A stretch of DNA of 64,000 nt. Origin: Phycisphaeraceae bacterium (GTDB lineage Bacteria > Planctomycetota > Phycisphaerae > Phycisphaerales > UBA1924). Every line of letters starts with the position of its first letter. Positions within the stretch are counted from its first letter, which is position 1. The translations under genes were made by a program, and so were the position numbers. The stretch is from contig JAHBWW010000007.1 of the NCBI GenBank assembly GCA_019636795.1, forward strand, positions 1 through 64,000, read 5' to 3'. Under the pieces are notes generated by a model, which was not told the origin of the DNA, did not search any database, and saw nothing but the letters and a program-made list of their open reading frames with translations. Below are positions 1 through 64,000 of this stretch, one piece after another.

Positions 1-724
1 ACTTCTCCGGCGAGCGGTGCAGGTCCGCCGACTGCTGGTCGCACGCGCTGGTGTCCTTGCGCTGCGCCGCGGTGAACGACGACAGGCCCGCCGCGATCGC
101 GTTGTTGCTCCGCGGCTCGACCTTGACGTTGTACGGCGGATCGGTGTTGACCAGGTGGATCACCGCGCCATCGAGCAGGCGATCGAGGTCAGTCTCGCTG
201 CCGCTGTCGCCGCACAGCAGCCGATGCTCGCCGAGGGTCCACAGATCGCCCGGTTGCGTGATGGCCGCATCGGGCATGGCCGGCACCGGCGCGTCGATCT
301 CGCCGTCGCCGAGCAGCAGGCCGTGGGCGCGGCCGAGCTCTGCGAGCATCGCCGTCACATCGTCCGAAGTGAACACGAGATCTTCGAGAATCGCGCCAAG
401 TCGATTGGCATCGGTCGTCGCCATCGCCGCCAGCGGATCGAGCGTGACGAGCAGTTGCTCCGCCTCGGTCGCGCTGACATCGAGCACGAGCACGGGCACC
501 AGTTCATCAGGCGTCGTCTCGGCGCGCAGGTGGCCGTCGATGAGTTCGAGCGTGCCATCGTCATGCTCGCGGCAGAGCAAGGCGTCAGCGTACCCGATCT
601 CCTCGAGCACGCCACGCAGGACGTCTCGTTGGGCCTTTGGGTGCGTGCGCCAGTTGCGCGGGTGCGCCTTCAGATCGCCCGCGCGAACGCGCCGCAATTC
701 ACGAACTCGATCCTTGATGGTCAT
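1..724 (-). CDS. ParB-like domain / DNA methyltransferase fusion, truncated by the window edge
   Basis: The visible 241 residues start at an ATG preceded by AAAGGA. Residues about 15-90 look like a ParB/sulfiredoxin-type domain (LIDGHLRAE, then VPVLVLDV). A linker follows, then the start of a DNA methyltransferase: QPGDLWTLGEHRLLCGDS and the amino-methyltransferase motif IV DPPY at about residue 195. Proteins of this layout are N6-adenine or N4-cytosine methyltransferases carried by prophages and plasmids, often without a partner nuclease. The C-terminal part, including the SAM-binding motif, lies outside the window, so base specificity is unknown. It is the last visible gene of the element and is separated from the primase by a 471-base region with an ordered repeat cluster. 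Confidence 0.85.
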   Translation of the reverse strand, partial: MTIKDRVRELRRVRAGDLKAHPRNWRTHPKAQRDVLRGVLEEIGYADALLCREHDDGTLELIDGHLRAETTPDELVPVLVLDVSATEAEQLLVTLDPLAAMATTDANRLGAILEDLVFTSDDVTAMLAELGRAHGLLLGDGEIDAPVPAMPDAAITQPGDLWTLGEHRLLCGDSGSETDLDRLLDGAVIHLVNTDPPYNVKVEPRSNNAIAAGLSSFTAAQRKDTSACDQQSADLHRSPEK

Positions 725-1195
725 GTCGAAATCCTTTCGCTCAAGTGTGAAATCAAGCAGCGCCCAACGCCGCACGATCCGTCATTGCCATTGGCCCGTC
801 GGGCCCACGGGCGTGAGGCCTCCAGCCAGCGACGAAGCCCCAGGGCGCACGCCAAGCGAGCCCCACGCCGTCGCGGGCGTTTGTTTCCATCTGAACCACC
901 ACCCCCCAGCCCACGGCCACGCCCCCCCCCGGGGGGCATTGCAAAACCCGGGAAAACTCGCGCACAGCCATCGCGTCGGTCACCTGCACATCGGCAGAAC
1001 TTTCGATCCCCCCCGGTCGCGGGGAGTCGAACAGGCGGGTGACCGCTGCGCACTGTCGCGCACTGTCGCGACAGTTGCAATTGTCACCTATGCACGCGGG
1101 CGCGCGCGCACGCGCGCACACGCGCACGCGGAATGACTTGTGGTACGATGGGGACTGTCGCGACAGTTCGTGACAGTGCGGTGCAGTAGCGTGGT
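725..1195. other. Non-coding stretch between primase and methyltransferase genes
   Basis: No convincing gene is present. It contains the dyad-symmetric half-site cluster at 1052-1177, a C9G6 run at 922-936 that forms a perfect 12-base palindrome, and several GC-rich palindromes. A minus-strand open frame (753-1199) covers it, but it passes through the repeat and alternating GC/AC tract and matches nothing I recognise. The region should hold the methyltransferase promoter. Confidence 0.6.
1052..1177. repeat. Six half-sites in exact dyad symmetry around an alternating purine-pyrimidine tract
   Basis: ACTGTC occurs at 1052, 1062 and 1154, and its complement GACAGT at 1070, 1162 and 1172. Together they make two copies of the 14-base palindrome ACTGTCGCGACAGT (1062-1075 and 1154-1167) plus one extra half-site on the outer side of each. 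All six are symmetric about 1114.5. The axis lies in a strictly alternating purine-pyrimidine run (1100-1130) made of GC and AC steps, a classic potential Z-DNA sequence. It could be an operator pair for the methyltransferase or the binding array of a replication origin for the adjacent primase-helicase. Confidence 0.8.
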
Positions 1196-3523
1196 TCATC
1201 GGGCACCTCCGGCGAGCCCGATCCCCTCGTAAAATGCTTGCTGCCCCGTGCCACGACGGCGTGCCACGCCGGGGGCGGCGGCCATGAGATCACGCCCGAA
1301 TGCTTGCTTGGTGCTCACGGCGTTACGGCCATCCTGTTCGCACCACCCCTTCCATGCTTGGTAAAGATCGTCGATCCATGCCCGGTGCCCCACGCCGACG
1401 ACGCAGCAGTCACGAATGAAAGCACCGACGGGGGAGGCCAAATCCTCCAGGTCACGGATGGCGTCCTCGCCGCTCTTTGGCTGCACAAACCGACCGCGCG
1501 CCCGCAGTCGCTTCCACCCGTCGATGGCCCATTGGAGGATGCCCGGCAACTCCGCGAGCAGTTGGTCGGTGAGCGTGACGTCTTCGTGGCCATAGAAACT
1601 CGTGCTGAGCCGGAGCACGAGGAAGCGACCGGCGAGCGCCGTGCTAGCGTCATTGAGGCGAGGCAGTTCGTTCGTCAGAAACATGAACCGCGTGGGCAGT
1701 TTCATGCTCACCGAGCCCAGGAACTTGCGGTCGACGGTCAACGTGTCCTCGCCTGAGATGCACAGGAGGCGCTCGACCACCGTACCGACGTTGTCGCCGC
1801 CAAAGCGAGCATCGCTGACAATGGCCAATGACTTTTCGATCAGGGGCTGGAGGCCGAAGTTGCCAGCGAGGCTGCTCGTGGTGGGCCCAACGACGTTGCC
1901 CGCGCCGACCAGGCGGGTGATGATGCGTCCGATCGTCCCCTTGCCTGACCGCCTGGGCCCGACCAGCAGCAGCATTTTCTGCTGGCTCGTGTCGCCCGTG
2001 AGGCAGTAGCCCATCCACTCCTGGAGGAGGGACACCGATTCGAGATCGTCGCCGAACAGCTGCTCGAGGAACTTGATCCACCGCTCGGGCGGCTCGGGGT
2101 CGGGGTCGTAGTCGAAATCGAGCGCGTTGATGGTGAACAGCGCGGGCGTCGGGGCCAGCACGCGCCCTGTCGGGATATGCAGGTTCAGCGACTTGCAGGG
2201 CAGCAGTTCGAGCGCGGGCGGACGGTCCTTGCCGCCGCCGAGCCATGATGGAGACACCGTCGAAGCGGGGAGGTGAACGAAGGCGCGGATGGTGTCGAGC
2301 GCCTGCTTGACGGTGGTCGGGTTGGACTCGAAGTCCACCAACTCCAGCTCGCCGGTGCTCTTGTTGACCACGTACCGCAGCGCCCTGTGCAGCCACGGCT
2401 GGAGCCGTTGCTTGAGCCATTCCTCTTCGACCTGGCAGTAGCGATTGTCGCGCCACTCCATGAGCAGGCCAGCGTAGCCGTGAAGCGTGCATCCACCAGC
2501 GTGCTGGTTGAACTCACGCACATACGCCTCGGCGGTCGGAAGCGTGCGCCGCGGCGACAACACCAACCGTCCCGTAGCGGGATCGTGCTGGCCGAGAGGT
2601 ATGAGCAGGTCGTCCGAATGGTCGTCGGTGTTTAACGGTTCAGACTGGGTGCCCACCGACGCCCCAGCATCGAATCCGCTCCCAAACGTGGTCCGCGTCG
2701 GCTCCGGCTCTTCGTGGAGCAGACCGCACAGTCGTGCGCCGAGCGAGCACAGTCGCCACGCCTCGTCACGAGTTACGCCTTTGGACGCGAGTGCGAATGC
2801 CGCCTTGTTGAGGGCCTCGTTGCGCCCCGGCGCGCGGACGAAGCCGCGCAGGAAGTTGAGCGTTGTCGTGGTGAGCCTGGTTGTCGGAGCCTCGGGCAGC
2901 GACTTCACGACGCAGGACTCACACGAACCACTCACATAGGCGTCGCCCCCATGCTCGTTTGGCTCGTTCGGAAGCCACGCCTGCGTGTTCTTGACCGTCT
3001 TCGGAAACACCTCCGGCTCGCCGTGCCGATTGAAGCCCCAGGCCTTCGACCAGGCAACAAACGCATCGGCGTCCATCGGCTGGGCAAGGCGGAAGAAGCA
3101 GTGCAGTCCTTTGCCGCCCTTGGAGGTGAAGACGATCGGCTCGGCTGCGAGAAAGCGAGCCACAGAGTCCGCCAGCGGCACGGTGCCGCCGTCGCCAGTG
3201 TGATCGTCGAGGTCCACGCAGAAGACCTGCACGCGGCCTTCGCGGTGTGGCACCAGTCCCAGCCGCACAGCACCATGAATCCGATACGGTTTCCCGCCCT
3301 TGTTCTTCGACTCGAAGGACTCATCGGCCAGCGTGCCGCGCCGGTAGGCGTCGATCGCACGCTCGGCATCCGCCCGCGACATCACCCATCCAGGAGACAG
3401 TTCGCCTTCGCGCATCGGGTAGAGCAGCGCCACGCGATCCGGCTCGCAGTTGGGCAGCAGCAACTCGAGCAGTGAGAAGCGATCGATGCGGCTGGCGTGA
3501 TGGCATTGTGCGTCTGCCAACAT
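1196..3523 (-). CDS. P4-type DNA primase/SF3 helicase
   Basis: This 775-residue protein joins a primase and a helicase, as in replication proteins of P4-like satellites, phages and plasmids. The N-terminal archaeo-eukaryotic primase domain shows the metal-binding acidic motif VDLDDH (about residue 103) and the strand GKGLHCFF (about 140). The C-terminal third is an SF3 helicase: Walker A GPRRSGKGT (about 521), a conserved acidic region with SDAR, then FLTNELPRL and an arginine-finger region GRFLVLRL. It would prime and unwind element DNA. The start abuts the stop of the upstream 99-residue gene (TGA directly followed by ATG), so translation is probably coupled. Confidence 0.9.
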   Translation of the reverse strand: MLADAQCHHASRIDRFSLLELLLPNCEPDRVALLYPMREGELSPGWVMSRADAERAIDAYRRGTLADESFESKNKGGKPYRIHGAVRLGLVPHREGRVQVFCVDLDDHTGDGGTVPLADSVARFLAAEPIVFTSKGGKGLHCFFRLAQPMDADAFVAWSKAWGFNRHGEPEVFPKTVKNTQAWLPNEPNEHGGDAYVSGSCESCVVKSLPEAPTTRLTTTTLNFLRGFVRAPGRNEALNKAAFALASKGVTRDEAWRLCSLGARLCGLLHEEPEPTRTTFGSGFDAGASVGTQSEPLNTDDHSDDLLIPLGQHDPATGRLVLSPRRTLPTAEAYVREFNQHAGGCTLHGYAGLLMEWRDNRYCQVEEEWLKQRLQPWLHRALRYVVNKSTGELELVDFESNPTTVKQALDTIRAFVHLPASTVSPSWLGGGKDRPPALELLPCKSLNLHIPTGRVLAPTPALFTINALDFDYDPDPEPPERWIKFLEQLFGDDLESVSLLQEWMGYCLTGDTSQQKMLLLVGPRRSGKGTIGRIITRLVGAGNVVGPTTSSLAGNFGLQPLIEKSLAIVSDARFGGDNVGTVVERLLCISGEDTLTVDRKFLGSVSMKLPTRFMFLTNELPRLNDASTALAGRFLVLRLSTSFYGHEDVTLTDQLLAELPGILQWAIDGWKRLRARGRFVQPKSGEDAIRDLEDLASPVGAFIRDCCVVGVGHRAWIDDLYQAWKGWCEQDGRNAVSTKQAFGRDLMAAAPGVARRRGTGQQAFYEGIGLAGGAR

Positions 3524-3823
3524 TCAAACCTCGCCGTTCTCGTACTCATTGTTGGCCGTCACGCGGTGGACATGGAAGTCACTCGGACCGATGCCCCGCT
3601 CGGCCAGTCGCGTCAGGACCCGAGCCAGACACCTGCCGACATCCGTGCGATCATCGATCTCGATGCTGCGGCGCCCCGTGGCGATATGAATCGATGGATC
3701 GATCCTCATCGCGGTGCGGCCACACAACCCCTCCACCGCCGTCGTCGCGACCGCAACCAGATCCTCGATGTCTCGCGTTTCGACATTCTGATCGAACTCG
3801 AACTTGAGCCTTGAACGGACCAT
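3524..3823 (-). CDS. Small element protein of unknown function (99 aa)
   Basis: I do not recognise this protein. It is mixed alpha/beta in appearance with an acidic N-terminal half and no membrane segment or cysteine motif. I chose the ATG at 3823 because AGGAG lies nine bases upstream; a GTG start at 3865 would lie at or upstream of the predicted transcription start. Its stop codon touches the start codon of the primase-helicase, so the two are co-transcribed and it may assist replication. That role is inferred only from position. Confidence 0.6.
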   Translation of the reverse strand: MVRSRLKFEFDQNVETRDIEDLVAVATTAVEGLCGRTAMRIDPSIHIATGRRSIEIDDRTDVGRCLARVLTRLAERGIGPSDFHVHRVTANNEYENGEV

Positions 3824-3867
3824 GCTGTCATTCTCCTGTCGCACCACGTCACGGCCGCCGGACACGC

Positions 3868-3900
3868 TCTATATCTGCATCCGCAGGTTGTTCTGTCGCA
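3868..3900 (-). promoter_or_regulatory. Element promoter copy A (upstream of small protein + primase)
   Basis: Read on the minus strand, TGCGACA and TGCAGATATAGA are separated by 14 bases and lie about 45 bases before the chosen start of the next gene. The same two blocks occur upstream of the recombinase operon at 8362-8393. Position and spacing fit a -35/-10 pair. Confidence 0.6.
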
Positions 3901-3901
3901 C

Positions 3902-4429
3902 CTACAGCGCGTCGTCAAGGCCGGATTCGAGCAGAATGTGACGAATCTGGGCGATCTTGCGATACACAGTGGATCGATGGATCTTGAGATTGACAGCCAA
4001 CTCAGCCACAGACTGGTGCTTGAGTCGCTCCGCCACACGTCTCAGATCGAGGGGCAGCACGCTCAGTGCTTCATCGAGATCAAGTCGCGTGGCGACTGCA
4101 TCTGCGACCTGAGTGGCTCGCTCCACGACATCAGCATCGTCAACAAGTGAGTGATGGTGTCGCGACCTTCGCAGCCGTCGCGCGATATGCCGCGCCTCAA
4201 GTTCAACAACACGACTGGCAAATGTCTCTGCTGATGCCAACTCGGGATTGAACTTTCCCATGGCGCGGCAGAGTCCGCAGTGCAAATCCTGCGCTGCATC
4301 GTCTTTCGCCGACTCATCCAGATTGAACTTGCGTGCCAGCCTGCTCACCTGGAACCGCACACGCTGATGCACATACTCGCCCGCGAGAAACGCGCCATGA
4401 TCGTCCGCCGTCATTGAAACTGAACCCAT
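3902..4429 (-). CDS. Sigma-70-like/ECF-type regulatory protein of the element
   Basis: The 175-residue protein has the outline of a small sigma factor. A helical region 2-like part lies in the first half (RLARKF, then DAAQDLHCGLCRAMGKF, then VVELEARHIARRLRR), and a region 4-like helix-turn-helix lies at the C-terminus (VAELAVNLKIHRSTVYRKIAQI). The open frame extends 80 residues further upstream, but that part is low-complexity and crosses the intergenic region, so I start at the ATG at 4429; the ribosome site there is weak. It could direct RNA polymerase to the two look-alike promoters of the element (3868-3900 and 8362-8393), which is inference. A non-sigma HTH regulator is the alternative. 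Confidence 0.65.
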   Translation of the reverse strand: MGSVSMTADDHGAFLAGEYVHQRVRFQVSRLARKFNLDESAKDDAAQDLHCGLCRAMGKFNPELASAETFASRVVELEARHIARRLRRSRHHHSLVDDADVVERATQVADAVATRLDLDEALSVLPLDLRRVAERLKHQSVAELAVNLKIHRSTVYRKIAQIRHILLESGLDDAL

Positions 4430-4659
4430 TGCACCACCAATGGCCCGGGGGCCAAGGTGCACCGGCAGCAGCGCAGGGCTTGCACGGTTTTGGCTGCGTG
4501 CGGGAGCGAGACCAGGAGCAAAGCGGCCCTGCTCCCAGTACCTGAGAGAACTCAGTTTTTCAGGCGTGCACGGCACCACACGCAGTCCCAAACGCGGCGG
4601 CCCCAAGCACTTAGAGCAGAAAAAAATATGGCTGAATATTGGACTTGCGAATCGAAAGT

Positions 4660-5436
4660 TCAGCGGCACCAGTCAGAGCACGGCACCAGTTTGAACGCGC
4701 ATCGCCACGACCCGCGAATCGCGACGATCGGATCGCCTTCGAGCCCAAAGTTGCGACGCAGTGATATCGCGAGCTCGCTCCGTTGCTTGTCCCATCGCCC
4801 TCGTGCGGTCAATGTGGACCACGAGTAGACCCCATCACCCTTCGCCAGCGTCTGAAGCAACTCCCACTGCTTCAGCGGTCGATCGGTGCGTGCATCAGTC
4901 ATCCCGAGACTCCTTGCATTCCACTCACGCACGTACCCTTTCGTCTCAACCTTGATGTCTGTCTCGCTGAGAAAGCGAATCGTCAGGTCAGACCACTTCG
5001 TGCCTTCGGGCAAACCAATCGATGCATGTTCGATGGCTGGCTTCTTGCGACTGGTCCGTAGCACCACGCGTGCTCGTTCGTTGAGCCAGCTCGCCAAATA
5101 CTCCCGGATCTGATCAACCGGAGCCTGACTCGGCTGAATTATCCACTGAGGCCACGTCACGACTTCCACGGAGATCGGGGCAAGATAATGATGGACGACG
5201 AGCACTCGACGCGCGGGTCGCTCAAACTCCTTCTCGATGCGCACCTCAAAGACCGGCTTGTTCCCGAAGCCTGCTTCTCGACACAGCGCGTTGATCTCGT
5301 CGATATTGAGCCCCTTATCCCATGACGGCACCTTCTCGAAGAGAATCCAAGGCTGACTCACGAGCGCTTGATCCGCCCGGGCCAACGCAGACCACACAGG
5401 GTCCTGCCACAATCGAGGGTTCGTTTCGATGCTCAT
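4660..5436 (-). CDS. Element protein with a winged-helix-like C-terminus
   Basis: This 258-residue protein is not one I can name. The last 70 residues (LKQWELLQTLAKGDGVYSW ... RSELAISLRRNFGL ... VAIRGSWRCAFKL) resemble an OmpR/PhoB-type winged helix: a helix, a turn, a recognition helix ending in LRR-x-FG, and a closing beta hairpin. The first 180 residues are unlike a receiver domain and have no recognisable motif. I start at the ATG at 5436, which has GGGAG seven bases upstream. An ATG at 5535 would overlap the upstream gene by 44 bases. It may be a DNA-binding regulator of the element. Confidence 0.6.
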   Translation of the reverse strand: MSIETNPRLWQDPVWSALARADQALVSQPWILFEKVPSWDKGLNIDEINALCREAGFGNKPVFEVRIEKEFERPARRVLVVHHYLAPISVEVVTWPQWIIQPSQAPVDQIREYLASWLNERARVVLRTSRKKPAIEHASIGLPEGTKWSDLTIRFLSETDIKVETKGYVREWNARSLGMTDARTDRPLKQWELLQTLAKGDGVYSWSTLTARGRWDKQRSELAISLRRNFGLEGDPIVAIRGSWRCAFKLVPCSDWCR

Positions 5437-5491
5437 CGTGCTGCTCCCGAGCGAGACCGCAGCACGATCGTAGAGCCAAACCTCCCCCGTC

Positions 5492-5932
5492 TCAGGTGCA
5501 ACCGCTCTCTCTCGTCGCTCCAGGCCGTTGGCCATTGCTCGAACGCATCGCTCTCCACATCTCCCGCTGCCTCCCCCACTCAGTCTCGGCCGCGATCGGC
5601 CTCAGGTCGCGTTCGGCTACAGGGTCACGCCCCTCGCTCACCGGCGGCATATCAAGGATCGCTTCCTGGATGTCCGGAGCCAGATGGAGCAGATTCATGA
5701 TCTGGGTCGCCCGCGCCCGTGTGATGCACCCCGCCCGGGCTACCTCCGCCTGATCCGTCATCGCCCCCGATGCAATCAACCCGTCGATCTTGATCGCCAG
5801 CGCCATGAGCCGCGTGACCCGTGGAAGCGGCGCTGGGGCTGTCGGCGGGGGTGCGGCCGCGGGCTTCATCAGGCGCCGTCCCCGCCCCGCCGTGGTGAAT
5901 GACACACGCCTCGATACCGTCAGATCAGACAC
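5492..5932 (-). CDS. Small helix-turn-helix protein encoded after the recombinase
   Basis: The likely start is the GTG at 5932 inside the end of the recombinase gene, with AGGAGG four bases upstream; the first residues would be MSDLTVSRRVSF. The protein is 146 residues long. Its centre (MTDQAEVARAGCITRARATQIMNLLHLAPDIQ, given here as the key turn AEVARAGCITRARATQIM) is a helix-turn-helix of the kind seen in KorB/ParB-like and phage regulators. The C-terminal third (RDPVAERDLRPIA) is polar. It overlaps the recombinase by about 13 bases and is probably translated by coupling. It is likely an accessory or regulatory factor for recombination. Confidence 0.7.
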   Translation of the reverse strand: MSDLTVSRRVSFTTAGRGRRLMKPAAAPPPTAPAPLPRVTRLMALAIKIDGLIASGAMTDQAEVARAGCITRARATQIMNLLHLAPDIQEAILDMPPVSEGRDPVAERDLRPIAAETEWGRQREMWRAMRSSNGQRPGATRESGCT

Positions 5933-7503
5933 ACATCCTCCTCCCATACCCCGCTGTCCGCATTGAACGTCACCGTGACCGTCTCGGTCACGGCGTCCCA
6001 CTCCACACACTTGACGAGCAGACGCACCAGCCGCTCACGCTCGGCCGCGTTGAGCTGCTCCCACAGCGGATCGAACGACTCGAGCGCCCCGGCCAGTTCA
6101 TCCTCATCGATGGCGCGCTCCCGCATCGACGTCAGGCGAGCGTCCAGCTTCCGCCCCCGCGCATCAAGGTCGCGGATGCGTTCACGCAGGTCGGCGGCAA
6201 GCGAAGCGCTGCCGTTGCGGTCGCGGCCGTCCGCGACCAGATCGCGGAGCTCTCGCCGGGCCTCTTCGACCTCTGCAGCCAAGCCCGCCCGATCGCCTTG
6301 GAACACGTCCAGCCGCTCGCGCAGTCGACGCTGCGCCGCTGCCATCGCATCGGCCACTAAGCCGTCGTCTCGCCCGATCGCCCGTAGTTCATTGATGACA
6401 AACGACTCGAGTTCCGCGGCAGGCAGAGACGGACCCGGACAGACAGCCCAGCCTTCTTTCTGCGCCCGGCTGCAGACATAGTATTGGTACCGCTTGGTCC
6501 CCCCACCGCTCAGCTTACAGCTGGCAAAGTGGTGCCCCATGGCGCATTGGCACGCCCGGCAGCGCACCAGGCCCTTGAGCAACGCCCCGTGCTTGTTGCA
6601 CGGCGAGCGGCCATCCCGCGCTCGCCGTGTGGACAGGAGCTCACCCACGGCTCGAAACACATCTTCGTCGAGGATCGCCTCGTGCTCGCCGTCATAGAGT
6701 TCGTCGTGGTGCCGGACCCGTCCAATGTAGACCGGATTCGTCAGCATCTTGTGCAGCACCGCCTTGTCAAACCGACGCCCGCCCTGGTGCTGGCCGTTCT
6801 TGGCCACCCAGCGCTTCGTCGTCCAGCCCCGGTCGTTGAGTTTCGCCGATGTACGCAGCAGGGACTGTTCTGCAAGGTACAACTCGTAGATCGCCCGGAC
6901 CCGCTCGGCCTCACGATGGTTGACCTTGAGTTTCGACCCGCCAGGCCCCGGTTCAAGATCGTAACCCAGCACCGGTCGACCGCCGGCCCACTTGCCCTTC
7001 TTGCGGGCTGCCGCGATCTTGTCACGCGTGCGCTCGGAGATGATCTCCCGCTCAAACTGGGCAAATGACAGCAGGATGTTGAGCGTCAGCCGACCCATCG
7101 AGTGGGCCGTGTTGAACTGTTGGGTGACGCTCACAAACGACACCCCGTGCCGCTCAAACGTCTCCATCATCCTCGCGAAGTCGAGCAGCGAACGGCTGAG
7201 CCGGTCCACCTTGTAGACCACCACGCAATCGACCAGCCCGGCCTTGATGTCATCGAGCAGCCGCTGCAGCGCCGGGCGCTCAGCGGTGCCGCCACTGAAG
7301 CCGCCATCGTCGTACCGCTCGGCGCTGCACACCCACCCGGCTGACTTCTGGCTCGCGATAAACACTTCGCCCGACTCACGCTGGGCATCGAGCGAGTTGA
7401 ACTCCTGCTCGAGCCCGTCCTCGGTGCTCTTGCGGGTGTAGATCGCGCACCGGATCGTCTTGGGCGGCTCCGCCTGGCTCTGCCGATCGCGCGAGCGCGT
7501 CAT
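5920..7503 (-). CDS. Large serine recombinase (site-specific integrase)
   Basis: The 527-residue protein has the order of a large serine integrase. The N-terminal resolvase domain has IYTRKSTED with catalytic Ser26, followed by YDDGGFSGG, VVVYKVDRLSRS and the helix FAQFEREIISERT. Next come a recombinase domain (NPVYIGRVRH), a zinc ribbon with CRACQC and two later cysteines (about residues 312-356) and a coiled coil rich in Arg and Glu (about 375-457). Such enzymes insert and excise mobile DNA through a Ser-DNA bond. Its start overlaps the stop of the DUF2924 gene by four bases (ATGA). It probably mobilises the element described here. Confidence 0.95.
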   Translation of the reverse strand: MTRSRDRQSQAEPPKTIRCAIYTRKSTEDGLEQEFNSLDAQRESGEVFIASQKSAGWVCSAERYDDGGFSGGTAERPALQRLLDDIKAGLVDCVVVYKVDRLSRSLLDFARMMETFERHGVSFVSVTQQFNTAHSMGRLTLNILLSFAQFEREIISERTRDKIAAARKKGKWAGGRPVLGYDLEPGPGGSKLKVNHREAERVRAIYELYLAEQSLLRTSAKLNDRGWTTKRWVAKNGQHQGGRRFDKAVLHKMLTNPVYIGRVRHHDELYDGEHEAILDEDVFRAVGELLSTRRARDGRSPCNKHGALLKGLVRCRACQCAMGHHFASCKLSGGGTKRYQYYVCSRAQKEGWAVCPGPSLPAAELESFVINELRAIGRDDGLVADAMAAAQRRLRERLDVFQGDRAGLAAEVEEARRELRDLVADGRDRNGSASLAADLRERIRDLDARGRKLDARLTSMRERAIDEDELAGALESFDPLWEQLNAAERERLVRLLVKCVEWDAVTETVTVTFNADSGVWEEDVCLI

Positions 7504-8039
7504 GCCGGCTCCTTCCCGGCGCCCCGGTTCATCTGAGGCTTGCTGAGCCCGAAGAAGTGGAACCCGTTCCAGTGCGAGCCGCTGATCGCGTGGGCGACGG
7601 CGCTCAGCGAGCGGTACAGGTCGCCGCGGTACTCGAAGCCAGTCGCCCGGACGGTGACCCGGTGCTCCCGGCCCTTGAAGACCCGCACCAGCACGGCCCC
7701 GGGCGGGGGCACCCGCTCGTCCCGACCCGGCGACACCGTCCCCACCACCGTGCGCAGGGCCCCGCCCGCGTCGTCCGGGGACGAAGGCAGCCGGACCCGC
7801 AGGTCTGCGTCACGGGCCATCGTCGCCGCCTTGGCGCGCGTGCGTTCAACCGTACGAGCCGCGAGGTCGCCCTCAGCGAGCACCTGGATCCGCCACGCAA
7901 TCCGGCGCTGAAGCCATCGCCGGTTGCTCGAACGAGCCGCCTCGCCAAAGACCTGCTCGTACCGCTCTCGAAGCTCCCGCGTGCCCATCGCTTCGAGTGC
8001 AGCCAGATCCTTGTGCACACGTGATTTCACGTTCCGCAT
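7500..8039 (-). CDS. DUF2924 family protein
   Basis: The 179-residue protein carries the features of the DUF2924 family, which is found almost always beside phage-type serine recombinases: an N-terminal helical part (LRERYEQVFGEAARSSNRRWLQRRIAWRIQ, key motif RSSNRRWLQRRIAW) and a C-terminal segment with RVFKGREHRV, then GFEYRGDLYRSLSAVA and SGSHWNGFHFFGL. The C-terminal part is also seen in other nucleic-acid-linked proteins, suggesting DNA contact. I start at the ATG at 8039 because AGGAGG lies just upstream. The start overlaps the stop of the preceding gene (TGATG). It is probably a recombination accessory factor; no biochemical role is known to me. Confidence 0.85.
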   Translation of the reverse strand: MRNVKSRVHKDLAALEAMGTRELRERYEQVFGEAARSSNRRWLQRRIAWRIQVLAEGDLAARTVERTRAKAATMARDADLRVRLPSSPDDAGGALRTVVGTVSPGRDERVPPPGAVLVRVFKGREHRVTVRATGFEYRGDLYRSLSAVAHAISGSHWNGFHFFGLSKPQMNRGAGKEPA

Positions 8040-8311
8040 CACGCTCCTCCTGACTGACATGTCTCGCTCGCCGACCCCACGCCTTCGATCACACTGAGGC
8101 CTGCATGTCCTGGCATTTCCACTCGCGTGACGGAGGAATCTGAGAGCGCCGGGCTGTCGCACAGCTCAGTGGGCTGCAGGCTGCTCCGCTCGATGACCCG
8201 CGCGAGCCCATCGCCGAGCAGATCGACGATGTCTTGGCGTCTTTCCCGCGTGCGTGCCGACTTTGGCGCATGAGACCGCTGACCCGCATTCCGTGCGTTG
8301 CGTCTGGCCAT
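8039..8311 (-). CDS. Small element protein of unknown function (90 aa), first gene of the recombinase operon
   Basis: The start at 8311 has GGAGG eight bases upstream, and the N-terminus MARRNARNAGQRSH is strongly basic. The middle has RERRQDIVDLLGDGLARVIE, a likely helix, and the rest is polar. Nothing identifies its function. It ends in the TGATG overlap with the DUF2924 start, so it is part of the same transcript as the recombinase. An ATG at 8359 also exists but would lie at the predicted transcription start. Confidence 0.6.
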   Translation of the reverse strand: MARRNARNAGQRSHAPKSARTRERRQDIVDLLGDGLARVIERSSLQPTELCDSPALSDSSVTRVEMPGHAGLSVIEGVGSASETCQSGGA

Positions 8312-8361
8312 GTTGGTTGCCTCCAGCCCCGAAGGTCTGCTCACCAACAGGGCTTGCATCT

Positions 8362-8393
8362 TCTATATCTGCAGTTGAGGGCGGGATGTCGCA
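8362..8393 (-). promoter_or_regulatory. Element promoter copy B (upstream of the recombinase operon)
   Basis: On the minus strand TGCGACA and TGCAGATATAGA are separated by 13 bases, matching copy A at 3868-3900 (14 bases). It lies about 50 bases before the start of the 90-residue gene. Confidence 0.6.
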
Positions 8394-8920
8394 GGACTTG
8401 CGCGTGAAGATGCAGCATGATGCGAGCCAGGATGCTGGCGATCTCGCTGAGGCGCCGATTCGTCGTCATGCCCGTCAAAGCGGTCGGTCGCACGGCGTCA
8501 TGGAAAGACATCGTCATTGCGCACATCTTGGGAGGTCTCACCTGTGGGCAGTCGGCCGTGGTGATCAAGGATTGATCGCTGCGGCACGACGCTGGCGGCT
8601 GAAGACCTACTCGAAGCCATGCCGAATTTGCCCGCTAGGGGGTGAGGGCAACCATGCTGCAGCCGTCCCACTTTGAGATTCGCCTTCGCGACTGAACGCA
8701 CTAAGCAAGGATCGAAGGGCCGCAAATTCTCGAAACTGCACACAAGAGCACCCCTTGCACGCCATGTCGTTAACCGAGAGTGAGAGAGCGCGAGAGTCCA
8801 ACCCCCAGTGGCTCCACACATCCGGGGTTCCGCTCGGCACCCATGCGTCGATCCCGAAACCGAGAGCGCCGGACCCCGGCCCGGACGCCCCCAATGGCCC
8901 CGATTTCGAACCCTCCCAGT
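8394..8920. other. Gene-poor end of the element next to tRNA-Asn
   Basis: No supported gene is present. Several open frames exist on both strands but none has a ribosome site plus recognisable sequence. The recombinase attachment site would be expected here or at the tRNA, but I could not identify one by repeat or symmetry. Confidence 0.5.
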
Positions 8921-8954
8921 AAACAAACAGGCCCGCGTCCTTTGGACACAGGCC
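8921..8954 (-). terminator. Terminator downstream of tRNA-Asn
   Basis: On the minus strand an 11-base-pair stem (8930-8940 with 8944-8954, including two G-T pairs) with an AAA loop is followed by TGTTTGTTTA. It begins eight bases after the tRNA 3' end. Confidence 0.8.
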
Positions 8955-8961
8955 TTGAAAG

Positions 8962-9033
8962 CTCCCCGAGTAGGACTCGAACCTACAACCTAGCGGTTAA
9001 CAGCCGCTCGCTCTGCCATTGAGCTATCGGGGA
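8962..9033 (-). tRNA. tRNA-Asn (anticodon GTT)
   Basis: A full 72-base cloverleaf is present: 7-bp acceptor stem TCCCCGA/TCGGGGA, D arm GCTCAATGGCAGAGC, anticodon stem AGCGG/CCGCT with loop CTGTTAA giving anticodon GTT, and T arm GTAGG-TTCGAGT-CCTAC, ending in discriminator G. No CCA is encoded. It sits at the border between the mobile element and chromosomal genes and is a possible insertion target. Confidence 0.95.
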
Positions 9034-9353
9034 TACGCGATACGAACCGACATGCCAATCCACCAAAATAAACCAAACAAAACCGACGTAAACAAAATCC
9101 TATCTCCACTGCACGGCAGCGGCTCAACCTGCAACTTCCGCCATAGGGCCGAAAGTGCACATAGCCTAGCCAACGTCGGCCCATGGTCAAGTTCAATCGT
9201 GTTCCCAGGCCATCAGATTCACCGTTCAGGTCCGCCTGCAACACCTACAGGTCTTTTCACAGCCTGCCACGTCCGAAAGAGTGGCTGCTGACAAGGCACC
9301 AAAGGCTTCTGCAGCACAATCCGCCCGCCACATACTGTCGCATGGCCGACGCA
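9034..9353. other. Intergenic stretch between hrpA and tRNA-Asn
   Basis: No gene is supported. It should contain the tRNA-Asn promoter, since the tRNA is read leftward, and the end of the hrpA transcript. A weak GCCAC/GTGGC hairpin near 9270-9295 lacks a T-run, so I do not call a terminator. Confidence 0.4.
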
Positions 9354-12300
9354 TTATGATCGCACAGCCTCCCAACGCTTCTCGAGCCTCTTATCCGACA
9401 CAGGCTCAATAGTCCTCAATTCCTGTGCAAACAGCGAAACACGAAGTTCTTCGATCAACCACCGGAATTCTTCAAGCGCCGGATCGACGACACCCGCTGC
9501 ATCGTGCCGGGCCAGACGTTCGGCATATATCCCCCACCACTTTGCTACCTGCCGCGCGAGTTCGAGGTCTCGCGCAGGTCCCTGTTCGCGCAGCCTCTCA
9601 AGACGCCGCTGAACCGCCCGCAAGTATCGCGGATAATGCTCAAGTCTCGCATATGGCACTTTGGTCAAAAATCGCTTTGGCAACAACTGCCCCAACTGAA
9701 AACGCACATCGCCCAGACTCATCACCCACCCTTCGGGCGATGGCTCTGCCAATCTCAGCGAAAGATCGTGCACGCGCTCGAGAATCTTCTCGATCAACCC
9801 GCACACCTCATCGACTGTCGGTCGGAGCCGGTTCCAGCCGAGGTCGAGCCTGGCCGCGAACTCTTCGCGAGTGCGCACTGATTCATCATCGCCGATGAAG
9901 ACCCGATCGGCCACAAGTAGCAAAAGATCACGCCGCAGCTCATCACCCGGGCCGAGTGCGGCATAATGCAGCGTCATCTTCTCGATGTTCGGCAGATGAC
10001 GTTCGTAATACTTGAACTCCTCGCGCAGATGCCGCACATACAGCCGCGCCAGCCCGGCTCGAAACGCCCGCCTGGCTTCGATCCTCGAACTCAGCACCCG
10101 CAGCGCCACAGTCTTGCCCTGATCGACCAGAGTCGGGTACCCATGCAACACGAACGATCCGCGACGGATCTCGACCTCTGCTGGCAACTCACCGAAATCC
10201 CAATCAAGCAGGTCATCGCGCTCCATCGCGTTCTCGGTCGCGTGAGCATAACTCGCCGCGATCTGCGCACGCAGCGACTGACGCAACTCGCCGAGATCGC
10301 GCCCGATCGCCAACTCGTGCCCGGCTGTATCCACCACGCGATAGCGCACCCACAAATGTGGCGGAATCTCGTCGGGTTTGAACGCCTCGCGTGGCACGCT
10401 CACGCCCGCACGCCGACTCAGCGCATCGGCCAACGCATCGATCAACGGGCGCTGACCAATCTCCAGCGTCTGCGTCAGTTCGCCCGCAATCGCCGCAGCA
10501 TCAAAGTGCCGCCTGTACGTGCGCGGCAACGTGCGGATCAACGCCGCGATCTTCTCCTCAACCATGCCGGGGACCAACCAATCCAGTTTCGCAGGATCGA
10601 CTTGACCAAGAAACTCGACCGGCACAGTGATGGTCAATCCGTCATCAGCCGCTCCGGGCTCGTGCGCATAACCCAGCGGCAGGTGAATTCCTTCGACCAG
10701 CATCTGATCCGGATACCGCTCAACACCAACATCCTCTGGAGTCTTGAGCAGCAGATCGTCGAGCGTCATGTACAACACGCGCGGCTCTTCACGCTGCGCA
10801 CGCCGAAGCCAACGTTCAAAAGTCCGCGTGCTGTGCACATCCTCTGGCAGGCGCGCGTCGTAAAACGCGAATCTCGCCATTGCGTCGGCCAGAAGATCGT
10901 TGCGCCGGGCCTTGGCTTCGAGCCCGCGCACGCTCGCTTCCAGCTCTCGATTGTGTGCCAGGCACGGCGGGTCGATTGTGATCGCCCCTTCCACGAGCGC
11001 ATGATGAATGAAAATCTCCCGAGCTTTAGCCGAGTTGACACGCCCAAAATCAACCGCGCGCCCTGCAACGAGCTCCAGCCCAAGCAGCAAAACCCGCTCG
11101 CGCGCCATCACCACCCCACGCCTCTCATCCCAGTACGGATCGTTGTGCGTGTGCTTGAGAAGATGTCGCCCAGCCTCCTCGATCCATGTCGGCTCGATGC
11201 CCGCCACACAGCGAGCAAATAACTTCGTCGTGCGCACAATCTCGGCTGCCATAATCCACTTCGGCTTGGAAGCGAACACCACCGAACCCGGAAAGATATG
11301 AAACCGCGTCGAGCGCGTTCCCTCATACTCGAACTTGTCACGCCGATATCCCACATTCGCGATCAGCCCCGCAAGCAGCGACCGATGAATGGCGTCATGA
11401 TCCGCTTCGGCCGCACTCACATGCAGTTTCAACTCCGCTGCCACTTCACGCAACTGCGACAGCACGTCACGCCACTCGCGCATGCGCACCATGCTCAGGT
11501 AGTTCTGTTTCAACGCCTTGGTCAGTTTCGAACGCGAGAGCGTGCGTTCCAACCCGTGATAGAAGTGCCACAGATTCAGATAGGTCAGGAAATCCGATTC
11601 CGCATGCTCGAACTGCGCGTGGGCTTCGTCGGCTGCGTCGCGCTTGTCGTGAGGCCTCTCGCGCGGATCCTGCACCGACAGTGCCGCCGCAATGATCAGC
11701 ACCTCGCTGACGCAATCCTCTTTCGCCGCTGCCACGATCATTCTGCCGATCTGTGGGTCGATCGGCAGCTTTGCCAGTTGCCGCCCGGTTTCCGTCAGTT
11801 TCCCTTCCTCATCGACCGCACCGAGCTGGAACAGCCGCTCATACCCGTCGCGGATCATGCGGCTGTCGGGCGCTTCCAGAAACGGAAACTCCTCGGCTCG
11901 CCCCAGACCCAACGCCATCATCTGAAGGATCACACTCGCCAGATTTGTGCGAACAATTTCGGGCGGAGTGAATGCTTCACGCGATTGAAAGTCGCGCTGG
12001 CTGTACAAACGAATGCACACACCCGGCGCAACACGCCCGCATCTCCCAGCACGTTGATTCGCTGATGCCTGCGAGATTGGCTCGATCTGCAAGCCCTGCA
12101 CCTTTGTGCGTGCGCTGTATCGACTCAGTCTGGCTTCACCAGGATCAATGACATACCGAATCCCCGGCACAGTCAGCGAAGTCTCCGCAACGTTTGTTGC
12201 AATCACCAGCCGCCGCCCGCGGTGCGGCTTGAACACACGCTGCTGCTCCGCCATCGAAAGTCTCGCATACAGAGGCAGTATCTCAACCTCGTCCCCAGGC

Positions 12301-13244
12301 CCGATCCGCTCGCGCAGCGCGCGAGCTGTCTCACGGATTTCGCGCTCACCGCTCATGAAAATCAGCACATCGCCCGAGGGTTCGCTGGCCAGTTCATCGA
12401 CCGCGCGCAGCACGCCTGCAATCTGGTCGGCGCCCTCAGCATCACCCGCATCCAGTTGCAACGGCCGGTACCGCACCTCCACCGGATACGTCCGCCCTGA
12501 AACCTCCACGATCGGCGCGTTCCAGAAGTGCGCACTGAAACGCTCCGGGTCGATCGTCGCCGACGTGATGATCAGTTTTAAGTCGCGCCGCCGCGGCAAC
12601 AGTCGATGCAGATATCCGAGAAGAAAGTCGATGTTCAGGCTGCGCTCGTGTGCTTCATCGATGATGATCGTGTCGTACGCTTCGAGACTGCGGTCGCGCT
12701 GCGTTTCGCTCAGCAGGATGCCATCGGTCATGATCTTGATCATGGTGCGGTCGCTCGTCTGATCGCCGAATCGCACCTTCGAACCGACCACTCCGCCCAC
12801 CGCAACGCCAAGTTCATCCGCAATCCGGGCTGCAACACTTCGAGCTGCAATGCGCCGAGGCTGCGTATGCCCGATCACCCCGGCAACACCGCGACCCAAT
12901 TCGAGGCACATCTTGGGCAGTTGCGTCGTCTTGCCCGAACCAGTCTCGCCACAGATCACGACGACCTGGTTCGACTCGATCGCGTCAAGAATCTCGGCCC
13001 TTCGTTCGCATACCGGGAGATCTGTCGGGTATCGGACCTTCGGGCGTGCTTCCAGCCGCAACTCCCGCCGTGCGATCGACGCCTCGATCCGCTCAGTGAT
13101 GCGTTCGAGCATGCGTGGTGTGAGCTCGCGCCCCGCGCGCTCGACCTGCCGAAGCCGACGCCGAATCTCGTGCTGATCAGTTATCATGCACGCACCCAGC
13201 CTCGCCCGCAGGTCATCCAGATTGTCAGCATGCGGCTCAGGCAT
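9354..13244 (-). CDS. hrpA: ATP-dependent RNA helicase HrpA (DEAH box)
   Basis: The 1296-residue length and motif order match HrpA. Walker A GETGSGKTT lies at about residue 96, followed by QPRRIAA, DEAH (DEAHERSLN, about 193), SATID, and motif VI NQRAGRCGR, with a long C-terminal part containing the OB-fold and the DUF3418 region. HrpA is a 3'-5' RNA helicase that resolves stalled translation complexes in E. coli. The start is supported by alignment with the E. coli N-terminus (DLRARLGACMITDQ compared with ALQQRLDSLMLRD) rather than by a ribosome site, which is weak. The gene stands alone. Confidence 0.95.
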   Translation of the reverse strand: MPEPHADNLDDLRARLGACMITDQHEIRRRLRQVERAGRELTPRMLERITERIEASIARRELRLEARPKVRYPTDLPVCERRAEILDAIESNQVVVICGETGSGKTTQLPKMCLELGRGVAGVIGHTQPRRIAARSVAARIADELGVAVGGVVGSKVRFGDQTSDRTMIKIMTDGILLSETQRDRSLEAYDTIIIDEAHERSLNIDFLLGYLHRLLPRRRDLKLIITSATIDPERFSAHFWNAPIVEVSGRTYPVEVRYRPLQLDAGDAEGADQIAGVLRAVDELASEPSGDVLIFMSGEREIRETARALRERIGPGDEVEILPLYARLSMAEQQRVFKPHRGRRLVIATNVAETSLTVPGIRYVIDPGEARLSRYSARTKVQGLQIEPISQASANQRAGRCGRVAPGVCIRLYSQRDFQSREAFTPPEIVRTNLASVILQMMALGLGRAEEFPFLEAPDSRMIRDGYERLFQLGAVDEEGKLTETGRQLAKLPIDPQIGRMIVAAAKEDCVSEVLIIAAALSVQDPRERPHDKRDAADEAHAQFEHAESDFLTYLNLWHFYHGLERTLSRSKLTKALKQNYLSMVRMREWRDVLSQLREVAAELKLHVSAAEADHDAIHRSLLAGLIANVGYRRDKFEYEGTRSTRFHIFPGSVVFASKPKWIMAAEIVRTTKLFARCVAGIEPTWIEEAGRHLLKHTHNDPYWDERRGVVMARERVLLLGLELVAGRAVDFGRVNSAKAREIFIHHALVEGAITIDPPCLAHNRELEASVRGLEAKARRNDLLADAMARFAFYDARLPEDVHSTRTFERWLRRAQREEPRVLYMTLDDLLLKTPEDVGVERYPDQMLVEGIHLPLGYAHEPGAADDGLTITVPVEFLGQVDPAKLDWLVPGMVEEKIAALIRTLPRTYRRHFDAAAIAGELTQTLEIGQRPLIDALADALSRRAGVSVPREAFKPDEIPPHLWVRYRVVDTAGHELAIGRDLGELRQSLRAQIAASYAHATENAMERDDLLDWDFGELPAEVEIRRGSFVLHGYPTLVDQGKTVALRVLSSRIEARRAFRAGLARLYVRHLREEFKYYERHLPNIEKMTLHYAALGPGDELRRDLLLLVADRVFIGDDESVRTREEFAARLDLGWNRLRPTVDEVCGLIEKILERVHDLSLRLAEPSPEGWVMSLGDVRFQLGQLLPKRFLTKVPYARLEHYPRYLRAVQRRLERLREQGPARDLELARQVAKWWGIYAERLARHDAAGVVDPALEEFRWLIEELRVSLFAQELRTIEPVSDKRLEKRWEAVRS

Positions 13245-13326
13245 ATGCAGTAGTACTCAAAAACACCCCAAAATTCCCTCGCGGGCAGTGTGAAGAATCA
13301 TTTGCGGGAAATGAATCGTCTTCGTG

Positions 13327-13354
13327 TTGACTCCGAAAGAAAAAATGCTAACCT
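13327..13354 (+). promoter_or_regulatory. Candidate promoter of the leader RNA at 13361
   Basis: TTGACT (13327-13332) and TAACCT (13349-13354) are 16 bases apart, upstream of a structured leader that ends in an intrinsic terminator. Confidence 0.5.
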
Positions 13355-13360
13355 TTTCGG

Positions 13361-13560
13361 CAACCCGGACCGATACAGATCCGGACAGTATGTCCAGAGA
13401 CACCGTCATGAAACGTTATCACCTTTGCGACACCATGCTTCAAACGATCCAGATTGGGTCGCGGTGGCTCGTCTGCGAGGGTGAGATCGGGTAGCAAAGT
13501 CCGAATCTCAACCAAGGCACACGCAAGCCACCGCACAAAACGCGGTGGCTTGTTTCGTTT
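13361..13560 (+). promoter_or_regulatory. Structured leader RNA with mutually exclusive terminator and anti-terminator
   Basis: The roughly 200-base untranslated leader precedes the aspartokinase-like gene. The 10-base sequence CGCGGTGGCT occurs at 13460-13469 and again at 13541-13550. Both copies can pair with AGCCACCGC at 13526-13534. The late pairing makes the terminator; the early one encloses a small hairpin (13468-13479) and an 11-bp stem with two single-A bulges (13480-13490 with 13501-13513), making a three-way junction. An open frame of 28 codons (13408-13494) runs through the early arm, so ribosome-controlled attenuation is possible. Otherwise it may be a riboswitch. I do not recognise a known class. 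Confidence 0.65.
13524..13560 (+). terminator. Intrinsic terminator at the end of the leader RNA
   Basis: The stem CAAGCCACCG/CGGTGGCTTG (13524-13533 with 13542-13551) is followed by TGTTTCGTTT. It lies upstream of the coding start at 13609, so it acts inside the leader of that gene rather than after a gene. Confidence 0.7.
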
Positions 13561-13608
13561 CTGGTCCGTGAGTTTTTGCCCTGTCGATGCACAATGCAGG
13601 AGTTTCCC

Positions 13609-14499
13609 ATGAGTCTTGACAACGCAATCGTGCTGGCTGTTTCCGGCAACCTCATCACTCTCAACCGAGAGCAGACGGTCGCTGAGATCCGCGACTGCCT
13701 GCTGCTCTCCGATCGCGTGATTGCCGTTGTCGGTGCTTCGCAGGCCGAGACGCAGGCCTCGCTCGCGCAAGCCAATCTCCTGCCCCCGCACACTGACCCC
13801 GCAGTGTTGGCGTGGGTCATGTCGTCGCCACAGCGGCGTGCCGCGTCGCTACTCGTTGAAGGCCTGAGAGAAGTGGGTATCAGCGCCAGCGTCGCAGACA
13901 CTGCACAAGTCGGACCAACCACACGGGGTCCGATGCTCGACGCTGAACCTCGCACCATCAAGGCTCGCCCTCTGGCCAAAACCTTCGAGCAGGTGCAGGT
14001 TATCGTCTTCCCAGCTGGTGCCGCACGCTCCGAAGACCTCCGCCCCGCACTGGTCGGGAGTGGTCACCCACTCATCACCGCCTCTTTCATCGCAGCCACG
14101 CTCGCCTTGCCAGCACGCTACCTCGTCGCCGATGACGAAGCCGCACGCTTCGACCACGCTGAACTTCTGACGAGCGACGCGATCTGGTCGATGCTCCCAA
14201 GACTCGATCAGCATGCCATCTTGTTCGCGCAGCGTCGGGGGGTCTCCTTCAGCATCGCCTCGCCAGCCGCACGATCGCTCTCACGCTGCGGCCACACACG
14301 CACCCCTTCCATGGCCGACGGTGATCGACAGCCTCTCGCCACACCCCTTCAGGCGTGGCATGCTCTGAGTGAAGTCAAGCGCGATGGTCGGGCACAAATC
14401 GCACGTTCAACTTCCAGCCTCCCCGATGCCGCACAAACATTCCGCTTCATCAAGCATGAAGCCCCACGAGTGCGCAGCGATGGGCGCGAAGCCGTGTAA
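13609..14499 (+). CDS. Aspartokinase-like (amino acid kinase fold) protein, probably degenerate
   Basis: The 296-residue protein starts at an ATG with AGGAG six bases upstream. Several stretches line up with aspartate kinase: VIAVVGASQ with VVVSAM; AVLAWVMSSPQRRAASLLVEGL with the EQ-S-ALL-A-L helix; and ITASFIAATLALPARYLVADDEAARFDHAELLTSDAIWSMLP (key part ASFIAATLALPARYLVADDE) with the region before DGVYTADP. The N-terminal KFGGTS lysine motif and the GRGGSD motif are missing, so kinase activity is doubtful. It may be a regulatory or moonlighting relative. The assignment rests on pattern resemblance only. A structured leader controls it, and a strong terminator follows. Confidence 0.5.
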   Translation: MSLDNAIVLAVSGNLITLNREQTVAEIRDCLLLSDRVIAVVGASQAETQASLAQANLLPPHTDPAVLAWVMSSPQRRAASLLVEGLREVGISASVADTAQVGPTTRGPMLDAEPRTIKARPLAKTFEQVQVIVFPAGAARSEDLRPALVGSGHPLITASFIAATLALPARYLVADDEAARFDHAELLTSDAIWSMLPRLDQHAILFAQRRGVSFSIASPAARSLSRCGHTRTPSMADGDRQPLATPLQAWHALSEVKRDGRAQIARSTSSLPDAAQTFRFIKHEAPRVRSDGREAV

Positions 14500-14530
14500 G
14501 TCATCCGCCATCTAATTCTTCGATCCCTCT

Positions 14531-14578
14531 GCACCGGGCGAGTCGAGCGGTCCTTTTGCTCGCCCGGTGCGCTTTTTT
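14531..14578 (+). terminator. Terminator after the aspartokinase-like gene
   Basis: The perfect 12-bp stem GCACCGGGCGAG/CTCGCCCGGTGC (14531-14542 with 14559-14570) is followed by a run of six T. Confidence 0.85.
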
Positions 14579-14601
14579 CCACGCCAATCCCCGCCTGTTC
14601 C

Positions 14602-14982
14602 TCAGATCAACCCCAGATGCAACTTCGCTTCGTCGCTCATCATGTCCTTGGACCACCGTGGCTCCCACACAAGTTCCACTCGCGCAGCCACAACCCCTTC
14701 CGCCGTCTCAACCGCTGCCTTCACCGCAGCCGGAATCGAATGCGCCTCCGGGCATGCCGGGCTCGTCAGCGTCATCGCAACTCTCACCTGGCCATTACTG
14801 TCCGGCTCAATCGCGTAGATCAGCCCAAGATCAAACACATTCACCGGAATCTCCGGGTCGTACACCGACTTGATCGCCTCGATGATCCGCCCGCGCAGCG
14901 TCTGGGCATCGGGAGTCGCAGACGGCGCAACCCGCTGCCGCTCTCGCTCTGCACCCGAATCAAAGATGCGCATCTCGCTCAT
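14602..14982 (-). CDS. sufT: SufT-like MIP18 family (DUF59) Fe-S assembly protein
   Basis: The 126-residue protein has the MIP18/DUF59 core: IIEAIKSVYDPEIPVNVFDLGLIY, of which the diagnostic part is VYDPEIPVNVFDLGL, then VRVAMTLTSPACPEAHSIP with the conserved cysteine in SPACP, and a C-terminal VWEPRWSKDMMSDEAK. SufT proteins help mature Fe-S proteins. It is the last gene of the suf operon; its start overlaps the stop of sufE (ATGA). The N-terminal 25 residues are a polar extension. Confidence 0.9.
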   Translation of the reverse strand: MSEMRIFDSGAERERQRVAPSATPDAQTLRGRIIEAIKSVYDPEIPVNVFDLGLIYAIEPDSNGQVRVAMTLTSPACPEAHSIPAAVKAAVETAEGVVAARVELVWEPRWSKDMMSDEAKLHLGLI

Positions 14983-15410
14983 CGCCCAGCCTCCATCTCG
15001 ACCGCCAGAGCCCGAATCCGGCGAATCATGGCCTCAAGCCCATTGCGCCGCGTCCCGCTCAAGTGCGCATCGAGCTCGAGTCGTTCCAAAATCCCACGCG
15101 CATCCACAGCCATCGCCTCGGCAGCCGTTCGCCCGTTATACATGCTCATCACAATCGCAATCAGCCCATTGACGATATGTGCATCGCTGATCGCCCGAAT
15201 GCGCAACCGATCACTCCCCCCCCCCTCGCGCTCAAGTCGCAACCAGACCTGCGCCTGACACCCATGCACGCGCGCATCGTCCGTCCTCTCGCTCTCAGGC
15301 ATCGGAGGCAACCGCTTGCCCAGATCGATGATGTACCCGAAACGTTCCTCCCAGTCGCCGAGCAACTCGAACGTCTCGATGATCTCGTCTAGTGTTGGTA
15401 GCTCGCGCAT
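14979..15410 (-). CDS. sufE: SufE sulfur acceptor protein
   Basis: The 143-residue protein matches SufE: an N-terminal helix with EIIETFELLGDWEERFGYIIDLG and the sulfur-accepting loop DDARVHGCQAQVW with Cys51, followed by the helical GLIAIVMSMYNGRTAAEA segment. SufE takes persulfide sulfur from SufS and passes it to SufB. It lies 12 bases downstream of sufS and overlaps sufT by four bases. Confidence 0.95.
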   Translation of the reverse strand: MRELPTLDEIIETFELLGDWEERFGYIIDLGKRLPPMPESERTDDARVHGCQAQVWLRLEREGGGSDRLRIRAISDAHIVNGLIAIVMSMYNGRTAAEAMAVDARGILERLELDAHLSGTRRNGLEAMIRRIRALAVEMEAGR

Positions 15411-15422
15411 CCCATGAGCCTA

Positions 15423-16673
15423 TCACGCGAGCATTCGTCGAGCACGCTCGATTCCCTCGACCAGCACATCGATTTCCGCATGAGTGTTGTACATCGCCAG
15501 CGACGCCCGCGCAGTCGCCGTCACGCCAAACCGCTTCATCAGAGGCTGCGTGCAATGATGCCCTGTACGAATCGCCACTCCGAACCGATCCAGCACCGGC
15601 GCCAGGTCATACGGATGAACGCCATCGATCGAAAACGTCACAATCGGAATCTTGCGTAGCGCCTGCCCGTAGATCCGCAATCCCTTGATCTCGCTCAACC
15701 TCGTCTGTGCATGCTCGAGCAGCGACGCCTCATGGGCCCGAACCCCCGCATCATCAAGCTCCCGCACAAAGCGTATCGCCGCCCCAAGCCCGATCGCACC
15801 CGCAATATTCGGCGTGCCGGCCTCGAAACGCGCCGGAAGCCTGGCGAAGGTCGTTTTCTCAAAGCTCACCGATTCAATCATCTCCCCGCCACCTCGATAC
15901 GGCGGGAGCACCTCCAGCAACTCCTCGCGCCCATACAACACTCCCACGCCCGTCGGTCCGAACATCTTGTGCCCCGAAAGCGCCAGAAAGTCGCACCCGA
16001 TCGCACGCACATCCACCTCGACATGCGCTCCACCCTGTGCCGCATCGATCACCGACAAAGCCCCCGCCGCCTTTGCCATCATGCACACTCGCGCGACGTC
16101 GTTGATCGTCCCCAGCACATTCGACACCATCACACACGCAACGACGCGCGTCCGCTCCGTCATCAATCGCTGGGCAGCATCCAGGTCCAGTTCGCCCGAG
16201 TCCGTCACCGGAATCACATCAATCTTCGCCCCGGCTCGCTCGCACGCCATCTGCCATGGCACGATGTTCGAGTGATGCTCCATCTCACTCAGCAGCACAC
16301 GATCGCCCGCTCGCAGCCTCGCTTGCCCCACCGAACTGGCCACGAGATTGATGGCATCGGTCACGCCACTTGTAAAAATGCACTCGCGCGACGACTCCGC
16401 CTTGATAAACCCCGCTGCTGCCTCGCGCGCCGATTCATACCCACGCGTCGCGCGCACACTCAACTCGTGCATCCCCCGATGCACGTTCGCATTGTCACGC
16501 CGATAAAACTCATCCATCGCCTCCAGCACCTGACCGGGTTTGTGCGTCGTCGCAGCGTTGTCCAGATACACCAGAGGCCTGCCATGCACCTCCTGCGCCA
16601 GGGCCGGGAACTTCGCCCGCAGTGCCTCCACATCAAACCCAGCGCACGCCATAGCCCCCTCGCTTGCCGTCAT
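15423..16673 (-). CDS. sufS: Cysteine desulfurase SufS
   Basis: This is a 416-residue group II cysteine desulfurase. Diagnostic motifs are VYLDNAATTHKP near the N-terminus, the PLP-binding lysine in LSGHKMFGPTGVG (about residue 229) and the catalytic cysteine in RTGHHCTQPLMKRFG (about residue 374). It releases sulfur from cysteine as an enzyme persulfide for SufE. The start overlaps the sufD stop by four bases. Length and motif spacing are normal for SufS. Confidence 0.97.
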   Translation of the reverse strand: MTASEGAMACAGFDVEALRAKFPALAQEVHGRPLVYLDNAATTHKPGQVLEAMDEFYRRDNANVHRGMHELSVRATRGYESAREAAAGFIKAESSRECIFTSGVTDAINLVASSVGQARLRAGDRVLLSEMEHHSNIVPWQMACERAGAKIDVIPVTDSGELDLDAAQRLMTERTRVVACVMVSNVLGTINDVARVCMMAKAAGALSVIDAAQGGAHVEVDVRAIGCDFLALSGHKMFGPTGVGVLYGREELLEVLPPYRGGGEMIESVSFEKTTFARLPARFEAGTPNIAGAIGLGAAIRFVRELDDAGVRAHEASLLEHAQTRLSEIKGLRIYGQALRKIPIVTFSIDGVHPYDLAPVLDRFGVAIRTGHHCTQPLMKRFGVTATARASLAMYNTHAEIDVLVEGIERARRMLA

Positions 16674-17983
16674 ACCTCGATGCTCAATCCCCGCGCCATC
16701 GGAAGCTTTGCGATCATCTCCGCTGCCAAAAGCCGCCGCACAGGGACCAATTCCATGCGATCAAACCCCTCTGCAGCGAACGCATACACCAGCATTGCCC
16801 GCGCAACAGGTTCGCTCAGTCCGCGTGATCGAAAATAAAACACCGCCTCATCATCCACACGCCCGGTTGTCGCGCCATGCGTGCAACGCACATCATCGGC
16901 GTAGATCTCCAGTTGAGGCCTCGCATTCACCCGTGCGTCATCCGACAGCAGCATATTCCGGTTCGTCTGAATCGCATCTGTCTTCTGTGCAACCTTATCT
17001 ACCACGATCCGCCCCGTAAACACGCCACGCGAGCGGTCGTTCATGATCCCCTTGTAGTACTGCCGACTCTCGCAGTTTGGAGCCGCATGACGCACGCGCA
17101 TCGCATTGTCCAGATGCTGATCGTTGTGCCCCACGTACAAACCATTGATCAGACAGTGCGCATGCTCGCCCGCCAGCACCGGAACCACGTTGTTGCGCAC
17201 AATCCTTCCGCCCAGCAGCACCGTATGAGAGTGCACCTTGCTGCGCGCGCCCTGCTCGATGAGCAGCGTTGAGACATTGAACGCTCGCTCGCTCTCACGC
17301 TCCAGCACATAATGCTCGACAAAACCCTCTTCTGCCGCCACGATCTCCGTCAGCGCGTTGCTCAGATACACCGCTTCGTTGCTCAGTCCAGCATACTGCT
17401 CGATCACCTTCACGCTCGCGCCTCGATCAGCCACGATCAGGTTTCGACAATGCGTCGCCACAGGCTCCTGCGTGCTCGTACCGATCGACAGCACATGAAT
17501 GGGCTTTGCAGCCTCACGTCCCGCTTCGACGTGCACAAACAATCCGGGCCCGAACTTTGCATCATTCAAAGCGGTGAAGCCGTCATCATGCTCGCGGCTC
17601 AATCTCCCCAGGTGCCGCCGCGCCGACTCGCGATCAAACGCATCCCCAATCAGACAGCACGTCACACCAGTCCCAAGGCCCGACAGATCGCTCAAGTCCT
17701 CACGAAACACTCCATCCACGAACACCGCTGCCGCTGCATCAAGATCCGGTATCACCAGCCTCGCCACGTCCGCACTCGTCACCTTCTCGCCAGGCGAAGC
17801 ATCCTGCCACCGCGTTTGTGCAATCACCTCCACATTCGTGAAACGCCACGCCTCATCACGCAATGTCGGATACCCAGAACCCTCAAACTTCTCGCGCCCG
17901 AGGCTGCGAAGCGTCTCAACCCATGCAGGCTCGAGTCGATCCATGATGCGCTCCGTCGTGTTGTCCAGCACCCTCGACATCAT
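16670..17983 (-). CDS. sufD: Fe-S cluster assembly scaffold subunit SufD
   Basis: The 437-residue SufB/SufD-type protein is rich in parallel beta-helix strands. SufD features include the N-terminal FEGSGYPTLRDEAWRFTNV and the C-terminal core with ARVNARPQLEIYADDVRCTHGATTGRVDDEAVFYFRSRG (key part DDVRCTHGATTGRVDDEA), which carries the conserved histidine. It forms the SufBC2D scaffold with its neighbours. It starts 12 bases after sufC and overlaps sufS by four bases. Confidence 0.95.
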   Translation of the reverse strand: MMSRVLDNTTERIMDRLEPAWVETLRSLGREKFEGSGYPTLRDEAWRFTNVEVIAQTRWQDASPGEKVTSADVARLVIPDLDAAAAVFVDGVFREDLSDLSGLGTGVTCCLIGDAFDRESARRHLGRLSREHDDGFTALNDAKFGPGLFVHVEAGREAAKPIHVLSIGTSTQEPVATHCRNLIVADRGASVKVIEQYAGLSNEAVYLSNALTEIVAAEEGFVEHYVLERESERAFNVSTLLIEQGARSKVHSHTVLLGGRIVRNNVVPVLAGEHAHCLINGLYVGHNDQHLDNAMRVRHAAPNCESRQYYKGIMNDRSRGVFTGRIVVDKVAQKTDAIQTNRNMLLSDDARVNARPQLEIYADDVRCTHGATTGRVDDEAVFYFRSRGLSEPVARAMLVYAFAAEGFDRMELVPVRRLLAAEMIAKLPMARGLSIEV

Positions 17984-17995
17984 TGCTCCTCAGGC

Positions 17996-18790
17996 TCAGC
18001 GCCCCGCACCCGTCGTCGTAGACTCGCGCACACCGAATGGCGCATACCCATGCTTCTCCAACTCATGCGCGACTTCCTTCCCGCCGCTCTTGGCGATCCG
18101 ACCGCCGATCAGCACATGCACCTGATCGGGTACGATGTAGTTCAGCAGTCTCTGATAATGCGTGATGAGAAGAAATGACCGATGCCCGTCGCGCATCGAG
18201 TTCACGCCGTCAGCCACGATCTTGAGCGCATCAATATCCAACCCGGAATCGCTCTCATCGAGAATTCCCAAAACAGAATCCAGCACCGCCATCTGAAAAA
18301 TCTCGAACCGCTTCTTCTCCCCGCCGCTGAACCCCTCATTCACATTGCGCTTGAGCATCTCGAACGGCACATTGATCTGCTCGGCCTTGGCGCGAAAGTG
18401 CTTGAGCAGAGCGCCTGCGTCCAGCTCGTCCTTGCCCTCGAACGCGCGCTTCGCGTTCACCGCAGCCTTGAGAAACTGCATCGCGCTCACGCCCGGGATC
18501 TCGACCGGATACTGAAACGCCAGAAAGATCCCGGCATTGGCTCGCTCGTCGGGCCCGAGCTCCGTCAGATCCTGACCCTTGTACAGAATCTCGCCTTCGG
18601 TGATCTCATAGTCTTCTTTGCCCGCCAGCACCTGGCTCAGGGTGCTCTTTCCCGAACCATTGGGCCCCATGATCGAGTGCACCTCGCCGGGCATGATCGT
18701 CAGATCAACGCCGCGCAGGATCTCGACCGAAGGCTCCCCTTCCAGCCGAACATGAAGATTCTTGATTTCCAGCAGCGGAGTCGATGTCAT
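17996..18790 (-). CDS. sufC: Fe-S assembly ATPase SufC
   Basis: The 264-residue ABC-type ATPase has Walker A GPNGSGKST, the signature FSGGEKKRFE and Walker B LGILDESDSGLDIDAL, followed by the H-loop LLITHYQRLL. These are the standard SufC motifs. It powers shape changes of the SufBCD scaffold and is soluble, not membrane-bound. It lies between sufB and sufD with a 67-base gap after sufB and 12 bases before sufD. Confidence 0.97.
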   Translation of the reverse strand: MTSTPLLEIKNLHVRLEGEPSVEILRGVDLTIMPGEVHSIMGPNGSGKSTLSQVLAGKEDYEITEGEILYKGQDLTELGPDERANAGIFLAFQYPVEIPGVSAMQFLKAAVNAKRAFEGKDELDAGALLKHFRAKAEQINVPFEMLKRNVNEGFSGGEKKRFEIFQMAVLDSVLGILDESDSGLDIDALKIVADGVNSMRDGHRSFLLITHYQRLLNYIVPDQVHVLIGGRIAKSGGKEVAHELEKHGYAPFGVRESTTTGAGR

Positions 18791-18857
18791 CTCCGAATTT
18801 CCTTTCGTCTAACTGTTCGAGCCGCTCCTTCAAGGCTGCGACTCATCAAACCATTCC

Positions 18858-20345
18858 TCATCCCACCGAGCCTTCAAGCGAAACCGCCAGCAGCTTGTTC
18901 GCTTCGACCGCAAACTCCATGGGCAGTTCACTGAACACTTCCTTGCAGAATCCATTGACCAGCAGGCTCACCGCGTCTTCCTCGCTGATGCCGCGAGCGG
19001 TGCAGTAGAACAGCTGATCCTCCGCGATCTTGGTTGTGCTCGCTTCGTGCTCCGCGGTCGCGGTCGAGTTGCGGATGTCCACATACGGAAACGTGTGCGC
19101 CCCGCACTTGTCACCGATCAGAATCGAATCGCACTGCGTGTAGTTGTGCGCATTGGTCGCGCCCTTGTTCATCTGCACGAGCCCCCGATATGTGTTCTGC
19201 CCTTCACCAGCCGAGATTCCCTTGCTCACGATCGTGCTCGTCGTGTTCTTACCGATGTGAATCATCTTCGTGCCCGTGTCGGCCTGTTGTCGCAAGTTGG
19301 TCAGCGCGACCGAGTAGAACTCCCCCTTGCTGCCATCACCCTGAAGAATCACCGACGGATACTTCCAGGTGATCGCAGACCCTGTCTCGACTTGTGTCCA
19401 CGATATTCGGCTGTTCTCGCCCTTGCAGATCCCGCGCTTGGTCACGAAGTTGTAGATCCCACCCTTGCCCTGCGCATCGCCCGGATACCAGTTCTGAATC
19501 GTCGAATACTTGATGTACGCTCCCTTGAACGCCACCAACTCCACCACCGCTGCGTGCAACTGATTTTCGTCACGCATCGGCGCGGTGCAGCCTTCGAGAT
19601 AACTCACCTCCGCTCCTTCATCCGCAATGATGAGCGTCCGCTCGAATTGTCCAGTATTGCGCGCATTGATCCGGAAGTAGGTGCTCAGTTCCATCGGGCA
19701 CTTGACACCCTTGGGCACATACACAAACGACCCGTCGCTGAAGACTGCCGAGTTGAGTGTGGCAAAGAAATTATCCGAGTAAGGCACCACACTGCCGAGA
19801 TACTTCTGCACCAATTCCGGGTGCTCGCGCACAGCTTCAGAGATTGAACAGAAAATCACCCCATGCGACTTCAACTCCTCCTGAAACGTCGTCTTCACCG
19901 ACACCGAATCGAACACCGCATCAACCGCAACCTTGCGCCCCTCGGCAGGAGTCGCAGCAGCCCCCACCACGCCCAACAGAGCAGCCTGCTCGCCCAGTGG
20001 AATGCCCAGTTTGGCGTAAGTCTCCAGAATCTTGGGATCCACCTCATCCAGACTCGCAGGCCCGGTCTTGGGTGCCGCGTAGTAACTGATACCTTTATAG
20101 TCGATCGGAGGGTAGCCATAGGGCAAAAACACCCATTCAGGCTCCTTCATCTCCAACCATTTCCGGTAGGCCTTCAGGCGCCAGTCCAATAGCCATTCCG
20201 GCTCTGACTTCTTCGCAGAGATAAAACGGACAATATCTTCGCTCAAACCGGGGGGGGCATAATCCTGCTCGATGTCCGTCACGAAGCCGTACTTGTACTC
20301 CCGGCGATCGCTGGTAATCTTTGCGACTTCTTCAGTGGTCGTCAT
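18858..20345 (-). CDS. sufB: Fe-S cluster assembly scaffold subunit SufB
   Basis: The 495-residue protein is the lead gene of the suf operon. It shows typical SufB sequence: [18 protein letters not shown] near the start, [23 protein letters not shown], the C-terminal [18 protein letters not shown] and [27 protein letters not shown]. SufB holds the nascent cluster. I start at ATG 20345 because GAGGGG precedes it; a GTG six bases upstream is possible. Upstream lie a Fur-box-like site and an 18-20 base palindrome, suggesting iron or stress control. Confidence 0.96.
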
Positions 20346-20370
20346 GCGCACCCCCTCGACGAGGACAATA

Positions 20371-20390
20371 AACGGATCTCAAGATCCGTT
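20371..20390. promoter_or_regulatory. Perfect 9+9 inverted repeat upstream of sufB
   Basis: AACGGATCT and AGATCCGTT are separated by CA. The repeat ends 26 bases from the sufB start codon and could be an operator or a 5' mRNA hairpin. Confidence 0.55.
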
Positions 20391-20393
20391 AAT

Positions 20394-20412
20394 GAGATTG
20401 AGAATCATTCTA
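20394..20412. promoter_or_regulatory. Fur-box-like site upstream of the suf operon
   Basis: The 19 bases centred on AGAATCATTCT match the classic 19-base Fur consensus (GATAATGATAATCATTATC) at 14 positions by hand count. Iron control of suf operons by Fur is known in other bacteria. Confidence 0.5.
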
Positions 20413-20444
20413 AAAGATAAGTCTAGCGCGCCGAAGTCATTCCG

Positions 20445-20999
20445 TCAGCCTGTACGTTCGGTTCCACTCCTCAGGACCACCCTCCCCAGCAGATGGTGTT
20501 CCGCCCCGCTCGGCTTGAGCACGCTGCTCATCAAACAAATCTCGCGCACCGCAAACGTGCCAGCTTCAACGGGTACTGGGCCGATCTTCTCAATCCCGCC
20601 TGGTCGCCATCTCGCGAGCGTCACATGTGGCACATATGCACGGCCCGAATTTTTGTGACTGAATCGGTGGGCCAACCTCCGCTGCAATTCTGCCAGTTCA
20701 TACGGCAAGTCCAGCTCGACGGCGACCAGTCGTGGCGAACGCTCCGGGAGGCCGATCAACCGGATTGGAGTGACTTCAAACGCTGCAAGCCCAGAAGCCG
20801 CCCGCTCCAATGTCTCGCGAATGCGAGGGAGTTCGCGTCGCTCAACCGGCCCGATGAAATGAACCGTCAGGTGCATGTCGCTCGCCACCTGGTGCGGCGG
20901 AAGTGCGACCAGTTCGAGAAGCCCTACCAACGCCACCACAGTCTGAGGCGGGGGATATGCCGCGACAAACAACCTTACCTTTTCTGAATGAAGCGGCAT
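20445..20999 (-). CDS. thpR: RNA 2',3'-cyclic phosphodiesterase (ThpR/LigT family)
   Basis: The 184-residue protein has the two HxTx motifs that define 2H phosphoesterases, HLTVHFIG and HVTLAR, each in its expected half, with the N-terminal RLFVAAYPP strand and SSVLKPSGAEH near the end. These enzymes open 2',3'-cyclic phosphates of RNA ends. I prefer the ATG at 20999 (MPLHSEKVRLF) over one 42 bases upstream because family members begin just before the RLF strand. It is a single gene, divergent from the fucosidase. Confidence 0.9.
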   Translation of the reverse strand: MPLHSEKVRLFVAAYPPPQTVVALVGLLELVALPPHQVASDMHLTVHFIGPVERRELPRIRETLERAASGLAAFEVTPIRLIGLPERSPRLVAVELDLPYELAELQRRLAHRFSHKNSGRAYVPHVTLARWRPGGIEKIGPVPVEAGTFAVREICLMSSVLKPSGAEHHLLGRVVLRSGTERTG

Positions 21000-21063
21000 A
21001 GGCGATTGTTGCCGCGTCACAGCACGCTGACAGTTCTGCAATCTTCTTCATCGGTCTGAAATC

Positions 21064-21072
21064 TGGTACGAT
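21064..21072 (+). promoter_or_regulatory. Candidate extended -10 element of the fucosidase gene
   Basis: TGGTACGAT has the extended -10 form (TGn before a TANNNT hexamer) and lies about 30 bases before the start codon. The -35 region is weak. Confidence 0.35.
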
Positions 21073-21100
21073 TTGACAACACGGTTCCGGAGATTTGGCG

Positions 21101-23176
21101 ATGCGCTTTATGCCAATTACGCTTGCTGCCCTTGGTCTGTGTCTTGGCGTTGCACCAGTCCGCGCCGCCCCACCAGACGATGAACGCATGACGTGGTGGC
21201 GTCAAGCCCGCTTTGGCATGTTCATTCATTGGGGCCTCTACGCCATTCCCGCCGGCGAGTGGGGCCAGGGAACCGACCACGGTGAGTGGATCCGCACCAC
21301 GGCCCAGATCCCACTCGAAACCTACTCGAACTTCCAGCACGATTTCAACCCGGTTCACTTCGATGCCGACCAGTGGTGCCGCATCGCCAAAGACGCCGGC
21401 ATGCAGTACATCGTCATCACGACCAAACACCACGACGGATTCGCCCTGTTCGACTCGGGCGTGAGCGACTTTGACATCATGTCCACGCCATTTGCACGCG
21501 ACATCATGGACGAACTGGCCGATGCATGCCGCCGCCACGGACTGCGGATCTGCTGGTACCACTCAATCATGGACTGGCACCACCCGGACTATCTGCCACG
21601 ACGAAACTGGGAAGCCGATTCGCGTCCCGCCGAGGGTGCCGATTTCGATCGCTACGTCGCCTTTCTCCACGCGCAAGTCACAGAACTGCTCACCAAGTAC
21701 GGCGACATCGGCGTCATGTGGTTCGACGGCGAGTGGGAGAACACCTGGACCCACGAACGCGGCAAGGAACTCTACGAACTCTGTCGCAGCCTCCAACCCG
21801 ACGTCATCGTGAATAACCGTGTCGATGTCGGCAGGCAGGGCATGGCAGGATTTTCCGCCGAAGGCTTTTTTGGCGACTTCGGCACGCCCGAACAGGAAGT
21901 GCCCGCAACAGGCCTGCCAGGTGTGGACTGGGAAACATGCATGACCATGAACCGCCACTGGGGATGGAACAAACATGACACGCAGTGGAAATCAACGACC
22001 CAACTCATCCACACCCTCGTCGACATCGCAAGCAAGGGTGGCAATTTCCTGCTCAATGTCGGTCCACGCGCCGATGGTACATTCCCGCCCCAGGCCGAGC
22101 GAAGGCTCACCGAAATCGGACACTGGATGAACCTCAATGGCGAAGCAATCTATGGCACGACCGCAAGCCCTTTCATCAACCTGCCATTCGTCGGTCGCGC
22201 CACGCTGCGCGAAGGAGACGAGCAATCGACGATCTATCTGCACGTCTTTGAATGGCCCGAGACGCACCAGATCACGCTTCAGGATTTCGGCGGTAGCGTC
22301 ATCGGTGCACGCCTGCTCTCGGACCGCAACACCGCCTTGCGCGTTCAGGGACCGCCACACAACTCGCAATTGGCACGTGCCCATCGCATCGCGCGCATCC
22401 TGCTCCCACCCGTGATGCCCGATGAACGCTGCACCGTCATCGCACTCGATATCGAGGGGCGGCCCGTGATCTTCAGCGAGCCGGCGATTGCGTCCTCGTA
22501 CGATGCGATCTCTGGCAATTCGGAGATCGTCTCGTTCGTCAACCCAATCGAAATCAAGCTCTCGACGCGCACCGGTACGATTCGCTACACCCTCAACGGA
22601 CACAAGCCGACTACATCTTCTCCGCAATATACCGGCCCATTTGTTCTCAGCGAGAGTGCAACGGTCACTGCAACGACGTTTGACGGAAACTGGGACATGT
22701 CGGATCCTGCACAGCGACACTTCCAACGTGTCGAACCACAGGCAGGATCGGCCCAGCGCGGAGCATCAGCCGGGCTCGCGGCCCAGCGGATTGACGGAGT
22801 GTATTCATCACTTCCTGACTTTGCCGCGGCACAACAAATCGGAGCTGCAACAAGTATCGGTCTCACGCCGGAGTGGTCCCGAGAAAACATCGCGCTCCGC
22901 AAGAGCGGCGTACTGACGCTCGAACACGACGGCATGTACCACTTCTCGCTCACTTCCGACGATGGTTCCCGATTGTGGATCAATGGAGTACTCTTAATCG
23001 ACAATGACGGGCTTCACCACGCCAGAACAATGCACGGCTCGGGCGCCCTCGCCGCCGGTCATCATCAAATCGTCGTCGAGTGGTTCAACCGATCGGGCGG
23101 GGCAACGCTCGAACTGCTCATGGCCCGCGATCACCATCCCCCCGCCCCGGTCCCCGCAAAGGCACTGAGCCACTGA
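21101..23176 (+). CDS. Secreted alpha-L-fucosidase (GH29) with chitobiase-like and PA14 domains
   Basis: The 691-residue protein has a signal peptide (MRFMPITLAALGLCLGVAPVRA). The GH29 catalytic domain shows WWRQARFGMFIHWGLYA, TTKHHDGFALFDS and the nucleophile aspartate in GVMWFDGEWENTW (about residue 210), then NNRVD. A short domain resembling the chitobiase C-terminal fold lies at about 480-535 (GTIRYTLNGHKPTTSSP), and a PA14-type carbohydrate-binding module at about 596-680 (FSLTSDDGSRLWINGVLL). It removes alpha-L-fucose from glycans outside the cytoplasm. GGAG precedes the ATG at 21101. The glycosylasparaginase gene follows 27 bases later. Confidence 0.93.
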   Translation: MRFMPITLAALGLCLGVAPVRAAPPDDERMTWWRQARFGMFIHWGLYAIPAGEWGQGTDHGEWIRTTAQIPLETYSNFQHDFNPVHFDADQWCRIAKDAGMQYIVITTKHHDGFALFDSGVSDFDIMSTPFARDIMDELADACRRHGLRICWYHSIMDWHHPDYLPRRNWEADSRPAEGADFDRYVAFLHAQVTELLTKYGDIGVMWFDGEWENTWTHERGKELYELCRSLQPDVIVNNRVDVGRQGMAGFSAEGFFGDFGTPEQEVPATGLPGVDWETCMTMNRHWGWNKHDTQWKSTTQLIHTLVDIASKGGNFLLNVGPRADGTFPPQAERRLTEIGHWMNLNGEAIYGTTASPFINLPFVGRATLREGDEQSTIYLHVFEWPETHQITLQDFGGSVIGARLLSDRNTALRVQGPPHNSQLARAHRIARILLPPVMPDERCTVIALDIEGRPVIFSEPAIASSYDAISGNSEIVSFVNPIEIKLSTRTGTIRYTLNGHKPTTSSPQYTGPFVLSESATVTATTFDGNWDMSDPAQRHFQRVEPQAGSAQRGASAGLAAQRIDGVYSSLPDFAAAQQIGAATSIGLTPEWSRENIALRKSGVLTLEHDGMYHFSLTSDDGSRLWINGVLLIDNDGLHHARTMHGSGALAAGHHQIVVEWFNRSGGATLELLMARDHHPPAPVPAKALSH

Positions 23177-23203
23177 ATCTTGCACAAGACACAGGAGTCT
23201 GCC

Positions 23204-24283
23204 ATGAATGATCGAAGGGAGTTTCTCGCCATGATGAGCGCAGCCGCATTCGGCGGGATTGCAGGTTCAGCTTCAGGAGGTGCTGCTGGCTCGTCCTCAC
23301 GCGGGCCGGGCGATGAGCACCGGGGGCCATGCGTCATCGCAAGCGCCAATGGCCTGCGCAACAACGACACAGGATGTGTCGTCACGGCGATGAACGCCGT
23401 CCGCCGCGGTCTCGATCCCGTTGATGCCGTCGTTGCAGGTGTCAAACTTGTAGAAGATGATCCCGACGATCATTCAGTCGGCCTCGGCGGGTTGCCCAAC
23501 GAAGACGGAATCGTGCAACTCGACGCCTCAGTCATGCACGGCCCGACCCACAAGGCCGGTGCCGTCGCTGCACTCGAAAACATCCGCTACGCCTCCGAAG
23601 TCGCCTTGCATGTGCTCAAACGCACCGATCACATTCTCCTGGTCGGCGAAGGGGCAAAGAAGTTTGCACTTCGCATGGGATACAAGGAAGAAAACCTTCT
23701 GACCGACAAAGCCCGCAAGATCTGGCTTCAATGGAAAGCCAACATGAGCCGGGAGGATGACTGGCTCAACGATGACGAGATGGATTTCCCCCCGCCCGCG
23801 CACTCACGCATCGACCCCACACAGCCTTTCACCTACGGCACCATCAACTGCTCGGCAGTCAATGACCAGGGCACACTGGCAAGTTGCACCACCACGAGCG
23901 GACTGAGCTACAAGATACCCGGACGCGTCGGCGATTCACCGATCGTCGGTGCAGGCATGTACGTCGATAACGAAATCGGAGCCGCAGGCGCGACCGGGCG
24001 AGGCGAGGCAGCCATCGCAAACTGCACTGCCTACGAAATCGTTCGCTCCATGAGCCAGGGCATGACACCGACCGAAGCCTGCCTGCACGCTGTACGCCGC
24101 ATGGCAGACCGCACACTCGAGAAGCGGCTGCGGAACGATAAAGGACAGCCAAACTTCAACGTCATTGTCTACGCCCTGCGCAAAGACGGCGCGTACGGCT
24201 CCGCATCGATCCACCCCGGAGCGCGATTCGCTGTCTACGACTCCACAGGCCCGAAACACGTCAACGCCGCGTCGCTCTTGTAG
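23204..24283 (+). CDS. Tat-exported N4-(beta-N-acetylglucosaminyl)-L-asparaginase
   Basis: This is a 359-residue Ntn-hydrolase. The N-terminus MNDRREFLAMMSAAAFGG is a Tat signal. The precursor should cleave itself before Thr213 in YGTINCS, which becomes the catalytic N-terminal nucleophile. Flanking family motifs are GGLPNEDGIVQLDAS, SCTTTSGLSYKIPGRVGDSPI and GAGMYVDNEIGAAGATGRGE. The residue before Thr is Gly, as in plant-type asparaginases, rather than the Asp of classic glycosylasparaginases. It splits GlcNAc from asparagine of glycopeptides. AGGAG precedes the chosen ATG. It is co-directional and closely spaced with the fucosidase. Confidence 0.92.
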   Translation: MNDRREFLAMMSAAAFGGIAGSASGGAAGSSSRGPGDEHRGPCVIASANGLRNNDTGCVVTAMNAVRRGLDPVDAVVAGVKLVEDDPDDHSVGLGGLPNEDGIVQLDASVMHGPTHKAGAVAALENIRYASEVALHVLKRTDHILLVGEGAKKFALRMGYKEENLLTDKARKIWLQWKANMSREDDWLNDDEMDFPPPAHSRIDPTQPFTYGTINCSAVNDQGTLASCTTTSGLSYKIPGRVGDSPIVGAGMYVDNEIGAAGATGRGEAAIANCTAYEIVRSMSQGMTPTEACLHAVRRMADRTLEKRLRNDKGQPNFNVIVYALRKDGAYGSASIHPGARFAVYDSTGPKHVNAASLL

Positions 24284-24295
24284 TGCCACACTCTG

Positions 24296-25462
24296 TCAGA
24301 AAATCATCCCGATCTGGGCAAAGATCGAAAACTGGTCGTCGTTCGGGCTTGCGAGCAGACCCGAACCCGTGCTCGTGCCGACGAGCGAACCCGCCTGAGC
24401 GTCAAGATACCACATGGCCTGAACCTTCACAACCACAGCGTGGCTTTCCGGAATGACATACCAATTAAGCCCGGCAGTGATCGTGCCAAAGTCGTGAGTC
24501 ACCCCGGGTCGGTCATCGTCAGCGATGACGATGTCGTATCGCCCCCAGAGTTCGACGGCGTCGCTCACGAAGACCCCGCCTTGCACCACCACGCCAAAGT
24601 CATCGAAGCTTCCGCTCGCAGTGTCCGAATGTCGCCCGATGAACGCTGCAAAGGCGTTCCATCCATCGCCTTCGAGCGAGAGATCGAGTGTGTACTGCGC
24701 GAAGTCGAGATCGGTCGTGTTGCCCGTTTCGCCGCCGGTCTGGTAATGACCCGCTGCGCCAATCATCGCGGCAAAGTCTGACCCACGCCAACTTGTGAAG
24801 TCGCGGAACTGGCTCCACGCGCCTGCAAGTTTGTGATCGAGGCGACCCGTAACCGCAAAATCAGCCGCACTCGCAGCGTCAAACCGCGTGTTGAGCGTGT
24901 TCATGCCGTTGTGGATCGCAATCGCCCCCCGCCAGTCCTCCGACTCGCGTGAAGCCTGCACCCCAAGACTGCGCGACTGCGAAAAAACTGAGTTGGTGGG
25001 CGATCGCTCAGCAGCAAGTAGAATCGCATCGGATACCAATTCCTCGCGCAGCAGCGGCATCTTGAACTGCCCGAACTGCAGCACCCAGCCGCTTTCAAGC
25101 CGATGCCCGATGAACCCATCCAGAAGCGTGCCCGCTCCGCTCGGGCTGAGCTCGGTCATGACGTTGAAGGTCCAGTTCTCCATGATCTGGCCACTCAACT
25201 GGACCCGCGAGCGACGGGCCATGAACCCGTTTGTGAAGTCGTTGCCGCCTGCATCATCATCGCGCCAGTTGAGGTGATAACGAAACTGCAAGTACCCGCC
25301 GATGTTCAATCTCGCGCCTTCACTTTCCTGCGCGATGAAGAACTGCTTGTTGCGAACTCCGGCCGATCCGCTTGCGATTGACCCCTCCTGAGCACACGCG
25401 TGTGCAGCCATCCACGCCAGCACAGCCAAAGCACGAACAGCAGTCGCAGAAATCGGTGTCAT
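24296..25462 (-). CDS. Outer-membrane porin of the phosphate-selective (OprO/OprP) type
   Basis: The 388-residue protein has a signal peptide ending near AHACAQ and then about 16 predicted beta strands. It begins LNIGGYLQFRYHLNW, contains the OprP-family segment RRSRVQLSGQIMENWTFNVMTE and FGQFKMPLLREELVSD, and ends with the outer-membrane signature IGMIF (terminal Phe). Porins of this family carry anions or polyanions. The true substrate cannot be told from sequence. It lies 109 bases downstream of an ECF sigma factor gene on the same strand and may be a target or simply a neighbour. Confidence 0.85.
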   Translation of the reverse strand: MTPISATAVRALAVLAWMAAHACAQEGSIASGSAGVRNKQFFIAQESEGARLNIGGYLQFRYHLNWRDDDAGGNDFTNGFMARRSRVQLSGQIMENWTFNVMTELSPSGAGTLLDGFIGHRLESGWVLQFGQFKMPLLREELVSDAILLAAERSPTNSVFSQSRSLGVQASRESEDWRGAIAIHNGMNTLNTRFDAASAADFAVTGRLDHKLAGAWSQFRDFTSWRGSDFAAMIGAAGHYQTGGETGNTTDLDFAQYTLDLSLEGDGWNAFAAFIGRHSDTASGSFDDFGVVVQGGVFVSDAVELWGRYDIVIADDDRPGVTHDFGTITAGLNWYVIPESHAVVVKVQAMWYLDAQAGSLVGTSTGSGLLASPNDDQFSIFAQIGMIF

Positions 25463-25571
25463 GAGTAAACTCGCGTATACAAAGCCAAGTGTTGAATCGC
25501 CTGCGGACCAACCCCGCTCACAGGATCGTCAAGTAAACGCTTCTTCACAGTCGGAGAACTCATCCACAGCC

Positions 25572-26117
25572 TCAACTCTCGACCTCAGAATCGAGTGTGT
25601 TCGCCCCGCGCAGCATCGAGCGAAGCTTGAGCCGAGCGCGAAATGCTCGGGTGTACACCGTTCCGGCCGCTATGCCGAACATAGCCCCGACATCTTCCGC
25701 GGTCAGTTCGCGCGTCGAGAGCAATACCAATGCGAGCCGCTGATCCTCAGGCAATGACTCGAGCGCACGCAGAAGCTCCCAAGTTGTCTCGACCCATGCC
25801 AGCCGATCCATCGGCGAATGCTCAGCCTTCTGGTATGCGGATACCCTTGAAATTGCCTGATTCAGGCTGGTCACTCGGCGAGCCCGCGACCGCACGCGCA
25901 GCGACTCGCGCACCGCGATGCGATAGAGCCAGGTGCCGGGCCTGGCCTCCCCACGAAAAGACCTCGCGCCAGCATGGGCGCACAGGAAAGTCTCCTGCAG
26001 CGCATCCTCCGCCAGCGCAAAGTCGCCCGTGATTCTGAGAGCAAGGCCGAGCAGCCCATGCTGGTGCTGCTCGAACAATGCTGCAAGATCAAGTGTTGAT
26101 TGCGGCTGCTGATTCAA
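25572..26117 (-). CDS. ECF-type RNA polymerase sigma factor
   Basis: The 181-residue sigma-70 family factor has region 2 (LAEDALQETFLCAHAGARSFRG, key motif AEDALQETF, then TWLYRIAVRESLRVR) and region 4 (ALESLPEDQRLALVLL ... LTAEDVGAMFGIAAGTVYTRAFRARLKL). I take the TTG at 26117 as start: it overlaps the stop of the upstream membrane protein gene (TTGA) and has AAGGA nine bases upstream. In-frame codons further up lie inside that gene. It is likely co-translated with its presumed anti-sigma factor, and its regulon is unknown. Confidence 0.9.
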   Translation of the reverse strand: MNQQPQSTLDLAALFEQHQHGLLGLALRITGDFALAEDALQETFLCAHAGARSFRGEARPGTWLYRIAVRESLRVRSRARRVTSLNQAISRVSAYQKAEHSPMDRLAWVETTWELLRALESLPEDQRLALVLLSTRELTAEDVGAMFGIAAGTVYTRAFRARLKLRSMLRGANTLDSEVES

Positions 26118-26848
26118 GCGTCTGCATCCTTGCCGCTCAGCCACCCTGTAGTACTGAGGTCGCCACTGAGCATCCGCTCGTGTCGCTGCACACTGCGCGC
26201 GGTGCCATACTGCTTCCAAATTGCGGGAACAACCAGAGCAATCGCCACCGCAAAGATCGCCGCATTCCAGTACTTGCTGTCCATCAACGAATCAACGATC
26301 GCCAGGAGCAGGCCGATTGTGCAGATAATGCCCACAGCCTGCATCACAACACGTTCGTTGCGACCAATCGCCCTGTGCTGCTCGAAAGCCACTTGCGCCA
26401 CATTCGTGGATCCTTCGGCAATCTGAAGAGCAAGCCGGCGACGACGGCACAGCACCCACCAATGGAGCAGAATCGGGAAGGACCACGCAACTGCCATGAA
26501 CGGCACTGAGCCCCAGCTCAACAGCCCCGCCCAGGCGCTGATTGTCGCGAAAACAATCCCAAATATGGAGATCAATCCCAGCACACGCAGCATCTGGCGA
26601 TCGTGCCGGAGTTTCTCCTGCACCGCTCCCGATGCTTTCCCAAAGTCGAAGTGATCAATGGCGCCTTGGATTGCCGATTGCATGCTTTGCTCCTCTTCTT
26701 CGAGTTGTTCAATCAACTCGCGCAGATCCGGTCGACGCTCGAGCAACGCAGCGAGTTCGCGCTGCCCGGACTCATCAAGCAGACCCAGGCGGTTCTGCTC
26801 GTGCAGCACGCCCATACGGTCCAGTTCGGTTGGGTTTGGGTCACTCAT
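26114..26848 (-). CDS. Four-helix membrane protein, probable anti-sigma factor
   Basis: The 244-residue protein begins with a cytoplasmic part of the anti-sigma type: LGLLDESGQRELAALLERRPDLRELIEQLEEEE, the usual short helix pair with acidic residues (key part LLDESGQRELAALLERRPDL). It has four predicted membrane helices at about residues 87-110, 114-134, 167-188 and 195-213. The gene directly precedes and overlaps the ECF sigma gene, the reverse of the usual sigma-then-anti-sigma order. No zinc motif is present. The role is inferred from position and the N-terminal pattern. Confidence 0.65.
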   Translation of the reverse strand: MSDPNPTELDRMGVLHEQNRLGLLDESGQRELAALLERRPDLRELIEQLEEEEQSMQSAIQGAIDHFDFGKASGAVQEKLRHDRQMLRVLGLISIFGIVFATISAWAGLLSWGSVPFMAVAWSFPILLHWWVLCRRRRLALQIAEGSTNVAQVAFEQHRAIGRNERVVMQAVGIICTIGLLLAIVDSLMDSKYWNAAIFAVAIALVVPAIWKQYGTARSVQRHERMLSGDLSTTGWLSGKDADA

Positions 26849-27051
26849 CACCAGATCAGAGGGCGCGTACCCCCCGAGCCTTCCCTCATCGGGACAATAA
26901 TTCTCGCGTTGGGCACAATCGCACTCTTGTGGCGAGCCATCTGGCCGGCCCCTACCCTCACGCGTCGATCGAACGATTCACAAACCAATACCGATCACGC
27001 TCCGAAAGTAAACACGATCAGATCCGTCCGCACCTCATCAGGATTGCCACT

Positions 27052-28707
27052 TTGCTCGGCATCGAACTCGTCCGCAACATCGGCATCATGATTGTCGCCT
27101 CGGCTGGCGCGATCCTGATCCTGCGCAGGTTCAACGTCCCCACCATCGTTGTCTACATCCTCGTCGGACTTCTTCTCGGGCCGATCCTCGGCCTCCTGAT
27201 TCTGACGCCACACGAAGGTGACGCACAATCCGACGCTATCGCCACTGTTGGTGAAATAGGCATCGCACTCCTTCTGTTCATCGTCGGGCTCGAACTCAGC
27301 CTCCACAAGATCAGAGACGTCGGCAAAGTCGCCGTCATCGCCGGACTCGGCCAGGTCGTCTTCACCGCCTCCATCGGTCTGGTCCTGTGTCTCCTGCTGC
27401 GCTTCACCATGATGGAGTCCATCTTCATCGCTACCGCCTTGACCTTCAGCAGCACCGTCGTCGTCGTCAAACTTCTCGATCAGAAAAAGGAACTCACGAG
27501 CCTTTACGGCCGCATCGCTGTCGGCATCTTCCTTGTGCAGAATCTCGTTGTCATCATCGCGCTGACTTTTCTTGCCGGTCTCGGCAAGCACGACAACTTC
27601 GAACTCGCAACCGTCGCAACAGGACTCATTCGCGCGTTCGTCGGCATGGGCGTACTGCTGCTCATTTCGCTGGTGGCCGCCAAATACTTGCTCAATCGTG
27701 TGTTCGCCTGGGCATCGCGCTCGCCCGAAACCCTCCTCATCTGGAGCCTCTTCTGGTGCTTCGCTTTCGTGCTTGCTGCCGAAGCAATGAGCCTCTCGCC
27801 GGAAATCGGTGCGTTCCTCGCTGGCGTTTCGCTCGCGCAACTCCCCTGCAGCGAAGAACTCCGACGCCGTGTGCACCCATTGATGAACTTTTTCATCGCC
27901 ATTGCCTTCATCTCTCTCGGTGCACAGATGAAACTCGGCGATTCCGCAGCCTACTGGTTCGAGGCCACCATCCTCTCCCTTTTCGTCCTCATCGGCAACC
28001 CATTCATCTTTATGTGGATCATCTCCCGCTTCGGCTATGGCGAAAAAACCGCCTTCATGACCAGCGTCACCGTCGCACAGATCAGTGAGTTTTCATTTAT
28101 TTTTGCTGCAATGGGTGTCAGTGCCGGCCTCATAGGACCACCGATTCTCTCAGTCGTAAGCGTCGTCGGCCTGGTCACGATCGCGCTCTCGGCCTACATG
28201 ATCCTCTACAACCACGTCCTCTACCGCTGGTCCAAAGCCGCAGGAATCCTGCGCATGTTCAAGGCCCGCCAGAACGACGAACAACCGATCGCAGAAACGC
28301 TTTCCAATCACATTCTCGTCGTCGGCATGAATGCCCTCGGCCGGCGCATTGCGAGCGAACTTCACAGCGCTGGGCAGACCGTACTCGCCATTGACAGCGA
28401 CCCGCGAAAACTCGCCGACCTTCACTGCCGCACGCTTCTGGGAAACATCGAGTATCACTCCGTCCTCGAAGAAGCCGGCCTCGCCCACGCACTCCTCGGC
28501 ATTTCCGCCCTCAACATCGAAGAGGCCAACGCCCTGTTCACATATCAGTGCACCAGCCACAACGTTCCTTGCGCCATACACGCATTCGACTGGACTGTCT
28601 TCGATGAACTCCGCTCGCTCGGTGCCGACTATCTCATCGACTCCAAGGCCCAGGGAAGCGCACGCCTCGTCGAAGAACTCCATAAGCGAGGCATCGTGGA
28701 CGCATGA
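27052..28707 (+). CDS. CPA2-type cation:proton antiporter with TrkA-N domain (KefB/YbaL-like)
   Basis: The 551-residue protein has 12-13 predicted membrane helices of the Na+/H+ exchanger fold (VVYILVGLLLGPILG, GLELSLHKIRDVGK, ALTFSSTVVVVKLL, SPEIGAFLAGVSLAQ). A C-terminal Rossmann domain follows (NHILVVGMNALGRRIASEL, VLAIDSDPRK), which binds a nucleotide and gates transport. The open frame extends 170 codons upstream, but that part crosses the intergenic region and reads as low-complexity, so I start at the TTG at 27052, which has AGGA eight bases upstream. The stop overlaps the next antiporter start (ATGA). Confidence 0.85.
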   Translation: MLGIELVRNIGIMIVASAGAILILRRFNVPTIVVYILVGLLLGPILGLLILTPHEGDAQSDAIATVGEIGIALLLFIVGLELSLHKIRDVGKVAVIAGLGQVVFTASIGLVLCLLLRFTMMESIFIATALTFSSTVVVVKLLDQKKELTSLYGRIAVGIFLVQNLVVIIALTFLAGLGKHDNFELATVATGLIRAFVGMGVLLLISLVAAKYLLNRVFAWASRSPETLLIWSLFWCFAFVLAAEAMSLSPEIGAFLAGVSLAQLPCSEELRRRVHPLMNFFIAIAFISLGAQMKLGDSAAYWFEATILSLFVLIGNPFIFMWIISRFGYGEKTAFMTSVTVAQISEFSFIFAAMGVSAGLIGPPILSVVSVVGLVTIALSAYMILYNHVLYRWSKAAGILRMFKARQNDEQPIAETLSNHILVVGMNALGRRIASELHSAGQTVLAIDSDPRKLADLHCRTLLGNIEYHSVLEEAGLAHALLGISALNIEEANALFTYQCTSHNVPCAIHAFDWTVFDELRSLGADYLIDSKAQGSARLVEELHKRGIVDA

Positions 28708-30305
28708 CCACGCTCCTGATCATTCTCGCAGCCGCTGCCGCTGCCCTCGGGGTCGCCACACTCCTGCGCCTTCCCACAATTCCCGTGTTGATCGTCTCAG
28801 GCCTTGCGTTCGGCGGGCTGATGAGCGTCTTTCCACAGACTACACATGAACGCACTGACTTCATTGATGTCGAACTCATCAAGGATGCCCTCGTACTCGG
28901 ACTCACGTTTCTGGTCTTTGCCGCGGGGCTCGAACTCAACCCCGCGCGCGTCATGCACCGAAGGCGGGCAGCGCTGTTCATCGGACTCGCGCAGTTCTCT
29001 TGCCTGCTCATCATCGGTACCGGCGTGGCCATGCTCTTTGATCTCTCACTCATGGCCGCCCTTCATCTCGGCCTGGCTGTCGCTGCCAGCTCCACCGTCG
29101 TCGCGGTGCGCATCCTCCAGAAGCGAAGGCAATTCTTCGAGCCCTTCGGCCGCCTCGTCCTCGGCGTGCTCCTGCTGCAAGACATCCTCCTCATCGTCAT
29201 CATCGCAGCTCTTTCCGGCGCAGAGCACGGACTGTTCGGCATTGCCTCGGCAACACTGGCCACTCTGGCCCTCGTCGGCCTCACGTGGCTCTGTGCACGC
29301 TGGATCGCTCCAACCCTCATCATCACTCTCAAACTCGATCAGGACAGCCTGCTGCTTGTCGCACTTGCACTCCTCTTCGGGTTTGCAGGCCTCGCATACG
29401 CGATGAAAATCCCTCCCGTTATCGGCTGCTTCCTCGCTGGCGTCTCGCTCTCGGGCTTTCCTGTCAATGGCGTCGTTCGCGGACAACTTCAATCGCTTAA
29501 TCAATTCTTCCTGGCCATCTTCTTCGTCTGCCTCGGTGCAATCCTCAATGTCCCCACATCCGGGCAGATCCTGCTCGTCATCACCATGGTCGCCCTTATT
29601 CTGGTCGTCACTCCTGTCATCGTCGTCATTGTCGCCGAACGCTTTGGCATCAGCACACGCGCCGCGATCGAGAGCGGCCTGCTTCTTGCCCAAAGCAGCG
29701 AGCTCTCGATTCTCGTCGCGGTGGTGGGCGTTGCAGGAGGCTATCTCGAATCCGATATGCTCTCGGTCATCTCGCTTGTTGCAATCATCACCATGATCCT
29801 GACGTCATTCATTGCCACGGACGCCGTCACCTGGAAACTGCTCCACCTGCGCCCCGCATTGCGTCGCGATTTGGCAGGCGAAGCGCCCACCGAGCACATC
29901 GTCATGCTCGGGTGCGGCTCAAACAGCCAGGTTCTGCTCGATCTGCTTCTGCTCGAAGGTCATCGCGTCGTCGTTGCCGACGATGATCCGGTTGTCATTG
30001 CAACACTCCGCGGTCGCGGAATCGACGCCATTCGTGGCGACGGTGCAGACCCGCAAGTGCTCTCGGCCCTGTCCGCCGAGAACGCCCGTGTCATCATTTC
30101 CACAATGCGCCGCATCGAAGACAACGAACGTCTCATCGCTCGCGTCAAAGGACCGATCGTCCTCGTGCGCATCGCCGGTGATTCCGAGTCCCGCCGCATA
30201 GAACGCGCCGGTGGCGTTGCAATCCGCGAAGATCTCGCAGCCGCAGCCGACTTCATGAACTGGTTCAACACACGCTTCCAACACAACACGATGAAACCCG
30301 CCTGA
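28704..30305 (+). CDS. Second CPA2-type cation:proton antiporter with TrkA-N domain
   Basis: The 533-residue protein is a paralogue of the gene before it. It has membrane helices with LPTIPVLIVSGLAFGG, FAAGLELNPARVM, LAVAASSTVVAVRIL and PPVIGCFLAGVSLSG, and a C-terminal nucleotide-binding domain (EHIVMLGCGSNSQVLLDLLL, VVVADDDP). The pair overlaps by four bases, so both are made together. They may form a heteromer or act on different ions; the substrate (K+, Na+ or another cation) is not fixed by sequence. Confidence 0.9.
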   Translation: MTTLLIILAAAAAALGVATLLRLPTIPVLIVSGLAFGGLMSVFPQTTHERTDFIDVELIKDALVLGLTFLVFAAGLELNPARVMHRRRAALFIGLAQFSCLLIIGTGVAMLFDLSLMAALHLGLAVAASSTVVAVRILQKRRQFFEPFGRLVLGVLLLQDILLIVIIAALSGAEHGLFGIASATLATLALVGLTWLCARWIAPTLIITLKLDQDSLLLVALALLFGFAGLAYAMKIPPVIGCFLAGVSLSGFPVNGVVRGQLQSLNQFFLAIFFVCLGAILNVPTSGQILLVITMVALILVVTPVIVVIVAERFGISTRAAIESGLLLAQSSELSILVAVVGVAGGYLESDMLSVISLVAIITMILTSFIATDAVTWKLLHLRPALRRDLAGEAPTEHIVMLGCGSNSQVLLDLLLLEGHRVVVADDDPVVIATLRGRGIDAIRGDGADPQVLSALSAENARVIISTMRRIEDNERLIARVKGPIVLVRIAGDSESRRIERAGGVAIREDLAAAADFMNWFNTRFQHNTMKPA

Positions 30306-30315
30306 GGCCTTGCCT

Positions 30316-30744
30316 TCATCTCAAATCAAGAAATCGCAAACGCTGCTCTTCAGTCGGAACCAGACAGCCCGCTTCGACGCCAAGGCGATGCCGATTTCTC
30401 GCAACCTTGCGGTAGACCCAATCACGCATGGGCCTGGGCACAACACGCCAAAGCGCCAACCACCGCCAAGGTGCCCGCATCCGCCCCGCGATGCGCAGCG
30501 CCGCGTCGCTCCGCACATACGCACGCCCCCCATCGATCAACACCATCGTGCCTTCGCCAGCAGTCGCCGCTGCAAGACCAAACTCATCCAGCAGACCTTT
30601 CCCGACCGACGACGTTTGCGACGCAAACACGAACTCAGGCCCGCGCTCGTGTGTCAGTATCCATTGCACCGAACGAACGCACAAACCACACGCACCGTCG
30701 TATAGCACTATTGGAACCTGTCCCCATTGGGCATCGCACGCCAT
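30316..30744 (-). CDS. DCC-family (DUF393) thiol-disulfide oxidoreductase-like protein
   Basis: The 142-residue protein carries the family signature YDGACGLC (Cys19 and Cys22 in the numbering from ATG 30744) near the N-terminus and SDAALRIAGRM in the middle. The family has a predicted thioredoxin-like fold with the DxxCxxC-type motif, and its targets are unknown. It converges on the antiporter pair with an 10-base gap and is divergent from the pirin gene. I dropped the GTG codon immediately upstream as a start. Confidence 0.85.
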   Translation of the reverse strand: MACDAQWGQVPIVLYDGACGLCVRSVQWILTHERGPEFVFASQTSSVGKGLLDEFGLAAATAGEGTMVLIDGGRAYVRSDAALRIAGRMRAPWRWLALWRVVPRPMRDWVYRKVARNRHRLGVEAGCLVPTEEQRLRFLDLR

Positions 30745-30876
30745 CACGATTCAATGGTATACCGATTCGTTCTGAACCGAGTCACATCTGCAACCCTCAC
30801 TGAGGCAGCTTATAGCCCCCAAACTGATGCAACCACCCAACTGCCACCAGCGAATAATTCCTCCTCAGCATCAGTT

Positions 30877-30894
30877 TACTTGTGAGAACAAGTA
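30877..30894. promoter_or_regulatory. Inverted repeat upstream of the pirin gene, candidate operator
   Basis: TACTTGT and ACAAGTA are separated by GAGA, 40 bases upstream of the pirin start. Such TACT-N-AGTA symmetry is typical of HxlR- or MarR-type operators, but no such regulator lies nearby. Confidence 0.5.
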
Positions 30895-30934
30895 TCGTCA
30901 GGCCTCAAGGACCAATCCTTCTGAAAGGAATCCA

Positions 30935-31648
30935 ATGAACGCAACCTCCCCCACTCTTCGCCCCGCACGCTCCCGTGGCCAGACCAACTTCGACTGGCTT
31001 CAGAGTTGGCACTCTTTTTCGTTCGGCCGGTACGTCGACCGCAACAACATGGGCTTCGGCCCGCTTCGCGTCATCAACGACGACATCGTCGCACCAGGCG
31101 CCGGGTTTGGCCTCCATCCTCATGACAACATGGAAATCCTCACCTGGATGCTCGCCGGCAGTCTCAAACACGCTGACAGCACCGGAAACTCCGGCGTCAT
31201 CGTCCCCGGCGACGCTCAACTCATGTCCGCAGGCCGAGGCATCGAGCACAGCGAAATCAACGCGTCCAAATCCGAACCCGCCCACTTGCTGCAAATCTGG
31301 ATCCGACCCGCGCAGCGTGACCTCGATCCTGCTTATCAGCAAAAACACTTCGACAGCGCTGGCCGCAACAATAAGTGGCAGACCATCGCCTCCCCGACCG
31401 GATCCGATGGGTCACTGGTCATCAATCAGGATGCCACAATCCGCGTGACGGATCTCGCAGCCGGTGCCTCGATTGTCCTGATTCCCGCCAAATCCCGCCG
31501 GTCGTACGTCCATATCGCGACCGGTCAAGCCACCACCGAGGATCACACCTCCCTAGAAGCGGGGGATGCCTTGACATTGGAGGTCGCGCTCCCGATCACA
31601 ATCCGGGCGACGACCGACACCCAGATCCTGTGGTTCGAGTTCGCCTGA
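30935..31648 (+). CDS. Pirin family protein (bicupin)
   Basis: The 237-residue protein starts at ATG 30935 with AGGA upstream. The N-terminal cupin has the pirin pattern WHSFSFGRYVD, GFGLHPHDNMEILTW and SAGRGIEHSEIN, which supply the His/Glu metal ligands. The C-terminal cupin is less conserved (LEAGDALTLEV). Members include quercetin 2,3-dioxygenases and redox-linked regulators. An inverted repeat in the upstream region suggests regulated expression. The physiological substrate is unknown. Confidence 0.92.
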   Translation: MNATSPTLRPARSRGQTNFDWLQSWHSFSFGRYVDRNNMGFGPLRVINDDIVAPGAGFGLHPHDNMEILTWMLAGSLKHADSTGNSGVIVPGDAQLMSAGRGIEHSEINASKSEPAHLLQIWIRPAQRDLDPAYQQKHFDSAGRNNKWQTIASPTGSDGSLVINQDATIRVTDLAAGASIVLIPAKSRRSYVHIATGQATTEDHTSLEAGDALTLEVALPITIRATTDTQILWFEFA

Positions 31649-31719
31649 CCTTGCCCGTCCAGATCAACCCGCCTATTGTCCTCTCCGCGCTGCGGCATCT
31701 GCCGGCGGAGGAACCGATC

Positions 31720-31944
31720 ATGAAGAGCGAAGGCCACCCCACGTACTACCCGTCCTGCAAAGTCTACTACAACGGCGAAGTCGTCATGACCGTCGGAGCC
31801 ACCGTGCCCGAGATGCATGTTGACGTCTGGTCCGGTTCGCACCCGTTTTTCACGGGTAAGCAGGCGTTCGTCGACGCTGCCGGCCGCGTCGAGAAGTTCC
31901 AGAAGAAGTTCGCTGGCGACTACTTCAAAAAGGGCAAGAAGTAA
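31720..31944 (+). CDS. rpmE: 50S ribosomal protein L31, zinc-free (C-) form
   Basis: The 74-residue protein starts at ATG 31720 with GGAGGA upstream. The L31 signature HPFFTGKQAFVDAAGRVEKFQKKF is clear (key part HPFFTGKQAFVDAAGRVEKF). Zinc-binding L31 has four cysteines (CxC and CxxC); here only one remains (PSCKVYYNG) and the second pair is WSGS. It is therefore of the C- type that works without zinc. A strong terminator follows. Confidence 0.93.
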   Translation: MKSEGHPTYYPSCKVYYNGEVVMTVGATVPEMHVDVWSGSHPFFTGKQAFVDAAGRVEKFQKKFAGDYFKKGKK

Positions 31945-31972
31945 GCCTCCCGGTTCAACGCAAACATCCCCA

Positions 31973-32003
31973 AACGCCGAACTTCACTTGTTCGGCGTTT
32001 TTT
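31973..32003 (+). terminator. Terminator after rpmE
   Basis: The perfect 10-bp stem AACGCCGAAC/GTTCGGCGTT with a seven-base loop runs into six T. Confidence 0.9.
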
Positions 32004-32074
32004 ATTGCCCTACAGTTCCATGATTGTCATTTGCGTTTATCCGGATGAATGGATCAATCAACCGAGACGGCCCC

Positions 32075-35000
32075 ATGACCAGTTCGTTTCTTCAGGCTCT
32101 CCGTTCCCGCGTGCTCGTCCTCGATGGAGCGATGGGCACCCAGATTCATGATCGCGACCTCGACCTCGAGCGCGACTATCTCCACTGCGAGAACTGCACC
32201 GATGTCATCTGCCTCTCCAGGCCCGATGTGATCCAGTCGATTCACGAGGGGTATCTTGAGGCCGGCGCCGATGCGGTCGAGACCAACACCTTTGGCGGTG
32301 CGCGCCATGTGCTCAGCGAGTTCGGGCTTCAGGATCGCACTTTCGAACTCAGCAAGCAAGGCGCCGAGATTGCCCGGGCTGCGTGCGCACAGCACTCGAC
32401 ACCCGATCGCCCGCGATTCGTGCTCGGTTCAATCGGGCCGGGCACCAAACTCATCAGCCTCGGACAAATCACCTGGGATGACATGCTCGCATCGTACCGC
32501 GAGCAGGTGCGAGGCCTGATCGCCGGCGGCGCCGACGCTCTGCTCATCGAAACAGCGCAGGACCTCCTCCAAGCCAAGTGCGTCGTCAATGCCTGCCTTG
32601 CTGAACTCGACGCTGCCAAGCGCTGCCCCATCGACGATCTGCCCATTCTCGTCAGCGTCACGATCGAGACTATGGGCACAATGCTCGTCGGCAGCACCAT
32701 CGAAGCTGCAATGATCGCGCTGCGCCAATACCCGATTACTTCCATCGGCCTCAACTGCGCCACCGGTCCGGTCGAAATGGCTGAGCACGTCGCGTATCTC
32801 TGCCGCCACTGGCCAGGATTCGTCAGCGTGCTGCCCAATGCCGGACTCCCCACTCTCGTCGATGGCAAGACCGTGTATCCCCTCAGTCCCGAACCCTTCG
32901 CACAGGCGATGAAACGATTCATCGATGACGAAGGCGTCAGCATCGTCGGCGGCTGCTGCGGCACGACACCGGCGCACATCCGCGCCCTGGCCGATCTCAT
33001 CGACTCACGCCCGCAGCCCAAGCGTACGGTCACCATTCCACCCCCCGCTGCCAGCTCGCTCTACAGCGCAGTCGAGTTTCGACAGGATCAGTCATTCCTC
33101 ATCGTCGGCGAACGCTGCAACGCTTCGGGCAGCAAAAAGTTCCGCGACTTGCTCGAAGCCGAGGACTGGGAAGGCATGGTCTCGATGGCCAAGCAGCAGA
33201 TGCGCGAAGGCTCGCATGTGCTCGATGTCAACGTCGACTACGCCGGGCGCGACAATGCTGCGGACATGTCCGAACTGATCTCACGCCTTGCCCGCGCGGT
33301 CGATGCGCCGATCATGCTCGACTCGACACAAACGCGCACACTCGAAGCCGGACTCCAACGCACCGGCGGCAAGTGCATCATCAACTCCGCCAACTTTGAA
33401 GACGGCATCGAGAAATTCGACTATGTCTGCTCGCTGGCAAAACGCTACGGCGCGGCCCTCGTCATCGGCACGATCGACGAAGACAAGGAAGCCGCCATGG
33501 CGCGCACCGCCGACCGCAAACTCGCGATCGCCACGCGCGCCATCGAACGCGCCGCTGCTGTTCACAACCTCGGCGTCGAAGACATCTTCATCGATCCCCT
33601 TGTCCTGCCGATCTCGACCGGCATGGATGCCGATCGCCGCAGTGCGCTCGAACTCGTCGAGGGTGTGCGCCGCATCGCTGCTGCGTTCCCAAGTGTGCAG
33701 ATCACAGCCGGAGTATCAAACGTTTCGTTCGGCCTGCGCCCGCCCGCCCGCGTTGTGCTCAACTCCGTGTTCCTTCATACGCTTGTCGAAGCCGGCCTCA
33801 CCAGCGCGATCGTCCACGCGAGCAAGATCCTGCCCCTCAATCGCATTGAAGATGAGCACAAGCAGGCAGCGCTCGACCTGATCTACGACCGAAGGCACGA
33901 AAGCCGAGGCGGAACAGGACTGCCCGCCGGCATCGATGACATCGACTTCGACCCGCTTCAGAGGCTCATCGCGCTCTTCAAGGATGCCACGACTGCTGAC
34001 TCTCACCGCAAGAGTTCGCGCACCCTCACACTCGAAGAACGCCTCCGCGCACACATCATCGATGGCGAACGTGACGGACTGCATGCTGCGCTCGAAGAAG
34101 CCCTGGCCGTCTACTCACCGCTCGACATCATCAACGATCACCTGCTCGACGGCATGAAGACCGTCGGCGAACTCTTCGGCTCCGGCCAGATGCAACTCCC
34201 CTTCGTGCTCCAGTCTGCCGAGGTTATGAAGACCGCAGTCGCGCACCTTGAGCCCCTCATGGATCGCGTCGAAGGTCAGACACGCGGCTCAATCGTCCTG
34301 GCCACCGTCAAAGGCGACGTCCACGACATCGGCAAGAATCTTGTTGACATCATTCTCTCGAACAACGGCTACACGGTTCACAACCTCGGTATCAAGCAGC
34401 CAATTTCCGACATTCTCGCCGCATGGCGCAAGACAAAGGCCGATGCGATCGGTCTCTCCGGGCTGCTCGTCAAGAGCGTTCATGTCATGGAAGAAAACAT
34501 CGTCGAACTCAACACGCAGGACATCAAGGTGCCGCTTATTCTCGGCGGCGCGGCCCTCTCGCGTCACTACGCCGAAGGCCACCTGCGCAGGCAGTACCAC
34601 GGCCAGCTGCTCTATGGCAAGGACGCCTTCGATGGCCTGCGAATCATGAACCTTCTCATGCAGGGCCGAGCCACCGAACTCGATTCCGAAATCAACGCGC
34701 GCCAGTCAAAGCGCGCCGACGCCATTCAGAAGGCTGAGGAATCGCGTGCTGCAAGCGAGGAATCCGTACTCTCCGAGGTCAGCACCGGAGAATCCATCGC
34801 GACACTCGCCCCGCGCAGCGCCGTCGCGCGCGATGTCGAACGCCCGACGGCTCCATTCCTCGGCTCGCGCGTCATCACCGAAATTGCGCTCGACGGTATC
34901 TATCCATTCATCAACCCGATCGCGCTCTTCCGCGGGCAATGGCAGTTCCGAAAGGGATCACGCACCGACGAGCAGTACGAGCGCGAACTTGAAGACGTCG

Positions 35001-35647
35001 TCACCCCAATCTACGAGCGTCTCAAGGCTCAATGCCGCGACCAGCGCATCCTCCAGCCCTCAGTCGTCTATGGCTACTACCCCTGCGCCTCCGATGGCGA
35101 CGACCTGATCGTCTTCGCGCCCGACGACCCTGCGCGTGAGATCGAGCGATTCACCTTCCCGCGGCAGGTCACCAAACGCCGTCTGTGCATCAGCGACTTC
35201 TTCATGTCGATCGACGAGTGCGAAGCAGCAGGCAGGCGCGATGTGCTCGGCATGTCTTGCGTCACAATGGGCTCGCACATCAGCCAGGTCACGCGCGAAC
35301 TCTTCGAACGCAACGACTACACCGAGTATCTCTACCTCCATGGCCTGGGTGTCGAGGCGGCTGAAGGACTCGCCGAGTTCTGGCACAAACGCATGCGGCA
35401 GGAACTCGGCATCGGCAACGACGACAGCCCACGCATCCGCGACCTCTTCACACAGCACTACCGCGGCAGCCGCTACTCCTTCGGTTATCCGGCATGCCCA
35501 GAAATGGCCGACCAGGACAAACTCTTCCGCCTGCTCGAACCCGAGCGCATCGGTTGCCACCTGACCGAGAACTGGCAGATTGACCCCGAACAATCAACGA
35601 GCGCGATCATCGTTTACCACCCGCAAGCCAAGTACTTCAACGTATGA
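32075..35647 (+). CDS. metH: Cobalamin-dependent methionine synthase MetH
   Basis: This is a 1190-residue protein with the four MetH modules in order. The homocysteine domain opens LVLDGAMGTQI and closes with the zinc cysteines in GGCCGTTPAH (about 292). The folate domain has FLIVGERCNASGSKKF. The cobalamin domain carries DVHDIGKN (about 749), whose histidine binds cobalt. The reactivation domain has RYSFGYPACPEM (about 1133) for AdoMet. It methylates homocysteine using 5-methyltetrahydrofolate. I start at MTSSFLQALRS; two upstream in-frame ATGs are possible. No cobalamin riboswitch fits in the short gap after rpmE. Confidence 0.97.
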   Translation: MTSSFLQALRSRVLVLDGAMGTQIHDRDLDLERDYLHCENCTDVICLSRPDVIQSIHEGYLEAGADAVETNTFGGARHVLSEFGLQDRTFELSKQGAEIARAACAQHSTPDRPRFVLGSIGPGTKLISLGQITWDDMLASYREQVRGLIAGGADALLIETAQDLLQAKCVVNACLAELDAAKRCPIDDLPILVSVTIETMGTMLVGSTIEAAMIALRQYPITSIGLNCATGPVEMAEHVAYLCRHWPGFVSVLPNAGLPTLVDGKTVYPLSPEPFAQAMKRFIDDEGVSIVGGCCGTTPAHIRALADLIDSRPQPKRTVTIPPPAASSLYSAVEFRQDQSFLIVGERCNASGSKKFRDLLEAEDWEGMVSMAKQQMREGSHVLDVNVDYAGRDNAADMSELISRLARAVDAPIMLDSTQTRTLEAGLQRTGGKCIINSANFEDGIEKFDYVCSLAKRYGAALVIGTIDEDKEAAMARTADRKLAIATRAIERAAAVHNLGVEDIFIDPLVLPISTGMDADRRSALELVEGVRRIAAAFPSVQITAGVSNVSFGLRPPARVVLNSVFLHTLVEAGLTSAIVHASKILPLNRIEDEHKQAALDLIYDRRHESRGGTGLPAGIDDIDFDPLQRLIALFKDATTADSHRKSSRTLTLEERLRAHIIDGERDGLHAALEEALAVYSPLDIINDHLLDGMKTVGELFGSGQMQLPFVLQSAEVMKTAVAHLEPLMDRVEGQTRGSIVLATVKGDVHDIGKNLVDIILSNNGYTVHNLGIKQPISDILAAWRKTKADAIGLSGLLVKSVHVMEENIVELNTQDIKVPLILGGAALSRHYAEGHLRRQYHGQLLYGKDAFDGLRIMNLLMQGRATELDSEINARQSKRADAIQKAEESRAASEESVLSEVSTGESIATLAPRSAVARDVERPTAPFLGSRVITEIALDGIYPFINPIALFRGQWQFRKGSRTDEQYERELEDVVTPIYERLKAQCRDQRILQPSVVYGYYPCASDGDDLIVFAPDDPAREIERFTFPRQVTKRRLCISDFFMSIDECEAAGRRDVLGMSCVTMGSHISQVTRELFERNDYTEYLYLHGLGVEAAEGLAEFWHKRMRQELGIGNDDSPRIRDLFTQHYRGSRYSFGYPACPEMADQDKLFRLLEPERIGCHLTENWQIDPEQSTSAIIVYHPQAKYFNV

Positions 35648-35755
35648 GGCCCGCTCTGGTTCTCAGATGCCGATTCACGTTCAGAGAATCTGCACCGTTC
35701 GCAGCCGATCCGGCTCAAGTCGCGCCTCGATTCGATCGATGGCAGTTGTGAAGCC

Positions 35756-36028
35756 ATGTCCATCGACGCTCTGGGACATATCGGACCATCACCCGCGAAA
35801 ATCCCCGCGAACGACGCCTCGCGCGTTCGCGCCACAATGCTTGTCCGCCCCATCAGCGCCGCATCAGCCCAGAGCTTTGCTGCACGTTCCGAGTCGGCAG
35901 TTCGTCGCAACGCCGACGGCGACTCAGTCTCCTTCTCGTCATCGCGCTCAATCGCCTCGCCCGCCAACACACACAATGCGCAATCTGCTCTGAGCGCTCG
36001 CTCGCAGAGCCTCGATGTCTACGCCTGA
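35756..36028 (+). CDS. Possible small protein of unknown function (90 aa)
   Basis: The open frame starts with ATG 108 bases after metH. The product is rich in Ser, Ala and Arg and contains DGDSVSFSSSRS, which recalls the DSVxLS segment of FlgM-type anti-sigma-28 factors, but the rest does not match well enough to name. The ribosome site is weak. It lies between metH and the terminator of the convergent protease gene. It could be a chance frame in GC-rich DNA. Confidence 0.4.
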   Translation: MSIDALGHIGPSPAKIPANDASRVRATMLVRPISAASAQSFAARSESAVRRNADGDSVSFSSSRSIASPANTHNAQSALSARSQSLDVYA

Positions 36029-36053
36029 TTTACGCTCCGTCAGTTTCGTGCTC

Positions 36054-36086
36054 AAAAAAAAACGCGGAAGGCCCGTGCCCTCCGCG
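36054..36086 (-). terminator. Terminator of the Tricorn-like protease gene
   Basis: On the minus strand a roughly 10-bp stem (36063-36072 with 36077-36086, one mismatch) is followed by nine T. Confidence 0.9.
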
Positions 36087-36114
36087 CTGTGGAATTGTCC
36101 TGACGCGAACCGTT

Positions 36115-39100
36115 TTACCGATCAGTGTCGCTGATGCCGAAGCCGCTGCGATCGGGACTTGCCGGGCGTGCTGGCCTGACATAGGGCCTGCGCTCGAGCT
36201 CTTCGAGAATGTGCGTGATGGCAGCATCGAGTTGCGGATCCCCGCCATCGACCATCATTGACGGATCGTCGATCACTTCGATATCGGCATCGACACCATG
36301 ACCTTCGATCCCCCACGATCCATCCGGACGGTAGTAGCCGAACGTCGGAACCGCGGTGTAGCCACCATCGACAAGCCCGGGCATGCCCGTGATGCCGACG
36401 AGTCCGCCCCATGTTCGCGTGCCGATGAGTTTGCCAAGCCCCGCTTCCTTGAACAACGCGGGGAACATATCGCCGCCCGAACCGGCAAGACCATTGATGA
36501 GCATGACCTTCGGCCCCTGATGGCTGTCTGGCGGCCAGGGCCAATCCTGCCCATCGCGCCGAGCCCAGTAATTCGTCCGAGGCCTCTTGAGCAGTTCGAT
36601 GAATCGCGTCGGAATCTGCCCGCCGCCGTTCCACCGCTCGTCGATGATCAGTGCCGACTTGTTCAACTGGCCATAGAACCCGCGGATGAGTTCATTCTGC
36701 CCTTCTACACCCGTGTTGGGCACATAGATGTATCCGACACGGCCACCAGTCTTCTCATCGACATAACGACGCTTGGCTTCAACCCATGCGCGCGTCCGAA
36801 GCCCCTGCTCCGAACCGATCGGCTCGACCAGAATCCGACGATCGTCATCATCGCCGAGCACCGCGTTCTTGCTCAGTGTCAGTTGCGTCGCACGCCCCGC
36901 AATGCCCTGGAACAACGCATACGGGCTTTGCTCAACATCCATCGCAATGCCATTCACCGCCAGCAGGAAGTCGCCCTCGTGCGCATCGACACCCGGCAGG
37001 CTCAGAGGCCCACGCGCGTCATCATCCCATGGCCCGCCTTCGTGTATCTTCGCAATGCGATAGCCGGCATTCCCGGCTTCATCCTGCGCAAGCTCGAAAT
37101 CGACCCCGAGCAAACCAACCGAAACACTCGGCGCCGTCTCGATGTCACCGCCCCAGTAGTACGCGTGCCCGACATTCAGTTCCGCGATCATCTCGCCGAT
37201 GATGAAACTCACATCCGTGCGGCTCGACGCGTACTTGAGCATGTTCTCATAGCGCGTCAACACCGCCGGCCAATCTACGCCGTGCATGTTCTCCACATAG
37301 AAAAAGTCGCGGTGCCGCCGCCACGCGTCGCGCAGGATCTGCGACCATTCCGTCCTCGGGTCGATACGCGCTCGCATGCCACTTGTCGAAACAGCTTTCC
37401 CGCTGCTGCCCGCGCTCGCCTTCTGGATCGTCGCGCTGCTGCCGCGCACGACAAGCAGATTCTTCCCGTCAGCCGACATGTCAAACCCACCCGCGCCCGC
37501 CGACACCGTCTTCTCCGATTTGTCGTCCGAGGTCATGTCAAAGAGCATGATTCCGCTCGAACCTCCTGAACCACCGGTCGAGAACCGCGCGTAGATCAAC
37601 TGATTCTGGTCGTTGACCGCACGAGCGCCAAAGCGACCCGACGCAATCGGAAGCCTGAACGCACGCGACTCGAAGCCCTCAAAGTCGATCTCGACACCTT
37701 CCTTCTCGGCCTTGTCATCTTTCGCCTTGTCCGCTTCCGCTGCGCCTTCGGTCGGACCGATCCGCGAGCGGTTGGCCTCGAACGTGAAAGTCCCCATCAC
37801 CCCGCTGATCGTTCCGCTCATCGAATTGCCCGAGACCGTCAGGTTCCAGGTGATGGTCTCGTTGTTCATTGTCAGTGTCAGCGTCAGCGACTTCGAACCC
37901 GCGTCCCATGTGCCGCTCGAAATCGTTGTTGAACCCATCGCAGAACTCATCGATCCTGTGACGTTACTGCCATCGCGCAACTGCAGCTCAAAACTGACCG
38001 GCAAGCCAGATGGTGGCAGCGGCGCGCCGCCCTTGGCGGTGCCCTCCCATAATCCGGTCACGCCATCGTCCTTCCATGAAGGCTCTGCTTTCGACTCGCC
38101 CTCTGGTGCTGAATCGTCGGCTTCATCGGCGCCTTCGCCGTCATCGGCCTGGTCCTTCGCGTCGTCCTTCTTCTCTTCCTTCTTCTTGGCTTCATCCTTC
38201 CACGTCTCTTCATCGCTCGTCGGGAGCCACGGATACTTCCCGTCCGCCTTGAGCGGCACCGCCAGCATCACCTCCGTACCCGAATAAATGAACGTCGTAT
38301 CCATATCCGCATAGGTCGGACTGAACGTGCGATTCGACGAATAAAACAAGTACGTTCCCTTGCGGTCGAACACCGGAGCTGAATCGTTGAAGTACCCGCT
38401 CGTCACTCTGTGCTCTTCATTCGTCGTCGTGTCATAAACGTACACCGAGCCGGTCATCTCGTCGGTCTGCCGAATCGCATATGTCAGCCATCGGCTGTCA
38501 TGCGACCAACTGATCGAAGGCTGATTGGCCCACATGTCGCGCGTGACATGTGACACACTGGCAGCTGCCGCATTACCTTCCTCGTCATCGTGCGCCAGCG
38601 TCAGCATCCACACATTCGCCGCCTTGTCCGTGAAGGCAATCTTCTTCGAATCCGGCGACCATGACATGCCGTAAAAGAACGTGGGCTTGCTGTCGCCCGC
38701 AAAGTCCGTCAGTTTCTTCGTTTCGCCCGCACCGTCCGATTGCGTGATGTACAACTCGTACTCGCCCGTCTCATCCGAGAAATACGCGATCCAGCGCCCA
38801 TCCGGGCTCCATGTCGGATTGCGCTCGAAAGCGCCGTCAGTGCGCGTCAGGTTGCGCGGCGCACCTTTCTCCGCCGGCAGCGTCCACACATCCCCGCGCG
38901 CACTCACCGCAACACGCTTGGCCGTCGGAGAAACGCTCCAGCTCGTGATGAGATTCGACGGGTCAACATCGACCGGACGCACCTTGGCAAAATCGCCCGA
39001 AATCCGAACGTCCACAGTTCGGATCGTCCGATTGTCCAGCCTCAGTACGCGCAGTTCAGGCCCAAACTGAAAAATGATCTCACCCTCGCCACGCTCGCCA

Positions 39101-39891
39101 GGCCCGATCGACGGTGCCTTGATGTCATACTCGGTCAGCGCCGTCACTGCTTCGCGGCGGCCACTCGCCGGGTCGAACACCCAGATATTGAGCCGATGCG
39201 TCGGACCATCATCTGACAGGTAATACAGCCGCCCCCCGTGCCACATCGGGCTGGTGTCCGTTCCCTCCCAGTCCGTGATCTGTCGAGCGGTGTTGTCGTT
39301 CAGGTTGTACAGCCAGATGTCTGTCGCCATGCCGCCCCGATAGCGCTTCCACGTCCGGTTGTCCGTCGTATGCGGCGTGTACGCCAACCACGCACCGTCA
39401 GGGCTGATCGAACCCACCGCCCCGTACGGAATTGGCATCTCAGTCAGATGCCCGCCCGAAGCACTGACGGTAAACAACTGCGTCATGCGCCCGAGCCCCG
39501 AAAGCCCGCTCATATAGAACAGCAACTCATCCTGCTCCGTCCACTCGCACAGGATCTCCGTCCCCGGGTGATACGTCACACGCTCCGCGATCCCGCCTTC
39601 GACCGGAATCGTGTACAAGTCGGAGTTGCCCTCGTAGTTGCCGACAAACGCAATGCGTGAACCATCCGGGCTGAACCGCGCGAGCACTTCATCACCCCGA
39701 GGCCCCACCAGTTTGCGAGCCTCGCCACCCATGCGATCAACAACCCATATATCCCCGCTGTACGAAAACGCGATGTGCTTGGCGCTGATATCTGGGTACC
39801 GGAACATCCCCGCATCGGGCTTGTCCTGAATCATCGCTGCTGCGCTTGCTGCAAGACCCGCCAACACACTCCAGAACCAGACATTTCTCAT
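36115..39891 (-). CDS. Exported Tricorn-type protease (S41 family) with an extra inserted domain
   Basis: The 1258-residue protein starts at an ATG with AAGGAG upstream; the longer frame is not used. A signal peptide (MRNVWFWSVLAGLAASAAA) leads into PD40 beta-propeller repeats (RFSPDGSRIAFVG, TWSPDGRWIAYFS). At about 570-605 is a Lys/Glu/Asp-rich linker, then a roughly 100-residue beta-rich insert (GLWEGTAKGG to GTFTFEANRS) before the propeller resumes. The C-terminal half has the Tricorn core helix with RRHRDFFYVENMHGVDW (catalytic His), a PDZ domain and the protease domain with INGLAGSGGDMFP (catalytic Ser, about 1139). It likely trims peptides in the periplasm. Confidence 0.92.
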   Translation of the reverse strand: MRNVWFWSVLAGLAASAAAMIQDKPDAGMFRYPDISAKHIAFSYSGDIWVVDRMGGEARKLVGPRGDEVLARFSPDGSRIAFVGNYEGNSDLYTIPVEGGIAERVTYHPGTEILCEWTEQDELLFYMSGLSGLGRMTQLFTVSASGGHLTEMPIPYGAVGSISPDGAWLAYTPHTTDNRTWKRYRGGMATDIWLYNLNDNTARQITDWEGTDTSPMWHGGRLYYLSDDGPTHRLNIWVFDPASGRREAVTALTEYDIKAPSIGPGERGEGEIIFQFGPELRVLRLDNRTIRTVDVRISGDFAKVRPVDVDPSNLITSWSVSPTAKRVAVSARGDVWTLPAEKGAPRNLTRTDGAFERNPTWSPDGRWIAYFSDETGEYELYITQSDGAGETKKLTDFAGDSKPTFFYGMSWSPDSKKIAFTDKAANVWMLTLAHDDEEGNAAAASVSHVTRDMWANQPSISWSHDSRWLTYAIRQTDEMTGSVYVYDTTTNEEHRVTSGYFNDSAPVFDRKGTYLFYSSNRTFSPTYADMDTTFIYSGTEVMLAVPLKADGKYPWLPTSDEETWKDEAKKKEEKKDDAKDQADDGEGADEADDSAPEGESKAEPSWKDDGVTGLWEGTAKGGAPLPPSGLPVSFELQLRDGSNVTGSMSSAMGSTTISSGTWDAGSKSLTLTLTMNNETITWNLTVSGNSMSGTISGVMGTFTFEANRSRIGPTEGAAEADKAKDDKAEKEGVEIDFEGFESRAFRLPIASGRFGARAVNDQNQLIYARFSTGGSGGSSGIMLFDMTSDDKSEKTVSAGAGGFDMSADGKNLLVVRGSSATIQKASAGSSGKAVSTSGMRARIDPRTEWSQILRDAWRRHRDFFYVENMHGVDWPAVLTRYENMLKYASSRTDVSFIIGEMIAELNVGHAYYWGGDIETAPSVSVGLLGVDFELAQDEAGNAGYRIAKIHEGGPWDDDARGPLSLPGVDAHEGDFLLAVNGIAMDVEQSPYALFQGIAGRATQLTLSKNAVLGDDDDRRILVEPIGSEQGLRTRAWVEAKRRYVDEKTGGRVGYIYVPNTGVEGQNELIRGFYGQLNKSALIIDERWNGGGQIPTRFIELLKRPRTNYWARRDGQDWPWPPDSHQGPKVMLINGLAGSGGDMFPALFKEAGLGKLIGTRTWGGLVGITGMPGLVDGGYTAVPTFGYYRPDGSWGIEGHGVDADIEVIDDPSMMVDGGDPQLDAAITHILEELERRPYVRPARPASPDRSGFGISDTDR

Positions 39892-40029
39892 TCCACGCTC
39901 CTTGATTGACCACGCTCGCGGGAAAATCCCGCTCCTCGATCGAGTAGACATCTTACCGGGATGCCCGAGCACGAACACCCCGCCACCATTTTTTGCCCGC
40001 GCATCTTCCTGCTCCCGTACACTCCGCCC

Positions 40030-40596
40030 ATGACGCCCACCGGCCCAATCGAGCCCTGGATCCCCGGACCGCGCACCACCCTCGCGACCACACGCATCTT
40101 CACCCTCGAATCCCAACAGTGGACGTGCCCGACAGAACCCGATCGCTCTGGGAATTTTGCTGTCATCAACTCGCCCGACTGGGTCAATGTCCTCGCCATC
40201 ACACCCGATGAAAACATGGTCCTTGTCGAACAGTTCCGATTCGGGGTGGCTGGTCTTTCACTCGAAATCCCCGGCGGCATCGTTGATCCCGGCGAGGAAC
40301 CCGCAACCACCGCTGTGCGCGAACTGGCGGAGGAAACCGGATACGTCGGCGACCCACCCATCCCGCTCGGTGCCATCTCGGGCAATGCTGCGATTCTCAA
40401 CAACCGCGTCCATACCTATTTAGTGCGCAACGCTCGCCTCGATCGGCCTCAGAATCTCGATGAAAACGAACAGATCAGAGTCGTCCTCGCACCGCTCAGC
40501 GACGCTCCCAGACTCCTCCGCTCAGGCACCATCCATCACTCGATCGTCGTCGCAGCCTTCGCCCTCTACAACGCATGGACCCGCGAGCAAGAGTGA
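40030..40596 (+). CDS. Nudix hydrolase (ADP-ribose pyrophosphatase-like)
   Basis: The 188-residue protein has a full Nudix box, GGIVDPGEEPATTAVRELAEETGY (residues about 82-105; key residues the REL..EE..G core). ILE-type features before it (VLVEQFRFGVAGLSLEIPGG) are typical of ADP-ribose and related nucleotide-sugar pyrophosphatases. I choose the ATG at 40030 over 39961, because the first 23 residues are outside the fold. It is a single gene, divergent from the protease. Confidence 0.9.
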   Translation: MTPTGPIEPWIPGPRTTLATTRIFTLESQQWTCPTEPDRSGNFAVINSPDWVNVLAITPDENMVLVEQFRFGVAGLSLEIPGGIVDPGEEPATTAVRELAEETGYVGDPPIPLGAISGNAAILNNRVHTYLVRNARLDRPQNLDENEQIRVVLAPLSDAPRLLRSGTIHHSIVVAAFALYNAWTREQE

Positions 40597-40617
40597 TTCG
40601 GTGGAACCTCTTTGAAA

Positions 40618-40691
40618 TCAGGGTGACTGGATTCGAACCAGCGACCTTGTGGACCCAAACCACACGCTCTACCAAGCTGAGCTACACCCTG
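40618..40691 (-). tRNA. tRNA-Pro (anticodon TGG)
   Basis: A full 74-base cloverleaf is present: acceptor CAGGGTG/CACCCTG, D arm GCTCAGCTTGGTAGAGC, anticodon stem TGTGG/CCACA with loop TTTGGGT (anticodon TGG), T arm GCTGG-TTCGAAT-CCAGT, and discriminator A. CCA is not encoded. Confidence 0.96.
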
Positions 40692-40729
40692 TCGAGCCAA
40701 ACAATACGCCGCCATTTGCAACGCCGCAC

Positions 40730-40771
40730 AAAAACATCGCCGGCCCGCCTCGGGTCGATGACGGACCGGCG
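40730..40771 (-). terminator. Terminator of the pseudopilin operon
   Basis: On the minus strand a 10-bp GC-rich stem (40738-40747 with 40762-40771, one G-T pair) is followed by ATGTTTTTGTG, shortly after the last gene of the operon. Confidence 0.85.
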
Positions 40772-40799
40772 CGTGCTGACATTTTCACCAAACGGCACC

Positions 40800-43700
40800 C
40801 TACATCGGCACCTCGCGGAAGAGCACAATCTCCGGCTCCAGAACGGTCTCCGAATCCTGCCGAACCCCGTCAGAGTTCGAATCAACCCACGTCCCGACCT
40901 TTGAGCGATCAATAACCATGACGTACCGCCGCGCCAGGCTCGGCAGCATCGGGTCATTAGGCCCGAGATTGCTCACATCCTCGCGCGAATAACCCTGGAT
41001 CACGAACCACACCGCGAAGTAATCGCTCCGCACCGTCACCAGTTCGAGCACCTGACTGGCGATCACCAGTTGCTCGCTGTAGTCGTTGCCGAGTTCATTG
41101 CTGTAGTGTGCGTTCGCTGCGTTATACGTCGTGTTGGTGAATGGATCGAAGTCCACATACCTCTTCGATTCGAGGCTCACTCGGAACGGTGCAGTCCCGC
41201 CCGTGCGTTCGAGCGTCTTGAGCGCCAGAGGCATGCTGCCGCTGGAAACATCGCGCCCGAAGTAATCCATCTGCATCGGCGCAAGTTCGCGGTAGTACGT
41301 CACCGAGTCAGGGCCGAAACGCGCCGCAAGCAGCTCGCCCGTGTGCGCAAATCCTGGAGCCTCGCGAATCCCTGTGATGCGAGTCAGCAGCGAACGCCCG
41401 AAGTCTTCGCGACGGTTGTCGCGGATGAGCAGCGGATTCGGAATCCGGTTCGGTGTGAGCGGCAGGAACCCATATCCAGGGTCGGCAGAGAACCCATTGA
41501 GCAGCGCCTGCGGGAACGCAGACCCGCGATACGCCACCTGCCGCGATCGATCACGATATGACTCCAGCGTCGCCGCGATGTCCATCCTTGACAGATCCGG
41601 AATGCCCAACTGCGCGCGCGCAAAGTCGACATATGGCGTCGGGTTGTACGGGCTCGGGCTCACAAGCCCCATCTCACCACCAAGTCGCCACACCCAGTTC
41701 TCAGGTTCGCCCAAGGCGTCCCACGCCAAACTCGGCGCGAGCATGCCGATGGTTCGCAACGTCGAGAGTGGAGCCGTGTTCACATTGATCTTCCCCTGCA
41801 TCGGATTCTGCAAGACCTGATTGGGCGTCCCCGTGACACCAGTCTGCACTGCATCGAGCAGCCGCAACGCCAGAGGCGTCCCGACGCCCATACGCGTATC
41901 GGTCGCAAGATCGAAAACCCCGTTTCGGTTCGCATCGCGGAACGCCACGAACTTGTCAATCCACAAGTGCCCGCGATCAAACGCATACTCGAAGTCGCCC
42001 GTCGCAGCCCCGTTGGGCGGATCCGTCGCCTTGCGCTTGGCCGGGTCGTAGTACGTGTACCGACCCTGCACGCCTTGCAGATACACCGGCGCAGTTCCGC
42101 TCGGGTCGTACCAGTCGAACCCGAGTGCCAGGCTCCACGCCTCGCTGAGCGTCAGATAGCGCCCAGGCAATGTTGGATCGTTATCCCGGTCATCATCAGC
42201 AAGCGGATCAAACTCGGGTCCGATCGCCAGTGGCGACAGAATATCCGTTACCCGCGAAATATCCACCGCAGGCAGAGGCCCCGCACCATCGGGGTCAAAC
42301 TCGAACCGATCGTTGCGGACATGCAGTTCGGGCGCGATGAAGTCCACGCCCAGAGGCCTTGCCTGATTCGGTGCAAGCACGGGACCATACAACTCATCAT
42401 TCAACTTTGTGCGCTTCGCGCTGCTGTTGGTTGTCCATTCATTCGGAGTTTTGTTGAAGTCCGCTCCAACCGGTTCGTTCGATGCGATGAAGCCCGACAG
42501 ACGCCGGAATGCCCAGGATTCGTCGAAGTTGATTTCCGCATCGCTCAGCGTCCCAGAGGGCAGCTCTCCGCCCTTGACATTCAATGAGTCCGCAGTCGTC
42601 GTCGTCAGTGACTCGATACACCAGATCGGCAGCACACCACGCATCAGGCGTTCCTGGCCCGTGCCATCGCGCCCCGAGTTGTTGGCCGGGAAACCACGCC
42701 GCCGAATGAACGAGTGCGGAGCGATCGTCCAGCCCGTATTGTCGCGAGCCGTTGCCTGAGCGTTCGATTGATCGCAGCCCTGCGTGCCCGTCACCCGAGG
42801 CCCGCCCGTCGGCCCCACGCCATAACCCCCACGAAACTGCAGCCGCGAATCCAGATGCCCGACACGCAAATCTCCCGCACTTACCGCCGACGGGTTCGGC
42901 TCGCGCAGCCGGTCCATCAACTGATCATTCTCGATCCAGTTGCCAAACTCCGTTGAGCCAGTCTCCTGTTCATCGGTCGTGATCTTCCGCCACAACCGCA
43001 CAACCTGCCAATCGGGCGTTCGATACGTGTCCGAAGCCGAAGGCTGCGTCCACAGGTCCTCGAACCGATCCGTCGGAATCGGCTGGTTCTCATCCGTCAC
43101 GCCGAACATTAACCCCGTCTGCGGATCGAACCGCCGAATCCAAACCGCACTTTGATTCCCTGCCAGAGTGTCGAGCCTGAACTGCCGTTGCAGCCATGCG
43201 TCAACCGCATCCTCCGAGAGCGTGACGCCCGTGTTGTACGCATTCAAGTACCGCTGCCAACGCGCCAGGATCTTCTCCTTGTCCTCCTGCGCAAGCATGT
43301 AGAACACGCGCGTCGCACCCGGCATGAGCGTCACCGACTGGAACTGATACTCAGGCGTGGTCTGATTTACATCCGGCGCAACGTACCGGGCAAGTTTGAA
43401 AAAACGCCCGCCAAACTCAAGGTAATAGTCGAACCCGCGCCGATCGCTCGTCGCCGGAGCGCCCAGCGTCACCGGAACATTGAACGGGTTGTGCAACTTC
43501 ACCGCAAGCACCTGCATCGTGAAGTCCGAGTTCAGATCCCACAGATTGCCCGACGCGGCATCGCCCGCTGTCAACTGTCCGCCGATCGTGATCTCAACAG
43601 GTGGGGCCGGAGGCTGACCGATGGGTGTCGGCCTCAGGCAGTCCGGGTTGTAGTCGATATCACCATTCGGAGCGCCGACCAACCCAGTAATGTGTGGCGC

Positions 43701-46199
43701 ATCCGTGAACACGTTGATGCTCATCGCCTCGACGATGAACGGCTGTGCTTCGATGCCGTACACGTTGAGCACATTCGCATCGACCGTGCCGCCTCCTCCA
43801 GTCGGGGAACCATACGCTTCGGGCACCGTCATCCTGTTGCCCAGGAACCACCCCGCCCAGCGCACACGGTTCTCGTTGGTCTCCTGATTCAACTGATTGA
43901 TCACCGCCGGGGCACTTGTCAAGGCCACCGTCGCCACCGTTGGCGTGTTGTCCAGATCGTACTGATCCTTCAGATTCACCGCGAGATGAGCAGCCTTACG
44001 CAGCGCAAACTCAGGGCCTCGATACCCATACGACAGCGTGCGATACTCGTCATACGTCGGGCTCGGTTCCGCATCCCACGACGCAACAATGTTCGAGTAT
44101 GGCGAAAGCGCACGCCTGTACACACCAAAAATCGCCTCAAGGCTTCCCCCAGCAAGCGTCGAGAACCTCGACTTGACTTCCGCGTTGTCAAAACGCGTCG
44201 AAAACACCGCCTCCGAAGACAACAGCGGGCTCAAATTGTGCAGCTCCGCTCCGCCACTGATTGTCGTCAGCCTCCCACGCGGGCTCAAAGTCATCAGCGC
44301 GAGCGCATCCGGGTCGATCTTCCCGTCTGGTCCTGCAACCGGAGTGGCTGCGAACACGTCATCCCCTGTAACATCATCATGCCCGCTGTACTCAAACGCA
44401 AGATCACGCGTCGAACGCAACGGCCCAAGCCTCCGCGTGGTCGTTCGCGCCAGTGCCACATTCCCAGGATTGGTTCCGTCATCGAGTCGCCCATCCGCCG
44501 CAAACTCCAGACGCGATGCCATCGAAGGGTCATTGAGCCCCCGGCGCACCAGCAACTCGCCCAGATCCGCCACACCAAAGATTGCAGTACCAAACCGCTC
44601 GCTCGGCTCAGTCTGACTCGCATTCCGAGCCGTCGGATCCAGCGGGCTCCGCCGACCCACCGTCTCGTATCGCTCCTTGCGGTTCATCGCCCTCAGATCA
44701 GGGTCATCCAGCGCGTTGATCGATTCTCCCTGCTTCAAAAATCCATACTCCAGCAGTGAGAACGGCATCAGGAAATCCGACGCCTCATTCGGGTCCAGCC
44801 TCGTCACATTCCCGCGATGTGCCGCGCTGATCGGCAGCGAAGCCTGATCGTTCTGAATCGCCCGCAGAATCCCGTCATACGCATACCACCCCACCCAGAA
44901 CGACAGCGGCGCATCCGCCACCGAGCGCGTGTCATACATCGCATAATCCGACGACGGATCCGTCGAATTGCCCCCGTTCACCCGAGGCCTCGAAATCCCG
45001 CTCCCGTACGTCAATGGCTCATCAACCACGCCCGCAATCACACTGCGATACTCGAACGCCGCATCCTCCATTGTGAGCACACGGCGCAGACTGATCTCGG
45101 CTGGCGATGATCCGATCGGCGCAAATGTCGTCGGCGCGACCACATCGTCCGTTGCGGTATTCACATTCACACGCCCCGAAAGATCCTCGACACGCACCGC
45201 AATAAACAGCCTCAAATTCCCAGAACGCGGCAGCAGACTGTCCGTCCGGTTAAGCACCGTCGAATCCGTCAGTTCAAACCATCGCGCATCCGCAAACCCA
45301 TCGCCATTCGTATCGGCATACTGATACAACGGGAAGTCTTCGTGTCCCCAGCCCGCGATTTGCCCGTTGCGACCAAAGATGTAGAACGGCTGCCCCACAG
45401 GAAAGAGCATGTTCCGCTGATACATTGTCCAGTGCGCCGGACGATTCAGATCGGCAGCCCCGCCAAACGGCGTGTTCAATGTCGCCTGAAGCCGCCCGTC
45501 GGGCCTCCGCTCGAGCAACGAAAGCCACCGACTCAACTGCGCCTGCCCCCCCGCTCCAGTCCCGATGCCCGACTCTGCGTCAAAGTTGTTGCGCAGCGCA
45601 AAGAGATTCACAAACAAACCATCCGGCGCGACATTCGAAATCTGCAGATAATCAACGTTGTCCATCCACCACTTCGTCGGATCATCCGGATACAGCCTCT
45701 GCGATGGAAGGCCCAGGAAAGTCGGCTCGCTCGACGCCAGGAACGGATCATCAAACACACGTGGGTCCAGCCTCAGATCCCCGCTCCACGCGACCGGATG
45801 GCTCCCCTCCGGACGGAACCTGAAGCGACCAACATCAAGGCCCGAATACCCCGCAAGCCCCGGAATGCTCACACGCGAGTAATCCGTATACGGATAATCC
45901 GTCGTCTCGCGATACGGCACCGACGCCACGCCGCTCGAGTTCGACCCCGGCAGATAGGCATACGACAGCCGGTCCTTCGCGATGATGTCCGCGATATAGC
46001 GCCCAACGTCCGGACCCGTCTGGTCCAGATCCTGCCGACGCTCGACCGCCCGAGCAGCACGCTGATCCCCGACCCCGATCGTCAGGTACACCGCTGCAAA
46101 CACCGCCATCAGCGCCAGAACTCCGAGCACCAGAATCAGAATCGACCCACGCCGACTCGATCGCTTACGCCTGATGATTTCCATCTCAACGAGCAACAT
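40800..46199 (-). CDS. Very large GspK-like minor pseudopilin (1799 aa)
   Basis: The start is ATG 46199 with GGGAG upstream. The N-terminus has a short basic leader and a hydrophobic helix (RRGSILILVLGVLALMAVFAAVYLT) like type II secretion minor pseudopilin GspK. The rest is a long extracytoplasmic region with two NVNTA motifs (RVNVNTATDD near residue 343 and KINVNTAPLSTLRTI near 1470), which are typical of GspK/ComEA-like helix-hairpin-helix parts. GspK proteins are usually about 300-350 residues, so this one is five times larger. It would cap the pseudopilus tip. It is the last gene of the operon and ends 30 bases before a terminator. Confidence 0.75.
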   Translation of the reverse strand: MLLVEMEIIRRKRSSRRGSILILVLGVLALMAVFAAVYLTIGVGDQRAARAVERRQDLDQTGPDVGRYIADIIAKDRLSYAYLPGSNSSGVASVPYRETTDYPYTDYSRVSIPGLAGYSGLDVGRFRFRPEGSHPVAWSGDLRLDPRVFDDPFLASSEPTFLGLPSQRLYPDDPTKWWMDNVDYLQISNVAPDGLFVNLFALRNNFDAESGIGTGAGGQAQLSRWLSLLERRPDGRLQATLNTPFGGAADLNRPAHWTMYQRNMLFPVGQPFYIFGRNGQIAGWGHEDFPLYQYADTNGDGFADARWFELTDSTVLNRTDSLLPRSGNLRLFIAVRVEDLSGRVNVNTATDDVVAPTTFAPIGSSPAEISLRRVLTMEDAAFEYRSVIAGVVDEPLTYGSGISRPRVNGGNSTDPSSDYAMYDTRSVADAPLSFWVGWYAYDGILRAIQNDQASLPISAAHRGNVTRLDPNEASDFLMPFSLLEYGFLKQGESINALDDPDLRAMNRKERYETVGRRSPLDPTARNASQTEPSERFGTAIFGVADLGELLVRRGLNDPSMASRLEFAADGRLDDGTNPGNVALARTTTRRLGPLRSTRDLAFEYSGHDDVTGDDVFAATPVAGPDGKIDPDALALMTLSPRGRLTTISGGAELHNLSPLLSSEAVFSTRFDNAEVKSRFSTLAGGSLEAIFGVYRRALSPYSNIVASWDAEPSPTYDEYRTLSYGYRGPEFALRKAAHLAVNLKDQYDLDNTPTVATVALTSAPAVINQLNQETNENRVRWAGWFLGNRMTVPEAYGSPTGGGGTVDANVLNVYGIEAQPFIVEAMSINVFTDAPHITGLVGAPNGDIDYNPDCLRPTPIGQPPAPPVEITIGGQLTAGDAASGNLWDLNSDFTMQVLAVKLHNPFNVPVTLGAPATSDRRGFDYYLEFGGRFFKLARYVAPDVNQTTPEYQFQSVTLMPGATRVFYMLAQEDKEKILARWQRYLNAYNTGVTLSEDAVDAWLQRQFRLDTLAGNQSAVWIRRFDPQTGLMFGVTDENQPIPTDRFEDLWTQPSASDTYRTPDWQVVRLWRKITTDEQETGSTEFGNWIENDQLMDRLREPNPSAVSAGDLRVGHLDSRLQFRGGYGVGPTGGPRVTGTQGCDQSNAQATARDNTGWTIAPHSFIRRRGFPANNSGRDGTGQERLMRGVLPIWCIESLTTTTADSLNVKGGELPSGTLSDAEINFDESWAFRRLSGFIASNEPVGADFNKTPNEWTTNSSAKRTKLNDELYGPVLAPNQARPLGVDFIAPELHVRNDRFEFDPDGAGPLPAVDISRVTDILSPLAIGPEFDPLADDDRDNDPTLPGRYLTLSEAWSLALGFDWYDPSGTAPVYLQGVQGRYTYYDPAKRKATDPPNGAATGDFEYAFDRGHLWIDKFVAFRDANRNGVFDLATDTRMGVGTPLALRLLDAVQTGVTGTPNQVLQNPMQGKINVNTAPLSTLRTIGMLAPSLAWDALGEPENWVWRLGGEMGLVSPSPYNPTPYVDFARAQLGIPDLSRMDIAATLESYRDRSRQVAYRGSAFPQALLNGFSADPGYGFLPLTPNRIPNPLLIRDNRREDFGRSLLTRITGIREAPGFAHTGELLAARFGPDSVTYYRELAPMQMDYFGRDVSSGSMPLALKTLERTGGTAPFRVSLESKRYVDFDPFTNTTYNAANAHYSNELGNDYSEQLVIASQVLELVTVRSDYFAVWFVIQGYSREDVSNLGPNDPMLPSLARRYVMVIDRSKVGTWVDSNSDGVRQDSETVLEPEIVLFREVPM

Positions 46200-46292
46200 C
46201 GTGCATCTCCCGATCGTGCTCAGCACAACCAACTCCGACCGTCCAACTCAAAGCGCCCCGACCGACCCGTCGGAAAAAACGCCTCGAACCAA

Positions 46293-48047
46293 TCACCGAT
46301 TCTTCAGCCCGCCATTGGGAACTTCGAACACCACCTGATACGACGCCTCGATCGTCGGATCCGTTCGATCCGCCAGCGTCATCGTCACGCGAATCAGCGC
46401 TGGCCAAAGCCAGGGCCGAACCTCCGAAGGATCCTGCAACGCATCCGCACCCCACGAAGAATCCTGAGGATCGCCCCCCGTGTTCGGCAGTCGCCCAGGC
46501 CCCGGATCGAAATACCCGAACAGCGAGACCTCGGTCTGCGCACCCGGCACAATCGCCGGTACAGGCAGCCCCGCATTGATCAACGCCCGCGTCGGATACA
46601 AGTTATTCCCATACGAACCCGGACTCTCGCCCGTGAACCGAGGGAGCACATCGCGCGCCGGCACACCGTCGAAGGGCTGCGCAATCACAACATCCGTCCC
46701 CTGATTGAACGTCCCATTCCCGTTCACATCTTCATACCGAGGCAGGCCGTACCAGATCAACTGCTTGTACGTCGGCGAGTTGGGCACCTGATCCACCAGC
46801 CCGTACGACCACTCCACGATGAACTCCGTGCATCTCGGTACAAACACCGCACTCGTCAGCATCTCCTGATCCGCTTCGCGGTACGAACGCTCGAACTCTT
46901 TCTGCTGCACATTGCCCGTCAACCGTGCATCCTCGATCGACGCCAGTGGCGGCTCGGTTTCATATCGAACCCGAATTCGCATGCGATTTGGATTGAACCA
47001 CGACGGATCGCCCGGCAACGCCTCAAGCATCCACGCCTGCATCAATGCACGATCTGTCAGTGCACGCGGATTGAAGACCTGACTGAAAACCTGACTCGAA
47101 GTCCAACCGCCGAACTGGTTGGGCATGCGATCCATGTGGTTGACCGTCGCTCTGATTTCATTCAGGCTCGTCGAAGCAATGTCCACCACGCCCGACGATG
47201 CACGTCCGATCGGATTCAACGACCGCGGCTCACGTCGAAACGTCTGTGGCGTACCCCAGGCATTGCCCGGACCTGCAGGCCTCTGATCCGCAACCCCGCG
47301 AAAGATGCTCTGCAGCGCAGGCTGCAACGCCAACTGCTTCTGATTGTCGATCAACTGTTCGCGCGGTATTGAGAATGGTGCCGCTGCCAGTTCTTCGGCC
47401 ACACTCGTCTCACTCGCGCCAGGCGAAGTCAGAAGCGTCACGCGACGAATCAATGCCCAATCCGAAGCAAACTCGTTCGGATTTCTGACCCCAGCGCCTA
47501 CCGCTGTTACACCGAAATCCGCGTTCGGGTAGTAGTTGTGCTCCGAGATCATCGGGCGGTAATACGGATTGTTGCGGTCCGCAACAGTCTGCACCGGCCG
47601 AATCATCTTCTTTCCATGCCCGTAATATATCTGTGCCGTCGAAGACCGCGCGATCATGTCCGGATGCAGCGCTCGCCGCGCCGTCACAAAATCAGGACCA
47701 TCCGACACCGCAAAGAACATGATCTCGTCGATGCGTCGAGGCCGGGCCACCGGCTCGGCTTCAAACCGCCGCGGATCAAACAGGCCAATATTCTGCCCCC
47801 GATTCGCGTACTCATTGCGAATGACCAGGAACCCCTCCCGCGTCATGCGGTTGAAGTCTTCGCGCATCACTCGTTCGATCTGCGCGGCCGTCCGGTTCAG
47901 ATCGCTCACACGCTTCCCGCGCGTGATTGTGTCGCCCACCATCCCGAAAATCCCGGCGATGCCCACTGCCACCAGCGCCACGATCGCCACAACGACCAGC
48001 ATCTCCAGCAGCGTAAACCCGGATGACTTGAAGCGAACTCGCCTCAT
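46293..48047 (-). CDS. Type II secretion pseudopilin, GspJ-like (584 aa)
   Basis: The N-terminus MRRVRFKSSGFTLLEMLVVVAIVALVAVG is a prepilin signal: basic leader, cleavage after Gly, then Phe and Glu at mature position five (GFTLLE) in a hydrophobic helix. The body is beta-rich with many turns and is longer than usual for GspJ (about 200 residues). I start at 48047 with a purine-rich ribosome site; a start eight codons earlier is possible. It overlaps or abuts the neighbouring pseudopilin genes and is processed by a prepilin peptidase not present in this window. Confidence 0.8.
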   Translation of the reverse strand: MRRVRFKSSGFTLLEMLVVVAIVALVAVGIAGIFGMVGDTITRGKRVSDLNRTAAQIERVMREDFNRMTREGFLVIRNEYANRGQNIGLFDPRRFEAEPVARPRRIDEIMFFAVSDGPDFVTARRALHPDMIARSSTAQIYYGHGKKMIRPVQTVADRNNPYYRPMISEHNYYPNADFGVTAVGAGVRNPNEFASDWALIRRVTLLTSPGASETSVAEELAAAPFSIPREQLIDNQKQLALQPALQSIFRGVADQRPAGPGNAWGTPQTFRREPRSLNPIGRASSGVVDIASTSLNEIRATVNHMDRMPNQFGGWTSSQVFSQVFNPRALTDRALMQAWMLEALPGDPSWFNPNRMRIRVRYETEPPLASIEDARLTGNVQQKEFERSYREADQEMLTSAVFVPRCTEFIVEWSYGLVDQVPNSPTYKQLIWYGLPRYEDVNGNGTFNQGTDVVIAQPFDGVPARDVLPRFTGESPGSYGNNLYPTRALINAGLPVPAIVPGAQTEVSLFGYFDPGPGRLPNTGGDPQDSSWGADALQDPSEVRPWLWPALIRVTMTLADRTDPTIEASYQVVFEVPNGGLKNR

Positions 48048-48064
48048 GATCTGCCCCTTCCGAT

Positions 48065-49150
48065 TTACCATTCAGGCCTGATCGTGAACGCACGAATCGG
48101 CTTCTGCGTCGTGAACAGAATCTGCTCAACCTTCACGCCGCGCGGATCGGTTCCCGCCACATAGTCCGTCTCCGAAGCCGAATACGCGCGATCCACAATC
48201 ACCGCCAATTCCCCGCTCTGCCCGCGCTCCGGAACCCCCACAACATTGAGCACATTGCCCAGATTGTCGATCAGTATCTGCCCAGGTCGCGCAATTGTCG
48301 CTGCCCACAGGTCCTGCTGCCATTGCGCCGTGCCTCCGCCAAGAACCACACGCGAAGGGTCCGCGCTGCGCACCAGCACCGGCAACGTCATCGGCATCGA
48401 ATACGACCCCCGACCATCGCCCGTAGGCAACCGCGTCGTCGGATCCATCCCCACCGCAAGCCGTCGCTCCTGCGCCGATACCCGATTGCCCGTCAGCACA
48501 TCCGAAAGCGTCCGACCCGCAGGCACACGAATCCCCGGATCGATCCGCCTCACAAACACCGCCAGCTCGAGCGCCGTCCGATCACCGCCCAGACGCGAAC
48601 GCCTCGGAATGATGTCCCACACATACTGAGGCTGCTCTCCCGTATAAGGCTGCGGAAACAGACGACTCGTCGCCGGAATCTCGTACTGATCCTGTGCGCT
48701 CGGCGTCGTGGCGCTGCAAGTCAGCGACAGCACGCGCCCCATTCCAACCATGATCGTCCCGGTCGCCTGATACGACTGCCCGCCCATCATCGGCCCCATG
48801 TGCGTGTTCGGGCCCCAACGCCACGTCGGCTCCCACAGAAAACTCATGTTCTGCGGACTCAGGTCATACCCGGTCGCACAATCAAGCGCATTGGCCGCTG
48901 AAAACCAGAAATCCCGCCGAAGCCCATCGAACGCAACCAGCCCGTCCGCATTCTTCAGCACACCCTCGACCGTCTGCCCGATTACCGCCCCGCGTGTGCG
49001 ATCGACCGCATCGCGCTGCTGCGCAATCACCACCGGGAACACCGCTGCAAGCCCCAGCATCCCCAGCGACAGCACCAGCACCGCGATGAGCACCTCGATG
49101 AGCGTGAACCCACCAACCGCCACAGATCTGGACCGAGTTGAATGCTTCAT
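48065..49150 (-). CDS. Type II secretion pseudopilin, GspI/PilV-like
   Basis: The 361-residue protein has the prepilin motif VGGFTLIEVLIAVLVLSLGMLGLAAV: cleavage after GG, Phe next, Glu at +5. The LSLGMLGLA stretch is characteristic of GspI and PilV minor pilins. It overlaps the upstream gene by four bases (ATGA). The body is predicted to be a globular beta domain of no recognised type. Confidence 0.85.
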   Translation of the reverse strand: MKHSTRSRSVAVGGFTLIEVLIAVLVLSLGMLGLAAVFPVVIAQQRDAVDRTRGAVIGQTVEGVLKNADGLVAFDGLRRDFWFSAANALDCATGYDLSPQNMSFLWEPTWRWGPNTHMGPMMGGQSYQATGTIMVGMGRVLSLTCSATTPSAQDQYEIPATSRLFPQPYTGEQPQYVWDIIPRRSRLGGDRTALELAVFVRRIDPGIRVPAGRTLSDVLTGNRVSAQERRLAVGMDPTTRLPTGDGRGSYSMPMTLPVLVRSADPSRVVLGGGTAQWQQDLWAATIARPGQILIDNLGNVLNVVGVPERGQSGELAVIVDRAYSASETDYVAGTDPRGVKVEQILFTTQKPIRAFTIRPEW

Positions 49151-50382
49151 CGCCTCACCTCCGTCAGTTCGCCCGAGTAGGTGTCGACCCAGTACCGCAT
49201 CGCGATCGGCTCATCGGTCTGCTCGAAGAACACGCCGTTACCGATGGTTCCGTCTGCGTTCTTCGTGGTGTCGCCATCAATCCAGCGGTTGATGCTCTGC
49301 CGCAGCCGACCGAGCCCTGCAGGCGACGCGTTGAACGGCGAGTTCTGCTCAAACAAGCCGTCAAAATCGATCGCAATCGATCCAACATCCGCATGCGAGG
49401 CATACATCGACCCGGTGTTCGTTCGTCCCGCACGTCGGCGGCTCAGATCCCTCGCGCCCAGCGCCCGCAGCAGTTCCGTCTCGTTGTACAACGCCACACG
49501 CGAAACATCCCGCACCAGCACCGTATCGTGCGACAGATTCCCGATCAGACGCCGGCGCTCAGCTTCGTCCGCGCCCTGATACAACTGCCCATTGCCCAGC
49601 AGATCCGCCTCCGTCAGCACACGCCTGGCCCATGCGTACGCATCGTCGGCTAGGTCCGCACGCTTCCAGATCATCGGGTCCGTGCGGTTGGTCGTCGCGG
49701 GAATCCGATCGACCGATGAAGGTCTCGGATCGACCAGCAACGCCTCGCCCGCATCACGCACCAGCCTTCCAGTCTTGCCCTCGAACCGCACCATAAAACT
49801 CTGCCGCGGCGTGCGCGAGTTTGCACCGCCCTGTGCCACGCCACGATTCACGTCGTAAAACCCGTCCTCAGGAAACACCCAGTTTCCACGATCCCACGCG
49901 TTGAATGGATCGTTGTACATGATCGAGTCGTACCAGTCCGAGTTGATCGTCCTCGCCGGTGCATACCCGCGCACCATCCACCCACGAGGCATCACCAGCG
50001 TCTCGCCCACAAGCACCGGCGCAAACACATCGCGCTTCACCCTTGTGTTCGGAGCCAGAAATCCCCCCGACACCGCACCATCGATCCCGTCCTCGATCGT
50101 CCCCACATACTCCGCAGCCACCACCCGCATACGACCCGACTCCGGATCGAACAGAAACACCGCAGCCGCGTCATTACCCCGGCTCGACTGCAGCGCCACA
50201 TCACGCGCCACCGCCACCGCCGTGCGCAGTGTGTTCTCCGCCAGCGAGCGCGCATTTGACGCCGTCATCGCCGAGAACGCAGGTACCGCAACCGCAATCA
50301 CGATCAACGCGACCGAGATCACCACAAACAACTCCACAAGTGTGAAGCCCCCGAGCCGCCCTGCACGCATGTCGGTTCTCAT
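49147..50382 (-). CDS. Type II secretion pseudopilin, GspH-like
   Basis: The 411-residue protein has the prepilin motif RLGGFTLVELFVVISVALIVIAVAVPAF. The residues after the helix, with SMTASNARSLAENTLRTAVAVARDVAL, are of the GspH type, where a helix precedes the beta domain. It overlaps its neighbours by four bases on each side, so the operon is tightly coupled. It is longer than typical GspH (about 170-200 residues). Confidence 0.85.
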   Translation of the reverse strand: MRTDMRAGRLGGFTLVELFVVISVALIVIAVAVPAFSAMTASNARSLAENTLRTAVAVARDVALQSSRGNDAAAVFLFDPESGRMRVVAAEYVGTIEDGIDGAVSGGFLAPNTRVKRDVFAPVLVGETLVMPRGWMVRGYAPARTINSDWYDSIMYNDPFNAWDRGNWVFPEDGFYDVNRGVAQGGANSRTPRQSFMVRFEGKTGRLVRDAGEALLVDPRPSSVDRIPATTNRTDPMIWKRADLADDAYAWARRVLTEADLLGNGQLYQGADEAERRRLIGNLSHDTVLVRDVSRVALYNETELLRALGARDLSRRRAGRTNTGSMYASHADVGSIAIDFDGLFEQNSPFNASPAGLGRLRQSINRWIDGDTTKNADGTIGNGVFFEQTDEPIAMRYWVDTYSGELTEVRR

Positions 50383-51398
50383 GGCCCCACCTCCACCACG
50401 TTGTCCGACGCCGCACGCCGACGAACTTCCGCCTCCGAAACACTCGGCCCCAGTCCCAGTTCGCTCCGCAGCAACGCAATCGGCTCAGTCCCAAACACCT
50501 TGTTCGCGCCCGCGCTCACAATCGCCCATGTCGCCGACCGAAGCGAAGCATTGCCTTCCGTGACATCAATCGTGTTGTTACCCAGCGCGTCACGATGCAC
50601 CACCGGATCGAGCAGCACTCCAGGGATATTCAAATCCAGAGTCGATCCCACCGTATCCGAATGCAGCCAGCGATAGTACCGAAACGCCTTGCCATTCCCA
50701 TCGACCAGCGCCGAACGGTTCGCCATCGAACCCGGAGTCGTGCCCCCCAGTTCCTGCTGCTCGATGTCGTCGAAATACGCCGATTCGATTCTCGCGGCGC
50801 GACGCCCCGTATCCATGAAAGGCTCATACACGCGGTTCTTCCCGCCAAGCGAATCGCCGACACCGGTCCACGAACCATCGGCCGCCGGCGCGTACATCCC
50901 AAGCCCCTCAACGCCATCAATCGTCGCACCCAATGCGCCCGCGATATAGAACGCCAGCGAAAACTTACTAAACCGCGGATCGCGATAATCCGGGTTGCCA
51001 CCAGTCGGATTCAGCGCAGTCCCACGCAAAAACGCTCGCCCCTGCGTGCTCCCCATCTGATACACATTCACAAAAGGTCGATTGAACTGCCCCGAATACA
51101 CCGGCCCGCTGTTGTTCATCGCCCCCCGCGCGGTCGCGCTGAAACTCCCCATCTCCGAGCCGTCAAACACCAGAGGCACCTTGAACCCAAACTCCGTCTC
51201 GAACTGCACCACGCTCTGCTTGAGAGCGCTGAGCGTCTGCTGCGTCGCAGCCTTGCGCGCAAAAACACCCCCTGCCTGCAACCCCACGATCAACAGCGCC
51301 ATCAGCGCCGCAACTACGACAATCGACACCAGCAGTTCCACCAGCGTGAACCCGCGCTGTTCGCAACCGCATTTCAATCTCGAATGTCGATTCGTCAT
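50379..51398 (-). CDS. Type II secretion major pseudopilin-like, GspG-type
   Basis: The 339-residue protein starts at ATG 51398 with GGAG upstream. The motif CEQRGFTLVELLVSIVVVAALMALLIVG is a class III prepilin signal with Glu at +5. It is followed by RKAATQQTLSALKQSVVQFETEFGFKVP, in which the QQTLSALKQSVVQFETEFG helix is like GspG (which has a helix with xxLxxLKxALxxYxxDxG). It may be the major pseudopilin or GspH-like. It is the first pseudopilin after gspF. Confidence 0.8.
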   Translation of the reverse strand: MTNRHSRLKCGCEQRGFTLVELLVSIVVVAALMALLIVGLQAGGVFARKAATQQTLSALKQSVVQFETEFGFKVPLVFDGSEMGSFSATARGAMNNSGPVYSGQFNRPFVNVYQMGSTQGRAFLRGTALNPTGGNPDYRDPRFSKFSLAFYIAGALGATIDGVEGLGMYAPAADGSWTGVGDSLGGKNRVYEPFMDTGRRAARIESAYFDDIEQQELGGTTPGSMANRSALVDGNGKAFRYYRWLHSDTVGSTLDLNIPGVLLDPVVHRDALGNNTIDVTEGNASLRSATWAIVSAGANKVFGTEPIALLRSELGLGPSVSEAEVRRRAASDNVVEVGP

Positions 51399-51461
51399 CG
51401 CTGCTCCGCTCGTCTGCATTTCGACCATACCTGTGTTCAATCGCACCACCGCGCTCCGCGC

Positions 51462-52757
51462 TTACATGCCTCCGCCCTGGAGCGATTCGATCATCGCAAC
51501 CAGCGGAAGGAACATCGCGACCACGATCGTTCCAACCATGCCGCCCAGCACCACAACCATCAATGGCTCAAGCAGCGACACCAGCGATGCCACCGCAACG
51601 TCCACCTCTTCGTCGTAGTTGTCCGCGATCTTGAGCAGCATCACGTCCAGCTCGCCCGTCTCTTCGCCCACGTCGATCATGTTCACCACGATCGGGTCGC
51701 ACGTCTTGCTGTCACGCAGAGGCCCCGCAAACGTCTCGCCCTCGCGGATCGAGTCGTGCACCTTGCCCAGCGCCTTCTCGAACACAAAGTTTCCCGACGT
51801 TTCCTTCGTGATCGTCACCGCTTCAAGAATCGGCACACCCGCCGAGATCAGCGTGCCCAGCGTACGCGTGAAACGAGCAATCACGGTCTTGCGCACCAGC
51901 CCGCCGAACACCGGGATCCACAGGATCACAACGTCCGTCGCTGCACGCCCCGGAGGTGTCTTTCTCGACAATTTCATCACCATGAAGAAAATGACGCAGG
52001 CAATCGCAGTGATCACGCCACCAGGGATCGTCTGGCCCGGGTTCTGCCCGCCGAACCATCGGCTCGTGTTGATCAGCCACACCGTCAGGAACGGCAGATT
52101 CACGCCGAAGTCGTTGAAGATCGCCTCGAACTTCGGAATGATGAAAATCATGATCGCAGTCAGGATCAGCACCGCGATCGAGATCACCACGATCGGATAC
52201 ACCATCGCGCCCTTGATCTTCCGCTTGAGCCTTTCGCTCTTTTCCATGAACTCCGCAAGACGCTGCAGAATGATGTCCAGCACACCGCCGATCTCGCCCG
52301 CATTGACCATCTTCACATACAGCGTATTGAAACCCTTGGGAAACTTCGCCATGCTTTCCGAAAGGCTTGTGCCGCCCTCGACCTCTTCGACCACGCCCTG
52401 CAAGATGCTCTTGAGAAGCCCGGGACGCTGCTGACTTTCGAGAATCTGGAGCGACCGCAGCAACGGCAGGCCTGCGTCCTGAAGCGTCGACAACTGCCGC
52501 GTGAACATCGTCAACTTCTTGGCCGACACCCCACCGATCGCAAACGTCTGCCCGGCCTTCTTGCGCCGCTTCTTGGCCGGCGCCGAGCCTGCCTCACCCG
52601 GAGTCTTGCTCTTGCTCGACTTGGCAGCCTTGACCGACTGCGGGAAGTAGCCCATTGCCTTGATGCGCGTCACCGCTTCTTCACTGCTCGTCGCGTCGAC
52701 CGTCCCCTTCTGGGTCTTGCCGGACTGGTCGATTGCTTCATACGAAAATGTCGCCAT
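51462..52757 (-). CDS. Type II secretion/type IV pilus inner-membrane platform protein GspF/PilC
   Basis: The 431-residue protein has two GspF/PilC domains, each with a four-helix bundle and membrane helices. The N-terminal MATFSYEAIDQSGKTQKG is the usual start. Diagnostic segments are TRQLSTLQDAGLPLLRSLQIL and FTRTLGTLISAGVPILEAVTITKET, with the late EETGELDVMLLKIADNYDEEVDVAV and final helix PLMVVVLGGMVGTIVVAMFLP. A Lys-rich linker (about 45-70) is an addition. GGAG precedes the ATG. It lies between the GspE-type ATPase and the pseudopilins. Confidence 0.95.
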   Translation of the reverse strand: MATFSYEAIDQSGKTQKGTVDATSSEEAVTRIKAMGYFPQSVKAAKSSKSKTPGEAGSAPAKKRRKKAGQTFAIGGVSAKKLTMFTRQLSTLQDAGLPLLRSLQILESQQRPGLLKSILQGVVEEVEGGTSLSESMAKFPKGFNTLYVKMVNAGEIGGVLDIILQRLAEFMEKSERLKRKIKGAMVYPIVVISIAVLILTAIMIFIIPKFEAIFNDFGVNLPFLTVWLINTSRWFGGQNPGQTIPGGVITAIACVIFFMVMKLSRKTPPGRAATDVVILWIPVFGGLVRKTVIARFTRTLGTLISAGVPILEAVTITKETSGNFVFEKALGKVHDSIREGETFAGPLRDSKTCDPIVVNMIDVGEETGELDVMLLKIADNYDEEVDVAVASLVSLLEPLMVVVLGGMVGTIVVAMFLPLVAMIESLQGGGM

Positions 52758-52855
52758 GACTGCTTCTCCAGGGGCCTATACGCCCCGCAACCATCACTCT
52801 CTTCGACTGCTCCACACGAACTTGCGTGCACTCGTCGCACGCGAGCCGCATTCGA

Positions 52856-54586
52856 TCATTCCTCGTCGAGCGTCTCACGCACGACCTCGTCGATCGTGGT
52901 CAACCCTTCATAAATCGCCAGCAACCCGCTCTCACGCAGCGAACGCATCCCCCGACGCCTCGCCTGCTGCCGAAGGATCGCCGTGCTCGCTTCCTTCATC
53001 ACCAGTTCGCGCATCGAGTCATCCATCTCCATGATCTCGAACAGCGCCATACGACCCTTGAACCCGCCGCCAATCTGGTCCGTCTTGCCCGGCCTGAAAA
53101 AGGTCCGCCCCTTCACATCGTCAGGCCTCAACGCCAGTTCCATCAACTCCTCTTCCGAAGGCGTGTACTCAACCTTCGTCTTCGGGTCCAGCGTCCGCAC
53201 CAGTCGCTGCGCCACAATACCTTCGATCGTCGCTGTCAAAAGGAAAGGCTCAAGCCCAAGATCCACCAGACGAATGATCGAACTCGGCGCGTCGTTCGTG
53301 TGCAGCGTGCTCAGCACAAGGTGGCCCGTCAACGACGCCTGCACCGCAATTTGAGCCGTCTCGAGGTCGCGGATTTCGCCCACCAGAATCACGTCCGGAT
53401 CCTGACGCAAAAACGACCGCAACGCCCTGGCAAACGTCAGCCCCGCCTCTTCGTTCATCTGCACCTGGCACAGACCGTCAATGTCATACTCCACCGGGTC
53501 TTCAGCCGTCAGAATCTTCGTCGTGATCTCGTTGAGCTCCGCAAGCGCCGCATACAGCGTTGTCGTCTTGCCCGAACCCGTCGGCCCCGTCACCACCACA
53601 ATCCCGTTCGGCTTCCTGATCAGCGCCCGGAACTTCGTCAACTCTTCATCACGAAACCCGATCTTGTCCAGCTTCAACTGCACATTCGACCGGTCCAGAA
53701 TACGCATCACCACGCTCTCCCCATAGATCGTCGGCAGCACCGCCACGCGAAGATCCACCGGGTTCCCCCCCACCGTCAACTCAATACGACCGTCCTGCGG
53801 CAGACGACGCTCCGCAATGTCCAGATGCGACATCACCTTGATACGACTCGTGATCGCAGGTCCAAGGTGCTTCGGCGGCGGAACCATCTCATACAGCACG
53901 CCGTCGATCCGATACCGGATCTTGAACTCGTGCTCAAAAGGCTCCATGTGAATGTCCGACGCCCGGTCCTTGATCGCCTGCAGCAGCACCAGATTCAGCA
54001 ACTTGATGACCTGGTTGTCCTCCGCAGCCTCGGACAACTGATCCAGATCCATCGAGGCCCCGCGGTCCGCAAGCCCCGCAAACTTCGAGTCCGTCGCCAT
54101 CGCAGCCACCACGTCGAGCATCGATTCCTGCTTCGCGTAGTACTTGCCCAGCAACTCGTCGATCTTCGCCGCATCCGCCACCACCGCCTGCACATCAAAA
54201 CTCATCAGCAGCCGAAGGTCATCCACCGCCCGGAAGTTATCCGGACTTTTCATCGCGATCTTGAGTTTGCGCCCCTTCGGGTTGAACTCCAGTGGAATCA
54301 CCTGATACGCCCGGGCATTTTCCGCCGGGATCGAGTCGCGTACCTCATCGGGGAGGTCAAGTCCCGTCAGGTCCACATACTCCATCCCCGCCTGACCCGC
54401 CAGTGCTTCATCCACCTGCTTCTGATTGCAATACCCCAGTTCAATGAGCAACTGCCCAATCGGGATCCGCCTCGTCTTCTGGATCCCCAGTGCTTCGTGA
54501 ACCTGTTCTCTCGTCACCGCACCCATCTTGGTCAGAACCCGACCAAGCTTCCGGCCCTTCATTTCTGATGGATCAAGTTTCGCCAT
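52856..54586 (-). CDS. GspE/PilB-type secretion ATPase (copy 1)
   Basis: The 576-residue AAA-type ATPase starts at MAKLDPSEM with GGGGAG six bases upstream. The N-terminal MshEN-type domain has GQLLIELGYCNQKQVDEAL, and the ATPase domain has Walker A TGPTGSGKTTTL (about 332), the Asp box and the histidine box STLHTNDAPSS. The tetracysteine zinc motif of standard GspE/PilB is absent: residues 465-505 read DPKTKVEYTPSEEEL and FFRPGKTDQIGGGFKGRMALFE. It drives pseudopilus assembly. A promoter and two mRNA hairpins precede it. Confidence 0.94.
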   Translation of the reverse strand: MAKLDPSEMKGRKLGRVLTKMGAVTREQVHEALGIQKTRRIPIGQLLIELGYCNQKQVDEALAGQAGMEYVDLTGLDLPDEVRDSIPAENARAYQVIPLEFNPKGRKLKIAMKSPDNFRAVDDLRLLMSFDVQAVVADAAKIDELLGKYYAKQESMLDVVAAMATDSKFAGLADRGASMDLDQLSEAAEDNQVIKLLNLVLLQAIKDRASDIHMEPFEHEFKIRYRIDGVLYEMVPPPKHLGPAITSRIKVMSHLDIAERRLPQDGRIELTVGGNPVDLRVAVLPTIYGESVVMRILDRSNVQLKLDKIGFRDEELTKFRALIRKPNGIVVVTGPTGSGKTTTLYAALAELNEITTKILTAEDPVEYDIDGLCQVQMNEEAGLTFARALRSFLRQDPDVILVGEIRDLETAQIAVQASLTGHLVLSTLHTNDAPSSIIRLVDLGLEPFLLTATIEGIVAQRLVRTLDPKTKVEYTPSEEELMELALRPDDVKGRTFFRPGKTDQIGGGFKGRMALFEIMEMDDSMRELVMKEASTAILRQQARRRGMRSLRESGLLAIYEGLTTIDEVVRETLDEE

Positions 54587-54592
54587 GCTCAT

Positions 54593-54646
54593 CTCCCCGG
54601 GTCGAACCCGGGACAAAAGGCGGACCTTCCGCCCTTATCCATTATA
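54593..54646 (-). promoter_or_regulatory. Promoter -10 TATAAT plus two 5'-UTR hairpins, one covering the ribosome site of gspE copy 1
   Basis: A perfect TATAAT lies at 54641-54646 (minus strand), though the matching -35 is weak. Downstream are hairpin GGCGGA-AGG-TCCGCC (54619-54633), near the 5' end of the transcript, and hairpin CCCGGG-TTCGA-CCCGGG (54596-54612). The second hairpin's 3' arm overlaps the GGGG of the Shine-Dalgarno sequence GGGGAG. This arrangement could limit translation. Confidence 0.6.
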
Positions 54647-54773
54647 TTCGACGACAACACCCTACCGGTTCAAGCGCAAAATATCGCCCAACCAGATCTT
54701 ATGCGTACCATCACTTTGATTTGTGCACTTGCAGAGCGAAGAAAAGCACAATCGCTCATCCCGAGCCACCCGA

Positions 54774-55892
54774 TCAGGACCCATGCTCTTCCGGATCATC
54801 AAGTTCAGGACGCCCGATCGTTCCACCCGCTGCATGGATCTTGTTCGACAAGTCAGTTTGATTTTTGCACTTGTCGATCATCTCTTCCGCCGAGATCTTG
54901 CCCTGGCTATACAGCGACCACAGATGGTCGTCGAGCAACTGCATGCCATACCGCTTCCCGGTCTGGATCATCGAATCGATGCGGAATGACTTGTTGTCGC
55001 GGATCAGGTTCGCGATGGCAGGGGTGACAACCAGGAACTCGTAGGCCGCCACCATGCCCTGCACATCCGTCCGGGTCAAAAGCACCTGACTCAGGATACA
55101 GATCAGTGCGGTTGACAACTGCACCCGAATCTGGTTCTGCTGCGCAACCGGGAAGGCGTCGACGAGACGGTCGATCGTCTTGGCCGCCCCCGTGGTGTGG
55201 AGGGTTCCGAACACAAGGTGACCAGTTTCCGCTGCTCGCACCGCCGCCTCGATTGTTTCGAGGTCGCGCATTTCGCCGACGAGAATCACGTCCGGATCCT
55301 GACGCAGAGCGCGACGAAGGGACTCGGCAAAGCTCGGGACGTCGTTGCCCACCTCACGCTGGTTCACAATCGACTTTTTGTGGTGGTGGTAGTACTCGAT
55401 CGGGTCTTCCATCGTCACGATGTGCCGATCCATGTACATATTCACATAGTCAATCATCGTCGCCAGCGAGGTCGTTTTGCCCGAACCCGTAGGTCCTGTC
55501 ACCAGGAACAACCCACGGGGGCGCCGAATCAGGTCGCGACAGATGTCGGGCAGACCGATCTGCTCGAAGGTCAGCAATTTGTTTGGAATCTGCCGCAACA
55601 CGATTGCGATATCGCCGCGCTGCCGGAACACCGACACGCGAAAGCGGGCAGCCGTGCCATACGCAAACCCGAAGTCGGTACCGCCTTCTTCCTGAAGTTC
55701 CTGCTGATTACGCTCGGGCGTGATCGACTTCATCAGCCCGACCATGTCGTCGGAATCGAGCACTTTGGTCTGAAGATTGCGCAGCCCGCCATGAAGACGG
55801 ATCGTCGGCGGGCGCCCCACAGTCAGGTGCAAGTCGCTCGCGCCCGTCTTGACCACAGTGTCGAGCAACCGATCAATCTGCATTGTGGACAT
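54774..55892 (-). CDS. pilT: PilT-type twitching/retraction ATPase
   Basis: The 372-residue protein has PilT features: N-terminal LLDTVVKTGASDLHLTVGRPPTIR, Walker A TGPTGSGKTTSLAT (about 133), the GEMRDLETI box, FGTLHTTGAAKTIDR and the C-terminal AIANLIRD, equivalent to the PilT AIRNLIRE signature. It retracts type IV pili. GGAG precedes the start. It lies between two GspE/PilB genes in one direction, suggesting the cluster serves a pilus as well as, or instead of, type II secretion. Confidence 0.94.
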   Translation of the reverse strand: MSTMQIDRLLDTVVKTGASDLHLTVGRPPTIRLHGGLRNLQTKVLDSDDMVGLMKSITPERNQQELQEEGGTDFGFAYGTAARFRVSVFRQRGDIAIVLRQIPNKLLTFEQIGLPDICRDLIRRPRGLFLVTGPTGSGKTTSLATMIDYVNMYMDRHIVTMEDPIEYYHHHKKSIVNQREVGNDVPSFAESLRRALRQDPDVILVGEMRDLETIEAAVRAAETGHLVFGTLHTTGAAKTIDRLVDAFPVAQQNQIRVQLSTALICILSQVLLTRTDVQGMVAAYEFLVVTPAIANLIRDNKSFRIDSMIQTGKRYGMQLLDDHLWSLYSQGKISAEEMIDKCKNQTDLSNKIHAAGGTIGRPELDDPEEHGS

Positions 55893-55948
55893 CGATCAAC
55901 TCCAGAAAACCCGGCAATCGCCGGAGAACTCTTCATCACTCCCGAGGC

Positions 55949-57667
55949 TCAATCCTGCGACTCTCCAACCTGGCTCACGCGTGCGATCTCTTCGGGCGTT
56001 GTTACGCCATTGAGTACCTTGAGCCTCCCGTCCGCAACCAGAGGCCTCATCCCCGCTGCCAGCGCCGCCTTGCGCAACTCCGACACAGGCGACAACTTGA
56101 AGGCCAGATCACGCAATTGCGCGTTCATCAGCATCATTTCGAAGATGCCCTTACGACCTTTGTACCCGCCTGGCGCGTCATCGGTTGAGACGGCCTTGTA
56201 CACCCGACCCACCGCCTCATCCAGCCTCAGCCCGATCAGGTCCAGATATTTCGGGTCGATTTCTTCACGCGTCGCCAGTTTTCTCGAAGGCTCGTGCAGC
56301 ACGCGAATCAATCGCTGCGCCATCACCGCCTGAATCGAACTGGCCACTAGGAACGGCTTGATCCCCATGTCGATCAGTCGCGTAATCGCCGAAGGAGCGT
56401 CATTCGTGTGCAACGTGCTGAACACCAGGTGCCCGGTCAGCGCAGCCTGAATCGCAATCTCGCCCACTTCGCGGTCACGAATTTCGCCCACCAGAATGAT
56501 GTTGGGCGCCTGGCGCAGCATCGACCGCAGAATCGCGGGAAATGTCAATCCGATGCTTTCACGCACCTGACACTGGTTAATTCCGTCAAAGTTATATTCC
56601 ACCGGATCTTCAGCCGTGATGATCTTGCGGTCAGGGCGATTGAGCACATCGAGCGCGCTGTACAGCGTCGTCGTCTTGCCTGAACCTGTCGGCCCGGTCA
56701 CCAGAAAAATGCCGTTCGGTCGGCGGATGATTTTGTTGAAAATATCCAGATTATCCGGTTCAAAACCAAGATTCACCAGACCGATGCGCACCGCATCAGG
56801 CCTCAGAATACGCAGCACCACGCTCTCGCCGTGATACGCCGGGCACGCCGAAACACGATAATCGATCATCGTGCCTTCAACTTCGAGTTTCACACGCCCG
56901 TCTTGCGGCACGCGCTTCTCAGCGATGTTCATGCCTGCCATCAGTTTCACGCGACTGAGCATCGCATTCTGCATGCGTTTGGGCAGATTATCGCGTTCTA
57001 TGCACACACCATCGATGCGATACCGAAGTCTCACCCTGTCGTTCATCGGCTCGATGTGAATATCCGATGCCCGCAGCCGCACCGCTTCAGACAGAATCCG
57101 ATTGCACAAACGCACGATCGGAGCATCTTCCGATGCGACGTCAATCGAACGATCGAGCGATCTATCCACCGAACGGTCGATCGTCCGGTCGATCGAATCC
57201 GTGACCAGTGACTCATCGCGCCCCACCTGTTTCTCAGGGCGTTTACCCTCGATGAAGTTCTTGATCTGGCTCTTGCTCGCCAGCCTCGGCTCGATCTGCG
57301 TGTTGAGCCTGAAACGCAGGTTCTCCAGCAGATCGAGATCGAGCGGGTCGTGGATGATGAGTTGCAATCGGCCGCCGGCATTCCCCATCGGCAGCACGTT
57401 GTACCGCTTGATGAGTCCCTCGTCGATGCCCTTCATGTTGACCTGCCCGGCCACACTGGCCGCCGACAGATCCACGTATTCCATGCCAAACTGCTCTGCC
57501 AAGGCTTTGGTGACCTGTTCTTCCGTGCAGTACCCAGCCTCGACCAGTACTTCACCCAACCGTCGGCCAGTTGCCTTGGCAACCTTGATCCCGTGCGCCA
57601 CTTTTTCTGCGTCCGTGACCCCCCAGCCGACCAGAATGTCTCCCAATTTCTTGCGCGATCGTGCCAT
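55949..57667 (-). CDS. GspE/PilB-type secretion ATPase (copy 2) with a DRS-repeat linker
   Basis: The 572-residue ATPase starts at ATG 57667 (MARSRKKLGDILV). The N-terminal MshEN domain has VLVEAGYCTEEQVTKALAEQF, followed by a linker at about 156-182 made of DRS repeats with I, V or L before them (IDRTIDRSVDRSLDRSID). The ATPase domain has TGPTGSGKTTTLYSALD (about 324) and STLHTNDAPSAIT. As in copy 1, the zinc tetracysteine motif is missing. The gene lies 56 bases upstream of pilT on the same strand. Confidence 0.93.
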   Translation of the reverse strand: MARSRKKLGDILVGWGVTDAEKVAHGIKVAKATGRRLGEVLVEAGYCTEEQVTKALAEQFGMEYVDLSAASVAGQVNMKGIDEGLIKRYNVLPMGNAGGRLQLIIHDPLDLDLLENLRFRLNTQIEPRLASKSQIKNFIEGKRPEKQVGRDESLVTDSIDRTIDRSVDRSLDRSIDVASEDAPIVRLCNRILSEAVRLRASDIHIEPMNDRVRLRYRIDGVCIERDNLPKRMQNAMLSRVKLMAGMNIAEKRVPQDGRVKLEVEGTMIDYRVSACPAYHGESVVLRILRPDAVRIGLVNLGFEPDNLDIFNKIIRRPNGIFLVTGPTGSGKTTTLYSALDVLNRPDRKIITAEDPVEYNFDGINQCQVRESIGLTFPAILRSMLRQAPNIILVGEIRDREVGEIAIQAALTGHLVFSTLHTNDAPSAITRLIDMGIKPFLVASSIQAVMAQRLIRVLHEPSRKLATREEIDPKYLDLIGLRLDEAVGRVYKAVSTDDAPGGYKGRKGIFEMMLMNAQLRDLAFKLSPVSELRKAALAAGMRPLVADGRLKVLNGVTTPEEIARVSQVGESQD

Positions 57668-57883
57668 CGGTGGTGGTATCCCCTGCAAGCGCCGACAAGA
57701 TCGGGCCACTGCATCGGCCCGAATGCAAAGCACAGCCGCATCCGCTCTGAATCCATCACGAGGGACGCGCTCCGACACTGTAGCGCCAAACCCCACCTCA
57801 AGGAGCGGGCCCCCAGTGTTGTGCCTTCCGCTCAGACTCGGCGCGCGGTTCCAAGTCTGCCTCGCCCTACCATCCTTCTAAAC

Positions 57884-58597
57884 ATGGCCGCAAACCCCTC
57901 GTACAGACATACGCCCCGCCTCCTCATCACCTCAGGCCCGACCTACGAGCCGATCGATGCCGTGCGCTTTATCGGGAACCGTTCTTCTGGCCGCCTTGGC
58001 GCGGCACTCGCCGACGCCGCCGACTCCCGCGACTGGCCCGTCACCGCACTGATCGGGTGTCAATCCCAAAAGCCCGCCCGATCCGGGGTCCGGGTTTGCC
58101 CATTCCGCACCACTGCCGACCTTGGTGAACTGCTGCTTCAGGAAGTCCCCAGCACCGACATCCTCATCATGGCGGCCGCAGTAGCAGACTTTCGCCCCAG
58201 ACTCGCGCCAGGACAACTCGAATCCAAGATCCGCCGCAGTTCCGCAGGTCTCTCGCTTGAACTTGAACCCACGCCCGACCTGCTGGCCTCATGCGCTCCG
58301 CTGCGCCGCCCGAACCATCTCTTCGTGGGCTTTGCGCTCGAACCCAAGGCCGACCTCATCGCCTCGGCCCAAAGCAAACTCCAACGTAAAAAAATCGACC
58401 TCGTCGTCGCCAACCCTCTTGAAACCATGGACGCGCTGACGATTGAAGCGTTCCTCGTCGGACGCCCAGACTCCCCATTCGCTCAGCCCATCGCGACGCC
58501 GGGCCCCATGACCAAACCCGACTTTGCCGAGTGGCTGCTCGATCACCTCCAGACCATGCACGCCTCGATCGTTGCGGAGAGCACTCATGCCCGATGA
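57884..58597 (+). CDS. coaB: Phosphopantothenoylcysteine synthetase domain protein (CoaB), stand-alone
   Basis: The 237-residue protein matches the CoaB half of the usual CoaBC fusion: LLITSGPTYEPIDAVRFIGNRSSGRLG (nucleotide loop; key part SGPTYEPIDAVRFIGNRSSG), ILIMAAAVADFRP and FVGFALEP, then the K-rich KIDLVVANPL. CoaB joins cysteine to 4'-phosphopantothenate in coenzyme A synthesis. No CoaC domain is attached or nearby. It overlaps the next gene by 11 bases. Confidence 0.88.
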   Translation: MAANPSYRHTPRLLITSGPTYEPIDAVRFIGNRSSGRLGAALADAADSRDWPVTALIGCQSQKPARSGVRVCPFRTTADLGELLLQEVPSTDILIMAAAVADFRPRLAPGQLESKIRRSSAGLSLELEPTPDLLASCAPLRRPNHLFVGFALEPKADLIASAQSKLQRKKIDLVVANPLETMDALTIEAFLVGRPDSPFAQPIATPGPMTKPDFAEWLLDHLQTMHASIVAESTHAR

Positions 58598-60185
58598 TCG
58601 CAGGCCCGACGGGCCAAACTCAAGAGTCCGCCGCACACGTCTGGGAGCACGCCCCAGTTCGCCCGATCGCGCTCCGCCCGGGCCGCGTATGCCCCGAGGC
58701 CCGCGCCCGCCAGGTCCGAGGCGCGAATCACGAGAGCCACGCGAGCCTCGAACGCTTCCCATTCTTCATCAGGACAAGTGGCTCGTCGCCATCAACAAGC
58801 CCGTCGGTCTGCCCGTGATCGGCCACGACGAAGAAGCAAGCGTTCTTTCGATCATCCGCCAGCAGATCCGTGTCCGCCGCCGCGATCAGGGGCCATGGAC
58901 TTTGCATCAACTCGACCAATACGCCAGCGGCATCACGCTCCTGGCGCTCACTCCAACAGCACGCGAAAACATCATGCGCTCGCGCCGCTTCGAGCGGTTT
59001 TATCTCGTCCTGGTCGAAGGGCCGCCCGCTGCTGATTCAGCACCCGAAAACGGCACCGTCAGCACCGAGCAGAAGGGACGCGACACCGGCGTCGTCCGCC
59101 AACTCGTCACGCACTATCAGCGCCTCGCGGTGCGCGATGGACGCGCACTCCTCCGCCTGCGACCACGCACCGACGCGCCAGGGCAGATCGAGCGACACCT
59201 GCGACAGATCGGGGCTGTACCTGTCATCGGCCCAAAGGGGTTCGTAGGCCTGCATCTGGCCGAAATCACATTCTCCCATCCTGATTCATCTGAGCGCATG
59301 CGCCTTTCATGCCCCGCGCCCGCGTGGATGTACGACGCTGTCGGGCTCCCCGCGCCACAATCCGACACACCCGAAACTACCGAAGGCTGGGACGAAGTCG
59401 CGGACTGGTACGCCGGCATGCTCGGCTCTTCACGAAGCGACCTTCACACCGACCTCGTCCATCCCGGCGTCGATCGTTTGCTCTCGCTCACACCGGGCCA
59501 GCGCCTGCTCGATGTGGCTTGCGGCGAAGGAACGCTTGCAGCACGCTTTGATTCCCGAGAGGTTGCTGTCGTCGGTGTTGACGCCAGCCCAAGACTCATC
59601 GAACTCGCACAACAGCGCCATCTGAAACACGCGCGTTTTGAGCTCGGCGACGCCCGCACCATCGACCGCCTCTCGCTCGAACCCTTTGATGCTGCGTCAT
59701 GCGTGCTGGCGCTCATGAATATCAATCCGCTCGAACCGGTTATGCGCGGCATCGCTGGCGCGCTCAAGCCCGGCGGGCGCTTCGTCGCTGTTGTGCTCCA
59801 CCCCGCCTTTCGCACGCCCCGGCGCAGCAGCTGGGTCTGGATCGGTGCTACGCCTGAGACGCAGCAGCAACACCGCCGTGTCGATGCGTACCTCTCGATC
59901 GAGCCCATTGAGATTGTGATGAACCCCGGCGCGGTAGCCGCTGGCGAACCTCCGGTCACAACCGTCACCTACGCCCGCCCGCTTCAGTCCTACATACGCG
60001 CCATCACTTCGGCCGGCCTTCTCATCGACTCGATTGAGGAATGGTCCAGCCCGCGTCAGAGCGAACCCGGACCGCGCGCTCAAGAAGAAAACCGCGCACG
60101 CCGCGAGTTCCCGATGTTTCTTGCCATTCGTGCCATCAAACCCGCTCAGGGGCTTGGCATCGCGATCACCGATCCTGCGTCCTGA
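58587..60185 (+). CDS. Fusion of RluA-type pseudouridine synthase and SAM methyltransferase
   Basis: The 532-residue protein starts at ATG 58587 with GGAG upstream and overlaps coaB. After a Pro/Arg-rich N-terminal tail comes a RluA-like domain (about 55-250): INKPVGLPVIGHD, LHQLDQYASGITLL and FYLVLVEG, then GQIERHLRQIGAVPVIG and LHLAEITFSHP. The catalytic Asp is kept, but HRLD reads HQLD and the GRTHQIR motif reads APGQIER. The C-terminal half is a class I methyltransferase (LLDVACGEGTLAARF at about 308, VVGVDAS, ALKPGGRFVAV). It may modify rRNA or tRNA in two steps. Its 3' end overlaps the convergent SDR gene by 40 bases. Confidence 0.88.
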   Translation: MPDDRRPDGPNSRVRRTRLGARPSSPDRAPPGPRMPRGPRPPGPRRESREPREPRTLPILHQDKWLVAINKPVGLPVIGHDEEASVLSIIRQQIRVRRRDQGPWTLHQLDQYASGITLLALTPTARENIMRSRRFERFYLVLVEGPPAADSAPENGTVSTEQKGRDTGVVRQLVTHYQRLAVRDGRALLRLRPRTDAPGQIERHLRQIGAVPVIGPKGFVGLHLAEITFSHPDSSERMRLSCPAPAWMYDAVGLPAPQSDTPETTEGWDEVADWYAGMLGSSRSDLHTDLVHPGVDRLLSLTPGQRLLDVACGEGTLAARFDSREVAVVGVDASPRLIELAQQRHLKHARFELGDARTIDRLSLEPFDAASCVLALMNINPLEPVMRGIAGALKPGGRFVAVVLHPAFRTPRRSSWVWIGATPETQQQHRRVDAYLSIEPIEIVMNPGAVAAGEPPVTTVTYARPLQSYIRAITSAGLLIDSIEEWSSPRQSEPGPRAQEENRARREFPMFLAIRAIKPAQGLGIAITDPAS

Positions 60186-60847
60186 TCGCGCTGGCCGATC
60201 GCGCACGCCACAATCACCCTCGCCACATCCGCCGGTGCGAGCGTCTTGTTCGTGGGCAATGCCGAACTCGGCACGATCGACCGCAGCATCTCCGTTTCTA
60301 CCGCGCCTGGAGCAACGGTAAAACCGAGCACCCCACGCCCTTCATTCACGATCGCTCTGGCAAACAGGTTCAGCCCCGCCTTCGCAGCCGAGTACACACC
60401 AAGGCCCGCGAACGGATCGATCGTCGAATAACTCGACACATTCACAACCCGCCCCTTCGCATCAGCAAGGTTCCGCCACGCTTCGCGCGTCAGGCGGATC
60501 GCGCCAAGCACGTTGACCTCGAACACCCCTTGAATTTCGCTGTCGCTGAACTGATGAAACGGCTTCATCGGCGCATGCCCTGCGTTGTTCACCAGCGCAT
60601 CAACGCGCCCGAACCGCTGTGTTGCCGCCGCGACGATCCTGCCCGCAGCCGCAGGCTCGCCCACATCCGCAGCGATGCACAACGTTCGTTCGCCCGAATC
60701 GATCTCGCGTGCAACCGCTTCGAGCTTGCCAAGCGTTCGCCCCACGAGCGCTACGCGCCAGCCCACGCCAGCCAGTTGCAGTGACACTTCGCGCCCGATC
60801 CCGCTCCCCGCGCCTGTCACAATCGCGACCCTGTTCACTTCAGCCAT
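60146..60847 (-). CDS. Short-chain dehydrogenase/reductase (SDR)
   Basis: The 233-residue protein has the SDR cofactor motif TGAGSGIG at the N-terminus, NNAGHAP, the catalytic YSAAKAG, and PGAVETEM after it. The substrate is unknown. I start at MAEVNRVAIVTGAG (60847); five codons further up is a weaker choice. Its C-terminal end overlaps the end of the convergent fusion gene by 40 bases. Confidence 0.88.
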   Translation of the reverse strand: MAEVNRVAIVTGAGSGIGREVSLQLAGVGWRVALVGRTLGKLEAVAREIDSGERTLCIAADVGEPAAAGRIVAAATQRFGRVDALVNNAGHAPMKPFHQFSDSEIQGVFEVNVLGAIRLTREAWRNLADAKGRVVNVSSYSTIDPFAGLGVYSAAKAGLNLFARAIVNEGRGVLGFTVAPGAVETEMLRSIVPSSALPTNKTLAPADVARVIVACAIGQRDQDAGSVIAMPSP

Positions 60848-60917
60848 GCTTCGTTCTCCCATTCGCCTGCGCCCCGATACTCCACGCTGGCCACATTCAC
60901 ATCGTACACTTCAGCGC

Positions 60918-62621
60918 ATGGCTGCACGCATCATCATCGTCACGCTTCTCGCGATCATCATCGGCGTCCCCTTCGCCATGAGCCTCTCGGCCCGTGATGA
61001 ACGCCCCGACCCGAGCGCGCCCCTCCTCCTCATCGTCACGCCCCACGTCCCGCAGATTCGCCAGGAGTTCGCCGAAGCCTTTACCGCGTGGCACCTGCGC
61101 GAGTTCGGCTCACCTGTGCGTGTCGATATGCGCACACCCGGCGGTACCAGCGACATCTGGGCACAACTCGATGCCCAGTTCCGCAGCGAAATCAAAAAAG
61201 GAAACGTCACGCTTGCGCCCGACGGCCGCATCGTGCTCGCTCACGGTGCAAGCGCCTACGACCTCATGTTCGGAGGCGGCAGTTACGACCACGGCCGACT
61301 CAAGACCGGGATCCTGGTCGATCAGCCACTTTTTTCACGCACTCCACTCAACGCCGCACTCGGTCTGGCCGACATAACCCCCGCCAGTCTCCATGGCCAC
61401 ACCATCGACAATGCTTCCGTCGAACGCGTCCTCGGACGTCCCCTTCCCAAAGGCGTCCGCATCACTTCCAATCCCGACGGCTCACCCACGCTCACTGTTT
61501 CCGTGTCTCTCTCGGCTCCCGCAGGCTTCGATCCGGCGGAACTCCAGACCCTCTTCGGCGAGAACCGCATCGGCATCCAGCAACTCTACGACCCCGATCA
61601 ATACTGGATCGGTACCGCGCTCTCGAGCTTTGGCATCGTCTTCAACCGCGATCTCTGCACCGAACTCGGTGTCGGCGAACCCACTTCATTCAAAACCCTC
61701 ACCGACCCACGCCTGCGCAATCAGATCGCTCTCGCCGACCCCCGCCAATCCGGCTCCGTTACCACAACCTTCGACTCGATCCTCGGGTACTACGGCTGGG
61801 ACGAAGGCTGGCGCATTCTCCGCGAAATGTCTGCCAACACTCGCTACTTCACCAACTCCTCCACCAAGCCCCCGATGGACGTCGCACAAGGCGAAGCCGC
61901 AATGGGACTCGCCATCGACTTCTATGGCCGCGGACAGGCCAACGCCGTCGGCGATGATCGTGTCGGATACACCGATCCCGTCGGCTCGGTCTACGTCGAT
62001 GCCGATCCCGTCTCGCTTCTGAGCGGTTCAGCCAATCCCGAACTTGCCCGCCGCTTCATCGCCTTCACACTCACCGAAGAGGGCCAGGCGTTGTGGCAGT
62101 TCCGCGCCACCTCACGCAACGGCGCATCAAACCCGCCCGGGCCCGCAGGCCAGCCCATGGGGCCACGCCAATACGAACTCCGCCGCATGCCCGTCCGCCG
62201 CATCATGGCTGAAAAATACTTCGATCACTTCGCCGATCAGGTCGATCCCTTCGCCATCGCCTCCAACACCGCCAATCCCGGATGGCGTACTGGCGTCCAG
62301 ATGATGATGGGCGCGTTCGCCATCACCACAGGCCCCGAAATCCGCGAAGCATGGAACGCCATCGCCATGGCCACCGAGACGCCAACCTTCCCCCCCGATG
62401 TCATCGCGTACATGCACGAACTTCTCCACGCCTTTCCCGAGCAGACCATGCCCGACGGTTCTGTGTTGGCCTTCAATGAACAGAACTATCGGGCCTTTCG
62501 CGATTCCTGGCGCGATCCTGTCGCTGCCAAACGCGCAGAAATTGCCTATGTCCGCTTTTTCCGCCATCAGTACGCCACAATCGTCGATCTCTATCACAAG
62601 CACAGACCTGCCTCGCGATAG
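60918..62621 (+). CDS. ABC-type extracellular solute-binding protein
   Basis: The 567-residue protein has an N-terminal membrane/signal helix (IIIVTLLAIIIGVPFAMS) and a family 1/Fe-type solute-binding core: RPDPSAPLLLIVTPHVPQIRQEFAEAF at the start, TALSSFGIVFNRDL, IALADPRQSGSVTTTFDSIL and VGSVYVDADPVSLLSGSANPELARRFI (key part YVDADPVSLLSGSANPELAR), of the type seen in Fe3+ and thiamine-type binders. The protein is unusually long, with an extra C-terminal part. No permease or ATPase gene lies nearby, so the partner transporter is elsewhere. It is divergent from the SDR gene. Confidence 0.8.
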   Translation: MAARIIIVTLLAIIIGVPFAMSLSARDERPDPSAPLLLIVTPHVPQIRQEFAEAFTAWHLREFGSPVRVDMRTPGGTSDIWAQLDAQFRSEIKKGNVTLAPDGRIVLAHGASAYDLMFGGGSYDHGRLKTGILVDQPLFSRTPLNAALGLADITPASLHGHTIDNASVERVLGRPLPKGVRITSNPDGSPTLTVSVSLSAPAGFDPAELQTLFGENRIGIQQLYDPDQYWIGTALSSFGIVFNRDLCTELGVGEPTSFKTLTDPRLRNQIALADPRQSGSVTTTFDSILGYYGWDEGWRILREMSANTRYFTNSSTKPPMDVAQGEAAMGLAIDFYGRGQANAVGDDRVGYTDPVGSVYVDADPVSLLSGSANPELARRFIAFTLTEEGQALWQFRATSRNGASNPPGPAGQPMGPRQYELRRMPVRRIMAEKYFDHFADQVDPFAIASNTANPGWRTGVQMMMGAFAITTGPEIREAWNAIAMATETPTFPPDVIAYMHELLHAFPEQTMPDGSVLAFNEQNYRAFRDSWRDPVAAKRAEIAYVRFFRHQYATIVDLYHKHRPASR

Positions 62622-62645
62622 TCGATGAACTCTGCGGAGATACCC

Positions 62646-64000
62646 GTGCGCGACCCGATGGCCCAACCTGAACTCGCCAGACCAACACACACCAAAGTCG
62701 TCGCCACTCTCGGCCCGGCATCCGAGCCTCCCGAGATGCTCGACAAACTCATCGCCGCAGGCGTCTCCATCTTCCGCCTCAACTTCTCCCACGGCGACCT
62801 CGAAGACCACGCAAAACGCCTTGCGAATGTTCGTCAAGCCGCACAGCGCTCAGGCCAACCCGTCGCTGTTCTTGGTGACCTTCAAGGCCCCAAACTCCGC
62901 GTCACCGGCGTCCCCGATCTCGCGCCAGATGGCGGCATCATCGTCGAAACCGGAAGTGACATCCTCTTCCGCCGCAACGTCTCCGAAGCCTACATTGACC
63001 CTGAAACCCGGCTCCCCGTCTTTGGCTCGACCTTCGACCCACTCTTTCACGATGTCCTCCCAGGCCAGCGCGTCCTTATCAATGATGGCGCAATCCGAAT
63101 GCTCGCGGTCGACGCAATTCCAGGAATCGAACTCCGCTGCCGCGTCACCGTCGGCGGACGCATCACCTCACGCAAAGGCATCAACCTCCCCGAATCCGAT
63201 CTTCACGTCCCTTCCATTACCGATCGCGATCTTCAGTGTGTCGAATGGGCCGTACGCCATGGTCTCGATTTCCTCGCTCTCTCCTTCGTGCGCACCGCCG
63301 CCGAAGTCATCGACCTCAAGCAACGCATCGCAGGCCTCTGCTCGACCGATCGCGCCATTCACGATCAATCCGCAGGCCTCGAAATCCCCGTCATCGCCAA
63401 GATCGAAAAGCCCCAGGCCATCGCCAACATCGAATCCATTGTGCAGGCTGTCGATGCCATCATGGTCGCGCGCGGCGACCTCGGCGTCGAGATGGACGTC
63501 GCCTACGTCCCCGTCGCCCAGCGCCTCATTATCAAAACCTGCCGCGAATACGGCAAGCCCGTCATCGTCGCCACGCAGATGCTCGAATCCATGATCGAGA
63601 GTGCCTCACCCACACGCGCTGAATCCAACGATGTCGCCGGCGCAGTCTTTCAAGGCGCCGATGCCGTCATGCTCTCGGGCGAGACTGCTGTCGGCAAGCA
63701 TCCCGCTCTCGTCGTCGAAACCATGCGACGCATCATTGCGGTCACCGAATCGAGCATTGTCGATACCACCAGCGAGTTCGCGCCCGCGCCCAAACTCGAA
63801 GAGCTCCCATACCGCTCCGCAGCCCTGGCGCGCGGCGCATGGCACATCGCACGCGAAAGCAAAGCCACCGTCGTCGTTGTCTGGTCGCAGCAGGGCGGCA
63901 TGGCACGCTATCTCAGCCGCAGCGCCTTCCGCATCCCCATCATCGCTTACTCCAGCAGCACCGTCGCTACGCGACAGATGACGCTCCTGGCCAACGTCAA
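62646..64000 (+). CDS. pyk: Pyruvate kinase, C-terminus cut by the window edge
   Basis: About 450 residues of pyruvate kinase are visible. Motifs are KVVATLGPAS, IFRLNFSHGD, DLQGPKLRV, ARGDLGVEM, VATQMLESMIESASPTRAE and VMLSGETAVGKHP, covering the active site. The kinase converts phosphoenolpyruvate and ADP to pyruvate and ATP. I take the GTG at 62646 as start, because GGAG lies six bases upstream; an in-frame ATG at 62625 without a ribosome site is the alternative. The allosteric C-terminal domain continues beyond the window. Confidence 0.92.
   Translation, partial: MRDPMAQPELARPTHTKVVATLGPASEPPEMLDKLIAAGVSIFRLNFSHGDLEDHAKRLANVRQAAQRSGQPVAVLGDLQGPKLRVTGVPDLAPDGGIIVETGSDILFRRNVSEAYIDPETRLPVFGSTFDPLFHDVLPGQRVLINDGAIRMLAVDAIPGIELRCRVTVGGRITSRKGINLPESDLHVPSITDRDLQCVEWAVRHGLDFLALSFVRTAAEVIDLKQRIAGLCSTDRAIHDQSAGLEIPVIAKIEKPQAIANIESIVQAVDAIMVARGDLGVEMDVAYVPVAQRLIIKTCREYGKPVIVATQMLESMIESASPTRAESNDVAGAVFQGADAVMLSGETAVGKHPALVVETMRRIIAVTESSIVDTTSEFAPAPKLEELPYRSAALARGAWHIARESKATVVVVWSQQGGMARYLSRSAFRIPIIAYSSSTVATRQMTLLANV

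Follow-up and report, generated by a model that had tools for sequence, protein, structure and literature searches.

The window analyzed here is a stretch of 64,000 nucleotides from a Phycisphaeraceae bacterium (positions 1 to 64,000, forward strand, of contig JAHBWW010000007.1, assembly GCA_019636795.1). A gene at 13609-14499 on the forward strand encodes a 296-aa protein that has an aspartokinase (AK) fold and lacks the AK catalytic motifs, as judged from PF00696, a motif alignment and an AF2 model. The DNA preceding it had been described in a first-pass annotation as a candidate attenuator or riboswitch. Divergent to this pseudo-AK gene lies hrpA (TIGR01967; 9354-13244), and a SUF iron-sulfur cluster (NCBIfam names; 14602-20351) converges on it; relatives of the SUF cluster occur downstream in three further stretches (L131, L132, and L133). 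HrpA is a ribosome-rescue helicase, and the divergent placement of its gene recurs in 14 of the 15 relatives' stretches (L130-L137 and L139-L144), the contig of the remaining one (L138) ending too soon. One of these stretches, L133 (RHKP01000003.1), is titled Cyanobacteria; its locus matches Phycisphaerales relatives, and it is probably mislabelled.

The features of the leader all lie on the forward strand. A putative promoter, TTGACT-16-TAACCT, occupies 13327-13354. A sigma-70 consensus scan alone yielded no promoter at the window leader; the assignment draws on relatives, in which the motif stands at the same position. TTGACN-16-TANNNT is found 44-121 nt 5' of the chosen ORF start in 14 of 16 leaders, including that of the window, while L006 has no such motif and the contig of L011 ends too soon. 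Many relatives also carry CGAA 8 nt after TTGAC in the promoter spacer, possibly an operator; this pattern is rare (0-2 per strand in the four genomes searched) and is absent from that place in the window promoter. The leader ORF, MSRDTVMKRYHLCDTMLQTIQIGSRWLVCEGEIG, spans 13390-13494 and contains 34 codons (28 if counted from the ATG at 13408), with its TAG stop codon at 13492-13494. Leader start codons were our own choice; in the window, in-frame ATGs are present at both 13390 and 13408. A candidate control codon, TGC (Cys), is located at 13426-13428, 34 nt 5' of segment A.

The sequence CGCGGTGGCT is present twice, at 13460-13469 and 13541-13550, and both copies share the partner AGCCACCGC at 13526-13534. 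The early copy is segment A (13460-13469), the 5' strand of the putative antiterminator, whose pairing can be extended to 13477. Segment B (13523-13534), identified by scan and pairing, is a partner for both A and C, and segment C with its T-rich tail (13541-13560) forms an intrinsic terminator with B. A scan detected this terminator at 13523-13553, although the scan alone is not significant, because shuffled sequences give 1.0 expected against the 1 found. Nested between A and B is a bulged stem (13480-13513) with the stop codon in its loop. The repeat copies, their partner, the bulged stem and the ORF all lie where the first-pass annotation had put them; the stem does not appear to be a part common to the relatives, whose folds show other stems between A and B. 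As a whole, the 202-nt window leader folds more stably than 200 of 200 shuffles (z -3.5). A terminator of the form GCCACCGC...GCGGTGGC also occurs 3' of tRNA-Pro(CGG) genes in three genomes (L034, L036, and L123).

A gene profile search over all 163 genomes of the window's family (f1) gave 110 matches, the top 16 of which, from eight genera, represent one divergent aspartokinase(-homoserine dehydrogenase, HSD) paralog. None of these 16 paralogs has KFGGS, GRGGSD, or KDVxGLYxxDP, motifs that 15 other AKs of the family in the same alignment keep with slight changes. The HSD half is absent from the window protein, and none of the HSD motifs looked for (NGTTN, GFAExDP, and the Lys of ANK) is kept in the four longest paralogs (L008, L009, L011, and L077). 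The earlier designation "aspartokinase-like" thus stands for the fold and fails for the catalytic motifs. The window protein matches the AA_kinase profile PF00696 weakly (33.5 bits, above the cut-off of 24.9), and its AF2 model (16 rows) has a mean pLDDT of 77, the ten-residue blocks of residues 1-170 reaching 86-97. PDB aspartokinases are among the best Foldseek matches of this model, led by the Pseudomonas aeruginosa aspartate kinase 5yei (E 3.8e-13). In eight of the 16 paralog genomes another AK match of lower score is listed, always with a GRGGSD-like motif, and the true AK-HSD gene of the window genome sits between a Cys/Met-metabolism PLP enzyme and aspartate-semialdehyde dehydrogenase (Asd). 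The window gene product is plausibly an aspartokinase-fold pseudoenzyme that is regulatory for the aspartate-to-sulfur-amino-acid pathway.

The leader attenuator precedes all 16 close paralogs. In every case the ORF is kept open through A, its stop codon follows A by 11-24 nt and precedes B by 26-35 nt, and a terminator with segment C is present. The first-pass annotation had proposed exclusive ON and OFF pairings, to be checked by a search for compensatory base changes in relatives, and such changes are indeed present in the A:B pairing. A:B duplexes have energies of -16.5 to -28.6 kcal/mol across the 16 leaders (-21.0 kcal/mol in the window). The complementarity is reached by 0 of 1000 dinucleotide shuffles for the window and by no more than 9 of 1000 in 15 of the 16 leaders; the exception is L074, whose complementarity 184 of 1000 shuffles reach. 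Overall, 173 of 192 A:B cells are paired. Compensatory changes extend past the terminator stem, and B positions 1-4, 8, and 12 show several kinds of pair. All 16 leaders have B position 2 paired to A (CG in 11, GC in 4, and AT in 1), and only 8 of 16 have it paired to C, which argues that A:B is maintained separately from the terminator. Neither column shuffles nor arm swaps reach 173 paired cells (0 of 5000 each). Because each A 12-mer had been picked as the best-matching one, partner swaps were also re-optimised in that respect, and 0 of 10000 such swaps reach that value. Reducing the set to a single leader for each genus leaves 86 of 96 cells paired, a value that 68 of 40320 permutations reach. 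A protector (1:2) hairpin is unsupported, as pairing between A and the sequence before it is above chance (5% level) in 2 of the 16 leaders.

The codons that precede A point to cysteine. Cys makes up 30 of 343 pre-A codons, where position-specific base composition would give 6.4 (P 4.5e-12, a value too small because the leaders are related); the two other frames contain 16 in 336 and 8 in 328. Relative to 31 AK proteins, Cys is 10.9-fold more frequent. The last pre-A Cys codon starts 3-37 nt 5' of A. In L077 it stands 12 nt before A, and another Cys codon opens A itself. The window leader has a single pre-A Cys codon, with no run or tandem Cys. Other residues are enriched as well: Gln occurs 36 times against 12.1 expected (3.0-fold) and Met 26 times against 10.3 (2.5-fold) in the same 343 codons, Trp 8 times against 2.6, and Thr is 1.6-fold enriched in the 16 leaders. 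There is no enrichment over composition of Ile (22 against 28.2) or His (26 against 22.1). Cys and Met are both present before A in 16 of 16 leaders. Control by Trp through the TGG in A was considered and rejected, because A falls in all three codon frames among the 16 leaders and L013 codes for GGF there.

To look beyond these paralogs, a scan rule was set up that demands a perfect stem, a T-run, and a Cys-containing ORF ending 10-60 nt before; it recovers all 16 known f1 leaders. Of the 94 remaining gene matches, 91 carry a GRGGSD-like motif and three do not, and the upstream regions of 91 were scanned, three of them shortened by contig ends. The other three were G117 and G130, where contigs end, and the AK of the window genome, whose start is overlapped by a PLP-enzyme gene upstream. 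The scan gave five further Cys leaders (G050, G113, G030, G045, and G112), bringing the Cys leaders of f1 to at least 21 genes in 11 genera. In these additional leaders, Cys accounts for 14 of 166 pre-A codons, and A:B energies range from -31.4 to -34.6. The leaders of G045 and G112 (MPVVKNRLANTFCPMCCMRMPCPGGRCGC..., MPVVKNRLANTFCPMCCMRMPCPGG...) precede AKs that keep KFGSS/KLGSS and GRGGSD, while those of G050, G113, and G030 lie 5' of AK-like genes, the one in G030 lacking GRGGSD and keeping KFGGS. L333 also passed the scan rule, at -327, and was set aside for its single Cys and poor T-run. In G088, of the same genus as G045, the contig is cut at the tail of a presumed terminator. One leader of the family, in G005 (L330), carries a different run: ...ASTTTTTTTTMTTTGMN..., with eleven Thr codons 12-45 nt before A, followed by B and a terminator, precedes an AK that keeps GRGGSD. 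To judge from its codons it is likely a Thr attenuator in the window's own family, and the same layout with a Thr run is as predicted for amino-acid attenuators.

A model, R1, was built from the 16 leaders, which themselves score 59.5-84.2 bits; the next-best matches score 40.7 bits in the family and 44.1 bits in 301 genomes of the order. These counts are lower bounds, because R1 misses the five further f1 leaders, which have other B/C sequences. Among the matches listed below 59.5 bits, 22 were inspected by eye and set aside: they follow tRNA genes or genes of greater length. The duplexes upstream there range from -2.9 to -20.3, and pairing energy alone thus cannot separate carriers. An R1 scan of 392 genomes of the phylum (E 1e-7) returned G000, G024, and the outsider G445 (47 bits), whose leader, MNTNSTKMCCLMCAHPGGACSGMVE, has A at GG codons and the same B/C core, followed by an APS kinase gene.

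In family f30, which belongs to another class, cysC is present in all 16 genomes, and a leader precedes the best-scoring copy in 15 of them. The scan rule recovers all 15; the best-scoring cysC of G411 (L166) has no Cys ORF with a terminator, nor do ten second cysC places (L167-L176). All three f30 proteins tested match PF01583 (APS kinase). The f30 leaders share the geometry: cysC is preceded by a run of Cys codons (e.g. in MCCLMCAH-GG), the distance of pre-A Cys codons to A is 3-36 nt, and the ORF stops 4-20 nt past A, with 21-26 nt left to B. Cys makes up 45 of 222 pre-A codons against 9.2 expected (P 1e-18, which is too small because these leaders are very closely related); Met (27 against 7.6), Ala (25 against 7.5), and Lys (30 against 11.8) are also enriched. 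A second model, R2, built from 13 f30 leaders (alignment A6; L154 and L158 shortened, L156 and L165 omitted), gives 90-145 bits in 15 f30 genomes and 29.6 bits on the window leader, within the range of plain terminators. Of the 44 R2 matches below 90 bits (the window apart), 14 were inspected and by eye are plain terminators. Both models are tuned to one terminator sequence and therefore give lower bounds. The window genome's own cysC has no such leader within the 330 nt read. From their core, layout and Cys content, it is plausible that the f1 and f30 leaders share descent. A PF03601 protein gene follows the attenuated cysC in L151 (2328-3356), and the same gene does so in L150; PF03601 is a putative sulfate exporter family.

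We consider it very probable that the window leader is a ribosome-mediated transcription attenuator that reads the cysteine supply, the signal being suggested by the relatives' leaders before the sulfur-assimilation gene cysC. Leader translation, stalling at Cys, and the direction of control are predictions from the sequences, and would operate as follows. A ribosome would trail RNA polymerase along the leader ORF. If charged Cys-tRNA were scarce, it would wait at Cys codons 5' of A, the free A would pair with newly made B, and the resulting antiterminator would allow the gene to be read. If Cys were plentiful, the ribosome would cover and pass A, B would pair with C, and transcription would stop in the T-run. 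The first-pass annotation had left the sensor open between translation of the leader and a ligand. Translation would be the better candidate, because a Cys-rich ORF runs through A in 16 of 16 leaders, f30 has a Cys run before cysC, and a Thr-run version exists.

Equilibrium folding with a masked ribosome (footprint of -18 to +12, our choice) is in part consistent with this scheme. With the mask at or past A, the mean P(terminator) is 0.90-0.95, and with the mask 18-42 nt before A the mean P(antiterminator) is 0.35-0.48. A ribosome at the stop codon gives P(terminator) of at least 0.81 in 15 of 16 leaders; the exception, L008, goes ON (0.85), contrary to the model. With the ribosome stalled at the last usable Cys, P(ON) falls in L007 and L008 and stays near 0 in L013, L014, and L018, and in f30 the peak mean P(ON), located at the Cys codons, is 0.18. 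At no ribosome position does the window leader leave the OFF state (P(ON) <0.1 throughout), and the same holds for L013; thus, if the window leader switches, it must do so kinetically. When the window transcript is cut before C, A:B stands at 0.73.

The folding also predicts that most upstream stalls, not those at Cys alone, would switch the leader ON. The same ribosome device might then have its stall set otherwise: by Gln or Met supply, by a general slowdown or antibiotics, or by a metal-sensing Cys/Met arrest peptide. Any stall 18-42 nt before A would suffice, the Gln and Met enrichments noted above fit such a device, and the divergent helicase gene neighbours the pseudo-AK gene in 15 of 16 genomes. 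Nonetheless, we hold this to be unlikely, because Cys is the most strongly enriched residue in both families, f30 places it before cysC, the G045 and G112 leaders contain a Cys-dense stretch, and His is not enriched over composition. A precedent for metal sensing is CruR/DUF2946, a Cys-bearing, copper-sensing uORF with a CXXC motif that controls read-through and is Rho-dependent (PMC9426467). The window leader differs in having an intrinsic terminator and no DUF2946 match (one sub-threshold CENP-B_N match only).

A decaying or passive locus, with repeat and terminator left over in front of a pseudogene, would account for the loss of the catalytic motifs and of the HSD half. It is highly improbable, since the open frame and the attenuator are kept in 16 of 16 cases over eight genera with compensatory changes, and the AF2 model retains the fold over residues 1-170. 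Least likely of all is a ligand-binding riboswitch built on a terminator platform. The stability of the leader and its alternative pairing could be cited in its favour; we rejected it because the Rfam search was negative and an aptamer-like core is absent, the invariant columns of alignment A3 being the A region, B, and C, while ORF, stop position and Cys content are what is kept instead. In line with the earlier failure to match a known class, Rfam, whose families include attenuators, riboswitches and T-boxes, gave nothing at gathering score at the window place or the 16 loci, and only three weak matches in the window at E up to 10, all on the other strand. Neither of the two results that the first-pass annotation had named as refuting it, an Rfam match or a lack of compensatory changes, was obtained.

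The mode of working does, on the contrary, match known ribosome-mediated attenuators. A leader ORF lies 5' of an intrinsic terminator, exclusive pairings are kept, and control codons stand before the antiterminator; a trp-type protector hairpin was not found. The leaders thus belong to the wider ribosome-mediated kind and not to the four-segment trp type. In trp/thr-type attenuators a leader ORF governs the choice between antiterminator and terminator, and the Thr leader precedes the AK-HSD gene thrA. The G005 leader, with its Thr run before an AK, resembles the Thr attenuator in kind. The 16 leaders are unlike that type in their unsupported protector hairpin, unenriched Ile, merely 1.6-fold Thr and absence of an Rfam match.

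Cys leader peptides of actinobacterial cys operons have reportedly been studied by Canestrari in 2020. Short Cys-codon leader ORFs before sulfur genes in such operons are also described in an earlier account (PMC1262725), in which, unlike in the leaders studied here, no conserved terminator hairpins were found with them; the phylum is another one as well. Also similar in design is the uORFC-8-2 motif before cysS in Rhodobacterales (PMC8632094), with proposed ribosome-mediated attenuation by Cys-tRNA, which likewise joins an intrinsic terminator to a leader ORF that contains Cys codons. It belongs to Alphaproteobacteria and a cysteinyl-tRNA synthetase gene, with tandem Cys usually at 14-15 and Cys codons within the stem, whereas the present leaders are from Planctomycetota, precede genes for AK-like proteins and APS kinase, and have the antiterminator strand A inside the ORF; the window leader has no tandem Cys. 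According to a 2010 survey (PMC2965389), such systems had previously been seen only in Proteobacteria and Actinobacteria, to which it added a case in Firmicutes. Short leader genes have been counted genome-wide in Planctomycetota, with no attenuator named in the excerpt available (PMC4833913), and in the open-licence literature we found no leader-peptide attenuator described for this phylum. The leaders reported here are a new leader-peptide attenuator family of an already known kind, and we have good confidence that this family responds to Cys.

If so, attenuation in coexisting Cys- and Thr-coded versions serves the sulfur and aspartate metabolism of the phylum, and would in turn imply coupled transcription and translation in Planctomycetota. 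The surprising part is the target in the window, a pseudoenzyme. As a tentative and rather doubtful scenario, the Cys attenuator of two classes may once have controlled an active aspartokinase, as it still would in G045 and G112, and have been kept while the enzyme lost its motifs in eight other genera. On Cys shortage, the dead protein would either regulate the true AK-HSD as its partner or serve as a decoy for it, steering aspartate carbon to homoserine and the sulfur amino acids. Were this true, a pseudoenzyme would be controlled by translation sensing, and the system would offer a direct test of the purpose of a conserved metabolic pseudoenzyme.
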